The notes beneath the pieces are model-generated. The model had not been told where the DNA came from. It was given only the letters and a program-made list of their open reading frames with translations, and ran no database searches. Positions 1 through 46,553 of a stretch of DNA of 46,553 nucleotides are shown piece after piece (the stretch's first letter is position 1; each line of letters starts with the position of its first letter). This DNA is from Bacteroidales bacterium. Its GTDB lineage: Bacteria; Bacteroidota; Bacteroidia; Bacteroidales; UBA932. Made by a program: the position numbers and the translations under genes. The stretch is from the NCBI GenBank assembly GCA_017616655.1, contig JAFZXU010000067.1, positions 1 to 46,553 of the forward strand, in the 5' to 3' direction.

Positions 1-120
1 CTCTACCTTTTCATCCCGCTAATCGCTGTCCAGAGATATATTGTTAGCCGGAGCGGAATGAAGTATTCAGAGTTTGTCGGGAATGCTCTGCACACTCTGT
101 TCGGGAAAAAGGAGAAATAG
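1..120 (+). CDS. C-terminal fragment of an unidentified, probably membrane-associated protein
   Basis: An open frame enters from the left edge and stops at 118-120, giving 39 residues. It begins with a hydrophobic stretch (LYLFIPLIAV) followed by a basic tail ending GKKEK. This is what the last membrane segment and cytoplasmic tail of an integral membrane protein would look like, but the fragment is too short to assign to a family. A frame on the opposite strand (3-188) overlaps it and is less protein-like. Only the tail is visible, so even its being coding is moderately uncertain. Confidence 0.4.
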   Translation, partial: LYLFIPLIAVQRYIVSRSGMKYSEFVGNALHTLFGKKEK

Positions 121-179
121 TATCGTAGTAGATACGTATCTTCGGTAAATTCCAATTTATCTATCACTCGGTTCCAACT

Positions 180-200
180 GGTGACCAAAAGGTGACCAAA
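180..200. repeat. Tandem direct repeat of GGTGACCAAA
   Basis: The 10-mer GGTGACCAAA occurs at 180-189 and again at 191-200 with one base between. It lies in the gap between the partial gene and the tRNA-Leu gene, downstream of the tRNA 3' end. It could be a protein-binding site or a relic of recombination at the tRNA. Nothing else in the window decides between these. Confidence 0.5.
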
Positions 201-220
201 TTTGGGGAATGCAAAAAGAA

Positions 221-262
221 AGACTTTGTATGATGCTTGAGAATCAGCAACTTACAAAGTCT
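221..262. repeat. 10-bp inverted repeat beside tRNA-Leu
   Basis: AGACTTTGTA at 221-230 is the exact reverse complement of TACAAAGTCT at 253-262, separated by 22 bases. It sits 6 bases beyond the 3' end of the minus-strand tRNA gene. It may form the tRNA transcript's trailing hairpin or part of an attachment region. There is no clear T-run on the minus-strand side, so I do not call it a terminator. Confidence 0.5.
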
Positions 263-268
263 ATTCTG

Positions 269-353
269 TACCCGGAGCCGGGGTCGAACCGGCACAGCCA
301 TTACAGCCACTGGTGTTTGAGACCAGCGCGTCTACCGATTCCGCCATCCGGGC
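269..353 (-). tRNA. tRNA-Leu (anticodon CAA)
   Basis: Read on the minus strand, an 85-nt cloverleaf starts with acceptor arm GCCCGGA, which pairs with TCCGGGT with a terminal G-U. The D-arm contains the usual GG and the anticodon stem CTGGT/ACCAG closes the 7-base loop CTCAAAC, so the anticodon is CAA, decoding UUG. A long variable arm, characteristic of tRNA-Leu, precedes the T-arm with GTTCGA. The discriminator is A, as expected for leucine tRNAs. The 3' CCA is not encoded and must be added afterwards. Confidence 0.95.
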
Positions 354-488
354 TTTCGATAGTGGCGCAAAGGTATGATTTTCTTTCCTGTTTTGCAAAA
401 ACCCCTTCAGGACGCCGCTCTGGGGGCAATGTTAATAACTTGTGAAATACTCACGCAAAACGATCATTTATTATCGGAGTTTCAGGTT

Positions 489-496
489 TAATTTTG
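489..496 (+). promoter_or_regulatory. Candidate -7 element upstream of nrdD
   Basis: TAATTTTG fits the Bacteroidetes -7 consensus TAnnTTTG and lies 91 bases before the chosen nrdD start. No good -33 TTTG is seen about 20 bases upstream. The rest of the 354-587 gap shows no clear structure. Confidence 0.35.
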
Positions 497-587
497 TCAA
501 CACAACGCCTAAACCCCCAGAATGCCGGAATCGCGGCTGGATGGCGTCAGAAGCAAGACTTTTACAGAAACAAGACATAATACAGGA

Positions 588-2702
588 ATGGATTCCGTTA
601 CAGATCTTTACATTGTCAAGAGAGACGGCAAGAGCGTGCCCTTCTCGATAGACAAAATCAAAAACGCAATACGCAAAGCGTTCCTTGCCACGAACAGCTA
701 TGCCACCGAGGATGTCATCACCAACATCCTCAGCAGGGTGAGCATAACCAACGGCATGCACGTGGAGGATATCCAGAACCAGGTGGAGCTTTCGCTCATG
801 GTGGAGAAGTATTATGCCGTTGCAAAGCACTATATGCTCTATCGTCAGCAGCATACGGAGGACCGTGAGGTCCGCGACCGCCTCAAGTTCCTCATCGACT
901 ACTGCGATGCGACCAACGCTGCTACCGGGAGCAAATTCGATGCAAACGCCAACATCGAGAAGAAGAATATCGCCACCCTTATCGGCGAACTTCCCAAACA
1001 GAGTTTCATCCGTCTCAACCGAAGGATGCTGACCGACCGCATAAAGGAGATGTACGGCAAGGAGCTTTCGGACAAGTATCTCGAACTCCTCAGCAAGCAT
1101 TTCATCTACAAGAACGACGAGACCAGTCTCGCCAACTACTGCGCCAGCATCACGATGTACCCCTGGCTGCTCAACGGCACACTGCCCGTTGGCGGCAACT
1201 CCACCAGACCTACCAACCTGAAATCCTTCTGCGGCGGCTTCGCCAACCTGGTATTCATTGTATCCAGTATGTTGAGCGGCGCCTGCGCGACCCCCGAGTT
1301 CCTGATGTACATGAACTACTTCATAGGACTCGAATATGGCAAGGACTACTATCTCCACGCCGACAAGGTAGTGGATCTCTCAACCAAGCAGCGCTCGATA
1401 GACAAGGTCATCACCGACTGTTTCGAGCAGATTGTCTATACCATCAACCAGCCCACGGGCGCACGTAACTTCCAGGCCGTGTTCTGGAATATCTCCTACT
1501 ACGACCGCTACTACTTCGAGAGCATCTTCGGCGAGTTCCGCTTCCCCGACGGAAGCCGTCCCGACTGGGATTCCCTCAACTGGCTCCAGAAGCGTTTTAT
1601 GAAGTGGTTCAACAAGGAGCGCACCAAGGCTATCCTCACCTTCCCCGTGGAGACCATGGCCCTCCTCTGCGAGAACGGCGACGCCAAGGATCCCGAGTAT
1701 GCGGACTGGACCGCCCAGATGTATTCCGAAGGCCACTCCTTCTTCACCTATATGAGCGACAATGCCGATTCGCTGGCATCCTGCTGCCGCTTGCGCAACG
1801 AGATTCAGGACAACGGCTTCAGCTACACCCTCGGCGCCGGCGGAGTCTCAACCGGCAGCAAGAGCGTGCTGACCATCAACCTGAACCGCTGCGTCCAGTA
1901 TGCACAGCGCCAGGGAATGCCCTACCTCAAGTATGTCGAGGAGGTGGTAGACCTGATGCACAAGGTGCAGATAGCATATAACGAGAACCTTAAGAGCCTG
2001 ATGGAGAAGGGCATGCTGCCTCTCTTCGACTCCGGCTTCATCAACCTGAGCCGCCAGTACCTGACCATCGGCGTCAACGGACTCGTTGAGGCTGCCGAAT
2101 ATCTCGGCCTCGAGATCAACGACAACCCCGGTTACCTCAAGTTCGTGCAGGATGTCCTCGGCCTCATCGAGACCTACAACAAGAAGTACCGTACCAAGGA
2201 CCTGATGTTCAACTGCGAGATGATTCCCGCGGAGAATGTGGGCGTCAAGCACGCGAAGTGGGACAAGGAGGACGGCTACGAAGTGCCCCGCGACTGCTAC
2301 AACAGCTACTTCTACGTGGTGGAGGACGACTCGCTCAACATCCTCGACAAGTTCCGCCTGCACGGCCGCCAGTACATCGAGCATCTCACCGGCGGTTCGG
2401 CGCTCCACATGAACCTCGAGGAGCACCTGAGCAAAGAGCAGTACCGCCAGCTGCTGAGGGTCGCCGCGAAGGAGGGATGCAACTACTTCACCTTCAACAT
2501 TCCCAACACCATCTGCAACGACTGCGGCCACATCGACAAGCGCTACCTTGAAGAGTGCCCCGTCTGCCACAGCAAGAACGTCGATTACGCTACCCGCATC
2601 ATCGGCTATATGAAGCGTATCAGCTGCTTCTCCCAGGCACGCCAGAAAGAGGCTGCTAAGCGCTATTACAGCAAGGCTTCCTCGCTGAAGAAAGATGCTT
2701 AA
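588..2702 (+). CDS. nrdD: Anaerobic ribonucleoside-triphosphate reductase, large subunit
   Basis: Reduces ribonucleotides to deoxyribonucleotides without oxygen, using a glycyl radical installed by NrdG. The 704-residue product starts with an ATP-cone (about residues 5-95, beginning LYIVKRDGK), the usual allosteric dATP/ATP domain. Near the C-terminus is a four-cysteine zinc site (CNDC then CPVC, about residues 643-662). The likely glycyl radical is G673 in TRIIGYMKR, about 30 residues from the end, where NrdD proteins carry it. Candidate active-site cysteines are in LASCCRLRN. The frame opens at 522, but the ATG at 588 puts the ATP-cone right at the N-terminus and is preferred. The last 8 bases overlap nrdG, so the two are co-transcribed. 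Confidence 0.95.
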   Translation: MDSVTDLYIVKRDGKSVPFSIDKIKNAIRKAFLATNSYATEDVITNILSRVSITNGMHVEDIQNQVELSLMVEKYYAVAKHYMLYRQQHTEDREVRDRLKFLIDYCDATNAATGSKFDANANIEKKNIATLIGELPKQSFIRLNRRMLTDRIKEMYGKELSDKYLELLSKHFIYKNDETSLANYCASITMYPWLLNGTLPVGGNSTRPTNLKSFCGGFANLVFIVSSMLSGACATPEFLMYMNYFIGLEYGKDYYLHADKVVDLSTKQRSIDKVITDCFEQIVYTINQPTGARNFQAVFWNISYYDRYYFESIFGEFRFPDGSRPDWDSLNWLQKRFMKWFNKERTKAILTFPVETMALLCENGDAKDPEYADWTAQMYSEGHSFFTYMSDNADSLASCCRLRNEIQDNGFSYTLGAGGVSTGSKSVLTINLNRCVQYAQRQGMPYLKYVEEVVDLMHKVQIAYNENLKSLMEKGMLPLFDSGFINLSRQYLTIGVNGLVEAAEYLGLEINDNPGYLKFVQDVLGLIETYNKKYRTKDLMFNCEMIPAENVGVKHAKWDKEDGYEVPRDCYNSYFYVVEDDSLNILDKFRLHGRQYIEHLTGGSALHMNLEEHLSKEQYRQLLRVAAKEGCNYFTFNIPNTICNDCGHIDKRYLEECPVCHSKNVDYATRIIGYMKRISCFSQARQKEAAKRYYSKASSLKKDA

Positions 2703-3174
2703 ATACCACAATTTCGATATAGTTTTTCAGGAGATACCGGACGAAACAACGCTAGCAGTCAATATTACGGGTTGTCCGTACAGGTGCCCGGGTTGTCACA
2801 GTCCCCATCTCCGGGAAGATACAGGGGAGCCTCTCACGCAGGAGGCTCTCCTTTCAATTCTTGAGCGCTACGGAGCGGGAATCACCTGCATCTGCCTTAT
2901 GGGCGGCGACGCCCGTCCGCTGGAGGTGCAGGAGCTTGCAGGCTGGATCAAAAACTCCCTGGAATACCGCAGCGCATGGTATTCCGGCGCAGAGGAGATT
3001 CCTGAAGGGGTGGATCCGCGCAATTTCGATTACATCAAGATCGGACCCTATGTGGAGGCCGCCGGCGGACTGAAGAGCGCCACGACCAACCAGCGGCTCT
3101 ACAGGGTGGGGGAGGACGGATCCCTGACGGACATCACCGCAAAGTTCCTTAAACAGAACAAACCGATGCAATAG
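2695..3174 (+). CDS. nrdG: Anaerobic ribonucleotide reductase activating protein (radical SAM)
   Basis: Uses S-adenosylmethionine and a [4Fe-4S] cluster to generate the glycyl radical on NrdD. The 159-residue protein is of normal length and carries the radical-SAM cysteine triad C27, C31, C34 in GCPYRCPGCHSP. A glycine-rich SAM-binding segment (MGGDARPLEV) follows. The start overlaps the end of nrdD by 8 bases, consistent with translational coupling. A strong hairpin terminator follows the stop codon, so nrdDG forms a two-gene operon. Confidence 0.96.
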   Translation: MLKYHNFDIVFQEIPDETTLAVNITGCPYRCPGCHSPHLREDTGEPLTQEALLSILERYGAGITCICLMGGDARPLEVQELAGWIKNSLEYRSAWYSGAEEIPEGVDPRNFDYIKIGPYVEAAGGLKSATTNQRLYRVGEDGSLTDITAKFLKQNKPMQ

Positions 3175-3185
3175 GGCATGAAATA

Positions 3186-3217
3186 AAGCCGCTGATATAT
3201 TTCAGCGGCTTTTTTTA
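3186..3217 (+). terminator. Rho-independent terminator of nrdDG
   Basis: AAGCCGCTGA at 3186-3195 pairs perfectly with TCAGCGGCTT at 3202-3211 and is followed by a T-run. On the minus strand the same hairpin is followed by a weaker T-run, so it could also serve the convergent lipoprotein gene ending at 3259. Confidence 0.9.
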
Positions 3218-3218
3218 G

Positions 3219-3242
3219 ATTCCCGCCTTCGCGGGAATGACG
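3219..3242. repeat. Palindromic repeat, copy 1 (CATTCCCG family)
   Basis: ATTCCCGC at 3219-3226 and GCGGGAAT at 3231-3238 form a perfect 8-bp stem with a CTTC loop, followed by GACG. On the minus strand it reads CGTC, ATTCCCGC, GAAG, GCGGGAAT. Related elements occur at 18362-18386 and 24069-24094. Here it is in the gap between two convergent genes. Confidence 0.75.
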
Positions 3243-3258
3243 TTTTTTTCGCGGGGAA

Positions 3259-4914
3259 TTACTTCACGTGTGCGAATTCCACATCCTTCTCGGCGCGCTC
3301 TGCGAACGCTTTGTTAGCGCTTGCCTTTGCGAGCTCGCTCTTGGCCGTCTCGACGTCACCCTTGCGGGCAGCGATGATAGCCTTGTAGTAAGCCATCCTC
3401 ATGCAGTTGTGGCTGGCAGCCTTGTCGGAAGCGGTCTTGAGGTCGTTGTTGAGGATTGCGGCGAGAACTGCATTGTGGTTGTTGACATCCTTGAGTTTAG
3501 CAGCCGCATCGGCGTACTTGCCGTTGAGGATGTCGATTACGGCGGCATTCTCGTTGGCAACCTTGCCGGCCTTGTCGAAGTACCTTGCAGCTTCGTCGTT
3601 GTTGCCTGCGCGCATCGCAACCACACCCATGATGTTGTTGTAAGCGTCACCGGTCTTGTCGTTGATAGCCTTTAGGTAGTCCTTTGCGTTGTTATCCTCG
3701 TTCTTGAGGAGGCTGATGACTGCTGCGTTGTACTTTGCGCGGTCGCTGTCAAACTTTGCGATGGCCTTCTTGTAAGCTGCAAGCTTCGCATCGTTGTCCT
3801 TGACGAGTGTAGCGGCGCGGAGGAGAGCCTCTTCGTCGAGAACGTTGGCATTGTTCTCGAGGAGGTCGGTGAGCTCTTCAGCGGTGTAGTTCGTGTACTC
3901 CACGTTGGTGATGAAGCGTGCGCGGCGGAGTTCAGGAAGGATTTCGTCTGCGAGAGAGGTATAGACCGAAGACATGTTCTTGATCTCGCGCTCGCGGACG
4001 TTGGGATCGCTGTACATCGAGAGGACGCGGAGGATCAGATCCTTGTCTTCGATGTTGGACTTCTCCACGAGCTCCTTGAAGCCTTCCCAGTCCTCACCGA
4101 TGCTGCGGGTGGAAACGTTGCCGGCATCGACCTTCTTGGTGAGCTTTTCAAAAGCCTTCTTCGCGCTCTTTTCGCGGTCTGCGGAGAGTTTGTTGTTGAG
4201 GCCGATAGGGCCTTCGGGAGATGCGTAAGCTACGATTTCGGTACCCTTGACATTCTTGCGGGCGTCATCCTGCAGAGCCTTGAGGGCATTGAGGAAGTTT
4301 GCTATGTCAGCGCTCTTGAGCTCTGAATTGCGGACCTCGGAGCTGTTGACCTTGTAGAGGATCTGAGCCTCTTCCTGCATGGGGATGACTTCCATATAGT
4401 TGTCAGCCAGCAGGGGAAGATTCTCCTTGCCAGACCTGTCTACAAGCATATAGGTGGTGTTGGCGCCGTCTGCGATCTTGATGTCGGCGGGATAGACATA
4501 TTCGTTGCCCTTGTAGTAAACCTTTGCGCGTGCCACGAGCTCGGATTTTTCCATTCCGGGAACATAGTCGAAGCTGACCTTCTCGGTGATTGTAGCGCCG
4601 TTCTTGTGGTCGACCACCTTGTAGTTGTCGGCTACCTTGTCGCCCTGATAGGTGAAGGGCTTGCCGACCGCCTCACCTCCGACATAGAGGATGACGGGAG
4701 TCACCTCGAGGGTTGCCTTGGGGAGGAAGTAGTCTGCAGGGAAGTTGACGGAGATGGTGGCGTCGATCTTGTCTGCCACGACCTCGAGAACCTCGGGAAC
4801 GCACTTGATCTTGATTTGTTCAGCGGCCTCTGCCATCTTGGCAGCGTTGTTGCAGGAAGCGGCGAGCATAACCACGCCGGCTGCGAGCAGAATGTTTCTG
4901 AAAGTCTTTTTCAT
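3259..4914 (-). CDS. Lipoprotein with OmpA-like and TPR regions
   Basis: The 551-residue product has a lipoprotein signal peptide ending in LAASC, with acylated cysteine C21, so it should be anchored in the outer membrane. Residues about 40-180 form a beta-rich N-terminal region. Residues about 185-330 contain an OmpA-C-like segment (YASPEGPIGLNNKLSADREK), which in that family binds peptidoglycan. The remaining third is helical and alanine-rich, reading like tetratricopeptide repeats. Such OmpA/TPR lipoproteins are common in Bacteroidales and have no well-defined function. The gene stands alone, convergent with nrdDG and divergent from the sigma-54 regulator, with its own -7 element upstream. 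Confidence 0.85.
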   Translation of the reverse strand: MKKTFRNILLAAGVVMLAASCNNAAKMAEAAEQIKIKCVPEVLEVVADKIDATISVNFPADYFLPKATLEVTPVILYVGGEAVGKPFTYQGDKVADNYKVVDHKNGATITEKVSFDYVPGMEKSELVARAKVYYKGNEYVYPADIKIADGANTTYMLVDRSGKENLPLLADNYMEVIPMQEEAQILYKVNSSEVRNSELKSADIANFLNALKALQDDARKNVKGTEIVAYASPEGPIGLNNKLSADREKSAKKAFEKLTKKVDAGNVSTRSIGEDWEGFKELVEKSNIEDKDLILRVLSMYSDPNVREREIKNMSSVYTSLADEILPELRRARFITNVEYTNYTAEELTDLLENNANVLDEEALLRAATLVKDNDAKLAAYKKAIAKFDSDRAKYNAAVISLLKNEDNNAKDYLKAINDKTGDAYNNIMGVVAMRAGNNDEAARYFDKAGKVANENAAVIDILNGKYADAAAKLKDVNNHNAVLAAILNNDLKTASDKAASHNCMRMAYYKAIIAARKGDVETAKSELAKASANKAFAERAEKDVEFAHVK

Positions 4915-4955
4915 GTCAAAAGATTATGTAATTAGTTTGTCGTTTCCAATAAATG

Positions 4956-4963
4956 CAAATATA
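4956..4963 (-). promoter_or_regulatory. -7 promoter element of the OmpA/TPR lipoprotein gene
   Basis: On the minus strand TATATTTG matches TAnnTTTG exactly, 41 bases before the start codon at 4914. A partial TTGG about 21 bases further upstream (4985-4988) could be the -33 element. Confidence 0.6.
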
Positions 4964-5036
4964 ATCCTATTTTTCGAATTTGCCGCCAATAATATGCCAT
5001 GCTTTGCACCTCTTTAATAATGATGCTCTTTTTTTG

Positions 5037-5044
5037 TAACTTTG
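5037..5044 (+). promoter_or_regulatory. -7 element placed for a leaderless transcript
   Basis: TAACTTTG is a perfect TAnnTTTG element ending only 6 bases before the ATG at 5051. In Bacteroidetes transcription begins a few bases past this element, so the mRNA should start at or next to the start codon. A TTG at 5042 would also open the frame but lies inside the promoter, which argues for the ATG at 5051. Confidence 0.6.
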
Positions 5045-5050
5045 CCGGAT

Positions 5051-6226
5051 ATGGAGTTGAATCAGATAAAACAGAGATTCGGGATAATAGGCAATGACGA
5101 GGCTCTCGACAGGGCTATCGGCATCGCCCGGCAGGTGGCCGCCACCGACCTCTCCGTGCTCATTACGGGCGAAAGCGGAGTGGGCAAGGAGGTCATTCCC
5201 CAGATAATACACAACAACAGCCCCCGCAAGCACGGCGTCTATATCGCCGTAAACTGCGGTGCCATTCCGGAAGGAACCATCGATTCGGAGCTTTTCGGTC
5301 ACGAGAAGGGCTCCTTCACCGGGGCTACGGATACCCGCAAGGGTTATTTCGAGGAGGCCGACGGCGGCACTTTGTTCCTCGACGAGGTGGCGGAACTGCC
5401 CCTTTCGACCCAGGTGCGCCTGCTGCGCGTGCTGCAGACCGGCGAATTCATCAAGGTGGGTTCCTCCAAGGTGCAGAAGACCAATGTCCGCGTGATAGCG
5501 GCCACAAACGTCAACCTTCTGAGGGCCATCCAGGCGGGAAAGTTCCGCGAGGATCTCTATTACCGCCTCAATACCGTTCCCATCTCGGTGCCGCCGCTGC
5601 GTGAGCGCAAGGGCGACATCTACCTGCTATTCAGGAAGTTCGCCCTCGACTTCGCAGACCGCTATATGATGCCCGTCATCCGGCTCACCCCCGATGCGCG
5701 CACTATGCTCGAGAACTACCGCTGGCCCGGCAACGTGCGCCAGCTCAAGAGCGTGGCTGAGCAGATTTCCATCCTCGAGCACGACCGCGAGATAGGCGCC
5801 GCGACCCTGGCGAAGTATCTTCCCGATACCGCCGCTGCCCTCCCCGTGAGGATTTCCGACACCCGCCCGGATGCCGACTATGCCGCCGAGAGGGACCTTA
5901 TCTTCAAGATTCTCTTCAAGTTGCGCCAGGATGTGGACGAACTCAAGTCGGGTATCGCAACCTCTTCCCGCGAGGAGGCTCCCGTGATAGAGCCGCCTGC
6001 CCCTTCGATCATCATCAAACCGGAAGATGTCAGGTCGGTGGAGCAGGAGGTGGAGCAGCTCCAGGAGGAGGTCCACGCCCTCGAAAATGTTTCGATCCAC
6101 GACGTCAACGCCGAACTCATAAAGCGCGCCCTCGCCAAGAACGGCGGGCGCAGGAAGGATGCGGCACGCGACCTGGGCATCTCGGAACGCACCCTCTACC
6201 GTAAAATAAAGGAACTCGGATTATGA
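5051..6226 (+). CDS. Sigma-54-dependent transcriptional activator (AAA+/Fis type)
   Basis: Activates RpoN-containing RNA polymerase by ATP hydrolysis. The 391-residue protein begins directly with the AAA+ domain. Walker A is GESGVGKE at residues 40-47, the sigma-54 contact loop is GSFTGA at 87-92 (the usual form is GAFTGA), and Walker B is GGTLFLDE at 105-112. A linker with coiled-coil-like heptads leads to a C-terminal Fis-type helix-turn-helix (RRKDAARDLGISERTLYRK). There is no receiver or other N-terminal sensor domain, so its signal is unknown. It overlaps lptE by 4 bases and heads an operon with lptE, a TPR-like gene and secG. Bacteroidetes genomes often keep this order, which suggests an envelope role (inference). 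Confidence 0.93.
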   Translation: MELNQIKQRFGIIGNDEALDRAIGIARQVAATDLSVLITGESGVGKEVIPQIIHNNSPRKHGVYIAVNCGAIPEGTIDSELFGHEKGSFTGATDTRKGYFEEADGGTLFLDEVAELPLSTQVRLLRVLQTGEFIKVGSSKVQKTNVRVIAATNVNLLRAIQAGKFREDLYYRLNTVPISVPPLRERKGDIYLLFRKFALDFADRYMMPVIRLTPDARTMLENYRWPGNVRQLKSVAEQISILEHDREIGAATLAKYLPDTAAALPVRISDTRPDADYAAERDLIFKILFKLRQDVDELKSGIATSSREEAPVIEPPAPSIIIKPEDVRSVEQEVEQLQEEVHALENVSIHDVNAELIKRALAKNGGRRKDAARDLGISERTLYRKIKELGL

Positions 6227-6729
6227 GAAAGTCCCTTGCCATATTGGCCCTCGCCTTTGCCGCGCTCCTCTGCGAAGGCTGCGGCATCTACTCCTTCAGC
6301 GGCACCTCCATCCAGCCCGACGTGAAAACCATCACAATCGAACCGGTTGTCAACAAGGCCATGAAGGTCAACCCTTCGCTCGCCAGCACCCTCTTCGAGC
6401 AGATGTGCGACAAGTACAAGAAGCTCACAAAGTTGGAGCAGGTAGAGGAGGACGGTGACCTCAACGTCCTGGCTACCATAGAGTCGTACCAGGTCTCCGC
6501 AGCCGCCGTCACCGCCAACGAAGTCGCGGCCCTCAACCGCCTGACCGTCACCGTCAAGGTGAAATTCGTCAACGAGAAGCACCCGGAGGAGAATTTCGAG
6601 AAGAGTTTCGCCGCATACGAGGATTACGACTCCACAAACTCCCTCGACGCCGTCGAGGCGCAGCTCTGCGACACCATAGTCGAGAAGCTCATAGAGGATA
6701 TTTTCAATGCCACCGTGGCCAACTGGTAG
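6223..6729 (+). CDS. lptE: LptE-family LPS-assembly lipoprotein
   Basis: LptE plugs the LptD outer-membrane barrel that inserts lipopolysaccharide. The 168-residue product has a lipoprotein signal with C20 as the probable acylated cysteine, followed by GIYSFSGTSI. This resembles the start of mature LptE proteins in Bacteroidetes. The rest is an alternating alpha/beta fold of the expected size. The ATG overlaps the stop codon of the sigma-54 regulator (ATGA), so the genes are translationally coupled. The exact lipobox (CEGC) is slightly unusual, and C17 is an alternative. Confidence 0.85.
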   Translation: MRKSLAILALAFAALLCEGCGIYSFSGTSIQPDVKTITIEPVVNKAMKVNPSLASTLFEQMCDKYKKLTKLEQVEEDGDLNVLATIESYQVSAAAVTANEVAALNRLTVTVKVKFVNEKHPEENFEKSFAAYEDYDSTNSLDAVEAQLCDTIVEKLIEDIFNATVANW

Positions 6730-6730
6730 G

Positions 6731-7132
6731 ATGGATCTCTCTTCCCTCTCCCGTACCGAACTGGAGGCGCTCCTTGAAGAGTACCCCTGGTTCTCCCTTG
6801 CCAGGAGGGAGTATGCCCGTCGGCTGAAGGAGCCTGCAGCGGCTAAGCAGCGGGTGATGGTGGTAGGAGGGGACTATTTCGAAAAGCAGGAATACGATGC
6901 CATGGAGGCGGCGGGGCAGACCTTCGACACCTCGACCCTGGCATCCTCCGCAGTGGCGGGAAATCCCGTCAGAGAAGAAGATTTCTGCACCGAGACGCTC
7001 GCCCGCATCTACCTCGAACAGGAGTTTTATCAAAGGGCCATAGAGATTTACGAAAAACTAATTTTGCAATATCCCCAAAAAAGTGCTTACTTTGCAGCCC
7101 TTATCGATAAAGCAAAAAATATAAAACAATAG
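6731..7132 (+). CDS. Small TPR-like protein of the lptE-secG operon
   Basis: A 133-residue soluble protein with no signal peptide. The last 40 residues (ETLARIYLEQEFYQRAIEIY) read as one tetratricopeptide motif, so a protein-binding role is likely. I do not recognise a specific function. The frame could open at 6707, but that start lies inside lptE; the ATG at 6731, one base after the lptE stop, is the natural start. Its fixed place between lptE and secG points to the envelope or secretion (inference). Confidence 0.75.
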   Translation: MDLSSLSRTELEALLEEYPWFSLARREYARRLKEPAAAKQRVMVVGGDYFEKQEYDAMEAAGQTFDTSTLASSAVAGNPVREEDFCTETLARIYLEQEFYQRAIEIYEKLILQYPQKSAYFAALIDKAKNIKQ

Positions 7133-7136
7133 TACT

Positions 7137-7472
7137 ATGCACGCTGCATACATAACCATTTCGATTATCATAGTCATCGCCAGCATCCTCCTGACCCTGG
7201 TGGTTCTCGTTCAGAACTCCAAGGGCGGCGGACTCGCAGCAAACTTTGCCGCAGGCAACCAGACTTTCGGCGTCCGCCAGACCGCTGACTTCCTTGAGAA
7301 GCTCACCTGGGGCCTTGCAGCCACTATCCTCGTACTCTGCATTCTGGCTACTTTCCTGGTTCCCAGGAAGAGTGTCCACAATTCGCAGGTGAAGGATCAG
7401 ATTGAGCGCAACGAGGCGGCAGCCGGCCAGCCCGAACTTCCCGTGGGTACCTACCCCGTGGATGGTGACTAA
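7137..7472 (+). CDS. secG: Preprotein translocase subunit SecG
   Basis: SecG is the small auxiliary subunit of the SecYEG protein-export channel in the inner membrane. The 111-residue product has two hydrophobic helices (about residues 4-25 and 58-78). Between them lies the family hallmark SKGGGLAANF, followed by FGVRQTADFLEK. The C-terminal tail is polar and variable. It starts 4 bases after the TPR-like gene, and a hairpin terminator closes the operon. Confidence 0.95.
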   Translation: MHAAYITISIIIVIASILLTLVVLVQNSKGGGLAANFAAGNQTFGVRQTADFLEKLTWGLAATILVLCILATFLVPRKSVHNSQVKDQIERNEAAAGQPELPVGTYPVDGD

Positions 7473-7510
7473 AGTTCCTGCGCGTGTAAGGGGCGCGACA
7501 GTAATCGTTT

Positions 7511-7539
7511 AAGGACGTCTGGGAAGGCGTCCTTTTTTT
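7511..7539 (+). terminator. Rho-independent terminator after secG
   Basis: AAGGACG at 7511-7517 pairs with CGTCCTT at 7528-7534 and runs into a T-tract. It ends the sigma-54 regulator-lptE-TPR-secG operon. Confidence 0.85.
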
Positions 7540-7603
7540 GTGTGCAAAAAAAATATTTGAAAAATTTTTGTACTTTGTGATACAAGGTATTGAAAAAGTT
7601 TTA

Positions 7604-7611
7604 TATCTTTG
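7604..7611 (+). promoter_or_regulatory. -7 promoter element of the PspC/PadR operon
   Basis: TATCTTTG matches TAnnTTTG and lies 31 bases before the ATG at 7643. The surrounding 7550-7642 stretch is very AT-rich. No well-spaced -33 TTTG is present. Confidence 0.6.
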
Positions 7612-7642
7612 CACCGTAAACAATTTTAAACAACCAAGAACT

Positions 7643-8209
7643 ATGAAGAAAATCGTTTCCGCAGGTATCGGAGGACGCAATTTTTCGATGGAAGAGGACG
7701 CTTACGCTAAGCTGAAGTCCTATCTCAACGAATTCCGCCGTCGCGCGGATATGGGCAACATGACCTCCGAGGTCATGGATGATGTGGAGGCCCGCATCAG
7801 CGAACTCTTTTCTTCCCGTATCTATACCAGTAAGGAATCAGTTTCCCTCCAGATGGTGGAGGATGTAATTTCACAGCTCGGGATGCCGGACGGCAATTCC
7901 GATAACGAAAACCAATCAGAAGAACCTAAAAAAGAGAAAAAAATGGAAGGGACAAAGAAGTTTTACCGCGACCCCGACACCAAGGCCATCGGCGGTGTAT
8001 GCAGCGGTCTTGCGGCCTATTTTGACATTGACGTGATGATAGTACGCATTATTTTCATCGCGCTTCTTCTGGCCGGAACAGCAGGTTTCTGGGCATATAT
8101 CATCCTCTGGCTCGTGGCTCCACTCGCCAGGACCTCTGCACAGAAGTGCGAGCTGAGGGGGCTTCCCGTAACTGCCGACAATATGGCGAAATTCACCTCA
8201 AGCAAGTAA
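7643..8209 (+). CDS. PspC-domain membrane protein (first copy)
   Basis: A 188-residue protein. Its cytoplasmic N-terminal region (residues about 1-85) starts MKKIVSAGIGGRNFSMEEDA. A charged linker leads to a PspC domain (KAIGGVCSGLAAYFDIDVMI) and a membrane helix ending ILWLVAP. PspC proteins sense envelope stress and regulate partners at the membrane. The product is clearly paralogous, in both halves, to the one encoded at 8542-9540, with a PadR repressor gene between them. The frame opens earlier, at 7538, but the ATG at 7643 sits properly downstream of the -7 element and aligns with the paralogue. Confidence 0.88.
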   Translation: MKKIVSAGIGGRNFSMEEDAYAKLKSYLNEFRRRADMGNMTSEVMDDVEARISELFSSRIYTSKESVSLQMVEDVISQLGMPDGNSDNENQSEEPKKEKKMEGTKKFYRDPDTKAIGGVCSGLAAYFDIDVMIVRIIFIALLLAGTAGFWAYIILWLVAPLARTSAQKCELRGLPVTADNMAKFTSSK

Positions 8210-8215
8210 GCTGTC

Positions 8216-8545
8216 ATGGAGAACATTTCTGAAAACATACGCATCCAGATGCGCAAGGGACTGCTGGAATACTGCATCCTCCGCATCCTCAGCAACGAAG
8301 AGGCCTACGCCTCCTCCATCATCGAGGCCCTCAAGGGGGCGAAGATGATTGTGGTGGAAGGCACTCTCTATCCTCTGCTGATCCGTCTCAAGAATCAGCA
8401 GCTGCTCTCCTACCGCTGGGAGGAATCCACCCAGGGTCCGCCCCGCAAGTATTATATGATTACCGACAAGGGCCGCGCCCAGCTCGAAGAGATGGATGCC
8501 GCCTGGAGCGATCTTGTGGAATCCATTAACCATCTCAAGAAATGA
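8216..8545 (+). CDS. PadR-family transcriptional regulator
   Basis: A 109-residue winged-helix DNA-binding protein. The N-terminal part (QMRKGLLEYCILRIL) and the wing (QGPPRKYYMITDKGRAQL) are typical of the PadR family. PadR proteins are usually repressors that also control their own operon. It sits between two PspC-domain genes and overlaps the second by 4 bases (ATGA), so all are probably co-transcribed. The PspC genes are its likely targets (inference from neighbourhood). Confidence 0.92.
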   Translation: MENISENIRIQMRKGLLEYCILRILSNEEAYASSIIEALKGAKMIVVEGTLYPLLIRLKNQQLLSYRWEESTQGPPRKYYMITDKGRAQLEEMDAAWSDLVESINHLKK

Positions 8546-9540
8546 ACAGGGTCGAAAAACTGAGCATAGGCGGTTATGCCTTCAACCTGGAGGAGGATGC
8601 CGCAAAGATGGTGACCGAATATGTGGAAAATCTCCGCAAGTGCTACAGCGGCACTTCGGATGCCTCCGAGATAGTTGAAGCCTTCGAAGACCGCATCTGC
8701 GAGATGCTCCTCGAAAACCACCCCTCCGACAGCGTGGTCACTGTTGCCGATATAGAGGCGGTGAAAGCGGCCCTGGGCACTCCCGAAGCCATAGTCTCCT
8801 CTTCCGAAGGGGAGGATTCCGGCTTCTCCGGCGCTGCCGGGCCCGCAGAAAAGCCGCAATGGTGGAAGAACGACACCAGGAAACGAATCTTCCGTCCCAG
8901 GACCGGACGCATCTTCGGAGGCGTCTGCAGCGGCCTGGCAGCCTATTTCAACATCGATGTGACGGCTTTGCGCATCATCTGGGCGCTGATGCTCTGCACG
9001 GGATTGTTCTTCGATTCCATCGGCATCTTCTCCGGAATCTCCGGATTCGCCCTGCTGGGCTACCTGCTGCTCTGGATCTGCATGCCCCGCGCCACCGAAT
9101 CGCAGGAGATGCTCTACGCCAAAAATCACGACAACGGCGAGCGCAACCAGGCACTCTACATCTTCGGCCGCATCCTGAAGGTCTGCATAGGACTGCTCTT
9201 CATCCTTACCGGTTCCGTCGGAATGGCCGTCGGAGTGGCTGCGATTTCCGGCCTGAACCTTCTGGATCTGGCCACGACGGCTGCACCTGCCATAAACGAC
9301 ATCCTCGACGTCCTGCCCGGCCTGGTCAGCGTCAAGGCCATAAAGACATTGCCTCTGGTCCTGGCGGTCTGCTACTTCATTCCCTGCATCCTGTTCCTCT
9401 ACGAGGGTATCAGGCTCTGCTTCGGATTCCGCAGCCCCTCGTGGCATCCCGGCCTCATCCTGACCATCATCTGGATTATCGCCGTCATTTCATTCTGCCT
9501 TTTGATAGGCCTCTCCGTCATTCCTTCATTAACAGCATAA
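8542..9540 (+). CDS. PspC-domain membrane protein (second, longer copy)
   Basis: A 332-residue protein with the same N-terminal module as its upstream paralogue (starting MNRVEKLSIGGYAFNLEEDA) and a PspC core (FGGVCSGLAAYFNIDVTALR). It is extended by three or four further membrane helices to the C-terminus. It should lie in the inner membrane with the N-terminal module in the cytoplasm. The start codon overlaps the padR stop. The gene order PadR, PspC, GIN-domain protein recurs in Bacteroidetes. Its precise role is unknown, and envelope-stress sensing is the family expectation. Confidence 0.88.
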   Translation: MNRVEKLSIGGYAFNLEEDAAKMVTEYVENLRKCYSGTSDASEIVEAFEDRICEMLLENHPSDSVVTVADIEAVKAALGTPEAIVSSSEGEDSGFSGAAGPAEKPQWWKNDTRKRIFRPRTGRIFGGVCSGLAAYFNIDVTALRIIWALMLCTGLFFDSIGIFSGISGFALLGYLLLWICMPRATESQEMLYAKNHDNGERNQALYIFGRILKVCIGLLFILTGSVGMAVGVAAISGLNLLDLATTAAPAINDILDVLPGLVSVKAIKTLPLVLAVCYFIPCILFLYEGIRLCFGFRSPSWHPGLILTIIWIIAVISFCLLIGLSVIPSLTA

Positions 9541-9550
9541 ATCATTCGTT

Positions 9551-10324
9551 ATGAAAAAGATACTTATTTCTCTCATCGCAGCGTTCGCGTTGTTGACGCC
9601 CTCGATGGCACAGTACAGGACACAGAAATACAAGGCCGAAGGCTTCACCGCCCTTACGGTCTCCAACGCCTTCGAGGTGCAGCTCGTAAAGTCCGACAAA
9701 TACGGAGTCACCCTCGACTTCCCCGAGGATTGCGCCGATTACATCCTCGTCTCCAAGCAGGGCGGCACCCTTGTCATCGCCCTCAAGAACAAGACTCCCA
9801 GAAAGTTCCGCAACGGCAACTACAAATTCAAGGCTACCGTTTCGATGCCTGAAATCTATGGAATCTATCTCTCCGGTGCTGCGAAACTCGCTACTGACGA
9901 TATGTTCCTTATGAATATGCGTCCCCTCGAGATCCATCTCTCCGGCGCGAGCCGCATCACTAAGCTTGCGGTTGACGGCCCTTCGGTGGAACTCGAGCTT
10001 TCCGGCGCTTCTAAGGCTGAGATAAATCTCAATGCAGCAGAGGTCGAGGCCGATGTGAATGGAGCCTCCAAGCTGATTCTGACCGGTACTGTGGATGATC
10101 TTTCGATGGACCTGACCGGCGCCTCTACCGTGAACACGAAGAACGTCAACGCGGCAAAGGTCGACGTGGAGTGCAACGGCGCTTCCAAGGCTTATGTCTA
10201 TGTGGAGAAGATGCTCAAGGTCGATCTTTCCGGCGCATCAAGGTGCGAATACATCGCCCCTGAAGGAGTCGACCTGAGGGTTGACAGCGTCACAGGCGCT
10301 TCCACCCTGAAGAGGGTGCAGTAA
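9551..10324 (+). CDS. Secreted GIN-domain (DUF2807) beta-helix protein
   Basis: A 257-residue protein with a Sec signal peptide (cleavage probably after PSMAQ, about residue 21). It has the head-GIN layout: an N-terminal beta region starting GFTALTVSNAFEVQLV and a right-handed beta-helix. The helix turns repeat a SGAS/NGAS/TGAS motif about eight times, such as LSGASRITKL and LSGASKAEI. It is exported to the periplasm or surface; the function of GIN proteins is unknown, though adhesion or polysaccharide binding has been suggested. It is the last gene of the PspC/PadR cluster. Its stop codon directly abuts the stop codon of convergent lepA, with no terminator between. Confidence 0.88.
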   Translation: MKKILISLIAAFALLTPSMAQYRTQKYKAEGFTALTVSNAFEVQLVKSDKYGVTLDFPEDCADYILVSKQGGTLVIALKNKTPRKFRNGNYKFKATVSMPEIYGIYLSGAAKLATDDMFLMNMRPLEIHLSGASRITKLAVDGPSVELELSGASKAEINLNAAEVEADVNGASKLILTGTVDDLSMDLTGASTVNTKNVNAAKVDVECNGASKAYVYVEKMLKVDLSGASRCEYIAPEGVDLRVDSVTGASTLKRVQ

Positions 10325-12112
10325 TCAATCGAGTTTGAGAACGGCCATAAAGGCTGACTGAGGCACTTCGACCTGTCCGATCTGCCTCATTCTCTTTTTA
10401 CCGGCCTTCTGCTTTTCAAGCAGTTTGCGCTTACGGGTGATGTCGCCGCCATAACACTTGGCGGTGACATCTTTTCTGACCTGACGCACCGTCTCGCGGG
10501 CGATGATCTTGGCGCCTATGGCGGCCTGGATGGCTATGTCGAACTGCTGGCGCGGGATGAGTTCCTTCAGCTTCTCGCAGATCTTGCGGCCGAATTCGTA
10601 TGCGTGGTCCTGGTGGATGAGGGTGGAAAGGGCGTCGGCCGGCTCTCCGTTGAGCAGGATGTCGAGCTTCACCAGCTTGGCCGGGCGGAAGCCAATCAGA
10701 TGGTAATCGAAGGATGCGTATCCCTTTGAAATGCTCTTGAGTTTGTCGTAGAAGTCGAAGACAATTTCGGATAGGGGCATCTCGTAGGTGAGTTCCACGC
10801 GGTCCGCGGTGAGGTAGTGCTGCCCCTTGAGAATGCCGCGCTTGTCGAGGCAGAGTTTCATTATAGGGCCGTAAAACTCTGATTTTGAGATAATCTGTGC
10901 TGAGATATAGGGTTCCTCGATATGGTCGATAAGGGTTGGTGCGGGAAGGCCCGAAGGGTTGTGCACGTCGAGCACCTGTCCTTGCGTGGTGAATACCTTG
11001 TAGGAAACGTTGGGCACGGTGGTCACCACGTCCATGTCGAACTCGCGGAAGAGGCGTTCCTGCACGATTTCGAGGTGCAGCAGGCCGAGGAAGCCGCAGC
11101 GGAATCCGAATCCCAGCGCGAGTGAACTCTCCGGCTCGAAAACCAGCGAGGCGTCATTCAGCTGGAACTTTTCCAGAGAAGCGCGAAGGTCCTCATATTC
11201 ATCCGCCGTAACGGGGAACATACCCGCATAAAGCATCGGCTTCACATCCTCGAATCCGGCAATAGCCTTGTCGCAAGGTCTTTCGAGGTGGGTTATGGTA
11301 TCTCCTACCTTCACCTCCACGGCCGTTTTTATACCGGAGATGATATATCCCACGCTGCCGCAGGGAATCTCGTCGCGCGGGCAGAGCTTCATCTTGAGCA
11401 CGCCCACCTCGTCGGCGACATACTCCTTGCCGGTGTTGAAGAACTTTACCTTGTCGCCGGTGCGGATGGAGCCGTTCTCCACCTTGAAGTAGGCAATGAT
11501 GCCGCGGAAGGCGTTGAACACCGAGTCGAAGATGAGTGCCTGCAGGGGCGCTTCAGGGTCGCCCTGCGGGGCGGGTATGCGGTCCACTATGGCATCGAGG
11601 ATCGGGGCCACGCCCTCTCCCGTACGGGCCGAGGCCAGGAGAACGTCGTCAGGGTCGCATCCGAGCAGGTCCACCACCTGGTCGCGCACCACGTCCACCA
11701 TCGCCGCGTCCATGTCGATCTTGTTGAGGACCGGGATTATCTCCAGGTCGTGCTCGATGGCGAGATAGAGGTTGGAGATGGTCTGCGCCTGGATGCCCTG
11801 GGTGGCGTCCACCACCAGCAGCGCTCCCTCGCAGGAGGCGATTGCGCGGGAGACCTCATATGAAAAGTCCACGTGGCCCGGAGTGTCGATGAGGTTGAGG
11901 ATGTAGTTCTCCCCGCCGCGCTTGTACTCCATCTGGATTGCGTGGCTCTTGATGGTGATGCCCTTCTCCCTCTCGAGGTCCATCGAATCCAAGACCTGGT
12001 TCTCCATATCCCTGGTATCAAGGGTATTGGTGAGCTCGAGCAGCCTGTCCGCCAGGGTGCTCTTGCCGTGGTCTATATGCGCTATTATGCAGAAATTGCG
12101 GATGTTCTTCAT
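10325..12112 (-). CDS. lepA: Elongation factor 4 (LepA), translational GTPase
   Basis: LepA acts on stalled or assembling ribosomes and can back-translocate them. The 595-residue protein has normal family length. It carries the G1 motif AHIDHGKST (about residues 11-19), the G3 motif DTPGHVDF, and NKID as G4. The C-terminal LepA-specific domain includes [20 protein letters not shown]. All catalytic GTPase residues are intact, in contrast to the EF-G paralogue at 19209-21326. It is a single gene with its own minus-strand -7 element, and it converges on the GIN-domain gene with no bases between the stop codons. Confidence 0.97.
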
Positions 12113-12131
12113 TTCCGTGGTTCAAGTCCTG

Positions 12132-12139
12132 CAAAGATA
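12132..12139 (-). promoter_or_regulatory. -7 promoter element of lepA
   Basis: On the minus strand TATCTTTG matches TAnnTTTG, 19 bases before the lepA start codon at 12112. It lies back to back with the plus-strand element at 12169-12176. Confidence 0.6.
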
Positions 12140-12167
12140 ATCATATTCCGTTAATCGCAGATTATCC

Positions 12168-12201
12168 TTATCTTTGTAGATAACTCAATTCTCTGATTAT
12201 G
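12168..12201 (+). repeat. 34-bp direct repeat, left copy (promoter/leader plus ATG)
   Basis: Bases 12168-12201 match 14486-14519 at 32 of 34 positions by eye. The first 21 bases are identical (starting TTATCTTTGTAGATAACT), followed by a single mismatch, TCTCTG, another mismatch, then TTATG. Each copy ends on the start codon of the gene that follows it. The two copies bracket an AT-rich pair of lipoprotein genes, so the structure looks like an insertion that duplicated the transketolase promoter/leader. Confidence 0.85.
12169..12176 (+). promoter_or_regulatory. -7 promoter element of the AT-rich lipoprotein pair
   Basis: TATCTTTG matches TAnnTTTG, 22 bases before the ATG at 12199. It is part of the 34-bp repeat shared with the transketolase promoter, so both units should respond similarly. 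Confidence 0.65.
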
Positions 12202-13938
12202 TTTAGGTTTATTTATAAGTTCTTTTATTTGGTTTTCGTAGGTATTATCATTGTCGGGTGCTCTTTATTTGACGATGGTTTTTTTGAAACGAAAACGGAT
12301 AAAGTCACAAGAGAGTACGTTGATTCCCACAGGCGTATAACCATCACAGAGATACCGGAGTTAACAGATGGTAAAATCCTGGGTAAAAAACTGCCAAACC
12401 CCTATTCGATGGATGTTATGTCCGAAGCCTGGGAGATATTGCATCCCCTTACCCGCGAGGACCCTGATACGACTGAACATAATCTTGAAGCCACTCATAT
12501 TTATATAAGGATGCTTCCTGAAGATGCGTCTGACGTTGATTGGTTACTTGAATCGGACTACGAGTTTTTCAATTATCCCCTTGATTACGAGATTCTGGGA
12601 GATCCTGACGAGTATCACGATCCGTCGTTGCTCGACAGCACCGTCACCTGGCTATATACCGTGATGCCCATAGACGCGTCGCTTCCTCCTATGGATTATG
12701 AAATCGTTGATGTCTGTTATATTCCGGACGATGAGCCTCAGAATAATAACCCGAACGGCCTGACTCCGATTGAGCAGATAGCCTTCGGTCTTATTGGTGG
12801 CTCTGAACTCAACGATTTGGGAGATATAGATTGGGAGGAGCCGGAACCGGGAGACGGTACACATCCCGGAGGCGGAACTGGAGGCAACGGAAATCTCCTG
12901 CAAGGCGATTTGACATATCGTGATAGCCTTTTGCATGAGACAGTTGGTATCAAATGTGTCAAAGTGACCCTTCGCCAAGGAGTCAAAACACAATCAGTAT
13001 ATACCGATGAAAATGGTCATTATCAAATGCCCAATGTGTTTGGAGCGTCTCCAAAACTAATAGTTACATTCCAAAACTCCGAAGGCTTCTCGTGCCATTA
13101 TGGATATCGCTTATACAATGGACGGTATACAAAGTCGATTGGAATCGGCTTGTCATGGTCAATAGATTCGATAGAAGAAAACAAGAGTTGGGCTATGGCA
13201 ATCATTAATAATACAGCATACGAATGGTATAAGTACTGTGAAACTAATTATATTCAAAAACCTGCAAGTGATCTGAGAATAAAAGCTATAGAATCTGGTG
13301 AAAAAGTAGCGGCCACTTTAATGATGAAACACGGTATGGCTTTTTATGCAACTATCGCTCAAATCATAGAGTTTTTAAATGGTATTAATAGCGGACATAT
13401 ATGCACTGGGCCACGGCTCTCATTATTGAGTTTAACTCTACAGCTTTTTTTACCGGATATTATGGTTTGTGGTGCAGAACAACGATCTTCTTCATCCTTT
13501 TATGGCTCCGTTATGCATGAATTATCTCATGCATCACATTTCCAACAACTTGGTACAACAAACCCGGCAAGATGCCTTTGGTGGAGAGATGTATTCAGCT
13601 ATGAGGCGTCCTGTCTGATTAATTATTCTGAACCCTATGGCTTTTCTACGGATTTTGGCAATGGACTATGTGGTGTAACAGAGATGTGGGCTCATGCCGC
13701 AAGTGACGTACTCTTAAAGAATAAGTATAACGCTTATTATCCCACTAAATACTGGTTTAAGAATAAAGCTTTGGAGCATCTTTTTGATAATGGTATTATA
13801 TCCATAAAAAATGCCTTTGATGTTTTGTCACCACAAGTCACGAATATTGATATGTTTCAATACCAGTTGCAACAAGCATTCCCTCAACATTCTTACGTGA
13901 TTGATACAACTTTTTCTAGCCCAACTTTTTTGCCATGA
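12199..13938 (+). CDS. Surface lipoprotein with a CarboxypepD_reg-like domain and an HExxH metallopeptidase motif
   Basis: A 579-residue lipoprotein: the signal peptide ends IIIVGC with C21, followed by SLFDD. Acidic residues soon after the cysteine resemble the surface-export signal of Bacteroidetes lipoproteins (inference). About residues 235-300 look like a carboxypeptidase-regulatory beta-sandwich (TLRQGVKTQSVYTDENGHYQ). H440-E441 and H444 form an HELSH zinc site, with H447 close by. E495 in VTEMWAHA is a plausible third ligand, giving a gluzincin-like arrangement. The substrate is unknown and I do not recognise a named family. The gene is much more AT-rich than its neighbours, overlaps the next lipoprotein gene by 4 bases, and lies between 34-bp direct repeats, which suggests acquisition. 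Confidence 0.8.
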   Translation: MFRFIYKFFYLVFVGIIIVGCSLFDDGFFETKTDKVTREYVDSHRRITITEIPELTDGKILGKKLPNPYSMDVMSEAWEILHPLTREDPDTTEHNLEATHIYIRMLPEDASDVDWLLESDYEFFNYPLDYEILGDPDEYHDPSLLDSTVTWLYTVMPIDASLPPMDYEIVDVCYIPDDEPQNNNPNGLTPIEQIAFGLIGGSELNDLGDIDWEEPEPGDGTHPGGGTGGNGNLLQGDLTYRDSLLHETVGIKCVKVTLRQGVKTQSVYTDENGHYQMPNVFGASPKLIVTFQNSEGFSCHYGYRLYNGRYTKSIGIGLSWSIDSIEENKSWAMAIINNTAYEWYKYCETNYIQKPASDLRIKAIESGEKVAATLMMKHGMAFYATIAQIIEFLNGINSGHICTGPRLSLLSLTLQLFLPDIMVCGAEQRSSSSFYGSVMHELSHASHFQQLGTTNPARCLWWRDVFSYEASCLINYSEPYGFSTDFGNGLCGVTEMWAHAASDVLLKNKYNAYYPTKYWFKNKALEHLFDNGIISIKNAFDVLSPQVTNIDMFQYQLQQAFPQHSYVIDTTFSSPTFLP

Positions 13939-14450
13939 AACAATTAGTCAAAGTCTTGTTGTTTTTATTGTGTTGTTCTTTTCTTTCAGGATGCTTTAGT
14001 ATTGACAATTATAGTTATCTTCGTTGTAGCATAATTAATAGGTGTTCTGATACGTTAGGTGTAAAAACAATAGGCGTTGCACCAAATCCCGATATTTCCG
14101 GTCTCGTAAGAGAGAATCAACTTGATTATTTCAAGCCAGAATCTGGAAAATGTATTTATTCGTTTTCTTGGGAATATTATGATACTGTTGATTACAGGGA
14201 TCATTTCAATGATATATTTGCTGCGCAGGATGCTCGTATAGAGATTTATGATAAAAACGGAATTCTGTTGCGTTGTTGGAAAGAATCAGATAAGGACACT
14301 GAGCCAGACAATATCTTTAACATTGACAATTGGCGCGTCAGTCACTCAAATCATCAGCTTAAAAAATTGTGTGGCGAGGTATATGGGGAGCAGGATGAAT
14401 TCTATTGCGATTATTTCATCACTCCGGAAATGCTGGGTCTGAAAGAATAA
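13935..14450 (+). CDS. Small lipoprotein, partner of the metallopeptidase-like protein
   Basis: A 171-residue product with a clear lipoprotein signal (FLSGC, C20). The mature part is beta-rich with scattered cysteines (C32, C37 and others). It contains an ExxYDKNG-like turn (ARIEIYDKNGILLRCW). I recognise no family. Its ATG overlaps the stop of the preceding gene (ATGA), so the two are translated together and may act together at the cell surface. It shares the low GC and odd codon use of that gene. The stop is followed within 36 bases by the second copy of the 34-bp repeat. Confidence 0.7.
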   Translation: MKQLVKVLLFLLCCSFLSGCFSIDNYSYLRCSIINRCSDTLGVKTIGVAPNPDISGLVRENQLDYFKPESGKCIYSFSWEYYDTVDYRDHFNDIFAAQDARIEIYDKNGILLRCWKESDKDTEPDNIFNIDNWRVSHSNHQLKKLCGEVYGEQDEFYCDYFITPEMLGLKE

Positions 14451-14485
14451 CGCATTTTATTCCATATTTCTTTCGTAGAGATTGA

Positions 14486-14519
14486 TTATCTTTGTAGATA
14501 ACTCAAATCTCTGTTTATG
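14486..14519 (+). repeat. 34-bp direct repeat, right copy (transketolase promoter/leader)
   Basis: Right-hand partner of 12168-12201, ending on the ATG of the transketolase N-terminal subunit gene. The 2,318-bp period between the copies corresponds exactly to one repeat plus the AT-rich two-gene segment. Confidence 0.85.
14487..14494 (+). promoter_or_regulatory. -7 promoter element of the transketolase operon
   Basis: TATCTTTG matches TAnnTTTG, 22 bases before the ATG at 14517, with the same leader as the element at 12169-12176. Confidence 0.65.
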
Positions 14520-15356
14520 GATTACACTTTCGAACAGATATCCTCGCAGGTCAGGAGGGATATCGTGCGTATGGTGGCAAAGGCGGCCTCCGGCCATCCG
14601 GGCGGCTCGCTCAGCAGCACCGATATAATGACCTATCTCTTCTTCAGGGAGATGCAGGTGAGCCCCGAAACCTGGAAACGCAACGGGCAGGGACTCGACA
14701 TGTTCTTCCTCTCGGCGGGCCACATCACCCCCGTTTATTACAGCGTACTGGCCCGCAGGGGCTACTTCCCGGTTGAGGAACTCAACACCTTCCGTCTCTT
14801 CGGCACCCGTCTGCAGGGCCATCCCTGCGTGGAGAAGGGGCTTCCCGGCGTGAACCAGGCCGCAGGCAGCCTCGGACAGGGGCTTTCCGTTGCTGCAGGA
14901 GCGGCGGCAGGCAAGAAGATCGCAGGCGACCCCCACAGGGTATTCTGCCTCGTAGGCGACGGCGAGAGCGAAGAGGGTCAGATATGGGAAGCTGCGCTCG
15001 TTGCAGCCCACCACAAGCTCGACAACCTCGTGGCAATCACCGACTGGAACGGGCAGCAGATAGACGGCAGCACCGAGGATGTGGCAGGACTGGGCGACCT
15101 CGAATCCAAGTGGAAAGCTTTCGGCTGGGAGGTGATAGTCGCCGACGGACATTGCTTCAAGTCTATCGAAAAAGCCTTTGCAGAGGCCCGCGAGAAGGGC
15201 GGCAATGGCAAACCCGTTATGATCCTCTTCCGTACCGAAATGGGCCACGGAGTGGACTTTATGGCCGGTACCCACAAGTGGCACGGCAAGAACCCTTCGC
15301 CCGAGCAGTGCGAGGAGGCAATGAAACAACTTCAGGAAACAATGGGAGACTTTTAA
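14517..15356 (+). CDS. Transketolase, N-terminal (thiamine diphosphate-binding) subunit
   Basis: Together with the next gene product it transfers two-carbon ketol units in the pentose phosphate pathway. The 279-residue protein has the conserved SGHPGGSLS motif (about residues 24-32), used in cofactor and substrate binding. The thiamine diphosphate/metal motif GDGESEEGQIWEA is at about residue 147. It ends before the pyrimidine-binding domain, which is encoded separately one base downstream. Transketolase is usually a single chain of about 660 residues; split forms are known in many bacteria and archaea. The promoter and leader are the right copy of the 34-bp repeat. Confidence 0.95.
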   Translation: MDYTFEQISSQVRRDIVRMVAKAASGHPGGSLSSTDIMTYLFFREMQVSPETWKRNGQGLDMFFLSAGHITPVYYSVLARRGYFPVEELNTFRLFGTRLQGHPCVEKGLPGVNQAAGSLGQGLSVAAGAAAGKKIAGDPHRVFCLVGDGESEEGQIWEAALVAAHHKLDNLVAITDWNGQQIDGSTEDVAGLGDLESKWKAFGWEVIVADGHCFKSIEKAFAEAREKGGNGKPVMILFRTEMGHGVDFMAGTHKWHGKNPSPEQCEEAMKQLQETMGDF

Positions 15357-15357
15357 T

Positions 15358-16299
15358 ATGAAAGAATATATCGACACTGGAAAGAAAGATACCCGTTCGG
15401 GTTTCGGAGCGGGACTGGCCGAACTCGGCCGCACCAATCCCAGGGTGGTGGCGCTGACCGCCGACCTCAAAGGCTCCCTCAAGATGGACGAATTCGCCGC
15501 TGAGCATCCGGAGCGCTATTTCGAGTGCGGCATCGCCGAGGCGAATATGATAGGTATGGCTGCAGGCCTTGCCATCGACGGTTTCGTCCCCTTCGCCGGC
15601 ACCTTTGCCAACTTCGCGACCGCCCGCGTCTATGACCAGATACGCCAGAGCGTCTGCTACTCCAATACCAACGTCAAGATTGCGGCATCCCACGCCGGCA
15701 TCACCCTCGGAGAGGACGGCGCGACCCACCAGACCCTCGAGGACATCGGAATGATGCGTATGCTGCCCGGTATGACGGTGCTCTGTCCCTGCGACTATAA
15801 CCAGACAAAGGCTGCCACTATCGCCGCAGCGGAATGGGAAGGTCCGGTTTACCTGCGCTTCGGCCGTCCTTCGGTGCCCAATTTCACTGACCCTGACGAG
15901 AAGTTCGTGATAGGAAAGGCGCAGCAGCTCTCGGAGGGAAGCGGAGTCACCATACTGGCCACCGGACACCTTGTATGGGAGGCAATCCAGGCCGTCAAGG
16001 AGTTGGAAGCCAAAGGCGTGAGCGTCGATCTCTTCAATATCCACACCATAAAGCCGCTCGACGAGGAGGCGATCCTCCGTTCCGTGGCAAAGACCGGAAA
16101 AGTGGTCTGTGCAGAGGAACACCTCATCGCTGGCGGCCTCGGAGAGGCGGTTGCAGGCCTTCTTGCCCGAAACAACCCCGTTCCGATGCGCTTCGTGGCC
16201 ATCAACGATACCTTCGGCCAGAGCGGCAAACCCGCCCAGCTGATGCAGGCCTACGGCCTCGACGCCGCCCACATAGTGGAGGCAGCGCTCTCCCTGTAA
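15358..16299 (+). CDS. Transketolase, C-terminal (pyrimidine-binding) subunit
   Basis: The 313-residue partner contributes the pyrimidine-binding and C-terminal domains of the two-chain transketolase. The motif ECGIAEANMIGMAAGLA (about residues 58-74) contains the glutamate that activates thiamine diphosphate. It begins one base after the stop of the N-terminal subunit gene, so equal expression is expected. The same fold is used by DXS and pyruvate dehydrogenase E1-beta, but the adjacent partner fits transketolase best. Four bases after its stop codon the ECF sigma factor gene begins, placing carbon metabolism and a sigma factor on one transcript. Confidence 0.95.
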   Translation: MKEYIDTGKKDTRSGFGAGLAELGRTNPRVVALTADLKGSLKMDEFAAEHPERYFECGIAEANMIGMAAGLAIDGFVPFAGTFANFATARVYDQIRQSVCYSNTNVKIAASHAGITLGEDGATHQTLEDIGMMRMLPGMTVLCPCDYNQTKAATIAAAEWEGPVYLRFGRPSVPNFTDPDEKFVIGKAQQLSEGSGVTILATGHLVWEAIQAVKELEAKGVSVDLFNIHTIKPLDEEAILRSVAKTGKVVCAEEHLIAGGLGEAVAGLLARNNPVPMRFVAINDTFGQSGKPAQLMQAYGLDAAHIVEAALSL

Positions 16300-16302
16300 T
16301 AA

Positions 16303-16851
16303 ATGAACGACGAGCAGATCATAGAGCTTTACAAGGCGGGGGAGAAGCGGCAGGCTTTCAACCTGATGGTGCGCGGTTATTCAGAGCGGCTATACTGGAT
16401 AATCCGCGGCATCGTGCAGACCCACGCCGATACCGACGACGCCCTCCAGAATACCTGGGTGAGCGTCTGGAACGCCCTCGACACATTCCGCGAGGACTCG
16501 AAGCTCTATACCTGGCTCTATCGCATCGCTACAAACGAGGCCCTTTCGCTGCTGAAGAAGAACCGCCTGCGCGCCGCCCTCTCCTTCAGCGACTTTTCCG
16601 CCCAGGTGGAGAACACCCTGCAGGCCGACCCAACCTTCAACGGCGACAAGCTGCAGCTTGCCCTTCAGAAGGCTATCGCAACGCTGCCGCCCCGCCAGAA
16701 GGCGGTCTTCACGATGAGGTATTTCGACGAGATGCCCTATGAAGAGATGGCCGAGATCCTCGGAGTGACCGAGAGCAGCCTCAAGACCTCCTACCACATC
16801 GCGCGGGAGAAGGTTCTGGAAAGGATCAAAAAAAATGATATCGAAGATTAA
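16303..16851 (+). CDS. ECF-type RNA polymerase sigma factor
   Basis: A 182-residue sigma-70 family protein with only regions 2 and 4. Region 2 includes ADTDDALQNTWVSVWNALDT and region 4 is the helix-turn-helix around MPYEEMAEILGVTESSLKTS. ECF factors direct polymerase to envelope-stress or uptake genes and are held by anti-sigma factors. The next gene encodes a small one-helix membrane protein that fits that partner role. The gene follows the transketolase operon by 4 bases with no terminator, so read-through expression is expected. Confidence 0.93.
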   Translation: MNDEQIIELYKAGEKRQAFNLMVRGYSERLYWIIRGIVQTHADTDDALQNTWVSVWNALDTFREDSKLYTWLYRIATNEALSLLKKNRLRAALSFSDFSAQVENTLQADPTFNGDKLQLALQKAIATLPPRQKAVFTMRYFDEMPYEEMAEILGVTESSLKTSYHIAREKVLERIKKNDIED

Positions 16852-16875
16852 ACCTTTTATAATCAACGGAGTCTA

Positions 16876-17256
16876 ATGGATGTAATGAAAAAAGTAGGTG
16901 ATATTTTGGATGAGGCACAGCAGAACAAGAGGCCTTTCGACCTTCCCGTCAGTTATTTCGAGGGTCTCGAGGAGCGTGTTTCGTCCAAAATCGGCAAGCA
17001 AGAACAGGGCGGCGGATTTTTCAGAATCCTGAAACCTGCCGTCCTTCTTGCCTGTTCGTTTGTATTCGTGCTGCTTATCGGATACGGGGTGCTTTCCGTC
17101 ACACACACCTCGGGCAGCGATATCAGGCAGGCTGTGGAGGCTTCGCAGGTGACTCCAGATGATCCCGAAGCCGAGGTCATTATCGAGTATCTGGCCCAGA
17201 ACATCAGCCTGGATGACATTCAGGAATACATGTTTTCGGAATCTGATAACAATTAA
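16876..17256 (+). CDS. Small single-helix membrane protein, putative anti-sigma partner
   Basis: A 126-residue protein: about 55 cytoplasmic residues, one membrane helix (about residues 56-75, AVLLACSFVFVLLIGYGVL), and an acidic periplasmic tail. The topology fits a membrane anti-sigma factor, and it lies 24 bases after the ECF sigma gene. There is no recognisable zinc anti-sigma motif (HxxxCxxC). The assignment therefore rests on size, topology and position, and it remains a hypothesis. Confidence 0.6.
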   Translation: MDVMKKVGDILDEAQQNKRPFDLPVSYFEGLEERVSSKIGKQEQGGGFFRILKPAVLLACSFVFVLLIGYGVLSVTHTSGSDIRQAVEASQVTPDDPEAEVIIEYLAQNISLDDIQEYMFSESDNN

Positions 17257-17262
17257 CGATAG

Positions 17263-17817
17263 ATGAGAAAATTAGCATTAGCCCTTGCGGCGCTCATCAT
17301 TATGGGTGCCGGTTGCTTTGCCCAGGAAAAGAAGACGGGCTCAAAGAATAATAATTGGGAAGAGATCAAGGCCGAGAAGGTCGGTTTCATTACCGATAAA
17401 CTTGACCTTACCGTTGAGGAGGCGCAGGTATTCTGGCCTGTTTACAACGCTTATGAGAAGGAGACGGCAGCGGCCAACAAGGCTGCCCGCAAGGCTCTTA
17501 TGTCTTTGAAAGTCAAGGAGGGAGAGAAGGTCTCCGATGCCGAGATGACACAGCGCCTGAATACCTATGTGGCGGCCAAGGAGAAGGTTGCGGAGGTCCT
17601 GGCAACCTATAATCGTGAATTCCTGAAAGTTCTCGCTCCCGCCAAGGTGGCCAAGCTTTATCAGGCCGAGGAGCAGTTCACCCACAAGCTGATAGACCGC
17701 TTCGCAAAGAAGAAGTATCACCAGCCCGGGCCTGTGAAGCCGGGTCCCGTAAAGCCAGTAAGGCCCGTTCAGCCGAAGTCGAAGCAGGACGGAGGTTCAA
17801 CTCAGCCCGAGAATTAG
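17263..17817 (+). CDS. Periplasmic Spy/CpxP-like helical protein
   Basis: A 184-residue protein with a signal peptide, probably cleaved after GCFAQ (about residue 21). Mature residues about 40-135 form long charged helices with LDLTVEEAQVFWPVYNAYEK, resembling the LTxEQ region of Spy-like periplasmic proteins. The tail is rich in proline and lysine (KPGPVKPVRPVQPK). Spy-like proteins buffer misfolded proteins or inhibit stress signalling. Placement after the ECF sigma and its putative anti-sigma suggests it is part of, or a target of, that circuit (inference). Its stop codon overlaps the stop of the convergent trmN6-like gene. Confidence 0.75.
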   Translation: MRKLALALAALIIMGAGCFAQEKKTGSKNNNWEEIKAEKVGFITDKLDLTVEEAQVFWPVYNAYEKETAAANKAARKALMSLKVKEGEKVSDAEMTQRLNTYVAAKEKVAEVLATYNREFLKVLAPAKVAKLYQAEEQFTHKLIDRFAKKKYHQPGPVKPGPVKPVRPVQPKSKQDGGSTQPEN

Positions 17818-18566
17818 AATTTCAGATAAAAATCGCGGGTGAGAGATTTATACTCTTCGGTATAGCCTTCACCCTCCTGAATGAAGAGTTCCTCTATGAG
17901 GGGCTCTTTTTTTTGCCTGGAAAACTCCATCATAACCCTTTTGGGAGCCTTTCCCTTCTTGGTCGAGACCCGGCAGATGCGCACGGGGAAGAGTCCCGCC
18001 TCCAGCGCCGTCCCGGCGAGGTTTTCAGCCTCTTCGGCGGGGTAGATCACGGCCAGTCTGCCTTCATCAGAGAGGAGGCAGGAGGCCTCAGCGGCCAGTT
18101 CGCGGAAGGTCAGCGTGTCGCTGTGCCTGGCGTCGCTGCGCCTTTCATCGGGGGCCTTGAGAGAGCCGGTGAAAAAGGGCGGATTGCTGATTATCAGGTC
18201 GTATTTGCAGCGGAGGAAGGAGAGCGGATGGGCTTCAGAGCCACCCAGGCCTCGGAAATCCCCGCGGAAGGCGGCCATCCTGGTACGCCAGGGGGAGGCG
18301 TTGAAGTTGGCTGCAGCCTCCTTCGCGGAGGGGGCGTCGATGTCGATGCCGACGACGACGGATTCCCGGTCAAGCCGGGAATGACGGGAAGTGCGTTGGG
18401 CCAGCATAAGGGCTATTACGCCGGTGCCTGTGCCCACGTCGAGAATGTGCTTCTCGGTGCCGTCCAGATGCACCCAGGCGCCGAGCAGCACGCCGTCGGT
18501 CCCCACCTTCTGGGCGGAGAGTTCATTCGATACGGTAAACTGCTTGAATTTAAATGAACCGGCCAT
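17814..18566 (-). CDS. tRNA1(Val) adenine-N6 methyltransferase-like protein (TrmN6/YfiC family) with an in-frame repeat
   Basis: A 250-residue SAM-dependent methyltransferase, probably modifying A37 of tRNA-Val. The SAM loop is DVGTGTG (residues 43-49), the acidic end of strand 2 is GIDID, and the catalytic motif NPPF is at 128-131, typical for N6-adenine methylation. Residues 61-69 (RHSRLDRES) are encoded by a palindromic repeat that also occurs in intergenic regions. It falls in the loop between the first two Rossmann strands, where it should be tolerated. The start overlaps lolD by 17 bases and the stop overlaps the convergent Spy-like gene by 4. Confidence 0.85.
18362..18386 (-). repeat. 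Palindromic repeat, copy 2, inside the trmN6-like gene
   Basis: ATTCCCGG at 18362-18369 and CCGGGAAT at 18375-18382 form a perfect 8-bp stem with a TCAAG loop, followed by GACG at 18383-18386. On the coding strand it reads CGTC, ATTCCCGG, CTTGA, CCGGGAAT, the same layout as copies at 3219-3242 and 24069-24094. Unlike those, it is translated. Confidence 0.8.
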
Positions 18567-19200
18567 CTTTCATCTCCAGCGCCCTGTCGGAGAGGCGGGC
18601 GAGGTCGTGGTCGTGAGTGACGATTATTATGGTAATGCCGTGGGCGTCACGGAGTTTAAAAAAGAGCTGGTGGAGTTCCTCCTTGGTCTTGCTGTCGAGG
18701 TTGCCCGAAGGCTCGTCGGCAAAGAGGACGGCGGGGGAGTTGATCAGGGCGCGGGCCACGGCCACCCTCTGCTGCTCTCCGCCGCTGAGTTCGGAGGGTT
18801 TGTGGGTGAGGCGTTCGCCCAGTCCAAGCTCGCGGAGCAGCTCTTCGGCCCTGCGGGCTGCGTCACGGCGGGAAGAGCGCGCAATCAGCGCGGGAATCAT
18901 CACATTCTCGAGCGCCGTGAACTCGGGAAGGAGATTGTGCGACTGGAAGACGAATCCGATCCGCCTGTTGCGGAATTCGGAGAGCTGCCGGTCGGAAAGG
19001 GAATAGATATCGACGCCGTCGATGGTGACGGTGCCGGAATCGGGTTTGGAGAGGGATCCGAGTATCTGGAGGAGGGTGCTCTTGCCGGCGCCGCTGGCGC
19101 CCACGATGCTCACCACCTCCGCATCGGAGGCCTCAAAACAAATATCCTTCAGGACCCTGAGGGTCCCGAAGGATTTGTCGATATGGCTGGCTTTGATCAT
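18550..19200 (-). CDS. lolD: Lipoprotein-releasing ABC transporter ATPase, LolD type
   Basis: ATP-binding subunit that drives release of lipoproteins from the inner membrane, or a close MacB-type relative. The 216-residue protein has Walker [10 protein letters not shown] (residues 34-42), a Q-loop [18 protein letters not shown], the signature [15 protein letters not shown], and Walker [13 protein letters not shown]. The [10 protein letters not shown] segment is a hallmark of the LolD group. No LolC/E permease gene is adjacent; it lies between the EF-G2 gene (8-base gap) and the trmN6-like gene (17-base overlap). Confidence 0.88.
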
Positions 19201-19208
19201 CAGGAGAA

Positions 19209-21326
19209 TTAATCCTCTTCCTGCTGTTCTGCCTCGTATGCCTTGAGGAGCTTGTCCTGGACGTCGGCGGGTACCTGCTGGTACTCGATGAAGTCCATCG
19301 TGAAGGTTGCGCGACCGGAAGTCAGCGAACTGAGGGTAGTGGAGTAGCGGTAGAGCTCTGCGAGAGGAACGCGTGCCTTGAGGACCTGGAAGCCCTTTTC
19401 GGTGCTCATACCTTCCATGATGCCGCGACGGTTCTGGAGGTCGCTCATAACGTCACCGACGCAGTCGCCGGGAACCATGATCTCGACCATGTAGATAGGC
19501 TCGAGAATCTTGGGAGCCGCATTCTTGAAGGCCTCGCGGAAAGCGTTACGGCCTGCGATGATGAAGGCGATTTCCTTGGAATCCACCGGGTGCATCTTAC
19601 CGTCATAGACGAAGACGCGGATGTCGCGTGCGTAGGAACCGGTAAGAGGACCCTCCTCCAGACGCTGGACGATACCCTTCTTGATAGCGGGCATGAAGTT
19701 GGCGTCGATTGCACCGCCGACCACGCAGTTGTAGAACTCCCACTTGCCGCCCCAGGCGAGATCGAACTCCTCCTTGGACTTGATGTTCATCACCTGCTCC
19801 TTGCCGTCGATCTTGAACTTGCCTGCGGTTTCCACACCCTCTACGATAGGCTCGATGAGCATGGTAACCTCACCGAACTGGCCTGCACCGCCGGACTGCT
19901 TCTTGTGGCGGTAGGTTGCGGTAGCGACCTTGGTGATGGTCTCACGGTAAGGAATCTTGGGAGCGATGAACTCGATATCGATCTTGTAGTCGTTGTTGAT
20001 GCGCCACTTGAGGATATTGATGTGCTGCTCGCCCTGGCAGTTGATGATGGTCTGCTTGAGCTCCTTGGAGTATTCCACTACGATAGTGGGATCCTCCGCG
20101 CTGAGGCGGTTGAGAGCCTCGCCGAGCTTCTCCTCATCCTTCTCGTCCTTTGCCTTGATGGCTGCGCGGTACTTGGACTGGGGGAACTCCACGGGAGGAA
20201 CCACCACGTCGTAACCGGGCTGGTTGAGGGTCTGGTCGGTCTTGACGGTCTTGAGCTTGACGGTACATCCGAGGTCGCCGGCGTTGAGCTCGGTGACTTT
20301 CTCCTTCTTCTTGCCTGCTACGGCATAGAGGGCGGAGATGCGCTCCTTGGCGCCGGTCTCGGGGTTGACCACATCCTGTCCTTCAGCAATCTTGCCGGAC
20401 ATCACGCGGAAATAGGTGACATCGCCGAGATGCTGCTCGAGAGCGGTCTTGTAAACGAAGAGGGAGGTGGGCTTGGTGCCGTCCTGTTGCGGGGCGGGAG
20501 CCACCTCGATCATGAATTCCATGATGCGCTTTACGCCGATATCCTTCTTTGCGGAGAGGCAGAAGACGGGATAGAGGCTGCCGCTGGTGAAACCGATGTT
20601 GAGGCCTTTGTGCATCTCCTCTTCGGTGAGGTCACCTGCGTCGAAGAACTTTTCCATCAGCTCCTCGTCGGCCTCTGCGGCCATTTCGACGAGGGCTGCG
20701 CGCATCTCCTCGGCCTTTGATGCCTCGGATGCGGGAATCTCGCACTCCTCGCGGGTGCCGTTGTCATCCTTGAACTTGTACATCTTCATCTTGAGTATGT
20801 CGATGAAGCTGTCGAAGTTTACACCTGCGTTCACAGGGTACTGGACCACTACCGGCTTGCTTCCGAATGCCTGGTGGAGGGAGTCGATGGTGCCGTCCCA
20901 GTTGGCCTTGTCGGCGTCGAGCTGGTTGACTGCGATGGCGACGGGCATCTTGTATTTCTCGGCGTAGCGGCCGTGGATCTCGGTACCGACCTCGACGCCC
21001 TGCTGTGCGTTGACGACCATGATGCCTGCGTCACAAACCTTGAATGCGGAGATAAGGCCTCCGATGTAGTCGTCGGCGCCGGGAGCGTCGATGATGTTGA
21101 GTTTGTGGTCCATGAACTCGGCATAGAGGGGAGTCGCATAAATGGAGCGCTGGTAGAGCTGCTCCACTTCGGTATTGTCTGATACGGTGGTCTTGGCCTC
21201 GACGGTGCCTCTGCGGTCGATGACCTTGCCTTCGAACATCATGGTCTCCGCAAGCGTGGTCTTACCGCTGCGGGTACCTCCAAGCAGGACGATGTTACGG
21301 ATGCTTTTGGTAGCGTAGTTTTTCAT
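19209..21326 (-). CDS. fusA2: EF-G paralogue with degenerate GTPase motifs (EF-G2 type)
   Basis: A 705-residue protein with the full five-domain EF-G layout. The nucleotide-binding motifs are altered. The P-loop is GGTRSGKTT (16-24), where normal EF-G has AHIDAGKTT. The switch II motif is DAPGADDY (80-87), in which the catalytic histidine of DTPGHVDF is alanine at 84. NKxD is NQLD (134-137). The usual RGITI switch I segment is not recognisable. In Bacteroides such an EF-G2 supports translocation without GTP hydrolysis and matters during starvation and gut colonisation (established for B. thetaiotaomicron, as I recall it). A near-perfect promoter precedes it. A tetracycline-protection protein is less likely given these changes. 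Confidence 0.88.
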
Positions 21327-21381
21327 TTGCGTGATTTATTATTGTTTATTTCTAATTTTCAAGGTGTTTTGACACAATCTG

Positions 21382-21412
21382 CAAATATAGGTATTTAATT
21401 GGTTTTCACAAA
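21382..21412 (-). promoter_or_regulatory. Near-consensus Bacteroidetes promoter of the EF-G2 gene
   Basis: On the minus strand TTTG (21412-21409), a 19-base spacer and TATATTTG (21389-21382) match the -33/-7 consensus exactly. The -7 element lies 55 bases before the start codon, leaving a leader of about 50 bases. Confidence 0.8.
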
Positions 21413-21426
21413 TACGAATAATTGCC

Positions 21427-21434
21427 GAACTTTG
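21427..21434 (+). promoter_or_regulatory. -7-like element for the kinase-RNase HII gene, leaderless spacing
   Basis: GAACTTTG resembles TAnnTTTG with a G in place of the first T. It ends 6 bases before the ATG at 21441, the same spacing as at 5037-5051, so the mRNA would start at about the start codon. Confidence 0.45.
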
Positions 21435-21440
21435 CGGGAA

Positions 21441-23048
21441 ATGGTACGCAGGATACTCATAGTTCCGGATAAATTCAAGGGCGCGGCGACCGCTTCCCAA
21501 GTGGCCGGTGCGCTTGAATCCTTCCTGCGCCGACGTTCGGTTTTCGGCAGGGACGAAGAGCGCCTTGTCATCGACAAACTTCCGATGGCGGACGGCGGAG
21601 ACGGCTCCCTGGAGGTTCTTCGCGATTCGCTGGGCGGCAGTAGCGAAACCCTTGAAATCGGGTGTGAAGACGCCCTCGGCAGGCCCGTGAAGGCTCCGGT
21701 GCTCTTCTGGGAGGATTCCGCCTTCATCGAGATGGCGAAGGTGTGCGGACTTGCGATGCTTTCCCGCGAGGAGCGCAATCCCGAGAAGACCACCACCCGC
21801 GGGCTGGGCCATGTGATGCTGGATGCGGCCCGAAGGGGCGTCAGGCGCATAGTCCTGGGTATCGGCGGCAGCGCCACCAACGACGCCGGAGCCGGGATGC
21901 TGGAGACCTGTCCTCCCTCCGCCCTTGAAGGGGTGGATCTGCTGGTGGCCTGCGACGTGGACAATCCCCTCCTCGGCCCGGACGGCGCCACGATGGTTTA
22001 CGGTCCGCAGAAAGGGGCCGACGAGGCTATGCTGGAGCGGCTCGAACGCCGCATGGAGGAATTTGCCAGACTTCACAGCCTCGATGTCTCCCTTCCGGGC
22101 GGAGGTGCGGCCGGCGGTATCGGCGCCACCCTTCACTGCCTTTACGGAGCGCAGCTCACTCCCGGATGGCGCCTTTTCGGAGATATGGCTTCGCTCGAAG
22201 AGCGCATCGCAGCCGCAGACCTTGTGCTTACGGCCGAGGGGCGTGCGGATGGCCAGAGCCTGAACGGGAAGCTTTTGAGCGGCATCTCTTCGCTCTGTCT
22301 CAAGCATAAAAAGGAGCTGAAGGTGGTCTGCGGAAAGAATTTCATCCAACCCCGCCTCTGGCGTCAGGCTGGAATCCGCGATATCCTCGCTCTGCATGAG
22401 GTGGAGCCCGATACCCGCAAGTCGATAGAGGGCACGGTGCGTCTGCTTTCCGGTGAAGGCCTTCTGCTTGCCGGATGCGACGAAGCAGGCCGCGGATGCC
22501 TTGCAGGGCCGGTTTTCGCTGCCGCGGTGATTCTTCCCGAAGATTTCTACGACTCGCGTCTGAACGACAGCAAGCAGATGTCGGAAGCCGACCGCAACGC
22601 TCTTCGGGAGCGCATCGAAAAGGAGGCGATTGCCTGGAAGGTGGTGGCCGTCTCACCCGAAGAGATCGACCGTATCAATATCCTGAATGCCTCGATCGAA
22701 GGTATGCAGCGGGCCCTGGACGGCCTGGAGGTGCGTCCGCAGGCGGTTTTCGTGGACGGCAACCGCTTCAAGCCCTATTTTTCCCCCGACGGAACGAAGA
22801 TTCCTTATCACTGCGTGGTTCACGGGGATGCGAAGGTTGCCGCAATAGCCGCCGCCTCGGTTCTGGCCAAGACGCACCGCGACGAGTATATGCGCCGGAT
22901 TGCCAGGGATTATCCGCAGTACGGATGGGACCGCAATATGGCCTATCCCACCCCGGAGCACCGCGAGGCAATCCGCAGATATGGTATAACGCCCCATCAC
23001 AGGCGCAGTTACGCGCTTCTGCCGGAGGGGGAGAATCTGCTTTTCTGA
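21441..23048 (+). CDS. Glycerate kinase-RNase HII fusion protein
   Basis: One uninterrupted frame of 535 residues joins two enzymes. Residues 1 to about 340 are a GarK/GlxK-type glycerate kinase ([46 protein letters not shown]). Residues about 343-535 are a complete RNase HII, which removes ribonucleotides and RNA primers from DNA; D347 and E348 are in GCDEAGRGC. There is no ATG at the junction; a GTG at 22437 could in principle start a separate RNase HII. The kinase also lacks about 30 residues after AGAGM compared with E. coli GarK. The frame opens at 21399, but the ATG at 21441 begins the kinase core and is preferred. miaA follows by 2 bases. Confidence 0.88.
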
Positions 23049-23050
23049 CG

Positions 23051-23908
23051 ATGTACGACGATTACGACCTGATATGTGTTCTCGGCCCGACGGCCTCCGG
23101 AAAGACCCGCTATGCGGTTCTGCTTGCGCGCGAGTTTGACGGGGAAATCCTTTCTGGCGATTCCCGGCAGGTTTACCGCGGTATGGATATCGGTACGGGC
23201 AAGGATCTGGCCGATTACGGGGAGATTCCGTATCATCTGATCGACATCGTTGACGCCGGCACCAAGTACAATATCTACGAGTATCAGCACGATTTCGAGA
23301 AGGCTTATCAGGATGTGGTTTCGCGCGGGAAGCGGGCGATCCTGTGCGGCGGCAGCGGGCTTTACATCGAGGCTGCAACCTGCGGTTATTATCTTCCTGA
23401 CGTTCCTGCGGACCCGGTTTTACGGGCCGAACTGGACGCTCTTACGATGGAGGAGCTCGAGGCTCGCTACGAGGCCATCCGCAAGCCGCACAATACCACC
23501 GATTATGATACCAGGCAGCGGCTTATCCGCGCCCTGGAGATTGCGATTTACGAGGAGTCGCATCCGGTGACGCATACTTCATTCCTGCCGAAGAAGACAA
23601 AATACATCGGCATCTCCGTCTCCCGCGAGGTGCGCAACGCGCGTATCGACGCCCGGCTTGAGGCGCGCCTGAAGGAAGGTATGGTGGAGGAGGTGAAACG
23701 CCTTCTCGACAGCGGCATCCCGGCGGAGAATCTGCTTTACTACGGGCTTGAGTATAAGTTTGTTACGCTGTATCTGACGGGACAGTTGCCTTATGACGAG
23801 ATGGTGGAAAAGCTCCGCATCGCGATCCATCAGTTCGCCAAGCGCCAGATGACCTGGTTCCGCGGCATGGAGCGCCGCGGCATCGCTATCGACTGGATCG
23901 AAATCTAG
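23051..23908 (+). CDS. miaA: tRNA dimethylallyltransferase
   Basis: Transfers a dimethylallyl group to A37 of tRNAs reading UNN codons, including the tRNA-Leu(CAA) at 269-353. The 285-residue protein has the P-loop GPTASGKT (residues 12-19), followed by the DSRQVYRGMDIGTGK motif and the GGSGLY motif. The end FAKRQMTWFRG is also typical of the family. It is slightly shorter than most family members (about 300). The frame extends far upstream, but the ATG at 23051, 2 bases after the fusion gene, gives the standard N-terminus. The following gap holds a large imperfect palindrome that may act as its terminator. Confidence 0.95.
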   Translation: MYDDYDLICVLGPTASGKTRYAVLLAREFDGEILSGDSRQVYRGMDIGTGKDLADYGEIPYHLIDIVDAGTKYNIYEYQHDFEKAYQDVVSRGKRAILCGGSGLYIEAATCGYYLPDVPADPVLRAELDALTMEELEARYEAIRKPHNTTDYDTRQRLIRALEIAIYEESHPVTHTSFLPKKTKYIGISVSREVRNARIDARLEARLKEGMVEEVKRLLDSGIPAENLLYYGLEYKFVTLYLTGQLPYDEMVEKLRIAIHQFAKRQMTWFRGMERRGIAIDWIEI

Positions 23909-23912
23909 CCCG

Positions 23913-24056
23913 GGCCCTTCCTTATCGGCTTCGGGATGTTCCCCTTTAAACCTTCCGCTTCGCTTCATCCCTCCCACTTCGTGGGCCCCTCCCTCTAACG
24001 TTGCCGAGGGTGGCACGGGTTTGAAGTGAAACATCCGCTCCGCCAAAGGAGGGCCT
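23913..24056. repeat. 144-nt imperfect palindrome with internal hairpins
   Basis: Two arms, about 23913-23952 and 24018-24056, are imperfect reverse complements. GGGATGTTCC in the left arm faces GAAACATCC in the right, and the outer GGGCCCTTCCTT faces AAGGAGGGCC. Inside are perfect small hairpins CCCAC/GTGGG (23973-23985) and CCCTC/GAGGG (23991-24010). The element fills most of the 355-base gap between miaA and the AAA ATPase gene. It has no coding capacity and looks like a mobile or structured intergenic repeat. Confidence 0.65.
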
Positions 24057-24068
24057 AAATTATAATAT

Positions 24069-24094
24069 CGTCATGCCCGACCTGATCGGGCATC
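24069..24094 (+). repeat. Palindromic repeat, copy 3
   Basis: CGTC at 24069-24072 is followed by ATGCCCGA (24073-24080), a CCTGA loop, and TCGGGCAT (24086-24093), a perfect 8-bp stem. It is a variant of the elements at 3219-3242 and 18362-18386, with compensating T-to-G and A-to-C changes in the stem. Confidence 0.75.
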
Positions 24095-24182
24095 TCTTCT
24101 TCACTGATGATGTTTTATGGGCTGATTTGATGTTTGACCACTGAGTGACAAATAATCTTAATAATGAATTATGTGCTATTCT

Positions 24183-24255
24183 CAGCGGAAATGCCCGCAA
24201 ATTTGATGGTTTCCGCTGGATATAGAGATGTTTTTATTATATTTGCAGCGGAAAT
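24183..24255 (+). promoter_or_regulatory. Three CAGCGGAAA boxes before the AAA ATPase gene (candidate operator)
   Basis: CAGCGGAAA occurs at 24183-24191, in inverted form at 24210-24218, and again at 24246-24254 right after the -7 element. The third copy would lie at the transcription start. This arrangement suits a repressor or autoregulator, but no binding protein can be named. Confidence 0.5.
24238..24245 (+). promoter_or_regulatory. -7 promoter element of the AAA ATPase gene
   Basis: TATATTTG matches TAnnTTTG, 18 bases before the ATG at 24264, and directly abuts the third CAGCGGAAA box. Confidence 0.6.
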
Positions 24256-24263
24256 ATAAATAG

Positions 24264-25694
24264 ATGGCCATGATTATAGGACGCGAAAAAGAGCAACAGG
24301 AGCTACTTGGCCTTTTGGACAAGGAGGAGTCTCAGTTTTGTGCAGTATATGGAAGGAGACGTGTCGGCAAGACATACCTTGTCCGGGAAACCTTCAATTA
24401 CCAATTCTGCTTCCAACACACGGGGGTCGCAAGAGGGACATTGCGGCAACAGTTGACGGCATTCCGCAACTCTCTGACCGCTGCCGGAATGAAGTGTGCC
24501 ATCCCCAAGACCTGGATTGATGCGTTCGAACTGCTGAAACAGCTCATAAACGTTGCTCCGGCCGGGAAAAAAGTCCTGTTCATCGACGAATTGCCCTGGA
24601 TGGATACGCCTAAGGGAAACTTAATCGGTGCATTGGAGAGTTTCTGGAACGGATGGGCAACGGCGCGCAAGGAGAAGGACATCGTACTCATCGTCTGCGG
24701 CAGCGCCACCTCATGGATCAGCAAGAAACTGCTGAAAGACAAGGGGGGCCTCAGGGGAAGGCTTACGAGCCGCATCAAGGTTGTTCCCTTCACGCTCCAT
24801 GAGTGCGAACTATTTGCTCAAGGCGCCAATCTGGTACTTGCGAGGAAAGACATTTTGGAACTCTACATGATTCTTGGCGGCATCCCCTACTATTGGAGCT
24901 TCCTGAAAAAGGGGATGAGTGCCGCGCAGAACATCGACCAGATGTTTTTCTCGGAGACGGCTCAGTTGCGTGACGAGTTTGACGCGTTGTATTCCGTCCT
25001 GTTCAAAAGCCCGAAAAATTACCTCAAGGTCATCGAATGCCTCAGCGACGGCAGGAAGTCAGGCATGACCAGGGACGATATCCTGCGAGAGAGCAAGCTC
25101 TCGGACGGGGGCACGTTCACTACCATACTGGAAGATTTGGAAGAGTGCGGTTTCATCCGCCGTTTCGCATCTGCCGATACTGCCGAGACGAACGCCCTGT
25201 ACCAGATGGTGGACAATTACACGCTCTTCTATTATCTGTGCATCAGGAAGAACGCCTTCAGTGATGAGCACTATTGGTCGAATACCTTCACGTCGTCGTC
25301 GCACAACACCTGGAAGGGATACGCCTTCGAGCGTGTATGCCTCCAGCATATCCGGCAGATCAAGGCTGCCCTCGGCATCTCCGGCGTCCAGACAAACGTC
25401 TGTTCGTGGTTCACTAAGGGGACGGAGAACAGGCGAGGGGCGCAGATAGACCTTGTCATGCAGCGTGCCGACGGTTTCACCGACCTTTGTGAAATGAAGC
25501 ATTCGACGACAGTCTTCACAATCGACAGGGATTATGCTCAGGATCTGGAGAACAAGGTTGACGCTTATCGTCAATTGTCAAAGGACAAACGCACGGTTCA
25601 CCTGGTCATGGTCACAGCGAACGGAATCGCCCGCAACAGTTATATGAACATGATTCAGAACGAGATTACGTTAGACGACCTGTATGTCGTATAA
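24264..25694 (+). CDS. AAA ATPase with C-terminal PD-(D/E)xK nuclease-like domain (archaeal-ATPase/DUF234 type)
   Basis: A 476-residue protein. The N-terminal P-loop ATPase has Walker A GRRRVGKT (residues 30-37) and Walker B KVLFIDELPW (103-112), then a winged-helix region (about 260-330). The C-terminus has QIDLVMQRADG and CEMK, a pattern of the PD-(D/E)xK nuclease fold in DUF234 proteins. Members are common in archaea and Bacteroidetes as isolated genes, often variable between strains; their function is unknown and a role in defence or genome maintenance is only speculation. It is monocistronic, flanked by repeats, and less GC-rich than its neighbours. An ATG at 24270 is an alternative start. 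Confidence 0.85.
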   Translation: MAMIIGREKEQQELLGLLDKEESQFCAVYGRRRVGKTYLVRETFNYQFCFQHTGVARGTLRQQLTAFRNSLTAAGMKCAIPKTWIDAFELLKQLINVAPAGKKVLFIDELPWMDTPKGNLIGALESFWNGWATARKEKDIVLIVCGSATSWISKKLLKDKGGLRGRLTSRIKVVPFTLHECELFAQGANLVLARKDILELYMILGGIPYYWSFLKKGMSAAQNIDQMFFSETAQLRDEFDALYSVLFKSPKNYLKVIECLSDGRKSGMTRDDILRESKLSDGGTFTTILEDLEECGFIRRFASADTAETNALYQMVDNYTLFYYLCIRKNAFSDEHYWSNTFTSSSHNTWKGYAFERVCLQHIRQIKAALGISGVQTNVCSWFTKGTENRRGAQIDLVMQRADGFTDLCEMKHSTTVFTIDRDYAQDLENKVDAYRQLSKDKRTVHLVMVTANGIARNSYMNMIQNEITLDDLYVV

Positions 25695-25728
25695 ATCACA
25701 TAATTAATGTTTCAATAATTGAACAGTT

Positions 25729-26862
25729 ATGAAAAAATTTCTTCTTTGGGTTATCGGAATCCTTGCGGCGTTGTGCGTGGCGGTGATGTGTATCTGGGGC
25801 GGGGAGATCCGCACACTGAAAACCGTAAGTCAGGTGGGCGAGAATCCCTACCTCTACACGATGGAATACAAGGCGGCTTACGACCTTGACGACGTTGTTT
25901 CCAAGGATGTGGATACAAACGCCGAATTGCTTGATTATGTCATCAAGCGCATCGGAAAGGGCATTCCCATCAAGATCAAGAGCGCTCAGGTGGCCGACGA
26001 GAACGGCGATTTGGAGTTGATGAACTGCACCAGTTTCCAGGCCACCAAGGCCGACGGTGAAGGCTACTGGTACGGCCGCAACTACGATTATTTCAAGAAT
26101 CCCACAATGGTTACCATCTCCAGGCCGAAGAAGGGTTATGCCTCGATTGCGGTGAGCGATATGTCGCACTTCGGGTACGGTCTGGAAAAACTCCCAGTAT
26201 CATTTGCCAAGAAACTGAACTGCCTGGCCGCCATCTACGCTCCCGTGGACGGCATAAATGAGAAGGGTCTCTGTACCTCCATCATGGCCCTGCCCAAGCA
26301 GGCATCGCAGCAGGAGACCGAAAAGCACGATGTAGGTACGACTATGATAATGCGCCTGTGGCTCGACCGCTGCGCTACGGTCGAAGAGGCGCTGGCAATG
26401 CTGGAAACGGTGGATATCAGGCACGACGCTTCTGTCGGTTCGGGCTATCATTATATGGTGGCCGATGCCGGAGGGGACGTGGCCGTGATAGAGTTCGACA
26501 AGGAGGAAGGCTGGAAGACCATGATAGTCCGCAAGCCCGCGGAAGAGAAGTATATGCTGGTCACCAACCATCTGCTCTCCCCCAAGTATTACACCACCGA
26601 ACCCGATATCGCGGTCGGAAATCCCCACAGCCGCAGCTGGTGGCGTTACGAGACTGCCGGGAACTACCTGAAGCAGCACTATGGCATCCTCACTTTCGAG
26701 GAGGCCCAGGAGTGTCTCGCCCAGGTTCACTGGGTCGATCTTCCTATCCCCGGCGGAAAGGTCGAGGATACCCAGTACAGCAACGTCTATGACCAGAAGA
26801 ATATCACCCTGGCCCTGCGGAGTTGGTACGACTACGATACCACGGTAAACTTCGAACTGTAA
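25729..26862 (+). CDS. Membrane-anchored Ntn hydrolase, linear-amide C-N hydrolase type
   Basis: A 377-residue protein with an N-terminal membrane helix or uncleaved signal (about residues 4-24). The catalytic core begins at C100 in NCTSFQA, followed by R117 and D120 in YGRNYDYF. That spacing is typical of the choloylglycine hydrolase, penicillin acylase and acid ceramidase-like group, in which the cysteine becomes the N-terminal nucleophile after self-cleavage. The roughly 99 residues before it would be the removed prepeptide. The substrate cannot be told from sequence; N-acyl amides or bile-salt-like compounds are options. A bidirectional terminator follows. Confidence 0.85.
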   Translation: MKKFLLWVIGILAALCVAVMCIWGGEIRTLKTVSQVGENPYLYTMEYKAAYDLDDVVSKDVDTNAELLDYVIKRIGKGIPIKIKSAQVADENGDLELMNCTSFQATKADGEGYWYGRNYDYFKNPTMVTISRPKKGYASIAVSDMSHFGYGLEKLPVSFAKKLNCLAAIYAPVDGINEKGLCTSIMALPKQASQQETEKHDVGTTMIMRLWLDRCATVEEALAMLETVDIRHDASVGSGYHYMVADAGGDVAVIEFDKEEGWKTMIVRKPAEEKYMLVTNHLLSPKYYTTEPDIAVGNPHSRSWWRYETAGNYLKQHYGILTFEEAQECLAQVHWVDLPIPGGKVEDTQYSNVYDQKNITLALRSWYDYDTTVNFEL

Positions 26863-26865
26863 AAG

Positions 26866-26892
26866 AAAAGCCCGCGGTCAGCGGGCTTTTTC
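26866..26892. terminator. Bidirectional terminator between convergent genes
   Basis: AAAAGCCCGC (26866-26875) and GCGGGCTTTT (26881-26890) form a perfect 10-bp stem with a GGTCA loop. T-runs on both strands let it end the Ntn hydrolase gene and the convergent BPL_N-like gene. Confidence 0.9.
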
Positions 26893-26897
26893 ATCAG

Positions 26898-28274
26898 TTA
26901 TTTCTTTTTCTCCTCCACTGGTGGCAGATTCACTCCCACTGTGTAAGGTACGCCGTTGAGGACATCGAGACGGCCGGTGTAGCGTACGCCCCAGGCGGTC
27001 TCAACCGCAGTGACGGTGGTGTTGCAGAAGACTGATATATAGTACTTTCCGGGCTTCGGAGCGGGGATTATGAGGGCCTTGTTCGCATTGAGGGAGATAT
27101 CCATATACTTTGCATTCTCCTTGAAGGCGAATTCGTCCGGATTGACGAAGAGATACATCTCGAAATCCTCGAATCCCCTGACGCTGCGGAGTTCGACCTT
27201 GAGGGTGTCGATTCCTTCGGGTACCTCCACCGTGAAGTGGTGATACTGCTTGTCTCCGATCTTGGTGAAAGCCGGGTCGGCATCGCGGGTGCCCTTGTTC
27301 ATAAGGCGGGGTTCTCCGATGGTCAGCTCGCCCTTCACGCGTGCGGGTGCGTTACCTTCAATAGCATATTTCACCATCGCGCCCATCAGCTGCAGGCGGT
27401 CGCCGTAGTTGACTCCCTCGGGATGCGAACCGCAGGAGATGACGCGGCCCCACTCCTCCTTCTCCTTTACGGACCAGATCACGGGCTTGCCGTTGAACTC
27501 GCGTTTGGTCTTGATGTTCGAAGTGTCGAAACGGGCCAGGACCTCGCCGTTGGCGGGCCAGAGGGTATCCTCCACTGCGTGGCAGCCTCCGTTGTGGAAG
27601 ACGCTGTCCACATACATGTCGCCTCCGAAGTCATAATACTTCAGCAGCGCGCTGCCGGGTTCGATCTTGACGCCGGTGGGAGTTCTGGTCAGCAGGGTGT
27701 TGCGTACCACGCCGGGCCAGATGCCGATATATTCGGGGCTGTAGTCCTTCACGCCGTCATCCATCAGCTTGTAGTGGCAGGGGAAGAAGGCTCCTGCGCA
27801 GGAACCCAGATAGCTGCCGCCGGCGTGTACGAAGTCGATGAATACCTGCCTTCCGGCATCGCCGAGGGCGTGTGATAGGTTCATCGCGTTGCCGCCGTTC
27901 ATATAGACCATCCTGAAGCGGGGAGAGCCGTCGGGATAGAGCAGGCAGCCGTTTTCATCCACTGCGGAGCTTACGAGAAGTTCGTTCTGGAGAATGGTGT
28001 CGGTTGCGGAGAGTTCTGCGGAGGCGCTGGAGATGAATGCCTCCATCTGGAGTCCCAGATACCTGGCCACGGGAAGGTCTTTCCTGGAGGTGACTCCGAT
28101 GCCGCTGTCCATGAAGATGTCCTTGTAATAGCCCTTGTCGTTGGTCTGGACCTTTACTGCAGGCTCAGCTTTTTTGACCGCCTTCTTCCTTGCGGAAGCC
28201 TCAGTGGCTCCCGCAAGGAGAAAGAGCGCCATAAGGGAAAAAGCAGCGCAAACCCTGAGAGTTGAGCGTTTCAT
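26898..28274 (-). CDS. Secreted BPL_N/class I glutamine amidotransferase-like protein
   Basis: A 458-residue exported protein with a signal peptide (about residues 1-28, ending ATEASA). Residues about 50-310 form a GATase1-like fold of the biotin-protein-ligase N-terminal type. The nucleophile elbow is GSYLGSCAGAFF with C159, and a late histidine is in CGSHPEG. The C-terminal 140 residues are beta-rich and resemble a pre-peptidase C-terminal domain. The active-site layout suggests a cysteine hydrolase, but the substrate is unknown. It begins one base after the gcvP stop and is probably co-transcribed with it, which makes no obvious metabolic sense. Confidence 0.78.
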   Translation of the reverse strand: MKRSTLRVCAAFSLMALFLLAGATEASARKKAVKKAEPAVKVQTNDKGYYKDIFMDSGIGVTSRKDLPVARYLGLQMEAFISSASAELSATDTILQNELLVSSAVDENGCLLYPDGSPRFRMVYMNGGNAMNLSHALGDAGRQVFIDFVHAGGSYLGSCAGAFFPCHYKLMDDGVKDYSPEYIGIWPGVVRNTLLTRTPTGVKIEPGSALLKYYDFGGDMYVDSVFHNGGCHAVEDTLWPANGEVLARFDTSNIKTKREFNGKPVIWSVKEKEEWGRVISCGSHPEGVNYGDRLQLMGAMVKYAIEGNAPARVKGELTIGEPRLMNKGTRDADPAFTKIGDKQYHHFTVEVPEGIDTLKVELRSVRGFEDFEMYLFVNPDEFAFKENAKYMDISLNANKALIIPAPKPGKYYISVFCNTTVTAVETAWGVRYTGRLDVLNGVPYTVGVNLPPVEEKKK

Positions 28275-28275
28275 A

Positions 28276-31089
<2,814 letters not shown>

Positions 31090-31151
31090 TGTTTTGAAGT
31101 TTTATATGATTATTTGTTGATTATCTTCTTTAATTTATTGTAAAAGACATA

Positions 31152-32585
31152 TTATTGACGGCCTTCATAATCTAATCTTATAAAGATGAAAAGTAAGATG
31201 GTGAAGGCCCAGAGGGAGGAACCTCCGTAGCTGATGAAGGGTAGCGGGATGCCGATGACAGGCATGAGGCCTATCGTCATTCCTATATTGATGACCACGT
31301 GCATAAGGATACACGACGCGGCACAGTAACCGTAAATCCGGGCGAAACGGCTCTTCTGCCGCTCGGCAGAATTATAGAGCCGCATAATCAGCGCGACATA
31401 ACAGATAATGACGACCAGCGCGCCGAAGAATCCCCACTCCTCGCCCACGGTGCAGAAAATAAAATCGGTACTCTGTTCAGGCACGAAATCGAAACGGGTC
31501 TGAGTGCCGTGAAGGAACCCCTTGCCTATGATGCCGCCCGAACCGATGGCGATCTTCGACTGATGCACGTTGTAGCCTGCGCCCATAGGGTCGTCCTTGA
31601 TGCCCAGGAGCGTCTCGATGCGGAGCCGCTGGTGATCCTGCAGCACGTGGTCGAAGACGAAATCCACCGAGAAGATTAGCGCAAGGCCGAGCAGATAGGC
31701 CACGAGCGCCCCTCGAAGGTGGTCGCTGCGCTTGCGGTAGAGTGATCTGATGATAAGGAAAACTGCCACCGGAACGGTCAGGATCGTGAGCCAGAGCGCC
31801 GGAGAGAAGGTGTTGAAGACACCCGAAACCGCCTCGATGCGCCCCAGTCTCGGCAGGAACGAAACGATTATGATGGCGATGATGCCGATGGCGCTGTTGA
31901 CTATGAAATTGCGGGAGTGGAACGAAACGTAGAGCACGATCATTCCTATGAAAATCAGGATGGTGGCAAAAGGTGAAGTCACCAGGGTAAGGATGAAGAG
32001 CGCTATCGCAAGGAGGCCCGAAAGGATGATCCAGGGGGTCATTCCCTCGCGGTAGAAGGCCAGCAGGAAACCTACATAGACAAGCGCCAGGCCGGCCTCC
32101 TTCTCCGCCAGGATCAGCACTGCGGGCACCGCAATCACCGCGAAGGCGGAAATCGCGTCAAGCCGGTTGGTGAACCTGAAGCTGAACTTCTCCATCAGAG
32201 CCGCAAGGGCGATGGCCGTAAAAATCTTCGAAAACTCCGCCGGCTGTATCTGGAACGGGCCGAAGGCGAGCCACGACTTTGAGCCGTTGATCTCCTTTCC
32301 CATAACGATCACCGCCAGCAACGAGAGTATCATGAAGGCGTACATCCACCAGGCGAAGACGCTGTAAAAGCGGGCCGGTATGACATAGATGATAAAGAGC
32401 GCAATGATTACGGCGGAGGTGATCCAGATAATCTGCATGCCGTACTTGGCCTGCCAGTCGAACCCTGCGAAGGCATCGCCGAGGGAGGACGAGAAGATGT
32501 TCATCCACCCGAAGAGGACCAGGAAGATATAGCACCCGATGAGGACCCAGTCCAGTTTCTTGTTGAGAACAGCCTTCGGCGTCAT
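31152..32585 (-). CDS. rodA: Rod-shape SEDS glycosyltransferase RodA
   Basis: Polymerises glycan strands during lateral wall growth together with PBP2. The 477-residue protein has about ten membrane helices and the SEDS signatures RFDFVPEQSTDFIF and GIPLPFISYGGSS. It is somewhat longer than enterobacterial RodA (about 370), with an inserted central segment, as is usual in Bacteroidetes. Its ATG overlaps the mrdA stop by 4 bases, coupling it with its transpeptidase partner. Confidence 0.95.
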   Translation of the reverse strand: MTPKAVLNKKLDWVLIGCYIFLVLFGWMNIFSSSLGDAFAGFDWQAKYGMQIIWITSAVIIALFIIYVIPARFYSVFAWWMYAFMILSLLAVIVMGKEINGSKSWLAFGPFQIQPAEFSKIFTAIALAALMEKFSFRFTNRLDAISAFAVIAVPAVLILAEKEAGLALVYVGFLLAFYREGMTPWIILSGLLAIALFILTLVTSPFATILIFIGMIVLYVSFHSRNFIVNSAIGIIAIIIVSFLPRLGRIEAVSGVFNTFSPALWLTILTVPVAVFLIIRSLYRKRSDHLRGALVAYLLGLALIFSVDFVFDHVLQDHQRLRIETLLGIKDDPMGAGYNVHQSKIAIGSGGIIGKGFLHGTQTRFDFVPEQSTDFIFCTVGEEWGFFGALVVIICYVALIMRLYNSAERQKSRFARIYGYCAASCILMHVVINIGMTIGLMPVIGIPLPFISYGGSSLWAFTILLFIFIRLDYEGRQ

Positions 32586-34426
32586 TTCTTCTTAACTCTC
32601 ACTTTATGCATCAGGCTCGTCGAGGTGATGCGGTTTTCAAGATCCTTCCTCTGGGGTGAAATCTCCCCCTTGAGATACATCTCCACCAGCAGCGAAGCGA
32701 TGGGGGCCGCCCAGGTCGCGCCGAAGCCGGCATTCTCCACATAGGCCGCGACAGCTATCTTCGGATCGTCCATCGGGGCGAAGCAGATGAAGACGGAGTG
32801 CTCGTCTCCGTGGGGGTTCTGGGCCGTTCCGGTCTTTCCGCAGACGGTGATTCCGGGAATCTGCGCCACCCTCGCGGTGGAACCGGGACCGCCGTTTACG
32901 GCCATCTGCATACCCTTTATGACCTCCTTGAAATAGGATGTGTCGACCATCGTATAGCGGCGCTCCTTGAAGCGCTCATCTATGGGCATCTCGGGCGTAT
33001 CTTTCTGGATATGAGGGGTATAGAAATAACCCCTGTTGGCCACCGTGGCCGCGAAATTGGCAAGGTGGAGGGGCGTGCACCCGATTTCGCCCTGTCCGAT
33101 GGAGAGGGAGATGATGGAGAGGGACTTCCACTTGTTCTTGCCGTGAAGTTTGTCATAACGCTCGGCGGTCGGCATGGTTCCGGCCTGCTCCGAAGGGATG
33201 TCGGTGCCCAGCTTGGTGCCGAACCCGAAACTTTCGGTATACTCTTTCCATTTGTTGAACGCCTCCCTGACGCTGCCGTACTTGGGGTTGTCGATGATGT
33301 TGCGGAAGACGTGGCAGAAATAGGCGTTGCACGACATCTGGATGGCCTGGTAGAAATCGAGCGGACTCGGGTGGCCGTGGCAGCCCACCTTCAGCTTGCC
33401 CACTATGAAGCCGCGGTTGCAGGAGTAACGGTTGGCCGGGGTGACCACCTTCTCCTGCAGTCCGATCAGGGCGTTGACCACCTTGAAGCAGGAGCCCGGA
33501 GGCTGGGGGGACATCACGGCGCGGTTGTACATCGGCCGGTAGGGGTTCGAGACTATCTCGTTGTAGTATTTGTTGATCTCTGCCAGCTTGTCGGTGCTGA
33601 TGCCCGGGCTGGAGACCATTGTCAGGATCTCGCCGGTGGAGGGCTCAATAGCCACCAGTGAGCCGACCTTGTTGCGCATCAGCTTCTCGCCGTAGGCCTG
33701 CAGGGGGGCGTCGATGGTGGTGGTGACATCCTTGCCGGCCACCGCCGCCACGTCCTTCTCGCCGTCGCGGTAGTGCTCCTTTATCTGGTTGTGCGCGTCG
33801 CGAAGGTAGATGGTATAGCCTTTCTGTCCGCGCAGGATCTCCTCATAGGCCTCTTCCATTCCGGTGCGGCCCGCATAGTCGCCGCTGCGGTATTCGGGGT
33901 GTTTGCGGATGTAGTCCTGGTCCACCTCGGAGATATAGCCCAGCAGGTTGCCGCCGGCGTTGTAGTTGTAGGTGCGCGAGGTTCTCGGCACCCCCTCGAA
34001 GCCGGGGAACATAAATCCCTTCTCCACGAAGACGTTGTACTGCTCGCCGGAAATCTGCTTGAGTATGGTCATCGACTGGTATCCTATCTTGCGGCGGTTG
34101 GCCTTGTAGAAGCGGAACCTCTCGTTGATGTAGGAGGTGTCGACGTCGAAGATGCGGCAGAACTCGAGGGTGTCGAACTCCGGTACGTTGTAGGGGGTTA
34201 CGTGGATGTCGTAGGTTATCTTGTTGCCCACTATTATGCGCCCTTCGCGGTCCCTTATCAGGCCGCGTGCGGGATAGCGGGTCTCGAACTTGAGGGCGTT
34301 GTTCTGGGCGCTTTCGCGGTATTCGGAGTTGATGATCTGGATGGAGAAGAGCTTGATGACGATGATGGCGAAGATGACCAGCACGCCGATCAGCAGAACG
34401 TCCTTCCTGTCAGAATTGATGTCCAT
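32582..34426 (-). CDS. mrdA: Penicillin-binding protein 2 (elongasome transpeptidase)
   Basis: Cross-links peptidoglycan during elongation. The 614-residue class B PBP has one N-terminal membrane helix (about residues 10-30) and a dimerisation domain. The transpeptidase motifs are SxxK as GSCFK, SxN as SCN in QMSCNAYF, and KTG in CGKTGTAQNPHG. A cysteine directly follows the active-site serine, and a second lies next to KTG. The gene lies between mreD (3-base gap) and rodA (4-base overlap) in the conserved order. Confidence 0.95.
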   Translation of the reverse strand: MDINSDRKDVLLIGVLVIFAIIVIKLFSIQIINSEYRESAQNNALKFETRYPARGLIRDREGRIIVGNKITYDIHVTPYNVPEFDTLEFCRIFDVDTSYINERFRFYKANRRKIGYQSMTILKQISGEQYNVFVEKGFMFPGFEGVPRTSRTYNYNAGGNLLGYISEVDQDYIRKHPEYRSGDYAGRTGMEEAYEEILRGQKGYTIYLRDAHNQIKEHYRDGEKDVAAVAGKDVTTTIDAPLQAYGEKLMRNKVGSLVAIEPSTGEILTMVSSPGISTDKLAEINKYYNEIVSNPYRPMYNRAVMSPQPPGSCFKVVNALIGLQEKVVTPANRYSCNRGFIVGKLKVGCHGHPSPLDFYQAIQMSCNAYFCHVFRNIIDNPKYGSVREAFNKWKEYTESFGFGTKLGTDIPSEQAGTMPTAERYDKLHGKNKWKSLSIISLSIGQGEIGCTPLHLANFAATVANRGYFYTPHIQKDTPEMPIDERFKERRYTMVDTSYFKEVIKGMQMAVNGGPGSTARVAQIPGITVCGKTGTAQNPHGDEHSVFICFAPMDDPKIAVAAYVENAGFGATWAAPIASLLVEMYLKGEISPQRKDLENRITSTSLMHKVRVKKK

Positions 34427-34429
34427 CGC

Positions 34430-34939
34430 CTACTCCCTGTCCATGATAGAGTTGCTGATGATAGCCATGAGGGCGACGTTGATCACCAGGCTGATGAGTA
34501 TCCTGAGCAGGATGAAGAAGAACGGCCTGAGCGAGACACACTCGAGCAGGGTGTAGGTCACCATGTAGATGCCGGTGCAGACGGCCAGGTAGCCGATGTA
34601 GTTGAATATGCCGACGTTGCGCATCGAGGGGACCTCTATGTTGTAGCGGTGCTCCTTGTTGACCGTCCTCTGGAAGACGGAGCCCTTGAACGCTGCCAGC
34701 ATCGTGGCTGCCGCGGCGTTGAGGCCCAGCACTCCGTTGGCGAAGACGTCGAGCAGCAGTCCGATGGCGAAGCCGGCGAGCATCGTGACGCGGATGTCGG
34801 TCTTCATCGGGATGTTTATCACCAGCAGCGGGATGAGGCAGATGTAGATGTAAGCCCCGAGCTCCACATAGTTGCAGATCAGCACCTGGAGGATGAAAAT
34901 CAGCACGAAGAGTATTATGTTCCAGAGCCCGCTTCTCAT
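34430..34939 (-). CDS. mreD: Rod-shape protein MreD
   Basis: Inner-membrane protein of the elongasome that works with MreC. The 169-residue product is almost all hydrophobic, with five to six predicted helices (start LWNIILFVLIFILQVLIC). MreD is poorly conserved in sequence, but size, topology and position between mreC and mrdA make the call firm. Its start overlaps the mreC stop by 4 bases. Confidence 0.9.
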   Translation of the reverse strand: MRSGLWNIILFVLIFILQVLICNYVELGAYIYICLIPLLVINIPMKTDIRVTMLAGFAIGLLLDVFANGVLGLNAAAATMLAAFKGSVFQRTVNKEHRYNIEVPSMRNVGIFNYIGYLAVCTGIYMVTYTLLECVSLRPFFFILLRILISLVINVALMAIISNSIMDRE

Positions 34940-35730
34940 TTCTCAAGCTGTTTTATCTGTCCTGCATTGTTGTTGGCCACCACATAGACGTGCTGGAGCG
35001 CCCCGAAATTCTGGAAGAGCTCCACGTTGATGTCTATGGAGACGCCGTTGTCGAATACCTTGGTAACCTTGCCGAGAGGTATGTCCGGCGGATATATGGT
35101 GGAAAATCCGCTGGTGAGGATGGTGTCTCCCGGATTGACCTCCGTATGCTCGGGAATCTCCGTCATGCGGGCCTGCCTGACGGAACGACCCTTCCAGGCG
35201 AGGGGGCCGAAGGTGCCGTTGCCCGCTATCTTGGCGCTGACCCTCTGGTCGGCGCTCAGGAATGAGATCACCTGCGAATAGTCGTCCTGCACGGCGTTGA
35301 CCACGCCCACCACTCCGTTGTCTGTAATCACTCCCATACCCGTCTCGATGCCGTCGTTACGTCCGCGGTTGAGGACTATGAAGTTGTGCTGCTTGTTGGT
35401 GGAATTCTTCACCACCCTTGCCAGGATGTAGGTGTATCCCGCTTTGCTGCTTACCGAATCCACGGCGTCCGCCGCCGTCTTGTAAAGGTCGAGTTCCTGC
35501 CTGAGGGCGAGGTTCTCCTGTGCGAGCTTCTCGTTCTCCACCCGGTAGTTGATGAAGTACTGCACCTTGCGGGAGGTCTTCCACATCGAGGTCTGGGTGT
35601 TGCGGATGGCCCCCATGATGCGGTAGCGCTGCACTATGCTGTTGTTTGACGCCATCATTATCGAGAGTATCTCGAGGGCGAGGAACAGCAGCACGGTGGA
35701 GATGAGGGAGATAAGCTCGGAGCGCCTCAT
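34936..35730 (-). CDS. mreC: Rod-shape protein MreC
   Basis: Periplasmic scaffold linking MreB to the wall synthases. The 264-residue protein has an N-terminal membrane helix (about residues 8-28) and a coiled coil (ENEKLAQENLALRQELDLYK). Two beta-barrel-like domains follow, with the family phrases NRGRNDGIETGMGVI and GVVGVVNAV. It lies 7 bases after mreB and overlaps mreD by 4 bases. Confidence 0.95.
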   Translation of the reverse strand: MRRSELISLISTVLLFLALEILSIMMASNNSIVQRYRIMGAIRNTQTSMWKTSRKVQYFINYRVENEKLAQENLALRQELDLYKTAADAVDSVSSKAGYTYILARVVKNSTNKQHNFIVLNRGRNDGIETGMGVITDNGVVGVVNAVQDDYSQVISFLSADQRVSAKIAGNGTFGPLAWKGRSVRQARMTEIPEHTEVNPGDTILTSGFSTIYPPDIPLGKVTKVFDNGVSIDINVELFQNFGALQHVYVVANNNAGQIKQLEK

Positions 35731-35737
35731 CTGGACG

Positions 35738-36757
35738 TTATCTCATCAGGAAGTTGAAACGGTTGGAGTTCTTCAATGCGGTGCAGGTGCCCCTTGCGAC
35801 TGCGCGCAGAGGGTCTTCCGCAACGTGGAACGGTATGTTGATCTTCTTTGCCAGACGCTTGTCGAGGCCCCTGAGGAGGGCTCCGCCGCCGGTGAGGAAG
35901 ATACCCTTCTTGACGATATCGCCGTAGAGCTCGGGAGGGGTCTGCTCCAGTACGGAGAGGACTGCCTGTTCTATACGGACGAGGGACATGTCGAGGCAGT
36001 GGGCGATTTCCTGCGAGGAGACGGATGCCTCCACGGGGTGGACCGTCATCAGGTTCGGGCCGCTGACGATGCAGGGCTCGAGGGGTTCGTCGAGGTCGGA
36101 GATGGCGGCGCCGACTTCGATCTTTATGCGCTCCGCGGTGATTTCACCCACCTTGATGTTGTACTGCTGGCGCATGTACTGCTGGATGTCGCTGGTGAAG
36201 ACGTCGCCTGCGGTCTTGATGCTCTCGTCGGCCACGATGCCTCCGAGGGAGATGACCGCCACCTCGGTGGTACCGCCTCCGATATCGACTATCATGCTGC
36301 CGGAAGGAGCCGTGACGTCGACTCCGATACCGAGGGCTGCGGCCATGGGCTCGAAGATGAGGGCTACGTCGCGTCCGCCGGAGCGCTCCGCTGCGTCACG
36401 GACGGCGCGGATCTCCACCGGAGTGGAACCGGAGGGGATGCAGACCACCATCTTGAGGCTGGGGGCGAAGAAGCTCTTCTTGTAGTTGATCATCCCGATG
36501 AAGCCGCGGATCATCATCTCGGCGGCGTCGAAATCGGCGATCACTCCGTCCTTCAGGGGGCGTACGGTGCGGATGTTGGGGCTCGTGCGCTCGTGCATCT
36601 CCTTTGCCTTGGAGCCGACGGCGATGAGTTTTCCGGTGAGTTTATCTATTGCGACGATGGAAGGCTCGTCGATCACTTTCTTGTCGTTCATGAAAATGAC
36701 GGTATTGGCCGTTCCAAGGTCTATAGCGAGGTCTTGAGTAAGAAAATTGAGTGCCAT
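35738..36757 (-). CDS. mreB: Rod-shape actin homologue MreB
   Basis: Cytoplasmic actin-like filament that orients lateral wall synthesis. The 339-residue protein has normal length. The first phosphate-binding loop is DLGTANTVIF (near residues 13-22), the second is DIGGGTTEVAVIS, and GGGALLRGLDKRL is near the C-terminus. The N-terminus MALNFLTQDLAIDLG includes an amphipathic membrane-binding stretch. It heads the minus-strand operon mreB-mreC-mreD-mrdA-rodA and has its own -7 element. Confidence 0.97.
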   Translation of the reverse strand: MALNFLTQDLAIDLGTANTVIFMNDKKVIDEPSIVAIDKLTGKLIAVGSKAKEMHERTSPNIRTVRPLKDGVIADFDAAEMMIRGFIGMINYKKSFFAPSLKMVVCIPSGSTPVEIRAVRDAAERSGGRDVALIFEPMAAALGIGVDVTAPSGSMIVDIGGGTTEVAVISLGGIVADESIKTAGDVFTSDIQQYMRQQYNIKVGEITAERIKIEVGAAISDLDEPLEPCIVSGPNLMTVHPVEASVSSQEIAHCLDMSLVRIEQAVLSVLEQTPPELYGDIVKKGIFLTGGGALLRGLDKRLAKKINIPFHVAEDPLRAVARGTCTALKNSNRFNFLMR

Positions 36758-36792
36758 TTGGGGTTAATAGGATTAGCGGTTAGTACGAATAG

Positions 36793-36800
36793 CAAAAATA
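36793..36800 (-). promoter_or_regulatory. -7 promoter element of the mre operon
   Basis: On the minus strand TATTTTTG matches TAnnTTTG, 35 bases before the mreB start. It is back to back with the ispD element at 36815-36822 in a very AT-rich divergent region. Confidence 0.65.
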
Positions 36801-36814
36801 CTCAAAAAAAGTTC

Positions 36815-36822
36815 TACATTTG
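36815..36822 (+). promoter_or_regulatory. -7 promoter element of ispD
   Basis: TACATTTG matches TAnnTTTG, 32 bases before the ATG at 36855. Confidence 0.6.
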
Positions 36823-36854
36823 CACAACTGCAATATTTTTTACAAAAATATTTG

Positions 36855-37526
36855 ATGGACAGGAAAAAGTATGCCGTAATAATGGCCGGGGGCGAAGGCC
36901 TGAGGATGGGCGCGGCGGTCCCGAAACAATTTCTGGAACTGGGCGGAAAACCGATCCTGCGCCTCACCGTCGAGCGCTTCCTGGAGTACGACCCCTCGAT
37001 AGGGCTGGTAATCGTGCTGCCCGCCTCCGGAAAGGAGATGTGGAAGGAGTACTGCGCCTCCACCGGATTCCTCGAGCGCTATTCGATGGCCACCGGCGGG
37101 ATAACTCGTTTCCACTCGGTTCAGAACGCATTGAAATATGTTCCCGACGGGGCTCTGGTGGCAGTTCATGACGGCGTGAGGCCCTTCGTGACGAAGAAGT
37201 TCCTGGCGCGGATGTTCGATGCCGCCCGGCGTTGCGAGGCGGTGATTCCGGTGATTACGGCAATAGATTCGCTGCGCGAGGTGGAGCCTTCCGGGAGCTC
37301 CTTCCCGATAGACCGTTCGAAGGTCGTGGCGGTCCAGACCCCGCAGGTTTTCCGCTCCGAGATTCTCAAGTCGGCATACACACAGGCCTACTCCACCTCT
37401 TTCACCGACGATGCGTCGGTAGTGGAGGCGGCGGGCTTCAGGATAACGCTGTGTGAAGGCCTCAGGGGCAATTTCAAGATAACCACCCCCGAGGATTTCG
37501 AAATCGCATCGGCGCTCTGCCGGTGA
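36855..37526 (+). CDS. ispD: 2-C-methyl-D-erythritol 4-phosphate cytidylyltransferase
   Basis: Third step of the non-mevalonate isoprenoid pathway: CTP plus MEP gives CDP-methylerythritol. The 223-residue protein has the nucleotide-binding motif VIMAGGEGLRMGAAVPKQF near the N-terminus and HDGVRPFV in the middle. The tail ITTPEDFEIA is also typical. A TTG one codon upstream could also start the frame, but the ATG at 36855 is the better start. The gene is divergent from mreB. Its stop lies 3 bases from the stop of the convergent Lrp gene. Confidence 0.95.
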   Translation: MDRKKYAVIMAGGEGLRMGAAVPKQFLELGGKPILRLTVERFLEYDPSIGLVIVLPASGKEMWKEYCASTGFLERYSMATGGITRFHSVQNALKYVPDGALVAVHDGVRPFVTKKFLARMFDAARRCEAVIPVITAIDSLREVEPSGSSFPIDRSKVVAVQTPQVFRSEILKSAYTQAYSTSFTDDASVVEAAGFRITLCEGLRGNFKITTPEDFEIASALCR

Positions 37527-37529
37527 GGA

Positions 37530-38036
37530 TTATTTTTTCTTCTTGGTCTTTTCCGAGTAATTGTCAACCCAGATCTGGCGGTCGATCGCCTGGTTGAGCG
37601 AAAGCCAGGTTTCGGTCTTGCGGATACCGGGAATGCTGGTGAGTTTGTTGCAGATCACATCCATGAGGTGATTGTGGTCGGAGCAATAAATCTTAAGCAA
37701 CATTCCGAATTCTCCCGTGATGAAGTGGCATTCGACAACTTCTGGAATAACTCTCAAAGCCTCTATGGTATTGTCCAGGTCGCCGTTAGACAGAGATACT
37801 GCGATGTAGGCACAAACATTGAGGCCAAGGGTGGAAGGCTTTACAAGAAGGCGGGAGCCGGTAATGACCCCGCTGTTTTCCATCTTCTTGACTCTCTGAT
37901 GTATAGCTGCTCCGGAAACGCCGCATTCGCGGGCTATTTCCAGATAGGGCATCCTTGCGTTTTTGACAAGGAATTTGAGAATTTTTTTGTCGGTGTCGTC
38001 AATGTGGTAAACCGACGGCTTGGGAATGGTTTTCAT
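37530..38036 (-). CDS. Lrp/AsnC-family transcriptional regulator
   Basis: A 168-residue regulator that probably senses an amino acid. The helix-turn-helix (about residues 12-60, DDTDKKILKFLVKNARMPYL) is followed by a RAM ligand-binding domain (about 65-145). The basic end is KTKKKK. The frame can be extended to a TTG at 38045, but that lies in the promoter; the ATG at 38036 is preferred. A -7 element ends exactly 6 bases before it, predicting a leaderless mRNA. Its target genes cannot be told from the window. Confidence 0.92.
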   Translation of the reverse strand: MKTIPKPSVYHIDDTDKKILKFLVKNARMPYLEIARECGVSGAAIHQRVKKMENSGVITGSRLLVKPSTLGLNVCAYIAVSLSNGDLDNTIEALRVIPEVVECHFITGEFGMLLKIYCSDHNHLMDVICNKLTSIPGIRKTETWLSLNQAIDRQIWVDNYSEKTKKKK

Positions 38037-38042
38037 AGAGAG

Positions 38043-38050
38043 CAAAAGTA
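38043..38050 (-). promoter_or_regulatory. -7 element of the Lrp gene, leaderless spacing
   Basis: On the minus strand TACTTTTG matches TAnnTTTG and is separated from the ATG at 38036 by only CTCTCT. Confidence 0.65.
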
Positions 38051-38146
38051 GTTAAAAAATGAAACATTGTAATACTTTTTTGAAAAAAAATCAATGTTCC
38101 GTCTTTACAAATACTCTACAACCGATGATTCGGCCGAAACGGCGGC

Positions 38147-40447
38147 TCAGGCCTTCCTGCGCCCCTTGCCGATAATCTCGAGAGCCTTCTCGAGATCGAT
38201 GGAGGCGGGGTCTGTTCCGCGTGGTATCTTATAATTTGAACCCGCATGCTTGATGTAGGGGCCGTATTTACCGCTGAGAATCTGTATGTCCTGCTCCTTG
38301 AACTCGGCAATAGGGCCTCTGGACGCCGATTTCTGCTCGTCGGCGAGAATCAGCCCGACTGCTTCCGATTCGGTAATGGTGTAGGGGCTGAGACTCTTCG
38401 GAATGGAGACGAATCTGGCCTTTCCGGCCTTGGGGTCTATGTATTTCACATACGGGCCGAGTTTGCCGATGGCCACGGTCATGTCGTTGCCCTGGTACTT
38501 GCCCGGGCAGCGTGGGAGCTGCAGCAGCCTGAGAGCCTCTTCGAGGGTTATGCTCTCGATGAGCATACCGTCCGGAAGGGAGGCGAAACGCCTGTCGGCG
38601 TCGTCGTTGCCGCCCAGCTGGACGATGGCTCCGTAGCGGGCGATCCTGGCAATCACGGGCTTTCCGGTTGCAGGGTCGGTGCCGATAATGCGTTCGGTCT
38701 TGCGGGCCTTCTCCACTAGGCTCTCCTCGACGCTCTTGTGGAAGGCTGAGTAGAAGTCGGTGATGACCTTGTTCCAGACCTTCTTGCCGCCTGCTATCCT
38801 GTCAAAATCCTCCTCCACCCGGGCTGTGAAACCGTAGTCCACGATGTCGGGGAAAGACTCTGTCAGATAGTCGGTTACGGCGATGCCGATATTCTCCGGA
38901 AAGAGCTTTTTCTTCTCGCCTCCGGTCTTCTCCTTCCTGATTGCCGGGGTGATGACGCCGCCCCGCAGTTTGAGGAGGCGGATCTCGCGCTCTTCGGCGG
39001 GTTTGTCACCCTTCATCACGTATCCCCTGTCCATGATTGTCTTGATGGTGGGGGCGTAGGTAGAAGGGCGGCCTATGCCCAGCTCCTCGAGTTTCTTGAC
39101 CAGGGTAGGCTCGCTGTATCGGGGAGGACACTGGGTGAAGGATTCGGTCGCGGTCATCTCCGATGCGGAGAGGGCGGTTCCCCTTGAAAGATGAGGGATT
39201 ACGGGTGTCTCGGCGGCCGTCTCCTCGTCGTCGGTGCTTTCGAAGTAAAGCTTCAGGAAACCGTCGAAAAGGATCTTGTCGCTCTGGGCGGTGAACTTTT
39301 CCGGGAATCTGTCGGAGGAGATGGAGACGGTGGTGCGCTCTATGCGGGCGTCAGCCATCTGCGATGCTACCGTTCTCTTCCAGATGAGTTCATACAGCCT
39401 CTTTTCGGTCGCAGTGCCGTTTATTTCGGGATTATTAATATATGTAGGGCGGATTGCTTCGTGCGCCTCCTGGGCCCCTTTAGCCTTGGTCTTGTAATTC
39501 CTGGGACGGGAATACTCCTCTCCGAAGTTGTTGCAGATCACATCTTTGGAGGCGGCGATTGCCAGGGCGGAGAGGTTGGTGGAGTCGGTTCTCATATAGG
39601 TGATGAGTCCGGCTTCGTAGAGCCTTTGTGCGGTGGACATCGTCTGGCTTACGGAGAATCCCAGTTTGCGACCCGCCTCCTGCTGCAGCAGCGAGGTGGT
39701 AAAGGGGGCTGCGGGGCTGCGGAATGTCTCTTTTTTCTCCACTGAGGAGATGGTGAAAGAGGCTCCGTTGCACTTCTCGAGGAATGCCCTCGCTTCCGCC
39801 TCGGTGGCGAATTTATGGTCGAGGGTAGCCTTGACGAGAGCTCCTTCGGGGGTGATGAAGTCGGCGTCGATGCGATAGAATCCCTGCGCCTTGAAGGCGT
39901 TGATCTCCCTCTCGCGGTCCACTATGAGTCTTACGGCCACAGATTGGACGCGGCCTGCGGAAAGGCCTCCCTTGATCTTCTTCCAGAGGACGGGGGAGAG
40001 TTCGTATCCCACGAGTCGGTCGAGCACGCGGCGTGCCTGCTGCGCCTTGACGAGGTTCATATCTATGTCGCGGGGGTTCTTCACCGCATTGAGGATGGCG
40101 TTCTTCGTGATTTCGTGGAAAACGATCCTGCGGGTGGAGGCGGGGTCGAGTTTCAGGGTGTCGGCAAGATGCCATGCGATTGCCTCTCCCTCGCGGTCTT
40201 CATCGGATGCAAGCCACACGGTGTCGGCCTTGGCTGCCGCCGCCGAAAGCTCCCTGATAACCTTCTCCTTATCTGCGGGCACGATGTATCTGGGCTCGAA
40301 AGAGCCTTTTACATCGATGCTCAGCTTGTCGGCGGGCAGGTCCCGGACGTGTCCGAAACTTGCCTTCACCGTATAATCATCTCCCAGAAATTTGTTTATC
40401 GTCTTGGCCTTCGCAGGCGACTCGACTATGACAAGATTCGCTCCCAT
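38147..40447 (-). CDS. topA: DNA topoisomerase I (type IA)
   Basis: Relaxes negative supercoils through a single-strand break. The 766-residue protein starts with a Toprim domain (VIVESPAKAKTI, SDEDREGEAIAWH). The active-site tyrosine is in GLITYMRTDSTNLS. Instead of cysteine zinc fingers, the C-terminal region has repeats of the Toprim-C type (GKLGPYVKYIDP and LSGKYGPYIKHAG), as is usual in this phylum. The frame can be extended upstream, but the ATG at 40447 gives the standard N-terminus. No clear -7 element is seen; TTACTTTG at 40483-40490 on the minus strand misses the spacing by one base. Confidence 0.96.
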   Translation of the reverse strand: MGANLVIVESPAKAKTINKFLGDDYTVKASFGHVRDLPADKLSIDVKGSFEPRYIVPADKEKVIRELSAAAAKADTVWLASDEDREGEAIAWHLADTLKLDPASTRRIVFHEITKNAILNAVKNPRDIDMNLVKAQQARRVLDRLVGYELSPVLWKKIKGGLSAGRVQSVAVRLIVDREREINAFKAQGFYRIDADFITPEGALVKATLDHKFATEAEARAFLEKCNGASFTISSVEKKETFRSPAAPFTTSLLQQEAGRKLGFSVSQTMSTAQRLYEAGLITYMRTDSTNLSALAIAASKDVICNNFGEEYSRPRNYKTKAKGAQEAHEAIRPTYINNPEINGTATEKRLYELIWKRTVASQMADARIERTTVSISSDRFPEKFTAQSDKILFDGFLKLYFESTDDEETAAETPVIPHLSRGTALSASEMTATESFTQCPPRYSEPTLVKKLEELGIGRPSTYAPTIKTIMDRGYVMKGDKPAEEREIRLLKLRGGVITPAIRKEKTGGEKKKLFPENIGIAVTDYLTESFPDIVDYGFTARVEEDFDRIAGGKKVWNKVITDFYSAFHKSVEESLVEKARKTERIIGTDPATGKPVIARIARYGAIVQLGGNDDADRRFASLPDGMLIESITLEEALRLLQLPRCPGKYQGNDMTVAIGKLGPYVKYIDPKAGKARFVSIPKSLSPYTITESEAVGLILADEQKSASRGPIAEFKEQDIQILSGKYGPYIKHAGSNYKIPRGTDPASIDLEKALEIIGKGRRKA

Positions 40448-40529
40448 ATTCCAACTTCGCTTTGTTTCTTTTTGTTCAAGAGACTGCAAAGTAAGGGATA
40501 AAGTGGGCATATTTCAAAATAATTATTCC

Positions 40530-40537
40530 TATTTTTG
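40530..40537 (+). promoter_or_regulatory. -7 promoter element of the PBP1A-prmC operon
   Basis: TATTTTTG matches TAnnTTTG, 46 bases before the ATG at 40584. It sits in the divergent gap with topA. Confidence 0.6.
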
Positions 40538-40583
40538 CACAATGCGAAAGCTTTAACGTAGTTAAAAAACCGCCGGACAAAAT

Positions 40584-42932
40584 ATGGATACAGAGAAACA
40601 GAAAAAGCTGAAGAAATGGTTCTGGGGCATCATCCTGGTGCCGATAGGACTCTTTGCCCTGATGCTCCTGCTGGTAGCCCTCTTCGCGGAGATACCTTCG
40701 TTCGAGGAGCTTGAGGATCCCGACAGCAACCTTGCCACCCTCCTCATTTCGGAAGACGGCAAGACCTTCAGTACATACCATCTGGAAAACCGTTCGTACG
40801 TCAAGTTCGAAGACCTGCCGCAGTCGCTGATCGATGCCGCGGTCACCACCGAGGACTCCCGTTTCTATAAACATTCGGGCATAGATTTCCGCGGCCTCGC
40901 ACGCGTCGGAGTCAAGACCATCCTGCTGGGCAATTCCAGCCAGGGCGGCGGTTCGACCATAACCCAGCAGCTGGCCAAGTCGCTCTACCCGAGGGACGAG
41001 ATGAACAGCAAGATTCCCGGCGTCAAATACATCAAACTGGTGATTACCAAGCTGAAGGAGTGGATTACCGCAGTCAAGCTGGAGCGCAACTACACCAAGA
41101 ACGAGATAGTGACGATGTATCTCAACACCATCTTCTTCGGCAGCAACGCATACGGCATACGCGCCGCGGCCAACACCTTCTTCTCGAAGGATCCGGGCGA
41201 GCTGACGGTGGAGGAGGGGGCCTGCCTGGTGGGAATGGTCAACAAGCCCACCCGCTACAACCCCGCCATCAATCCCGAACGGTCGCTCGAGAGGCGCAAC
41301 CACGTTCTTGGCAGGATGGTGAAGAACGGCTACCTTTCCCAGCACGACTGCGATTCCATCTCGCAGATTCCAATCGAGCTGGTATATCAGCAGCAGGACC
41401 ACAACTCCGGCATCGGCGCCTACTTCCGCGATATGCTCCGCAAGACAATGAACGCAAAGGAGCCGAAGCGCTCCTCCTACAAGCAGGTTGAGGATTATCG
41501 CGTGGATTCTCTCCTCTGGAAGAACGACCCTCTCTACGGCTGGCTCAACAAGAACCTCAAGCCCGACGGCACCCAGTACAACCTCGACAAGGACGGTCTG
41601 CGCATCTATACCACCATCGACTCCAGGATGCAGAAATATGCGGAGGAGGCCGTTGCGGAGCACCTCGGCGGAGAACTGCAGAAGGCCTTCTACAACGATT
41701 TGAAATACAAGCGCCACGCTCCCTTCTCCAACGACATTCCCGAAGAGACCATCGAAACGGTGATGAAGCAGGCCGTCCGCTGGAGCGACCGCTACGTAGG
41801 AATGAAGGCCGAGGGAATTCCCGAGAACGAGATCCTCGCCTCCTTCGAGAAGCCGGTCAACATGCGCGTCTTCGCCTGGAACAAGAACCACTACGTGGAC
41901 ACCCTGATGACCCCGTACGACTCCATTAAATATTATAAGTCGATTCTCCGCAGCGCCCTGATAGCAATGGAGCCCCACACCGGCAAGGTGAAGGCCTATG
42001 TCGGAGGCCCGGACTACCGTTTCTTCAAATACGACAACGGCCGCCAGGGTAAGCGCCAGGTGGGTTCCACCATCAAGCCCTTCCTCTATACCCTGGCTAT
42101 GCAGGAGGGATACAACCCCTGCTCCCAGGTGGTCAACGTCCCCTATTCCTTTACCATAGGGGAGACGGTCTGGACCCCGCACAGCACCGACAAGGCGACC
42201 TATATCGGCCGCACCGTCACCCTCAAGTGGGGCCTCACCCACAGTTCCAACAACATATCGGCATACCTGATGAAGCAGTTCGGCCCCGAGTCGATGGTCA
42301 ATATGTGCCGCAAGCTGGGCATCGGCAGCTATCTCGACCCCGTCTATTCGCTCTGCGTGGGCTCCTGCGACCTCTCCGTTTATGAGATGGTCGCAGCCTA
42401 CAACACCTATCCCAGCCGCGGCGTCTATACCTACCCGATGCTGGTCAACCGCATCGAAGACAAGGACGGCAACGTGCTGGCCAACTTCTCCTCCCGCAAG
42501 AGGGAGGCTATCGGAGACCCCACCGCCTACCTTATGGTCAACCTGATGCTGGGCGTGGTCAACGAGGGTACTGCGAGCCGCCTGAAGTGGAAATACGGCA
42601 TCTCCAACGTGGCGGGCAAGACGGGTACCACCAACGACCAGTCCGACGGCTGGTTCATAGGCTATAGTCCCAAGCTCACGGCCGGCGTATGGGTGGGCGC
42701 GGAGGACCGCCAGGTCCACTTCGAGAGCCTCGCCCTCGGCGGCGGCTCCAATATGGCGCTGCCCATCTTCGGACTCTTCTTCAAGAAGATTTACAACGAT
42801 CCCTCCATAAACATCAACTCCGACGACACCTTCGTCCCGCCTCTCGGCTGGAAGGCAAGTTTCGCCTGCACCGGCTCCTCTTCCGACGACCTGGGCATCT
42901 CCGGAGTCGATGACAACGGCTATTTCGACTGA
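40584..42932 (+). CDS. Bifunctional penicillin-binding protein 1A (glycosyltransferase/transpeptidase)
   Basis: Polymerises and cross-links peptidoglycan. The 782-residue class A PBP has a short cytoplasmic tail, a membrane helix (about residues 12-36), and a GT51 domain (EDSRFYKHSGID, GGGSTITQQLAKSLYP). The transpeptidase domain has the active-site serine S495 in GSTIKPF, SSN in THSSNNISAYL, and KTGTT near residue 678. It is divergent from topA and overlaps prmC by one base (TGATG). Together with MreBCD, PBP2 and RodA, the window holds most of the core wall-elongation machinery. Confidence 0.96.
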   Translation: MDTEKQKKLKKWFWGIILVPIGLFALMLLLVALFAEIPSFEELEDPDSNLATLLISEDGKTFSTYHLENRSYVKFEDLPQSLIDAAVTTEDSRFYKHSGIDFRGLARVGVKTILLGNSSQGGGSTITQQLAKSLYPRDEMNSKIPGVKYIKLVITKLKEWITAVKLERNYTKNEIVTMYLNTIFFGSNAYGIRAAANTFFSKDPGELTVEEGACLVGMVNKPTRYNPAINPERSLERRNHVLGRMVKNGYLSQHDCDSISQIPIELVYQQQDHNSGIGAYFRDMLRKTMNAKEPKRSSYKQVEDYRVDSLLWKNDPLYGWLNKNLKPDGTQYNLDKDGLRIYTTIDSRMQKYAEEAVAEHLGGELQKAFYNDLKYKRHAPFSNDIPEETIETVMKQAVRWSDRYVGMKAEGIPENEILASFEKPVNMRVFAWNKNHYVDTLMTPYDSIKYYKSILRSALIAMEPHTGKVKAYVGGPDYRFFKYDNGRQGKRQVGSTIKPFLYTLAMQEGYNPCSQVVNVPYSFTIGETVWTPHSTDKATYIGRTVTLKWGLTHSSNNISAYLMKQFGPESMVNMCRKLGIGSYLDPVYSLCVGSCDLSVYEMVAAYNTYPSRGVYTYPMLVNRIEDKDGNVLANFSSRKREAIGDPTAYLMVNLMLGVVNEGTASRLKWKYGISNVAGKTGTTNDQSDGWFIGYSPKLTAGVWVGAEDRQVHFESLALGGGSNMALPIFGLFFKKIYNDPSININSDDTFVPPLGWKASFACTGSSSDDLGISGVDDNGYFD

Positions 42933-43780
42933 TGACTTACAGGGAATTCATCTTGTCGGCGGTCTCGCGCCTGGCTCCGCTCTACCACGTGGAGGAGGCC
43001 CGCGCAGCCGCTTCGGCACTGCTGTGCCACTTTCTCGACATCAAACCCTACAAATGCCTCTCGGAGCCCGATACCCTTATCGGCGCGCGGGAGGAGGAAA
43101 TTGAGGAGGCCCTCGTCCGGATGGAGCAGGGGTGCCCCCTGCAGTATGTCACCGGCTATGCCGAATTCTGCGGGATGCGCATCCGCGTCGCTCCCGGCGT
43201 GCTCATTCCACGTCCCGAGACGGAGGAACTGGCCGCTATGGTGATGAACGACTGCGAAAATATGGAACTCGAAGAGGAGCAGCAGTTCAACATCCTGGAT
43301 ATGTGCACCGGAAGCGGCTGTATAGCCTACGCCATGGCAAGGGAATTTCCCGCCGCCCAGGTCTTCGGTTGCGACCTCTCCGACGATGCCCTCGCAGTGG
43401 CCTGCCGCCAGCGGGTGAAGCTCTCAGGAGCCCGCCCCGTCTTCTTCAGGGCGGATATCCTCCAGGCCCCGCCCGCAGGCCTTCCGAAGTTCGACATCAT
43501 AGTCTCGAATCCCCCCTATGTGAGGGAGTCCGAGAAGGCTCAGATGCGTCGCAACGTGCTCGACTACGAGCCTGCGGAAGCCCTCTTCGTCCCCGACGAC
43601 GACCCGCTCCGCTACTACCGCGCAATCCGTTCCTGGTGTGATGCGATGCTCGCTCCCGGCGGCCGTATCTATCTGGAAGTCAACGAGTCGCTGGCAAACG
43701 AAACCGCCGCGCTCTTCGAGGGCGCAGCGGTTCGTCAGGATCTTTCGGGCAAGGACCGTTTCGTGGTCGTCGTCCGCTAA
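42932..43780 (+). CDS. prmC: Peptide chain release factor N5-glutamine methyltransferase
   Basis: Methylates the glutamine of the GGQ motif in release factors RF1 and RF2. The 282-residue protein has a helical N-terminal domain, the motif GVLIPRPETEEL, and a SAM loop DMCTGSGCIA. The catalytic NPPYV is in VSNPPYVRESEK. Its length is normal. The start codon overlaps the PBP1A stop. Its stop codon overlaps the stop of the convergent symporter gene by 4 bases, with no terminator between. Confidence 0.95.
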   Translation: MTYREFILSAVSRLAPLYHVEEARAAASALLCHFLDIKPYKCLSEPDTLIGAREEEIEEALVRMEQGCPLQYVTGYAEFCGMRIRVAPGVLIPRPETEELAAMVMNDCENMELEEEQQFNILDMCTGSGCIAYAMAREFPAAQVFGCDLSDDALAVACRQRVKLSGARPVFFRADILQAPPAGLPKFDIIVSNPPYVRESEKAQMRRNVLDYEPAEALFVPDDDPLRYYRAIRSWCDAMLAPGGRIYLEVNESLANETAALFEGAAVRQDLSGKDRFVVVVR

Positions 43781-45075
43781 TCGTTTACCGTAAGGGTTTC
43801 GCCCTCGCTGTGGGCGATGATGACGGCTCCGCAGGCGTCGCCGTAGGAGTTTATCATCGTACGCGGCATATCGCAGAACTGCTCCACCGCAAGCACTATT
43901 CCCACACCTTCGAGAGGCAGTCCTACCGCTCCGAGGACAATGGCGAGCATCACCATTCCCGCCATAGGGATTCCGGCGGTGCCGATAGCCGCCAGCAGGG
44001 CGGTCAGGACGATTACTATCTGCTGCACTATGGTCAGGTCGATGCCGTATGCCTGGGCTATGAAAATGGCCGCCACGCACTCGTAGAGGGCCGTTCCGTT
44101 CATATTGATGGTGCTGCCCAGAGGGAGCACGAAGCTGGCGATCTTGGGCGAGACGCCGCACTTTTCCTGCGAGTCGCGGATGTTGATGGGAAGGGCGGCT
44201 CCCGAGGAGCAGGTCGAGAAGGCGGTAAGTATGGCGCTCGACATCTTAGAGATGTGTTTCCAGGGGTTCTGCTTGCCGAGGAAACGCACCAGCGCGGGAA
44301 GCACGACCCCGCCCTGCAGCAGTAGTCCGCCCCAGACGCACAGCACGAAGACGCCGAGGCTCTTGAGCATCGAGAGCAGCGCGGCGGGGTTGTCAGCCTG
44401 CTTGCCCACGATGTTGGCCACGATGGCGAAGACGCCGTAGGGGGCCAGTTTTATGATGGCGAAGGTTATCTTCATTATCACCTCGTAGACCGACGTCAGT
44501 ACGTCGGAAAGGGTGTCGCTGTAGCGCTTTTCGACCTTCGTCATGAAGAGGCCGAAGATGATGGCGAAGAAGATGATGGGCAGAAGGTCGCCCTTGGCGC
44601 CCGATTCGAAGACGTTGGCGGGCACGATGTGGACGATCTGGTCGATGAATGAGACCTTTTCCGCATTGTCGGCCACGGCTCCCACCGTAGAGACCTGCTC
44701 GGAGAGGTTGAGTTCCGCCCCCACGCCGGGTTTCACGATATTCACCAGCGTAAGGCCGATGGTGGCCGCAATCAGGGTGGTGACCACGTAATAGGCAATC
44801 GTCTTGCCGGCGATGCGTCCCAGCGCCGCCGTGGTGCCCATTCCGGCCACGCCCATCGCGATGGAGGTGAAGACCAGCGGAATGACGATCATCCTCAGGG
44901 CGCGGAGGAACATGTCGCCCGCCCACTTTATGTAGGGAGACCAGTTCTCGTAAGGAGTTATCTTGCACAGCAGGATGCCGGCCACGACACCCAAACCTAT
45001 GCCGATCAGAATCTTCCAGTGGAGCGCAATACCCTTGCGCCCGGCCTTTCCAGTGGTTTCGTTCATTGCTGCCAT
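43777..45075 (-). CDS. Dicarboxylate/glutamate:cation symporter (DAACS family)
   Basis: Imports glutamate, aspartate or C4-dicarboxylates with Na+ or H+. The 432-residue membrane protein has the family hallmarks: the serine-rich hairpin CSSGAALPINI, the GSTINMNGTALYE motif, the second hairpin AAIGTAGIPMAG, and NSYGDACGA near the end. The exact substrate and ion cannot be told from sequence. The frame can extend to 45162, but the ATG at 45075 follows a -7 element by 14 bases; an ATG at 45066 is also possible. Confidence 0.92.
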   Translation of the reverse strand: MAAMNETTGKAGRKGIALHWKILIGIGLGVVAGILLCKITPYENWSPYIKWAGDMFLRALRMIVIPLVFTSIAMGVAGMGTTAALGRIAGKTIAYYVVTTLIAATIGLTLVNIVKPGVGAELNLSEQVSTVGAVADNAEKVSFIDQIVHIVPANVFESGAKGDLLPIIFFAIIFGLFMTKVEKRYSDTLSDVLTSVYEVIMKITFAIIKLAPYGVFAIVANIVGKQADNPAALLSMLKSLGVFVLCVWGGLLLQGGVVLPALVRFLGKQNPWKHISKMSSAILTAFSTCSSGAALPINIRDSQEKCGVSPKIASFVLPLGSTINMNGTALYECVAAIFIAQAYGIDLTIVQQIVIVLTALLAAIGTAGIPMAGMVMLAIVLGAVGLPLEGVGIVLAVEQFCDMPRTMINSYGDACGAVIIAHSEGETLTVND

Positions 45076-45089
45076 ATTATAAAGGTGTA

Positions 45090-45097
45090 CAAAATTA
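45090..45097 (-). promoter_or_regulatory. -7 promoter element of the symporter gene
   Basis: On the minus strand TAATTTTG matches TAnnTTTG, 14 bases before the ATG at 45075, implying a leader of only about 8 bases. Confidence 0.6.
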
Positions 45098-45104
45098 GAA
45101 AAAC

Positions 45105-45136
45105 TTTGGTTATCATCGAAAATTGGATTATTTTTG
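45105..45136 (+). promoter_or_regulatory. Near-consensus promoter of the hnd-like operon, with a strong Shine-Dalgarno
   Basis: TTTG (45105-45108), a 20-base spacer and TATTTTTG (45129-45136) match the -33/-7 consensus. Unusually for this group, a strong GGAGG lies at 45189-45193, 6 bases before the ATG at 45200. Together they indicate high expression. Confidence 0.75.
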
Positions 45137-45199
45137 GCGGATAAATATGAACTATATTGCAACTTATAATCATTTATTTCAAATCATTGGAGGAAACCT

Positions 45200-45589
45200 A
45201 TGGATAAAATCAAGAATCTCGCGGATCTCCGCAAGATGAAAGAAGGTATGCTAGGCAAGATGTCAATGCGTGAAAACAGCAACTCTTCCGAAGCTATCAT
45301 TCAAATCAAGGTCGGTATGGCCACCAGCGGTATCGCCTCGGGTGCGAAGGAAACCATGAACTATCTCATCAGCGAGATCGACAAGCGTCAGATCAAGGCT
45401 CTCGTGATGCAGGTCGGCGATATGGGTTACTGCCACTCCGAGCCCACTGTCGAAGTCACCATCCCCGGAAAGGATCCCGTCGTCTTCGGCAATGTCAACA
45501 TCGCCCGCGCACAGGAGCTTATCGAGAAGTATATTCTCAATGGCGAGCTCATCGAAGGCATCCTGCCGGCTAACTACAGATCAATCTAA
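45200..45589 (+). CDS. HndB-like thioredoxin-fold subunit, with most cluster cysteines lost
   Basis: A 129-residue protein matching the (2Fe-2S) ferredoxin-like HndB subunit of NADH- or NADP-linked hydrogenase complexes (VGMATSGIASGAKE, GYCHSEPTVEV). HndB-type proteins usually have cysteines where this one has S43 and D74. C78 is the only cysteine in the whole chain, so it cannot hold a [2Fe-2S] cluster alone. A structural role in the complex is more likely. It precedes the HndC/NuoF-like gene by 26 bases. No NuoE/HndA-like gene lies just upstream, where the divergent symporter gene sits. Confidence 0.82.
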   Translation: MDKIKNLADLRKMKEGMLGKMSMRENSNSSEAIIQIKVGMATSGIASGAKETMNYLISEIDKRQIKALVMQVGDMGYCHSEPTVEVTIPGKDPVVFGNVNIARAQELIEKYILNGELIEGILPANYRSI

Positions 45590-45615
45590 AACCTAACCAC
45601 CCCAAAAGAGCGATT

Positions 45616-46553
45616 ATGGCTATTAAAATGCACATTTTGGTATGCGGTGGTACAGGTTGCACCGCATCCGGAAGCAAAGAGGTCATCGAGGAACTCAACA
45701 AGGAGCTCGTCGCACACGACCTCACCGATTTCGCAAAAGTGGTCGTCACCGGCTGCTTCGGTTTCTGCGAAAGGGGACCCATCGTCAAGATAATCCCTGA
45801 CAACACGTTCTATACACGAGTTAAACCTGAGGACGCAAAAGAGATCATCGAGGAGCACATCATCAAGGGCCGCAAGGTTCAGCGCCTCCTCTATGTCGCT
45901 CCCGACACCAACCAGAGCGTGACCGACTCCAAGCATATGGAGTTCTACAAGAAGCAGGTCCGCATCGCGCTGCGCAACTGCGGTTTCATCGATCCTGAAA
46001 ACATCGACGAGAGTATCGCACGCGACGGCTATGCAGCCCTCGGCAAGTGCCTCACCGAGATGACCCCTGCAGAGGTTATCGAGGAAATCAAGAAGTCCGG
46101 CCTCCGCGGACGCGGCGGCGCAGGTTTCCCCACCGGCCTGAAGTGGGAGATCGCATCCAAGAGCCGCGTAGGCGAGCAGAAGTATGTGGTCTGCAACGCC
46201 GACGAGGGTGACCCGGGCGCATTCATGGACCGTTCCCTCCTCGAGGGCGACCCTCACTCCATCCTCGAGGCTATGGCTATCTGCGGTTACTGCATCGGAG
46301 CAAATCACGGTCTTATCTACATCCGTGCGGAGTATCCCCTTGCAATCCACCGTCTGCAAGTCGCTATCGACCAGGCTCGTGAGTACGGCCTCCTCGGTAA
46401 GAACATCTTCGGCACAGACTTCGATTTCGACATTATCCTCCGTTACGGTGCAGGTGCATTCGTTTGCGGTGAGGAGACTGCTTTGATCCACTCCATGGAA
46501 GGTCTGCGCGGCGAACCTACCTTCAAACCCCCGTTCCCGGCAGTGGAAGGTTA
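45616..46553 (+). CDS. HndC/NuoF-like NADH-binding flavoprotein subunit (3' end outside window)
   Basis: The first 312 residues of the NADH/FMN-binding subunit of an electron-bifurcating hydrogenase or NADH dehydrogenase-type complex. Residues 1-80 are a thioredoxin-like [2Fe-2S] domain with C10, C15, C47 and C51, all intact. The NuoF-like part has the NADH/FMN loop GLRGRGGAGFPTGLKWE, NADEGDPGAFMDRSLLEGDP, and GAGAFVCGEETALI. The fused N-terminal ferredoxin domain is the HndC/HydB layout. The C-terminal [4Fe-4S] site and any hydrogenase subunit (HndD) would lie beyond the edge, so hydrogen production cannot be confirmed here. Confidence 0.93.
   Translation, partial: MAIKMHILVCGGTGCTASGSKEVIEELNKELVAHDLTDFAKVVVTGCFGFCERGPIVKIIPDNTFYTRVKPEDAKEIIEEHIIKGRKVQRLLYVAPDTNQSVTDSKHMEFYKKQVRIALRNCGFIDPENIDESIARDGYAALGKCLTEMTPAEVIEEIKKSGLRGRGGAGFPTGLKWEIASKSRVGEQKYVVCNADEGDPGAFMDRSLLEGDPHSILEAMAICGYCIGANHGLIYIRAEYPLAIHRLQVAIDQAREYGLLGKNIFGTDFDFDIILRYGAGAFVCGEETALIHSMEGLRGEPTFKPPFPAVEG

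What the first reader, a model, noticed from the sequence alone, without database searches (positions are those of the whole stretch)
12168..14519. AT-rich two-gene lipoprotein cassette bracketed by 34-bp direct repeats of a promoter/leader
Bases 12168-12201 and 14486-14519 agree at 32 of 34 positions by eye. Both contain the -7 element, the leader and the ATG. The segment between holds two AT-rich lipoprotein genes unlike the GC-rich neighbourhood. The simplest reading is an insertion between lepA and transketolase that duplicated the transketolase promoter/leader, so the cargo is expressed at once. This may be an undescribed type of cassette that hijacks a promoter.
Basis: partly seen in the sequence, partly recalled or inferred. 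Interest (0 to 1): 0.8.

Follow-up and report, generated by a model that had tools for sequence, protein, structure and literature searches.

The report
Inserted lipoprotein gene pair, copied promoter
In one gut-type Bacteroidales genome, two genes for exported proteins (a probable protein-cutting enzyme and a frequent partner) sit as a young insertion next to a metabolic gene and start from a near-identical copy of that gene's promoter; it looks like a one-off event rather than a new class of mobile cassette.

Summary
In detail: 12168-12201 and 14486-14519 match at 32 of 34, and the 18-mer core has no third site in the genome at up to 2 mismatches. The site is a true insertion: 12 of 12 other congeneric loci with divergent lepA|transketolase have gaps of 53-175 bp, against 2,404 bp here. 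Against the sister genome the insert is 12150-14482; the left repeat lies inside it, the right one is the native transketolase promoter/leader. The copies differ at 2 of 34 positions but at 10-11 from the sister's leader, so the copying probably postdates the split. The cargo is an HExxH peptidase-like lipoprotein plus a small lipoprotein, with no Pfam or NCBIfam match above cut-off. Diverged copies of the pair sit elsewhere; the resident uvrA-locus copy is truncated by an IS. The window copy is 55% identical to the sister's: a xenolog or old paralog. Most likely one insertion with promoter-leader duplication.

The parts
10325..12112 (-). lepA (elongation factor 4), left neighbour, divergent
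   Evidence: ORF list; blastn block 10327-12149 to sister G019, 88%; protein 98% to G019
12132..12139 (-). lepA -7 box (TATCTTTG on the minus strand)
   Evidence: sequence; similar boxes in relatives' gaps
12150..14482 (+). insert relative to sister G019 (stands where G019 has 35 bp)
   Evidence: orthologous blastn blocks stop at 12149 and resume at 14483
12168..12201 (+). left repeat: copy of promoter (-7 box 12169-12176), leader and ATG, now in front of ORF1
   Evidence: 32/34 to 14486-14519; only two sites in the genome
12199..13938 (+). ORF1: 579-aa lipoprotein, HExxH metallopeptidase-like
   Evidence: H440 E441 H444 H447 E495 invariant in 42 aligned rows; no Pfam/NCBIfam match above cut-off, no PDB match below E 0.3
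13516..13539 (+). codons of HELSHASH (HExxHxxH), predicted zinc site
   Evidence: sequence, conservation
13935..14450 (+). ORF2: 171-aa lipoprotein, partner family; start overlaps the ORF1 stop
   Evidence: same family beside ORF1 in G019, G000:C29, G000:C30 and, as separate genes, in 22 of 73 public loci, one of them G019
14417..14450 (+). last 34 bases of ORF2, 94-97% identical to resident/sister ORF2 while the rest is far more diverged
14486..14519 (+). right repeat: native transketolase promoter (-7 box 14487-14494), leader and ATG
   Evidence: lies in the block orthologous to G019
14517..15356 (+). transketolase N-terminal subunit gene, right neighbour
   Evidence: 90% identical to G019

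Best explanation
After this lineage split from its sister, a 2.3-kb segment carrying a metallopeptidase-like lipoprotein gene (ORF1) and a partner lipoprotein gene (ORF2) was inserted into the short divergent lepA|transketolase gap, and a second copy of the transketolase promoter, leader and start codon was made in the event. Shown: the empty site in relatives, the repeat and its uniqueness, and that the cargo is not a recent copy of the resident pair. Strongly indicated: the repeat is younger than the species split. Inferred: illegitimate, microhomology- or template-switch-type joining that fused the copied leader to ORF1 at the ATG, followed by retention because ORF1-ORF2 can be expressed from a housekeeping promoter while transketolase keeps its own. 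Also inferred: ORF1 is an exported zinc peptidase and ORF2 works with it, most plausibly as a protecting inhibitor or pro-domain-like partner. The direct repeat would allow scarless loss back to a normal transketolase promoter.
For: Gap of 53-175 bp at 12 of 12 other loci with divergent lepA|tkt. These come from 37 tkt loci in 36 of 40 genus genomes: 13 divergent including the window, 2 in tandem, 16 with lepA on the far side of tkt, 6 with lepA on another contig. Insert edges 12150-14482. The repeat differs at 2/34 within the genome and at 10-11/34 to the sister leader (binomial P 2e-4 to 8e-4). The C30 ORF1 remnant is 68/71 identical to the sister's ORF1 but 40/67 to the window's; C30 ORF2 is 90% against 44%. 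ORF1 in 2 of 40 genus genomes. HExxH plus a distant Glu invariant in 42 of 42 aligned rows, which are the window and 41 of 73 loci chosen for open, near full-length ORF1. ORF2-family genes at 22 of 73 public ORF1 loci, up to six hits at one locus, and one ORF1 with an ORF2-like C-terminal domain (L120 residues 547-683, E 3e-4).
Against: No donor was found: best relative 55% in 398 family genomes and 54% in a pattern-based scan of genome contigs, none in viral contigs (pattern-based) or phage records, one 29%-identical, 23%-coverage hit in plasmids. The joining mechanism is not visible: no transposase among the ORFs, and the upstream extension of the repeat is not significant (p 0.066). Which copy is original rests on a few bases plus contiguity with tkt. 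ORF2 as inhibitor is association only; 50 of 73 public ORF1 loci show no ORF2-family hit. No structure could be predicted.
Confidence: 0.72

Rival explanations
1. A recurrent, undescribed mobile cassette type that duplicates the target promoter/leader and carries varied cargo.
For: Repeat spans exactly promoter, leader and ATG; the insert has sharp edges relative to the sister.
Against: 20 of 21 tested loci with the gene pair show no long match between the flanks, at best two exact 10-base matches; no other cargo in 12 comparable gaps; no further promoter-leader duplication in 385 kb of this genome; no recombinase or transposase seen in the insert.
Confidence: 0.05
2. Old insertion, present in the common ancestor and lost from G019 by recombination between the repeats; the repeats stay alike by gene conversion.
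For: Repeats of this kind could delete scarlessly; the cargo is far more diverged from the sister's pair (55%) than three other genes of the two species (83-99%).
Against: 11 further congeneric loci are also empty; the copies are much closer to each other than to the sister's leader.
Confidence: 0.12
3. No duplication: two promoters converged because both genes answer to the same regulator binding a palindrome around the -7 box.
For: TTATCTTTGTAGATAA is a short palindrome (shuffle p 0.065), and tkt promoters of several relatives carry longer inverted repeats around -7. lepA and tkt promoters here agree at 14 of 15 bases.
Against: The leader beyond the palindrome matches too, which an operator does not require; no third site in the genome has the 18-mer.
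Confidence: 0.06
4. Assembly artefact joining unrelated sequence at the repeat.
For: Draft assembly of 73 contigs, estimated contamination 4.61%.
Against: Longest exact repeat is 21 bases, while two contig ends share 141 bases, which suggests a far longer k-mer; both flanks continue as sister-like chromosome.
Confidence: 0.04

Closest known systems
Bacteroides fragilis C10 protease / Bfi inhibitor gene pairs (bfp1 and bfp4 with bfi genes; PMC2873492, passages seen)
   Same: Protease genes with predicted lipoprotein signals directly next to small exported or lipoprotein genes, co-transcribed there; two of the four protease genes on large genomic insertions; Bacteroidales.
   Different: C10 is a cysteine protease family; ORF1 has an HExxH motif and no C10 match. 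ORF2 shows no Pfam match. No mobile element was seen here.
HExxH zinc metallopeptidases (zincins; clan knowledge recalled)
   Same: Invariant HExxH plus a distant invariant Glu.
   Different: No profile above cut-off and no solved-structure match below E 0.3; fold and activity untested.
Insertion/duplication with short direct repeats through illegitimate recombination (recalled general knowledge)
   Same: Insert bracketed by short direct repeats, empty site in relatives.
   Different: The repeat contains a -7 promoter element, leader and start codon, so the cargo stands behind a copy of a housekeeping promoter.

Membership tests
IS/transposon | transposase gene inside the insert | tested here: not met
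   ORF1 and ORF2 are the only sizeable genes in the insert and neither matches a transposase
IS/transposon | terminal inverted repeats at the insert ends | tested here: inconclusive
   No inverted pair at the ends of the insert itself. One pair (12129-12143 / 14483-14497, 15 nt, 93%) brackets it just outside, but it consists of the lepA and tkt -7 regions, and similar back-to-back boxes occur in empty sites of relatives
IS/transposon | short target-site duplication | tested here: inconclusive
   34-bp direct repeat exists, but it is long, imperfect, and holds promoter and leader
   1 of 21 loci of the pair, the window itself; none further in 385 kb of own DNA
   12 of 12 other divergent lepA|tkt gaps
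HExxH zinc metallopeptidase | HExxH and a further zinc ligand conserved | tested here: met
   H440, E441, H444, H447, E495 invariant in 42 rows; the ligand role of H447/E495 is inferred
HExxH zinc metallopeptidase | zincin fold and catalysis | not testable with these tools
C10 protease / Bfi-type pair | C10 protease domain | tested here: not met
   No C10 match for ORF1 at E<=1 (only SdrD_B 0.014 and CarboxypepD_reg 0.089, below cut-off); two unrelated weak families over 42 rows
C10 protease / Bfi-type pair | protease lipoprotein with adjacent small lipoprotein | tested here: met
   ORF1 stop overlaps ORF2 start; the arrangement recurs at G019, G000:C29 and G041
C10 protease / Bfi-type pair | co-transcription and inhibition | not testable with these tools
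   no expression or biochemical data
Bacteroidetes sigma-A promoter | TAnnTTTG -7 element | tested here: met
   TATCTTTG in both copies; consensus from PMC6847099

The most novel reading that the evidence does not exclude
Copying of a housekeeping promoter, leader and start codon onto incoming DNA is a recurrent way in which Bacteroidales install lipoprotein protease/partner modules, and the resulting direct repeats make the modules scarlessly deletable, so that populations switch between empty and occupied sites.
Probability: 0.05. Interest if true: 0.7.

Novelty: new variant of a known kind. Interest (0 to 1): 0.33.

Why it matters
It gives a datable example of how a newly gained gene pair can acquire expression at once in a phylum whose promoters and leaders differ from the textbook bacterial ones: the tkt promoter, leader and start codon stand copied in front of it. 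It also points to two protein families without a Pfam or NCBIfam entry that I could find: a conserved HExxH lipoprotein found in 171 of 398 sampled genomes of the family, and a partner lipoprotein, sometimes in arrays and at least once apparently fused, whose enzyme/partner relation can be tested directly.

Tried and rejected
AT-richness as proof of foreign origin: rejected, because the same genes are as AT-rich at the uvrA locus of the sister and at G000:C29.

Window pair as a recent copy of the resident C30 pair: rejected by 60% against 96% identity of the ORF1 remnant.

Phage or plasmid carriage: no ORF1 relative in phages or viral contigs, no viral contig with a 20-mer of the repeat, one weak plasmid hit. 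PHROGs and PADLOC profiles were not searched.

lepA|tkt gap as a hot spot: no other cargo in 12 gaps. My first flanks (about 1.5 kb) would have missed a longer insert, so lepA was placed in the genus genomes: of the 22 tkt loci without lepA in the flank, 16 have it on the far side of tkt on the same contig and 6 have it on another contig (undetermined). Four weaker secondary tkt matches were not read.

Other promoter-type repeats: the scan of 1,482,393 bases of fetched loci gave 6 hits of >=27/34 in 2,035 pairs, the window among them. L128 (32/34) lies behind two peptidase genes that share a duplicated tail, and L090 (33/34) repeats a piece of the ORF1 tail behind an ORF2 copy. The remaining three (27-29/34) were not followed up.

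Lipoprotein export signal: acidic residues after the Cys did not separate the ORF1 and ORF2 families (at least two acidic in 11 of 36 against 9 of 28 rows with a recognised lipobox, out of 42 and 38 rows), so no claim of surface exposure is made. My lipobox rule mislocated the Cys for at least the window ORF2.

A first alignment of tkt leaders used the wrong stretch for two loci and one search printed some loci on the wrong strand; both were replaced. The ORF2 C30 row was out of frame and was recomputed. The ORF2 profile was widened iteratively, took in L120's ORF1 itself and a lipocalin-like neighbour at L073, so its counts may include drift; the fusion claim was retested with a profile without L120 and L096 (L120 E 3e-4; L096 only 0.043).

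Papers: PMC2873492 and PMC6847099 were seen as passages only; all others as search listings. A text search for HELSHASH found no paper. No wider claim that the families are unpublished is made.
Full report
What is there. The window is contig C39 of a 2.09-Mb, 73-contig genome, 93% complete. Public records with ORF1 relatives are mostly rumen and gut Bacteroidales MAGs, three of them named Candidatus Cryptobacteroides; I did not look up the window's own name. The nearest sister found, G019, appears to be a goat-rumen MAG (JAFSXX01; its contig has the same length, 56,145, and the same best ORF1 relative). Between divergent lepA (10325-12112, minus) and the N-terminal transketolase gene (14517-15356, plus) lie two overlapping genes, ORF1 (12199-13938, 579 aa) and ORF2 (13935-14450, 171 aa), both with lipoprotein-type N-termini by eye. 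Bases 12168-12201 and 14486-14519 agree at 32 of 34 and both run from the -7 box through the leader to the ATG.

Is it more than chance. The 18-mer core has no third site in the genome at up to 2 mismatches, and the 16-base palindromic core has no third exact site. Among 5,050 pairs of promoter-leader sites in 385,368 bases of this genome, the next best pair agrees at 24 of 34, apart from one 34/34 pair in two contigs that begin with the same 141 bases, which I take as an assembly overlap. Without the promoter box, 17 of 19 leader bases before the ATG still agree, far beyond chance. By contrast lepA and tkt promoters agree at 14 of 15 bases (pair I4), so the -7 core alone would prove little; the leader carries the argument.

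Is it an insertion. Transketolase was found in 36 of 40 genus genomes; 37 loci were read, and four weaker secondary matches were not. lepA lies divergently beside tkt at 13 of the 37, including the window. At the 12 others the gap is 53-175 bp; in the window it is 2,404 bp. At two, lepA and tkt are in tandem. At the other 22 the fetched flank held no lepA. Because a flank of 1.5 kb would miss an insert like this one, lepA was then placed in the same 40 genomes: at 16 of the 22 it lies on the far side of tkt on the same contig, so the site does not exist there, and at 6 it lies on another contig, so the site cannot be judged. Blastn against G019 gives two orthologous blocks, 10327-12149 (88%) and 14483-16298 (85%), so the insert is 12150-14482 and stands where G019 has 35 bp. 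The right repeat belongs to the transketolase block; the left repeat lies in the insert. G019 has the base of the right copy at the one informative mismatch, and the TGA before the -7 region is shared only by the right copy, which agrees with the right copy being native. This rests on few bases.

When. The two copies differ at 2 of 34 bases; aligned to the single leader of G019, with one gap, they have 23 and 24 identities, that is 10 to 11 differences. If the duplication were as old as the species split, 2 or fewer differences would have probability 2e-4 to 8e-4. Gene conversion between the copies could mimic youth and is kept as a rival.

Where the cargo came from. Four ORF1 matches were reported in this genome, falling at three loci: the window, an interrupted pair between metF-like and V-ATPase-like genes (C29), and a 72-residue ORF1 tail with an ORF2 at the uvrA locus (C30). 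At C30 an IS (L041:2447-3774) with DUF4372 and DDE transposase domains stands where the first part of ORF1 should be, and similarity to G019 resumes at 3780. G019 keeps an open pair at that same uvrA locus and an empty lepA|tkt gap. The C30 ORF1 tail is 68/71 identical to G019 but 40/67 to the window, and C30 ORF2 is 90% against 44%. Three other genes at that locus are 83-99% identical between the two species. The window pair is therefore a xenolog or an old paralog that arrived at this site late. No closer relative than 55% was found in 398 family genomes or by a pattern-based scan of one genome for each of 84,980 species, in which records very near the window's own genome may be left out. 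AT-richness is not evidence of foreignness, since the pair is as AT-rich at its other loci.

What the genes are. ORF1 relatives were found in 171 of 398 family genomes and at 73 loci in the public genome collection. In 42 aligned sequences (the window and 41 of those 73 loci, chosen for open and near full-length frames) H440, E441, H444, H447, E495 and six other residues are invariant: an HExxH zinc-peptidase signature. Pfam and NCBIfam give no match above cut-off (weak SdrD_B and CarboxypepD_reg for ORF1; for the families), and the PDB sequence search gives nothing below E 0.3. ORF2-family lipoproteins accompany ORF1 as separate genes at 22 of 73 loci (one of them G019), usually directly downstream, with up to six hits at one locus; 50 of 73 loci show none. 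One ORF1 (L120) appears to carry an ORF2-like domain at its C-terminus (E 3e-4 with a profile that excludes it); a second case (L096) is weak (0.043). This suggests a functional link. An inhibitor or pro-domain-like partner is the reading I favour, by analogy with the B. fragilis C10 protease/inhibitor pairs (PMC2873492, passages), but ORF1 shows no C10 match and the role of ORF2 is untested.

Is it a class of cassette. At 21 loci with the pair (the window, G019, C29, G041 and 17 of the 23 public loci with ORF2-family hits) the 80 bases before ORF1 plus its ATG were compared with 200 bases after the last ORF2: only the window shows a long repeat (score 29 against a shuffle maximum of 12); the next best scores are two 10-base matches (L134 p 0.02, C29 p 0.06). 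No other cargo was seen in lepA|tkt gaps. Across 1.48 Mb of fetched loci the two other strong promoter-type repeats (L090, L128) come from duplicated gene tails within protease/lipoprotein arrays, and three weaker ones were not examined. The evidence fits a single event.

How it most likely happened and works. Inferred: joining by illegitimate recombination or template switching, with the copied transketolase leader fused to ORF1 at the shared ATG. No transposase or recombinase was seen; the inverted pair that brackets the insert is formed by the lepA and tkt -7 regions outside it. A 34-base stretch at the end of ORF2 that is 94-97% identical to the resident or sister ORF2, including third codon positions (9 of 10 identical residues keep the third base there, against 47% of 62 elsewhere), hints that short patches of resident sequence were involved at both ends, but this is an observation without a proven meaning. 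In the present arrangement transketolase keeps its own promoter and the pair stands behind the copy; a simple scan predicts no terminator between ORF2 and tkt, so read-through into tkt is possible. Recombination between the repeats would remove the pair and restore a normal transketolase leader.

Limits. The whole genome could not be scanned for further duplications; 18% was.

Noticed in passing
tkt upstream regions of relatives, e.g. L011, L014, L015, L016, L020, L024, L026 (-7 box 35-42 bases before the ATG): Inverted repeats around the -7 box (e.g. TTTCGTATC...GATACGGAA, TTTGTAT...ATACAAA) whose arms change together between species; shuffle p 0-0.035 in these seven, not significant in most others examined, including the window at 0.065. 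Possibly an operator.
   Followed up: partly
L030-L032, L166, L167, L170: gap between lepA and tkt: The lepA and tkt -7 boxes stand back to back as a palindrome, CAAAGATAATGATTATCTTTG, in distant congeners.
   Followed up: no
genus genomes, lepA and tkt places: lepA stays close to tkt in much of the genus, but on either side of it and in different orientations: divergent at 13, tandem at 2 and on the far side at 16 of 37 tkt loci.
   Followed up: partly
G000:C30 (L041:2447-3995): An IS with DUF4372/DDE transposase and GTGTCCGG.../...CCGGACAC ends replaces the 5' part of the resident ORF1; no target-site duplication noticed by eye, which suggests an adjacent deletion.
   Followed up: partly
G000:C29 (L040:5817-8071, minus): A third, diverged ORF1-ORF2 pair beside a metF-like gene, with ORF1 interrupted.
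   Followed up: partly
L161:1-6133 (G000:C35), L041:1-5550 (G000:C30), L039:5126-12123 (G019): Similar slots: a TPR-type protein and a DUF3244-like small protein in front, a GTGGATGGGAG...CTCCCATCCACTTTTTT-type hairpin behind, and different peptidase/lipoprotein cargo between (a streptopain-like protein by eye at C35, ORF1-ORF2 at G019, its remnant at C30).
   Followed up: partly
window 14417-14450: The last 34 bases of ORF2 are 94-97% identical to other ORF2 copies although the rest is about 52% identical over aligned codons: a possible recombination seam.
   Followed up: partly
L120:5980-8034: An ORF1 homolog with an apparent C-terminal ORF2-like domain, a natural fusion that would link the two families.
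   Followed up: yes
L134:3495-7430: A Treponema MAG contig with an ORF1 homolog followed by six ORF2-family hits, outside Bacteroidota.
   Followed up: no
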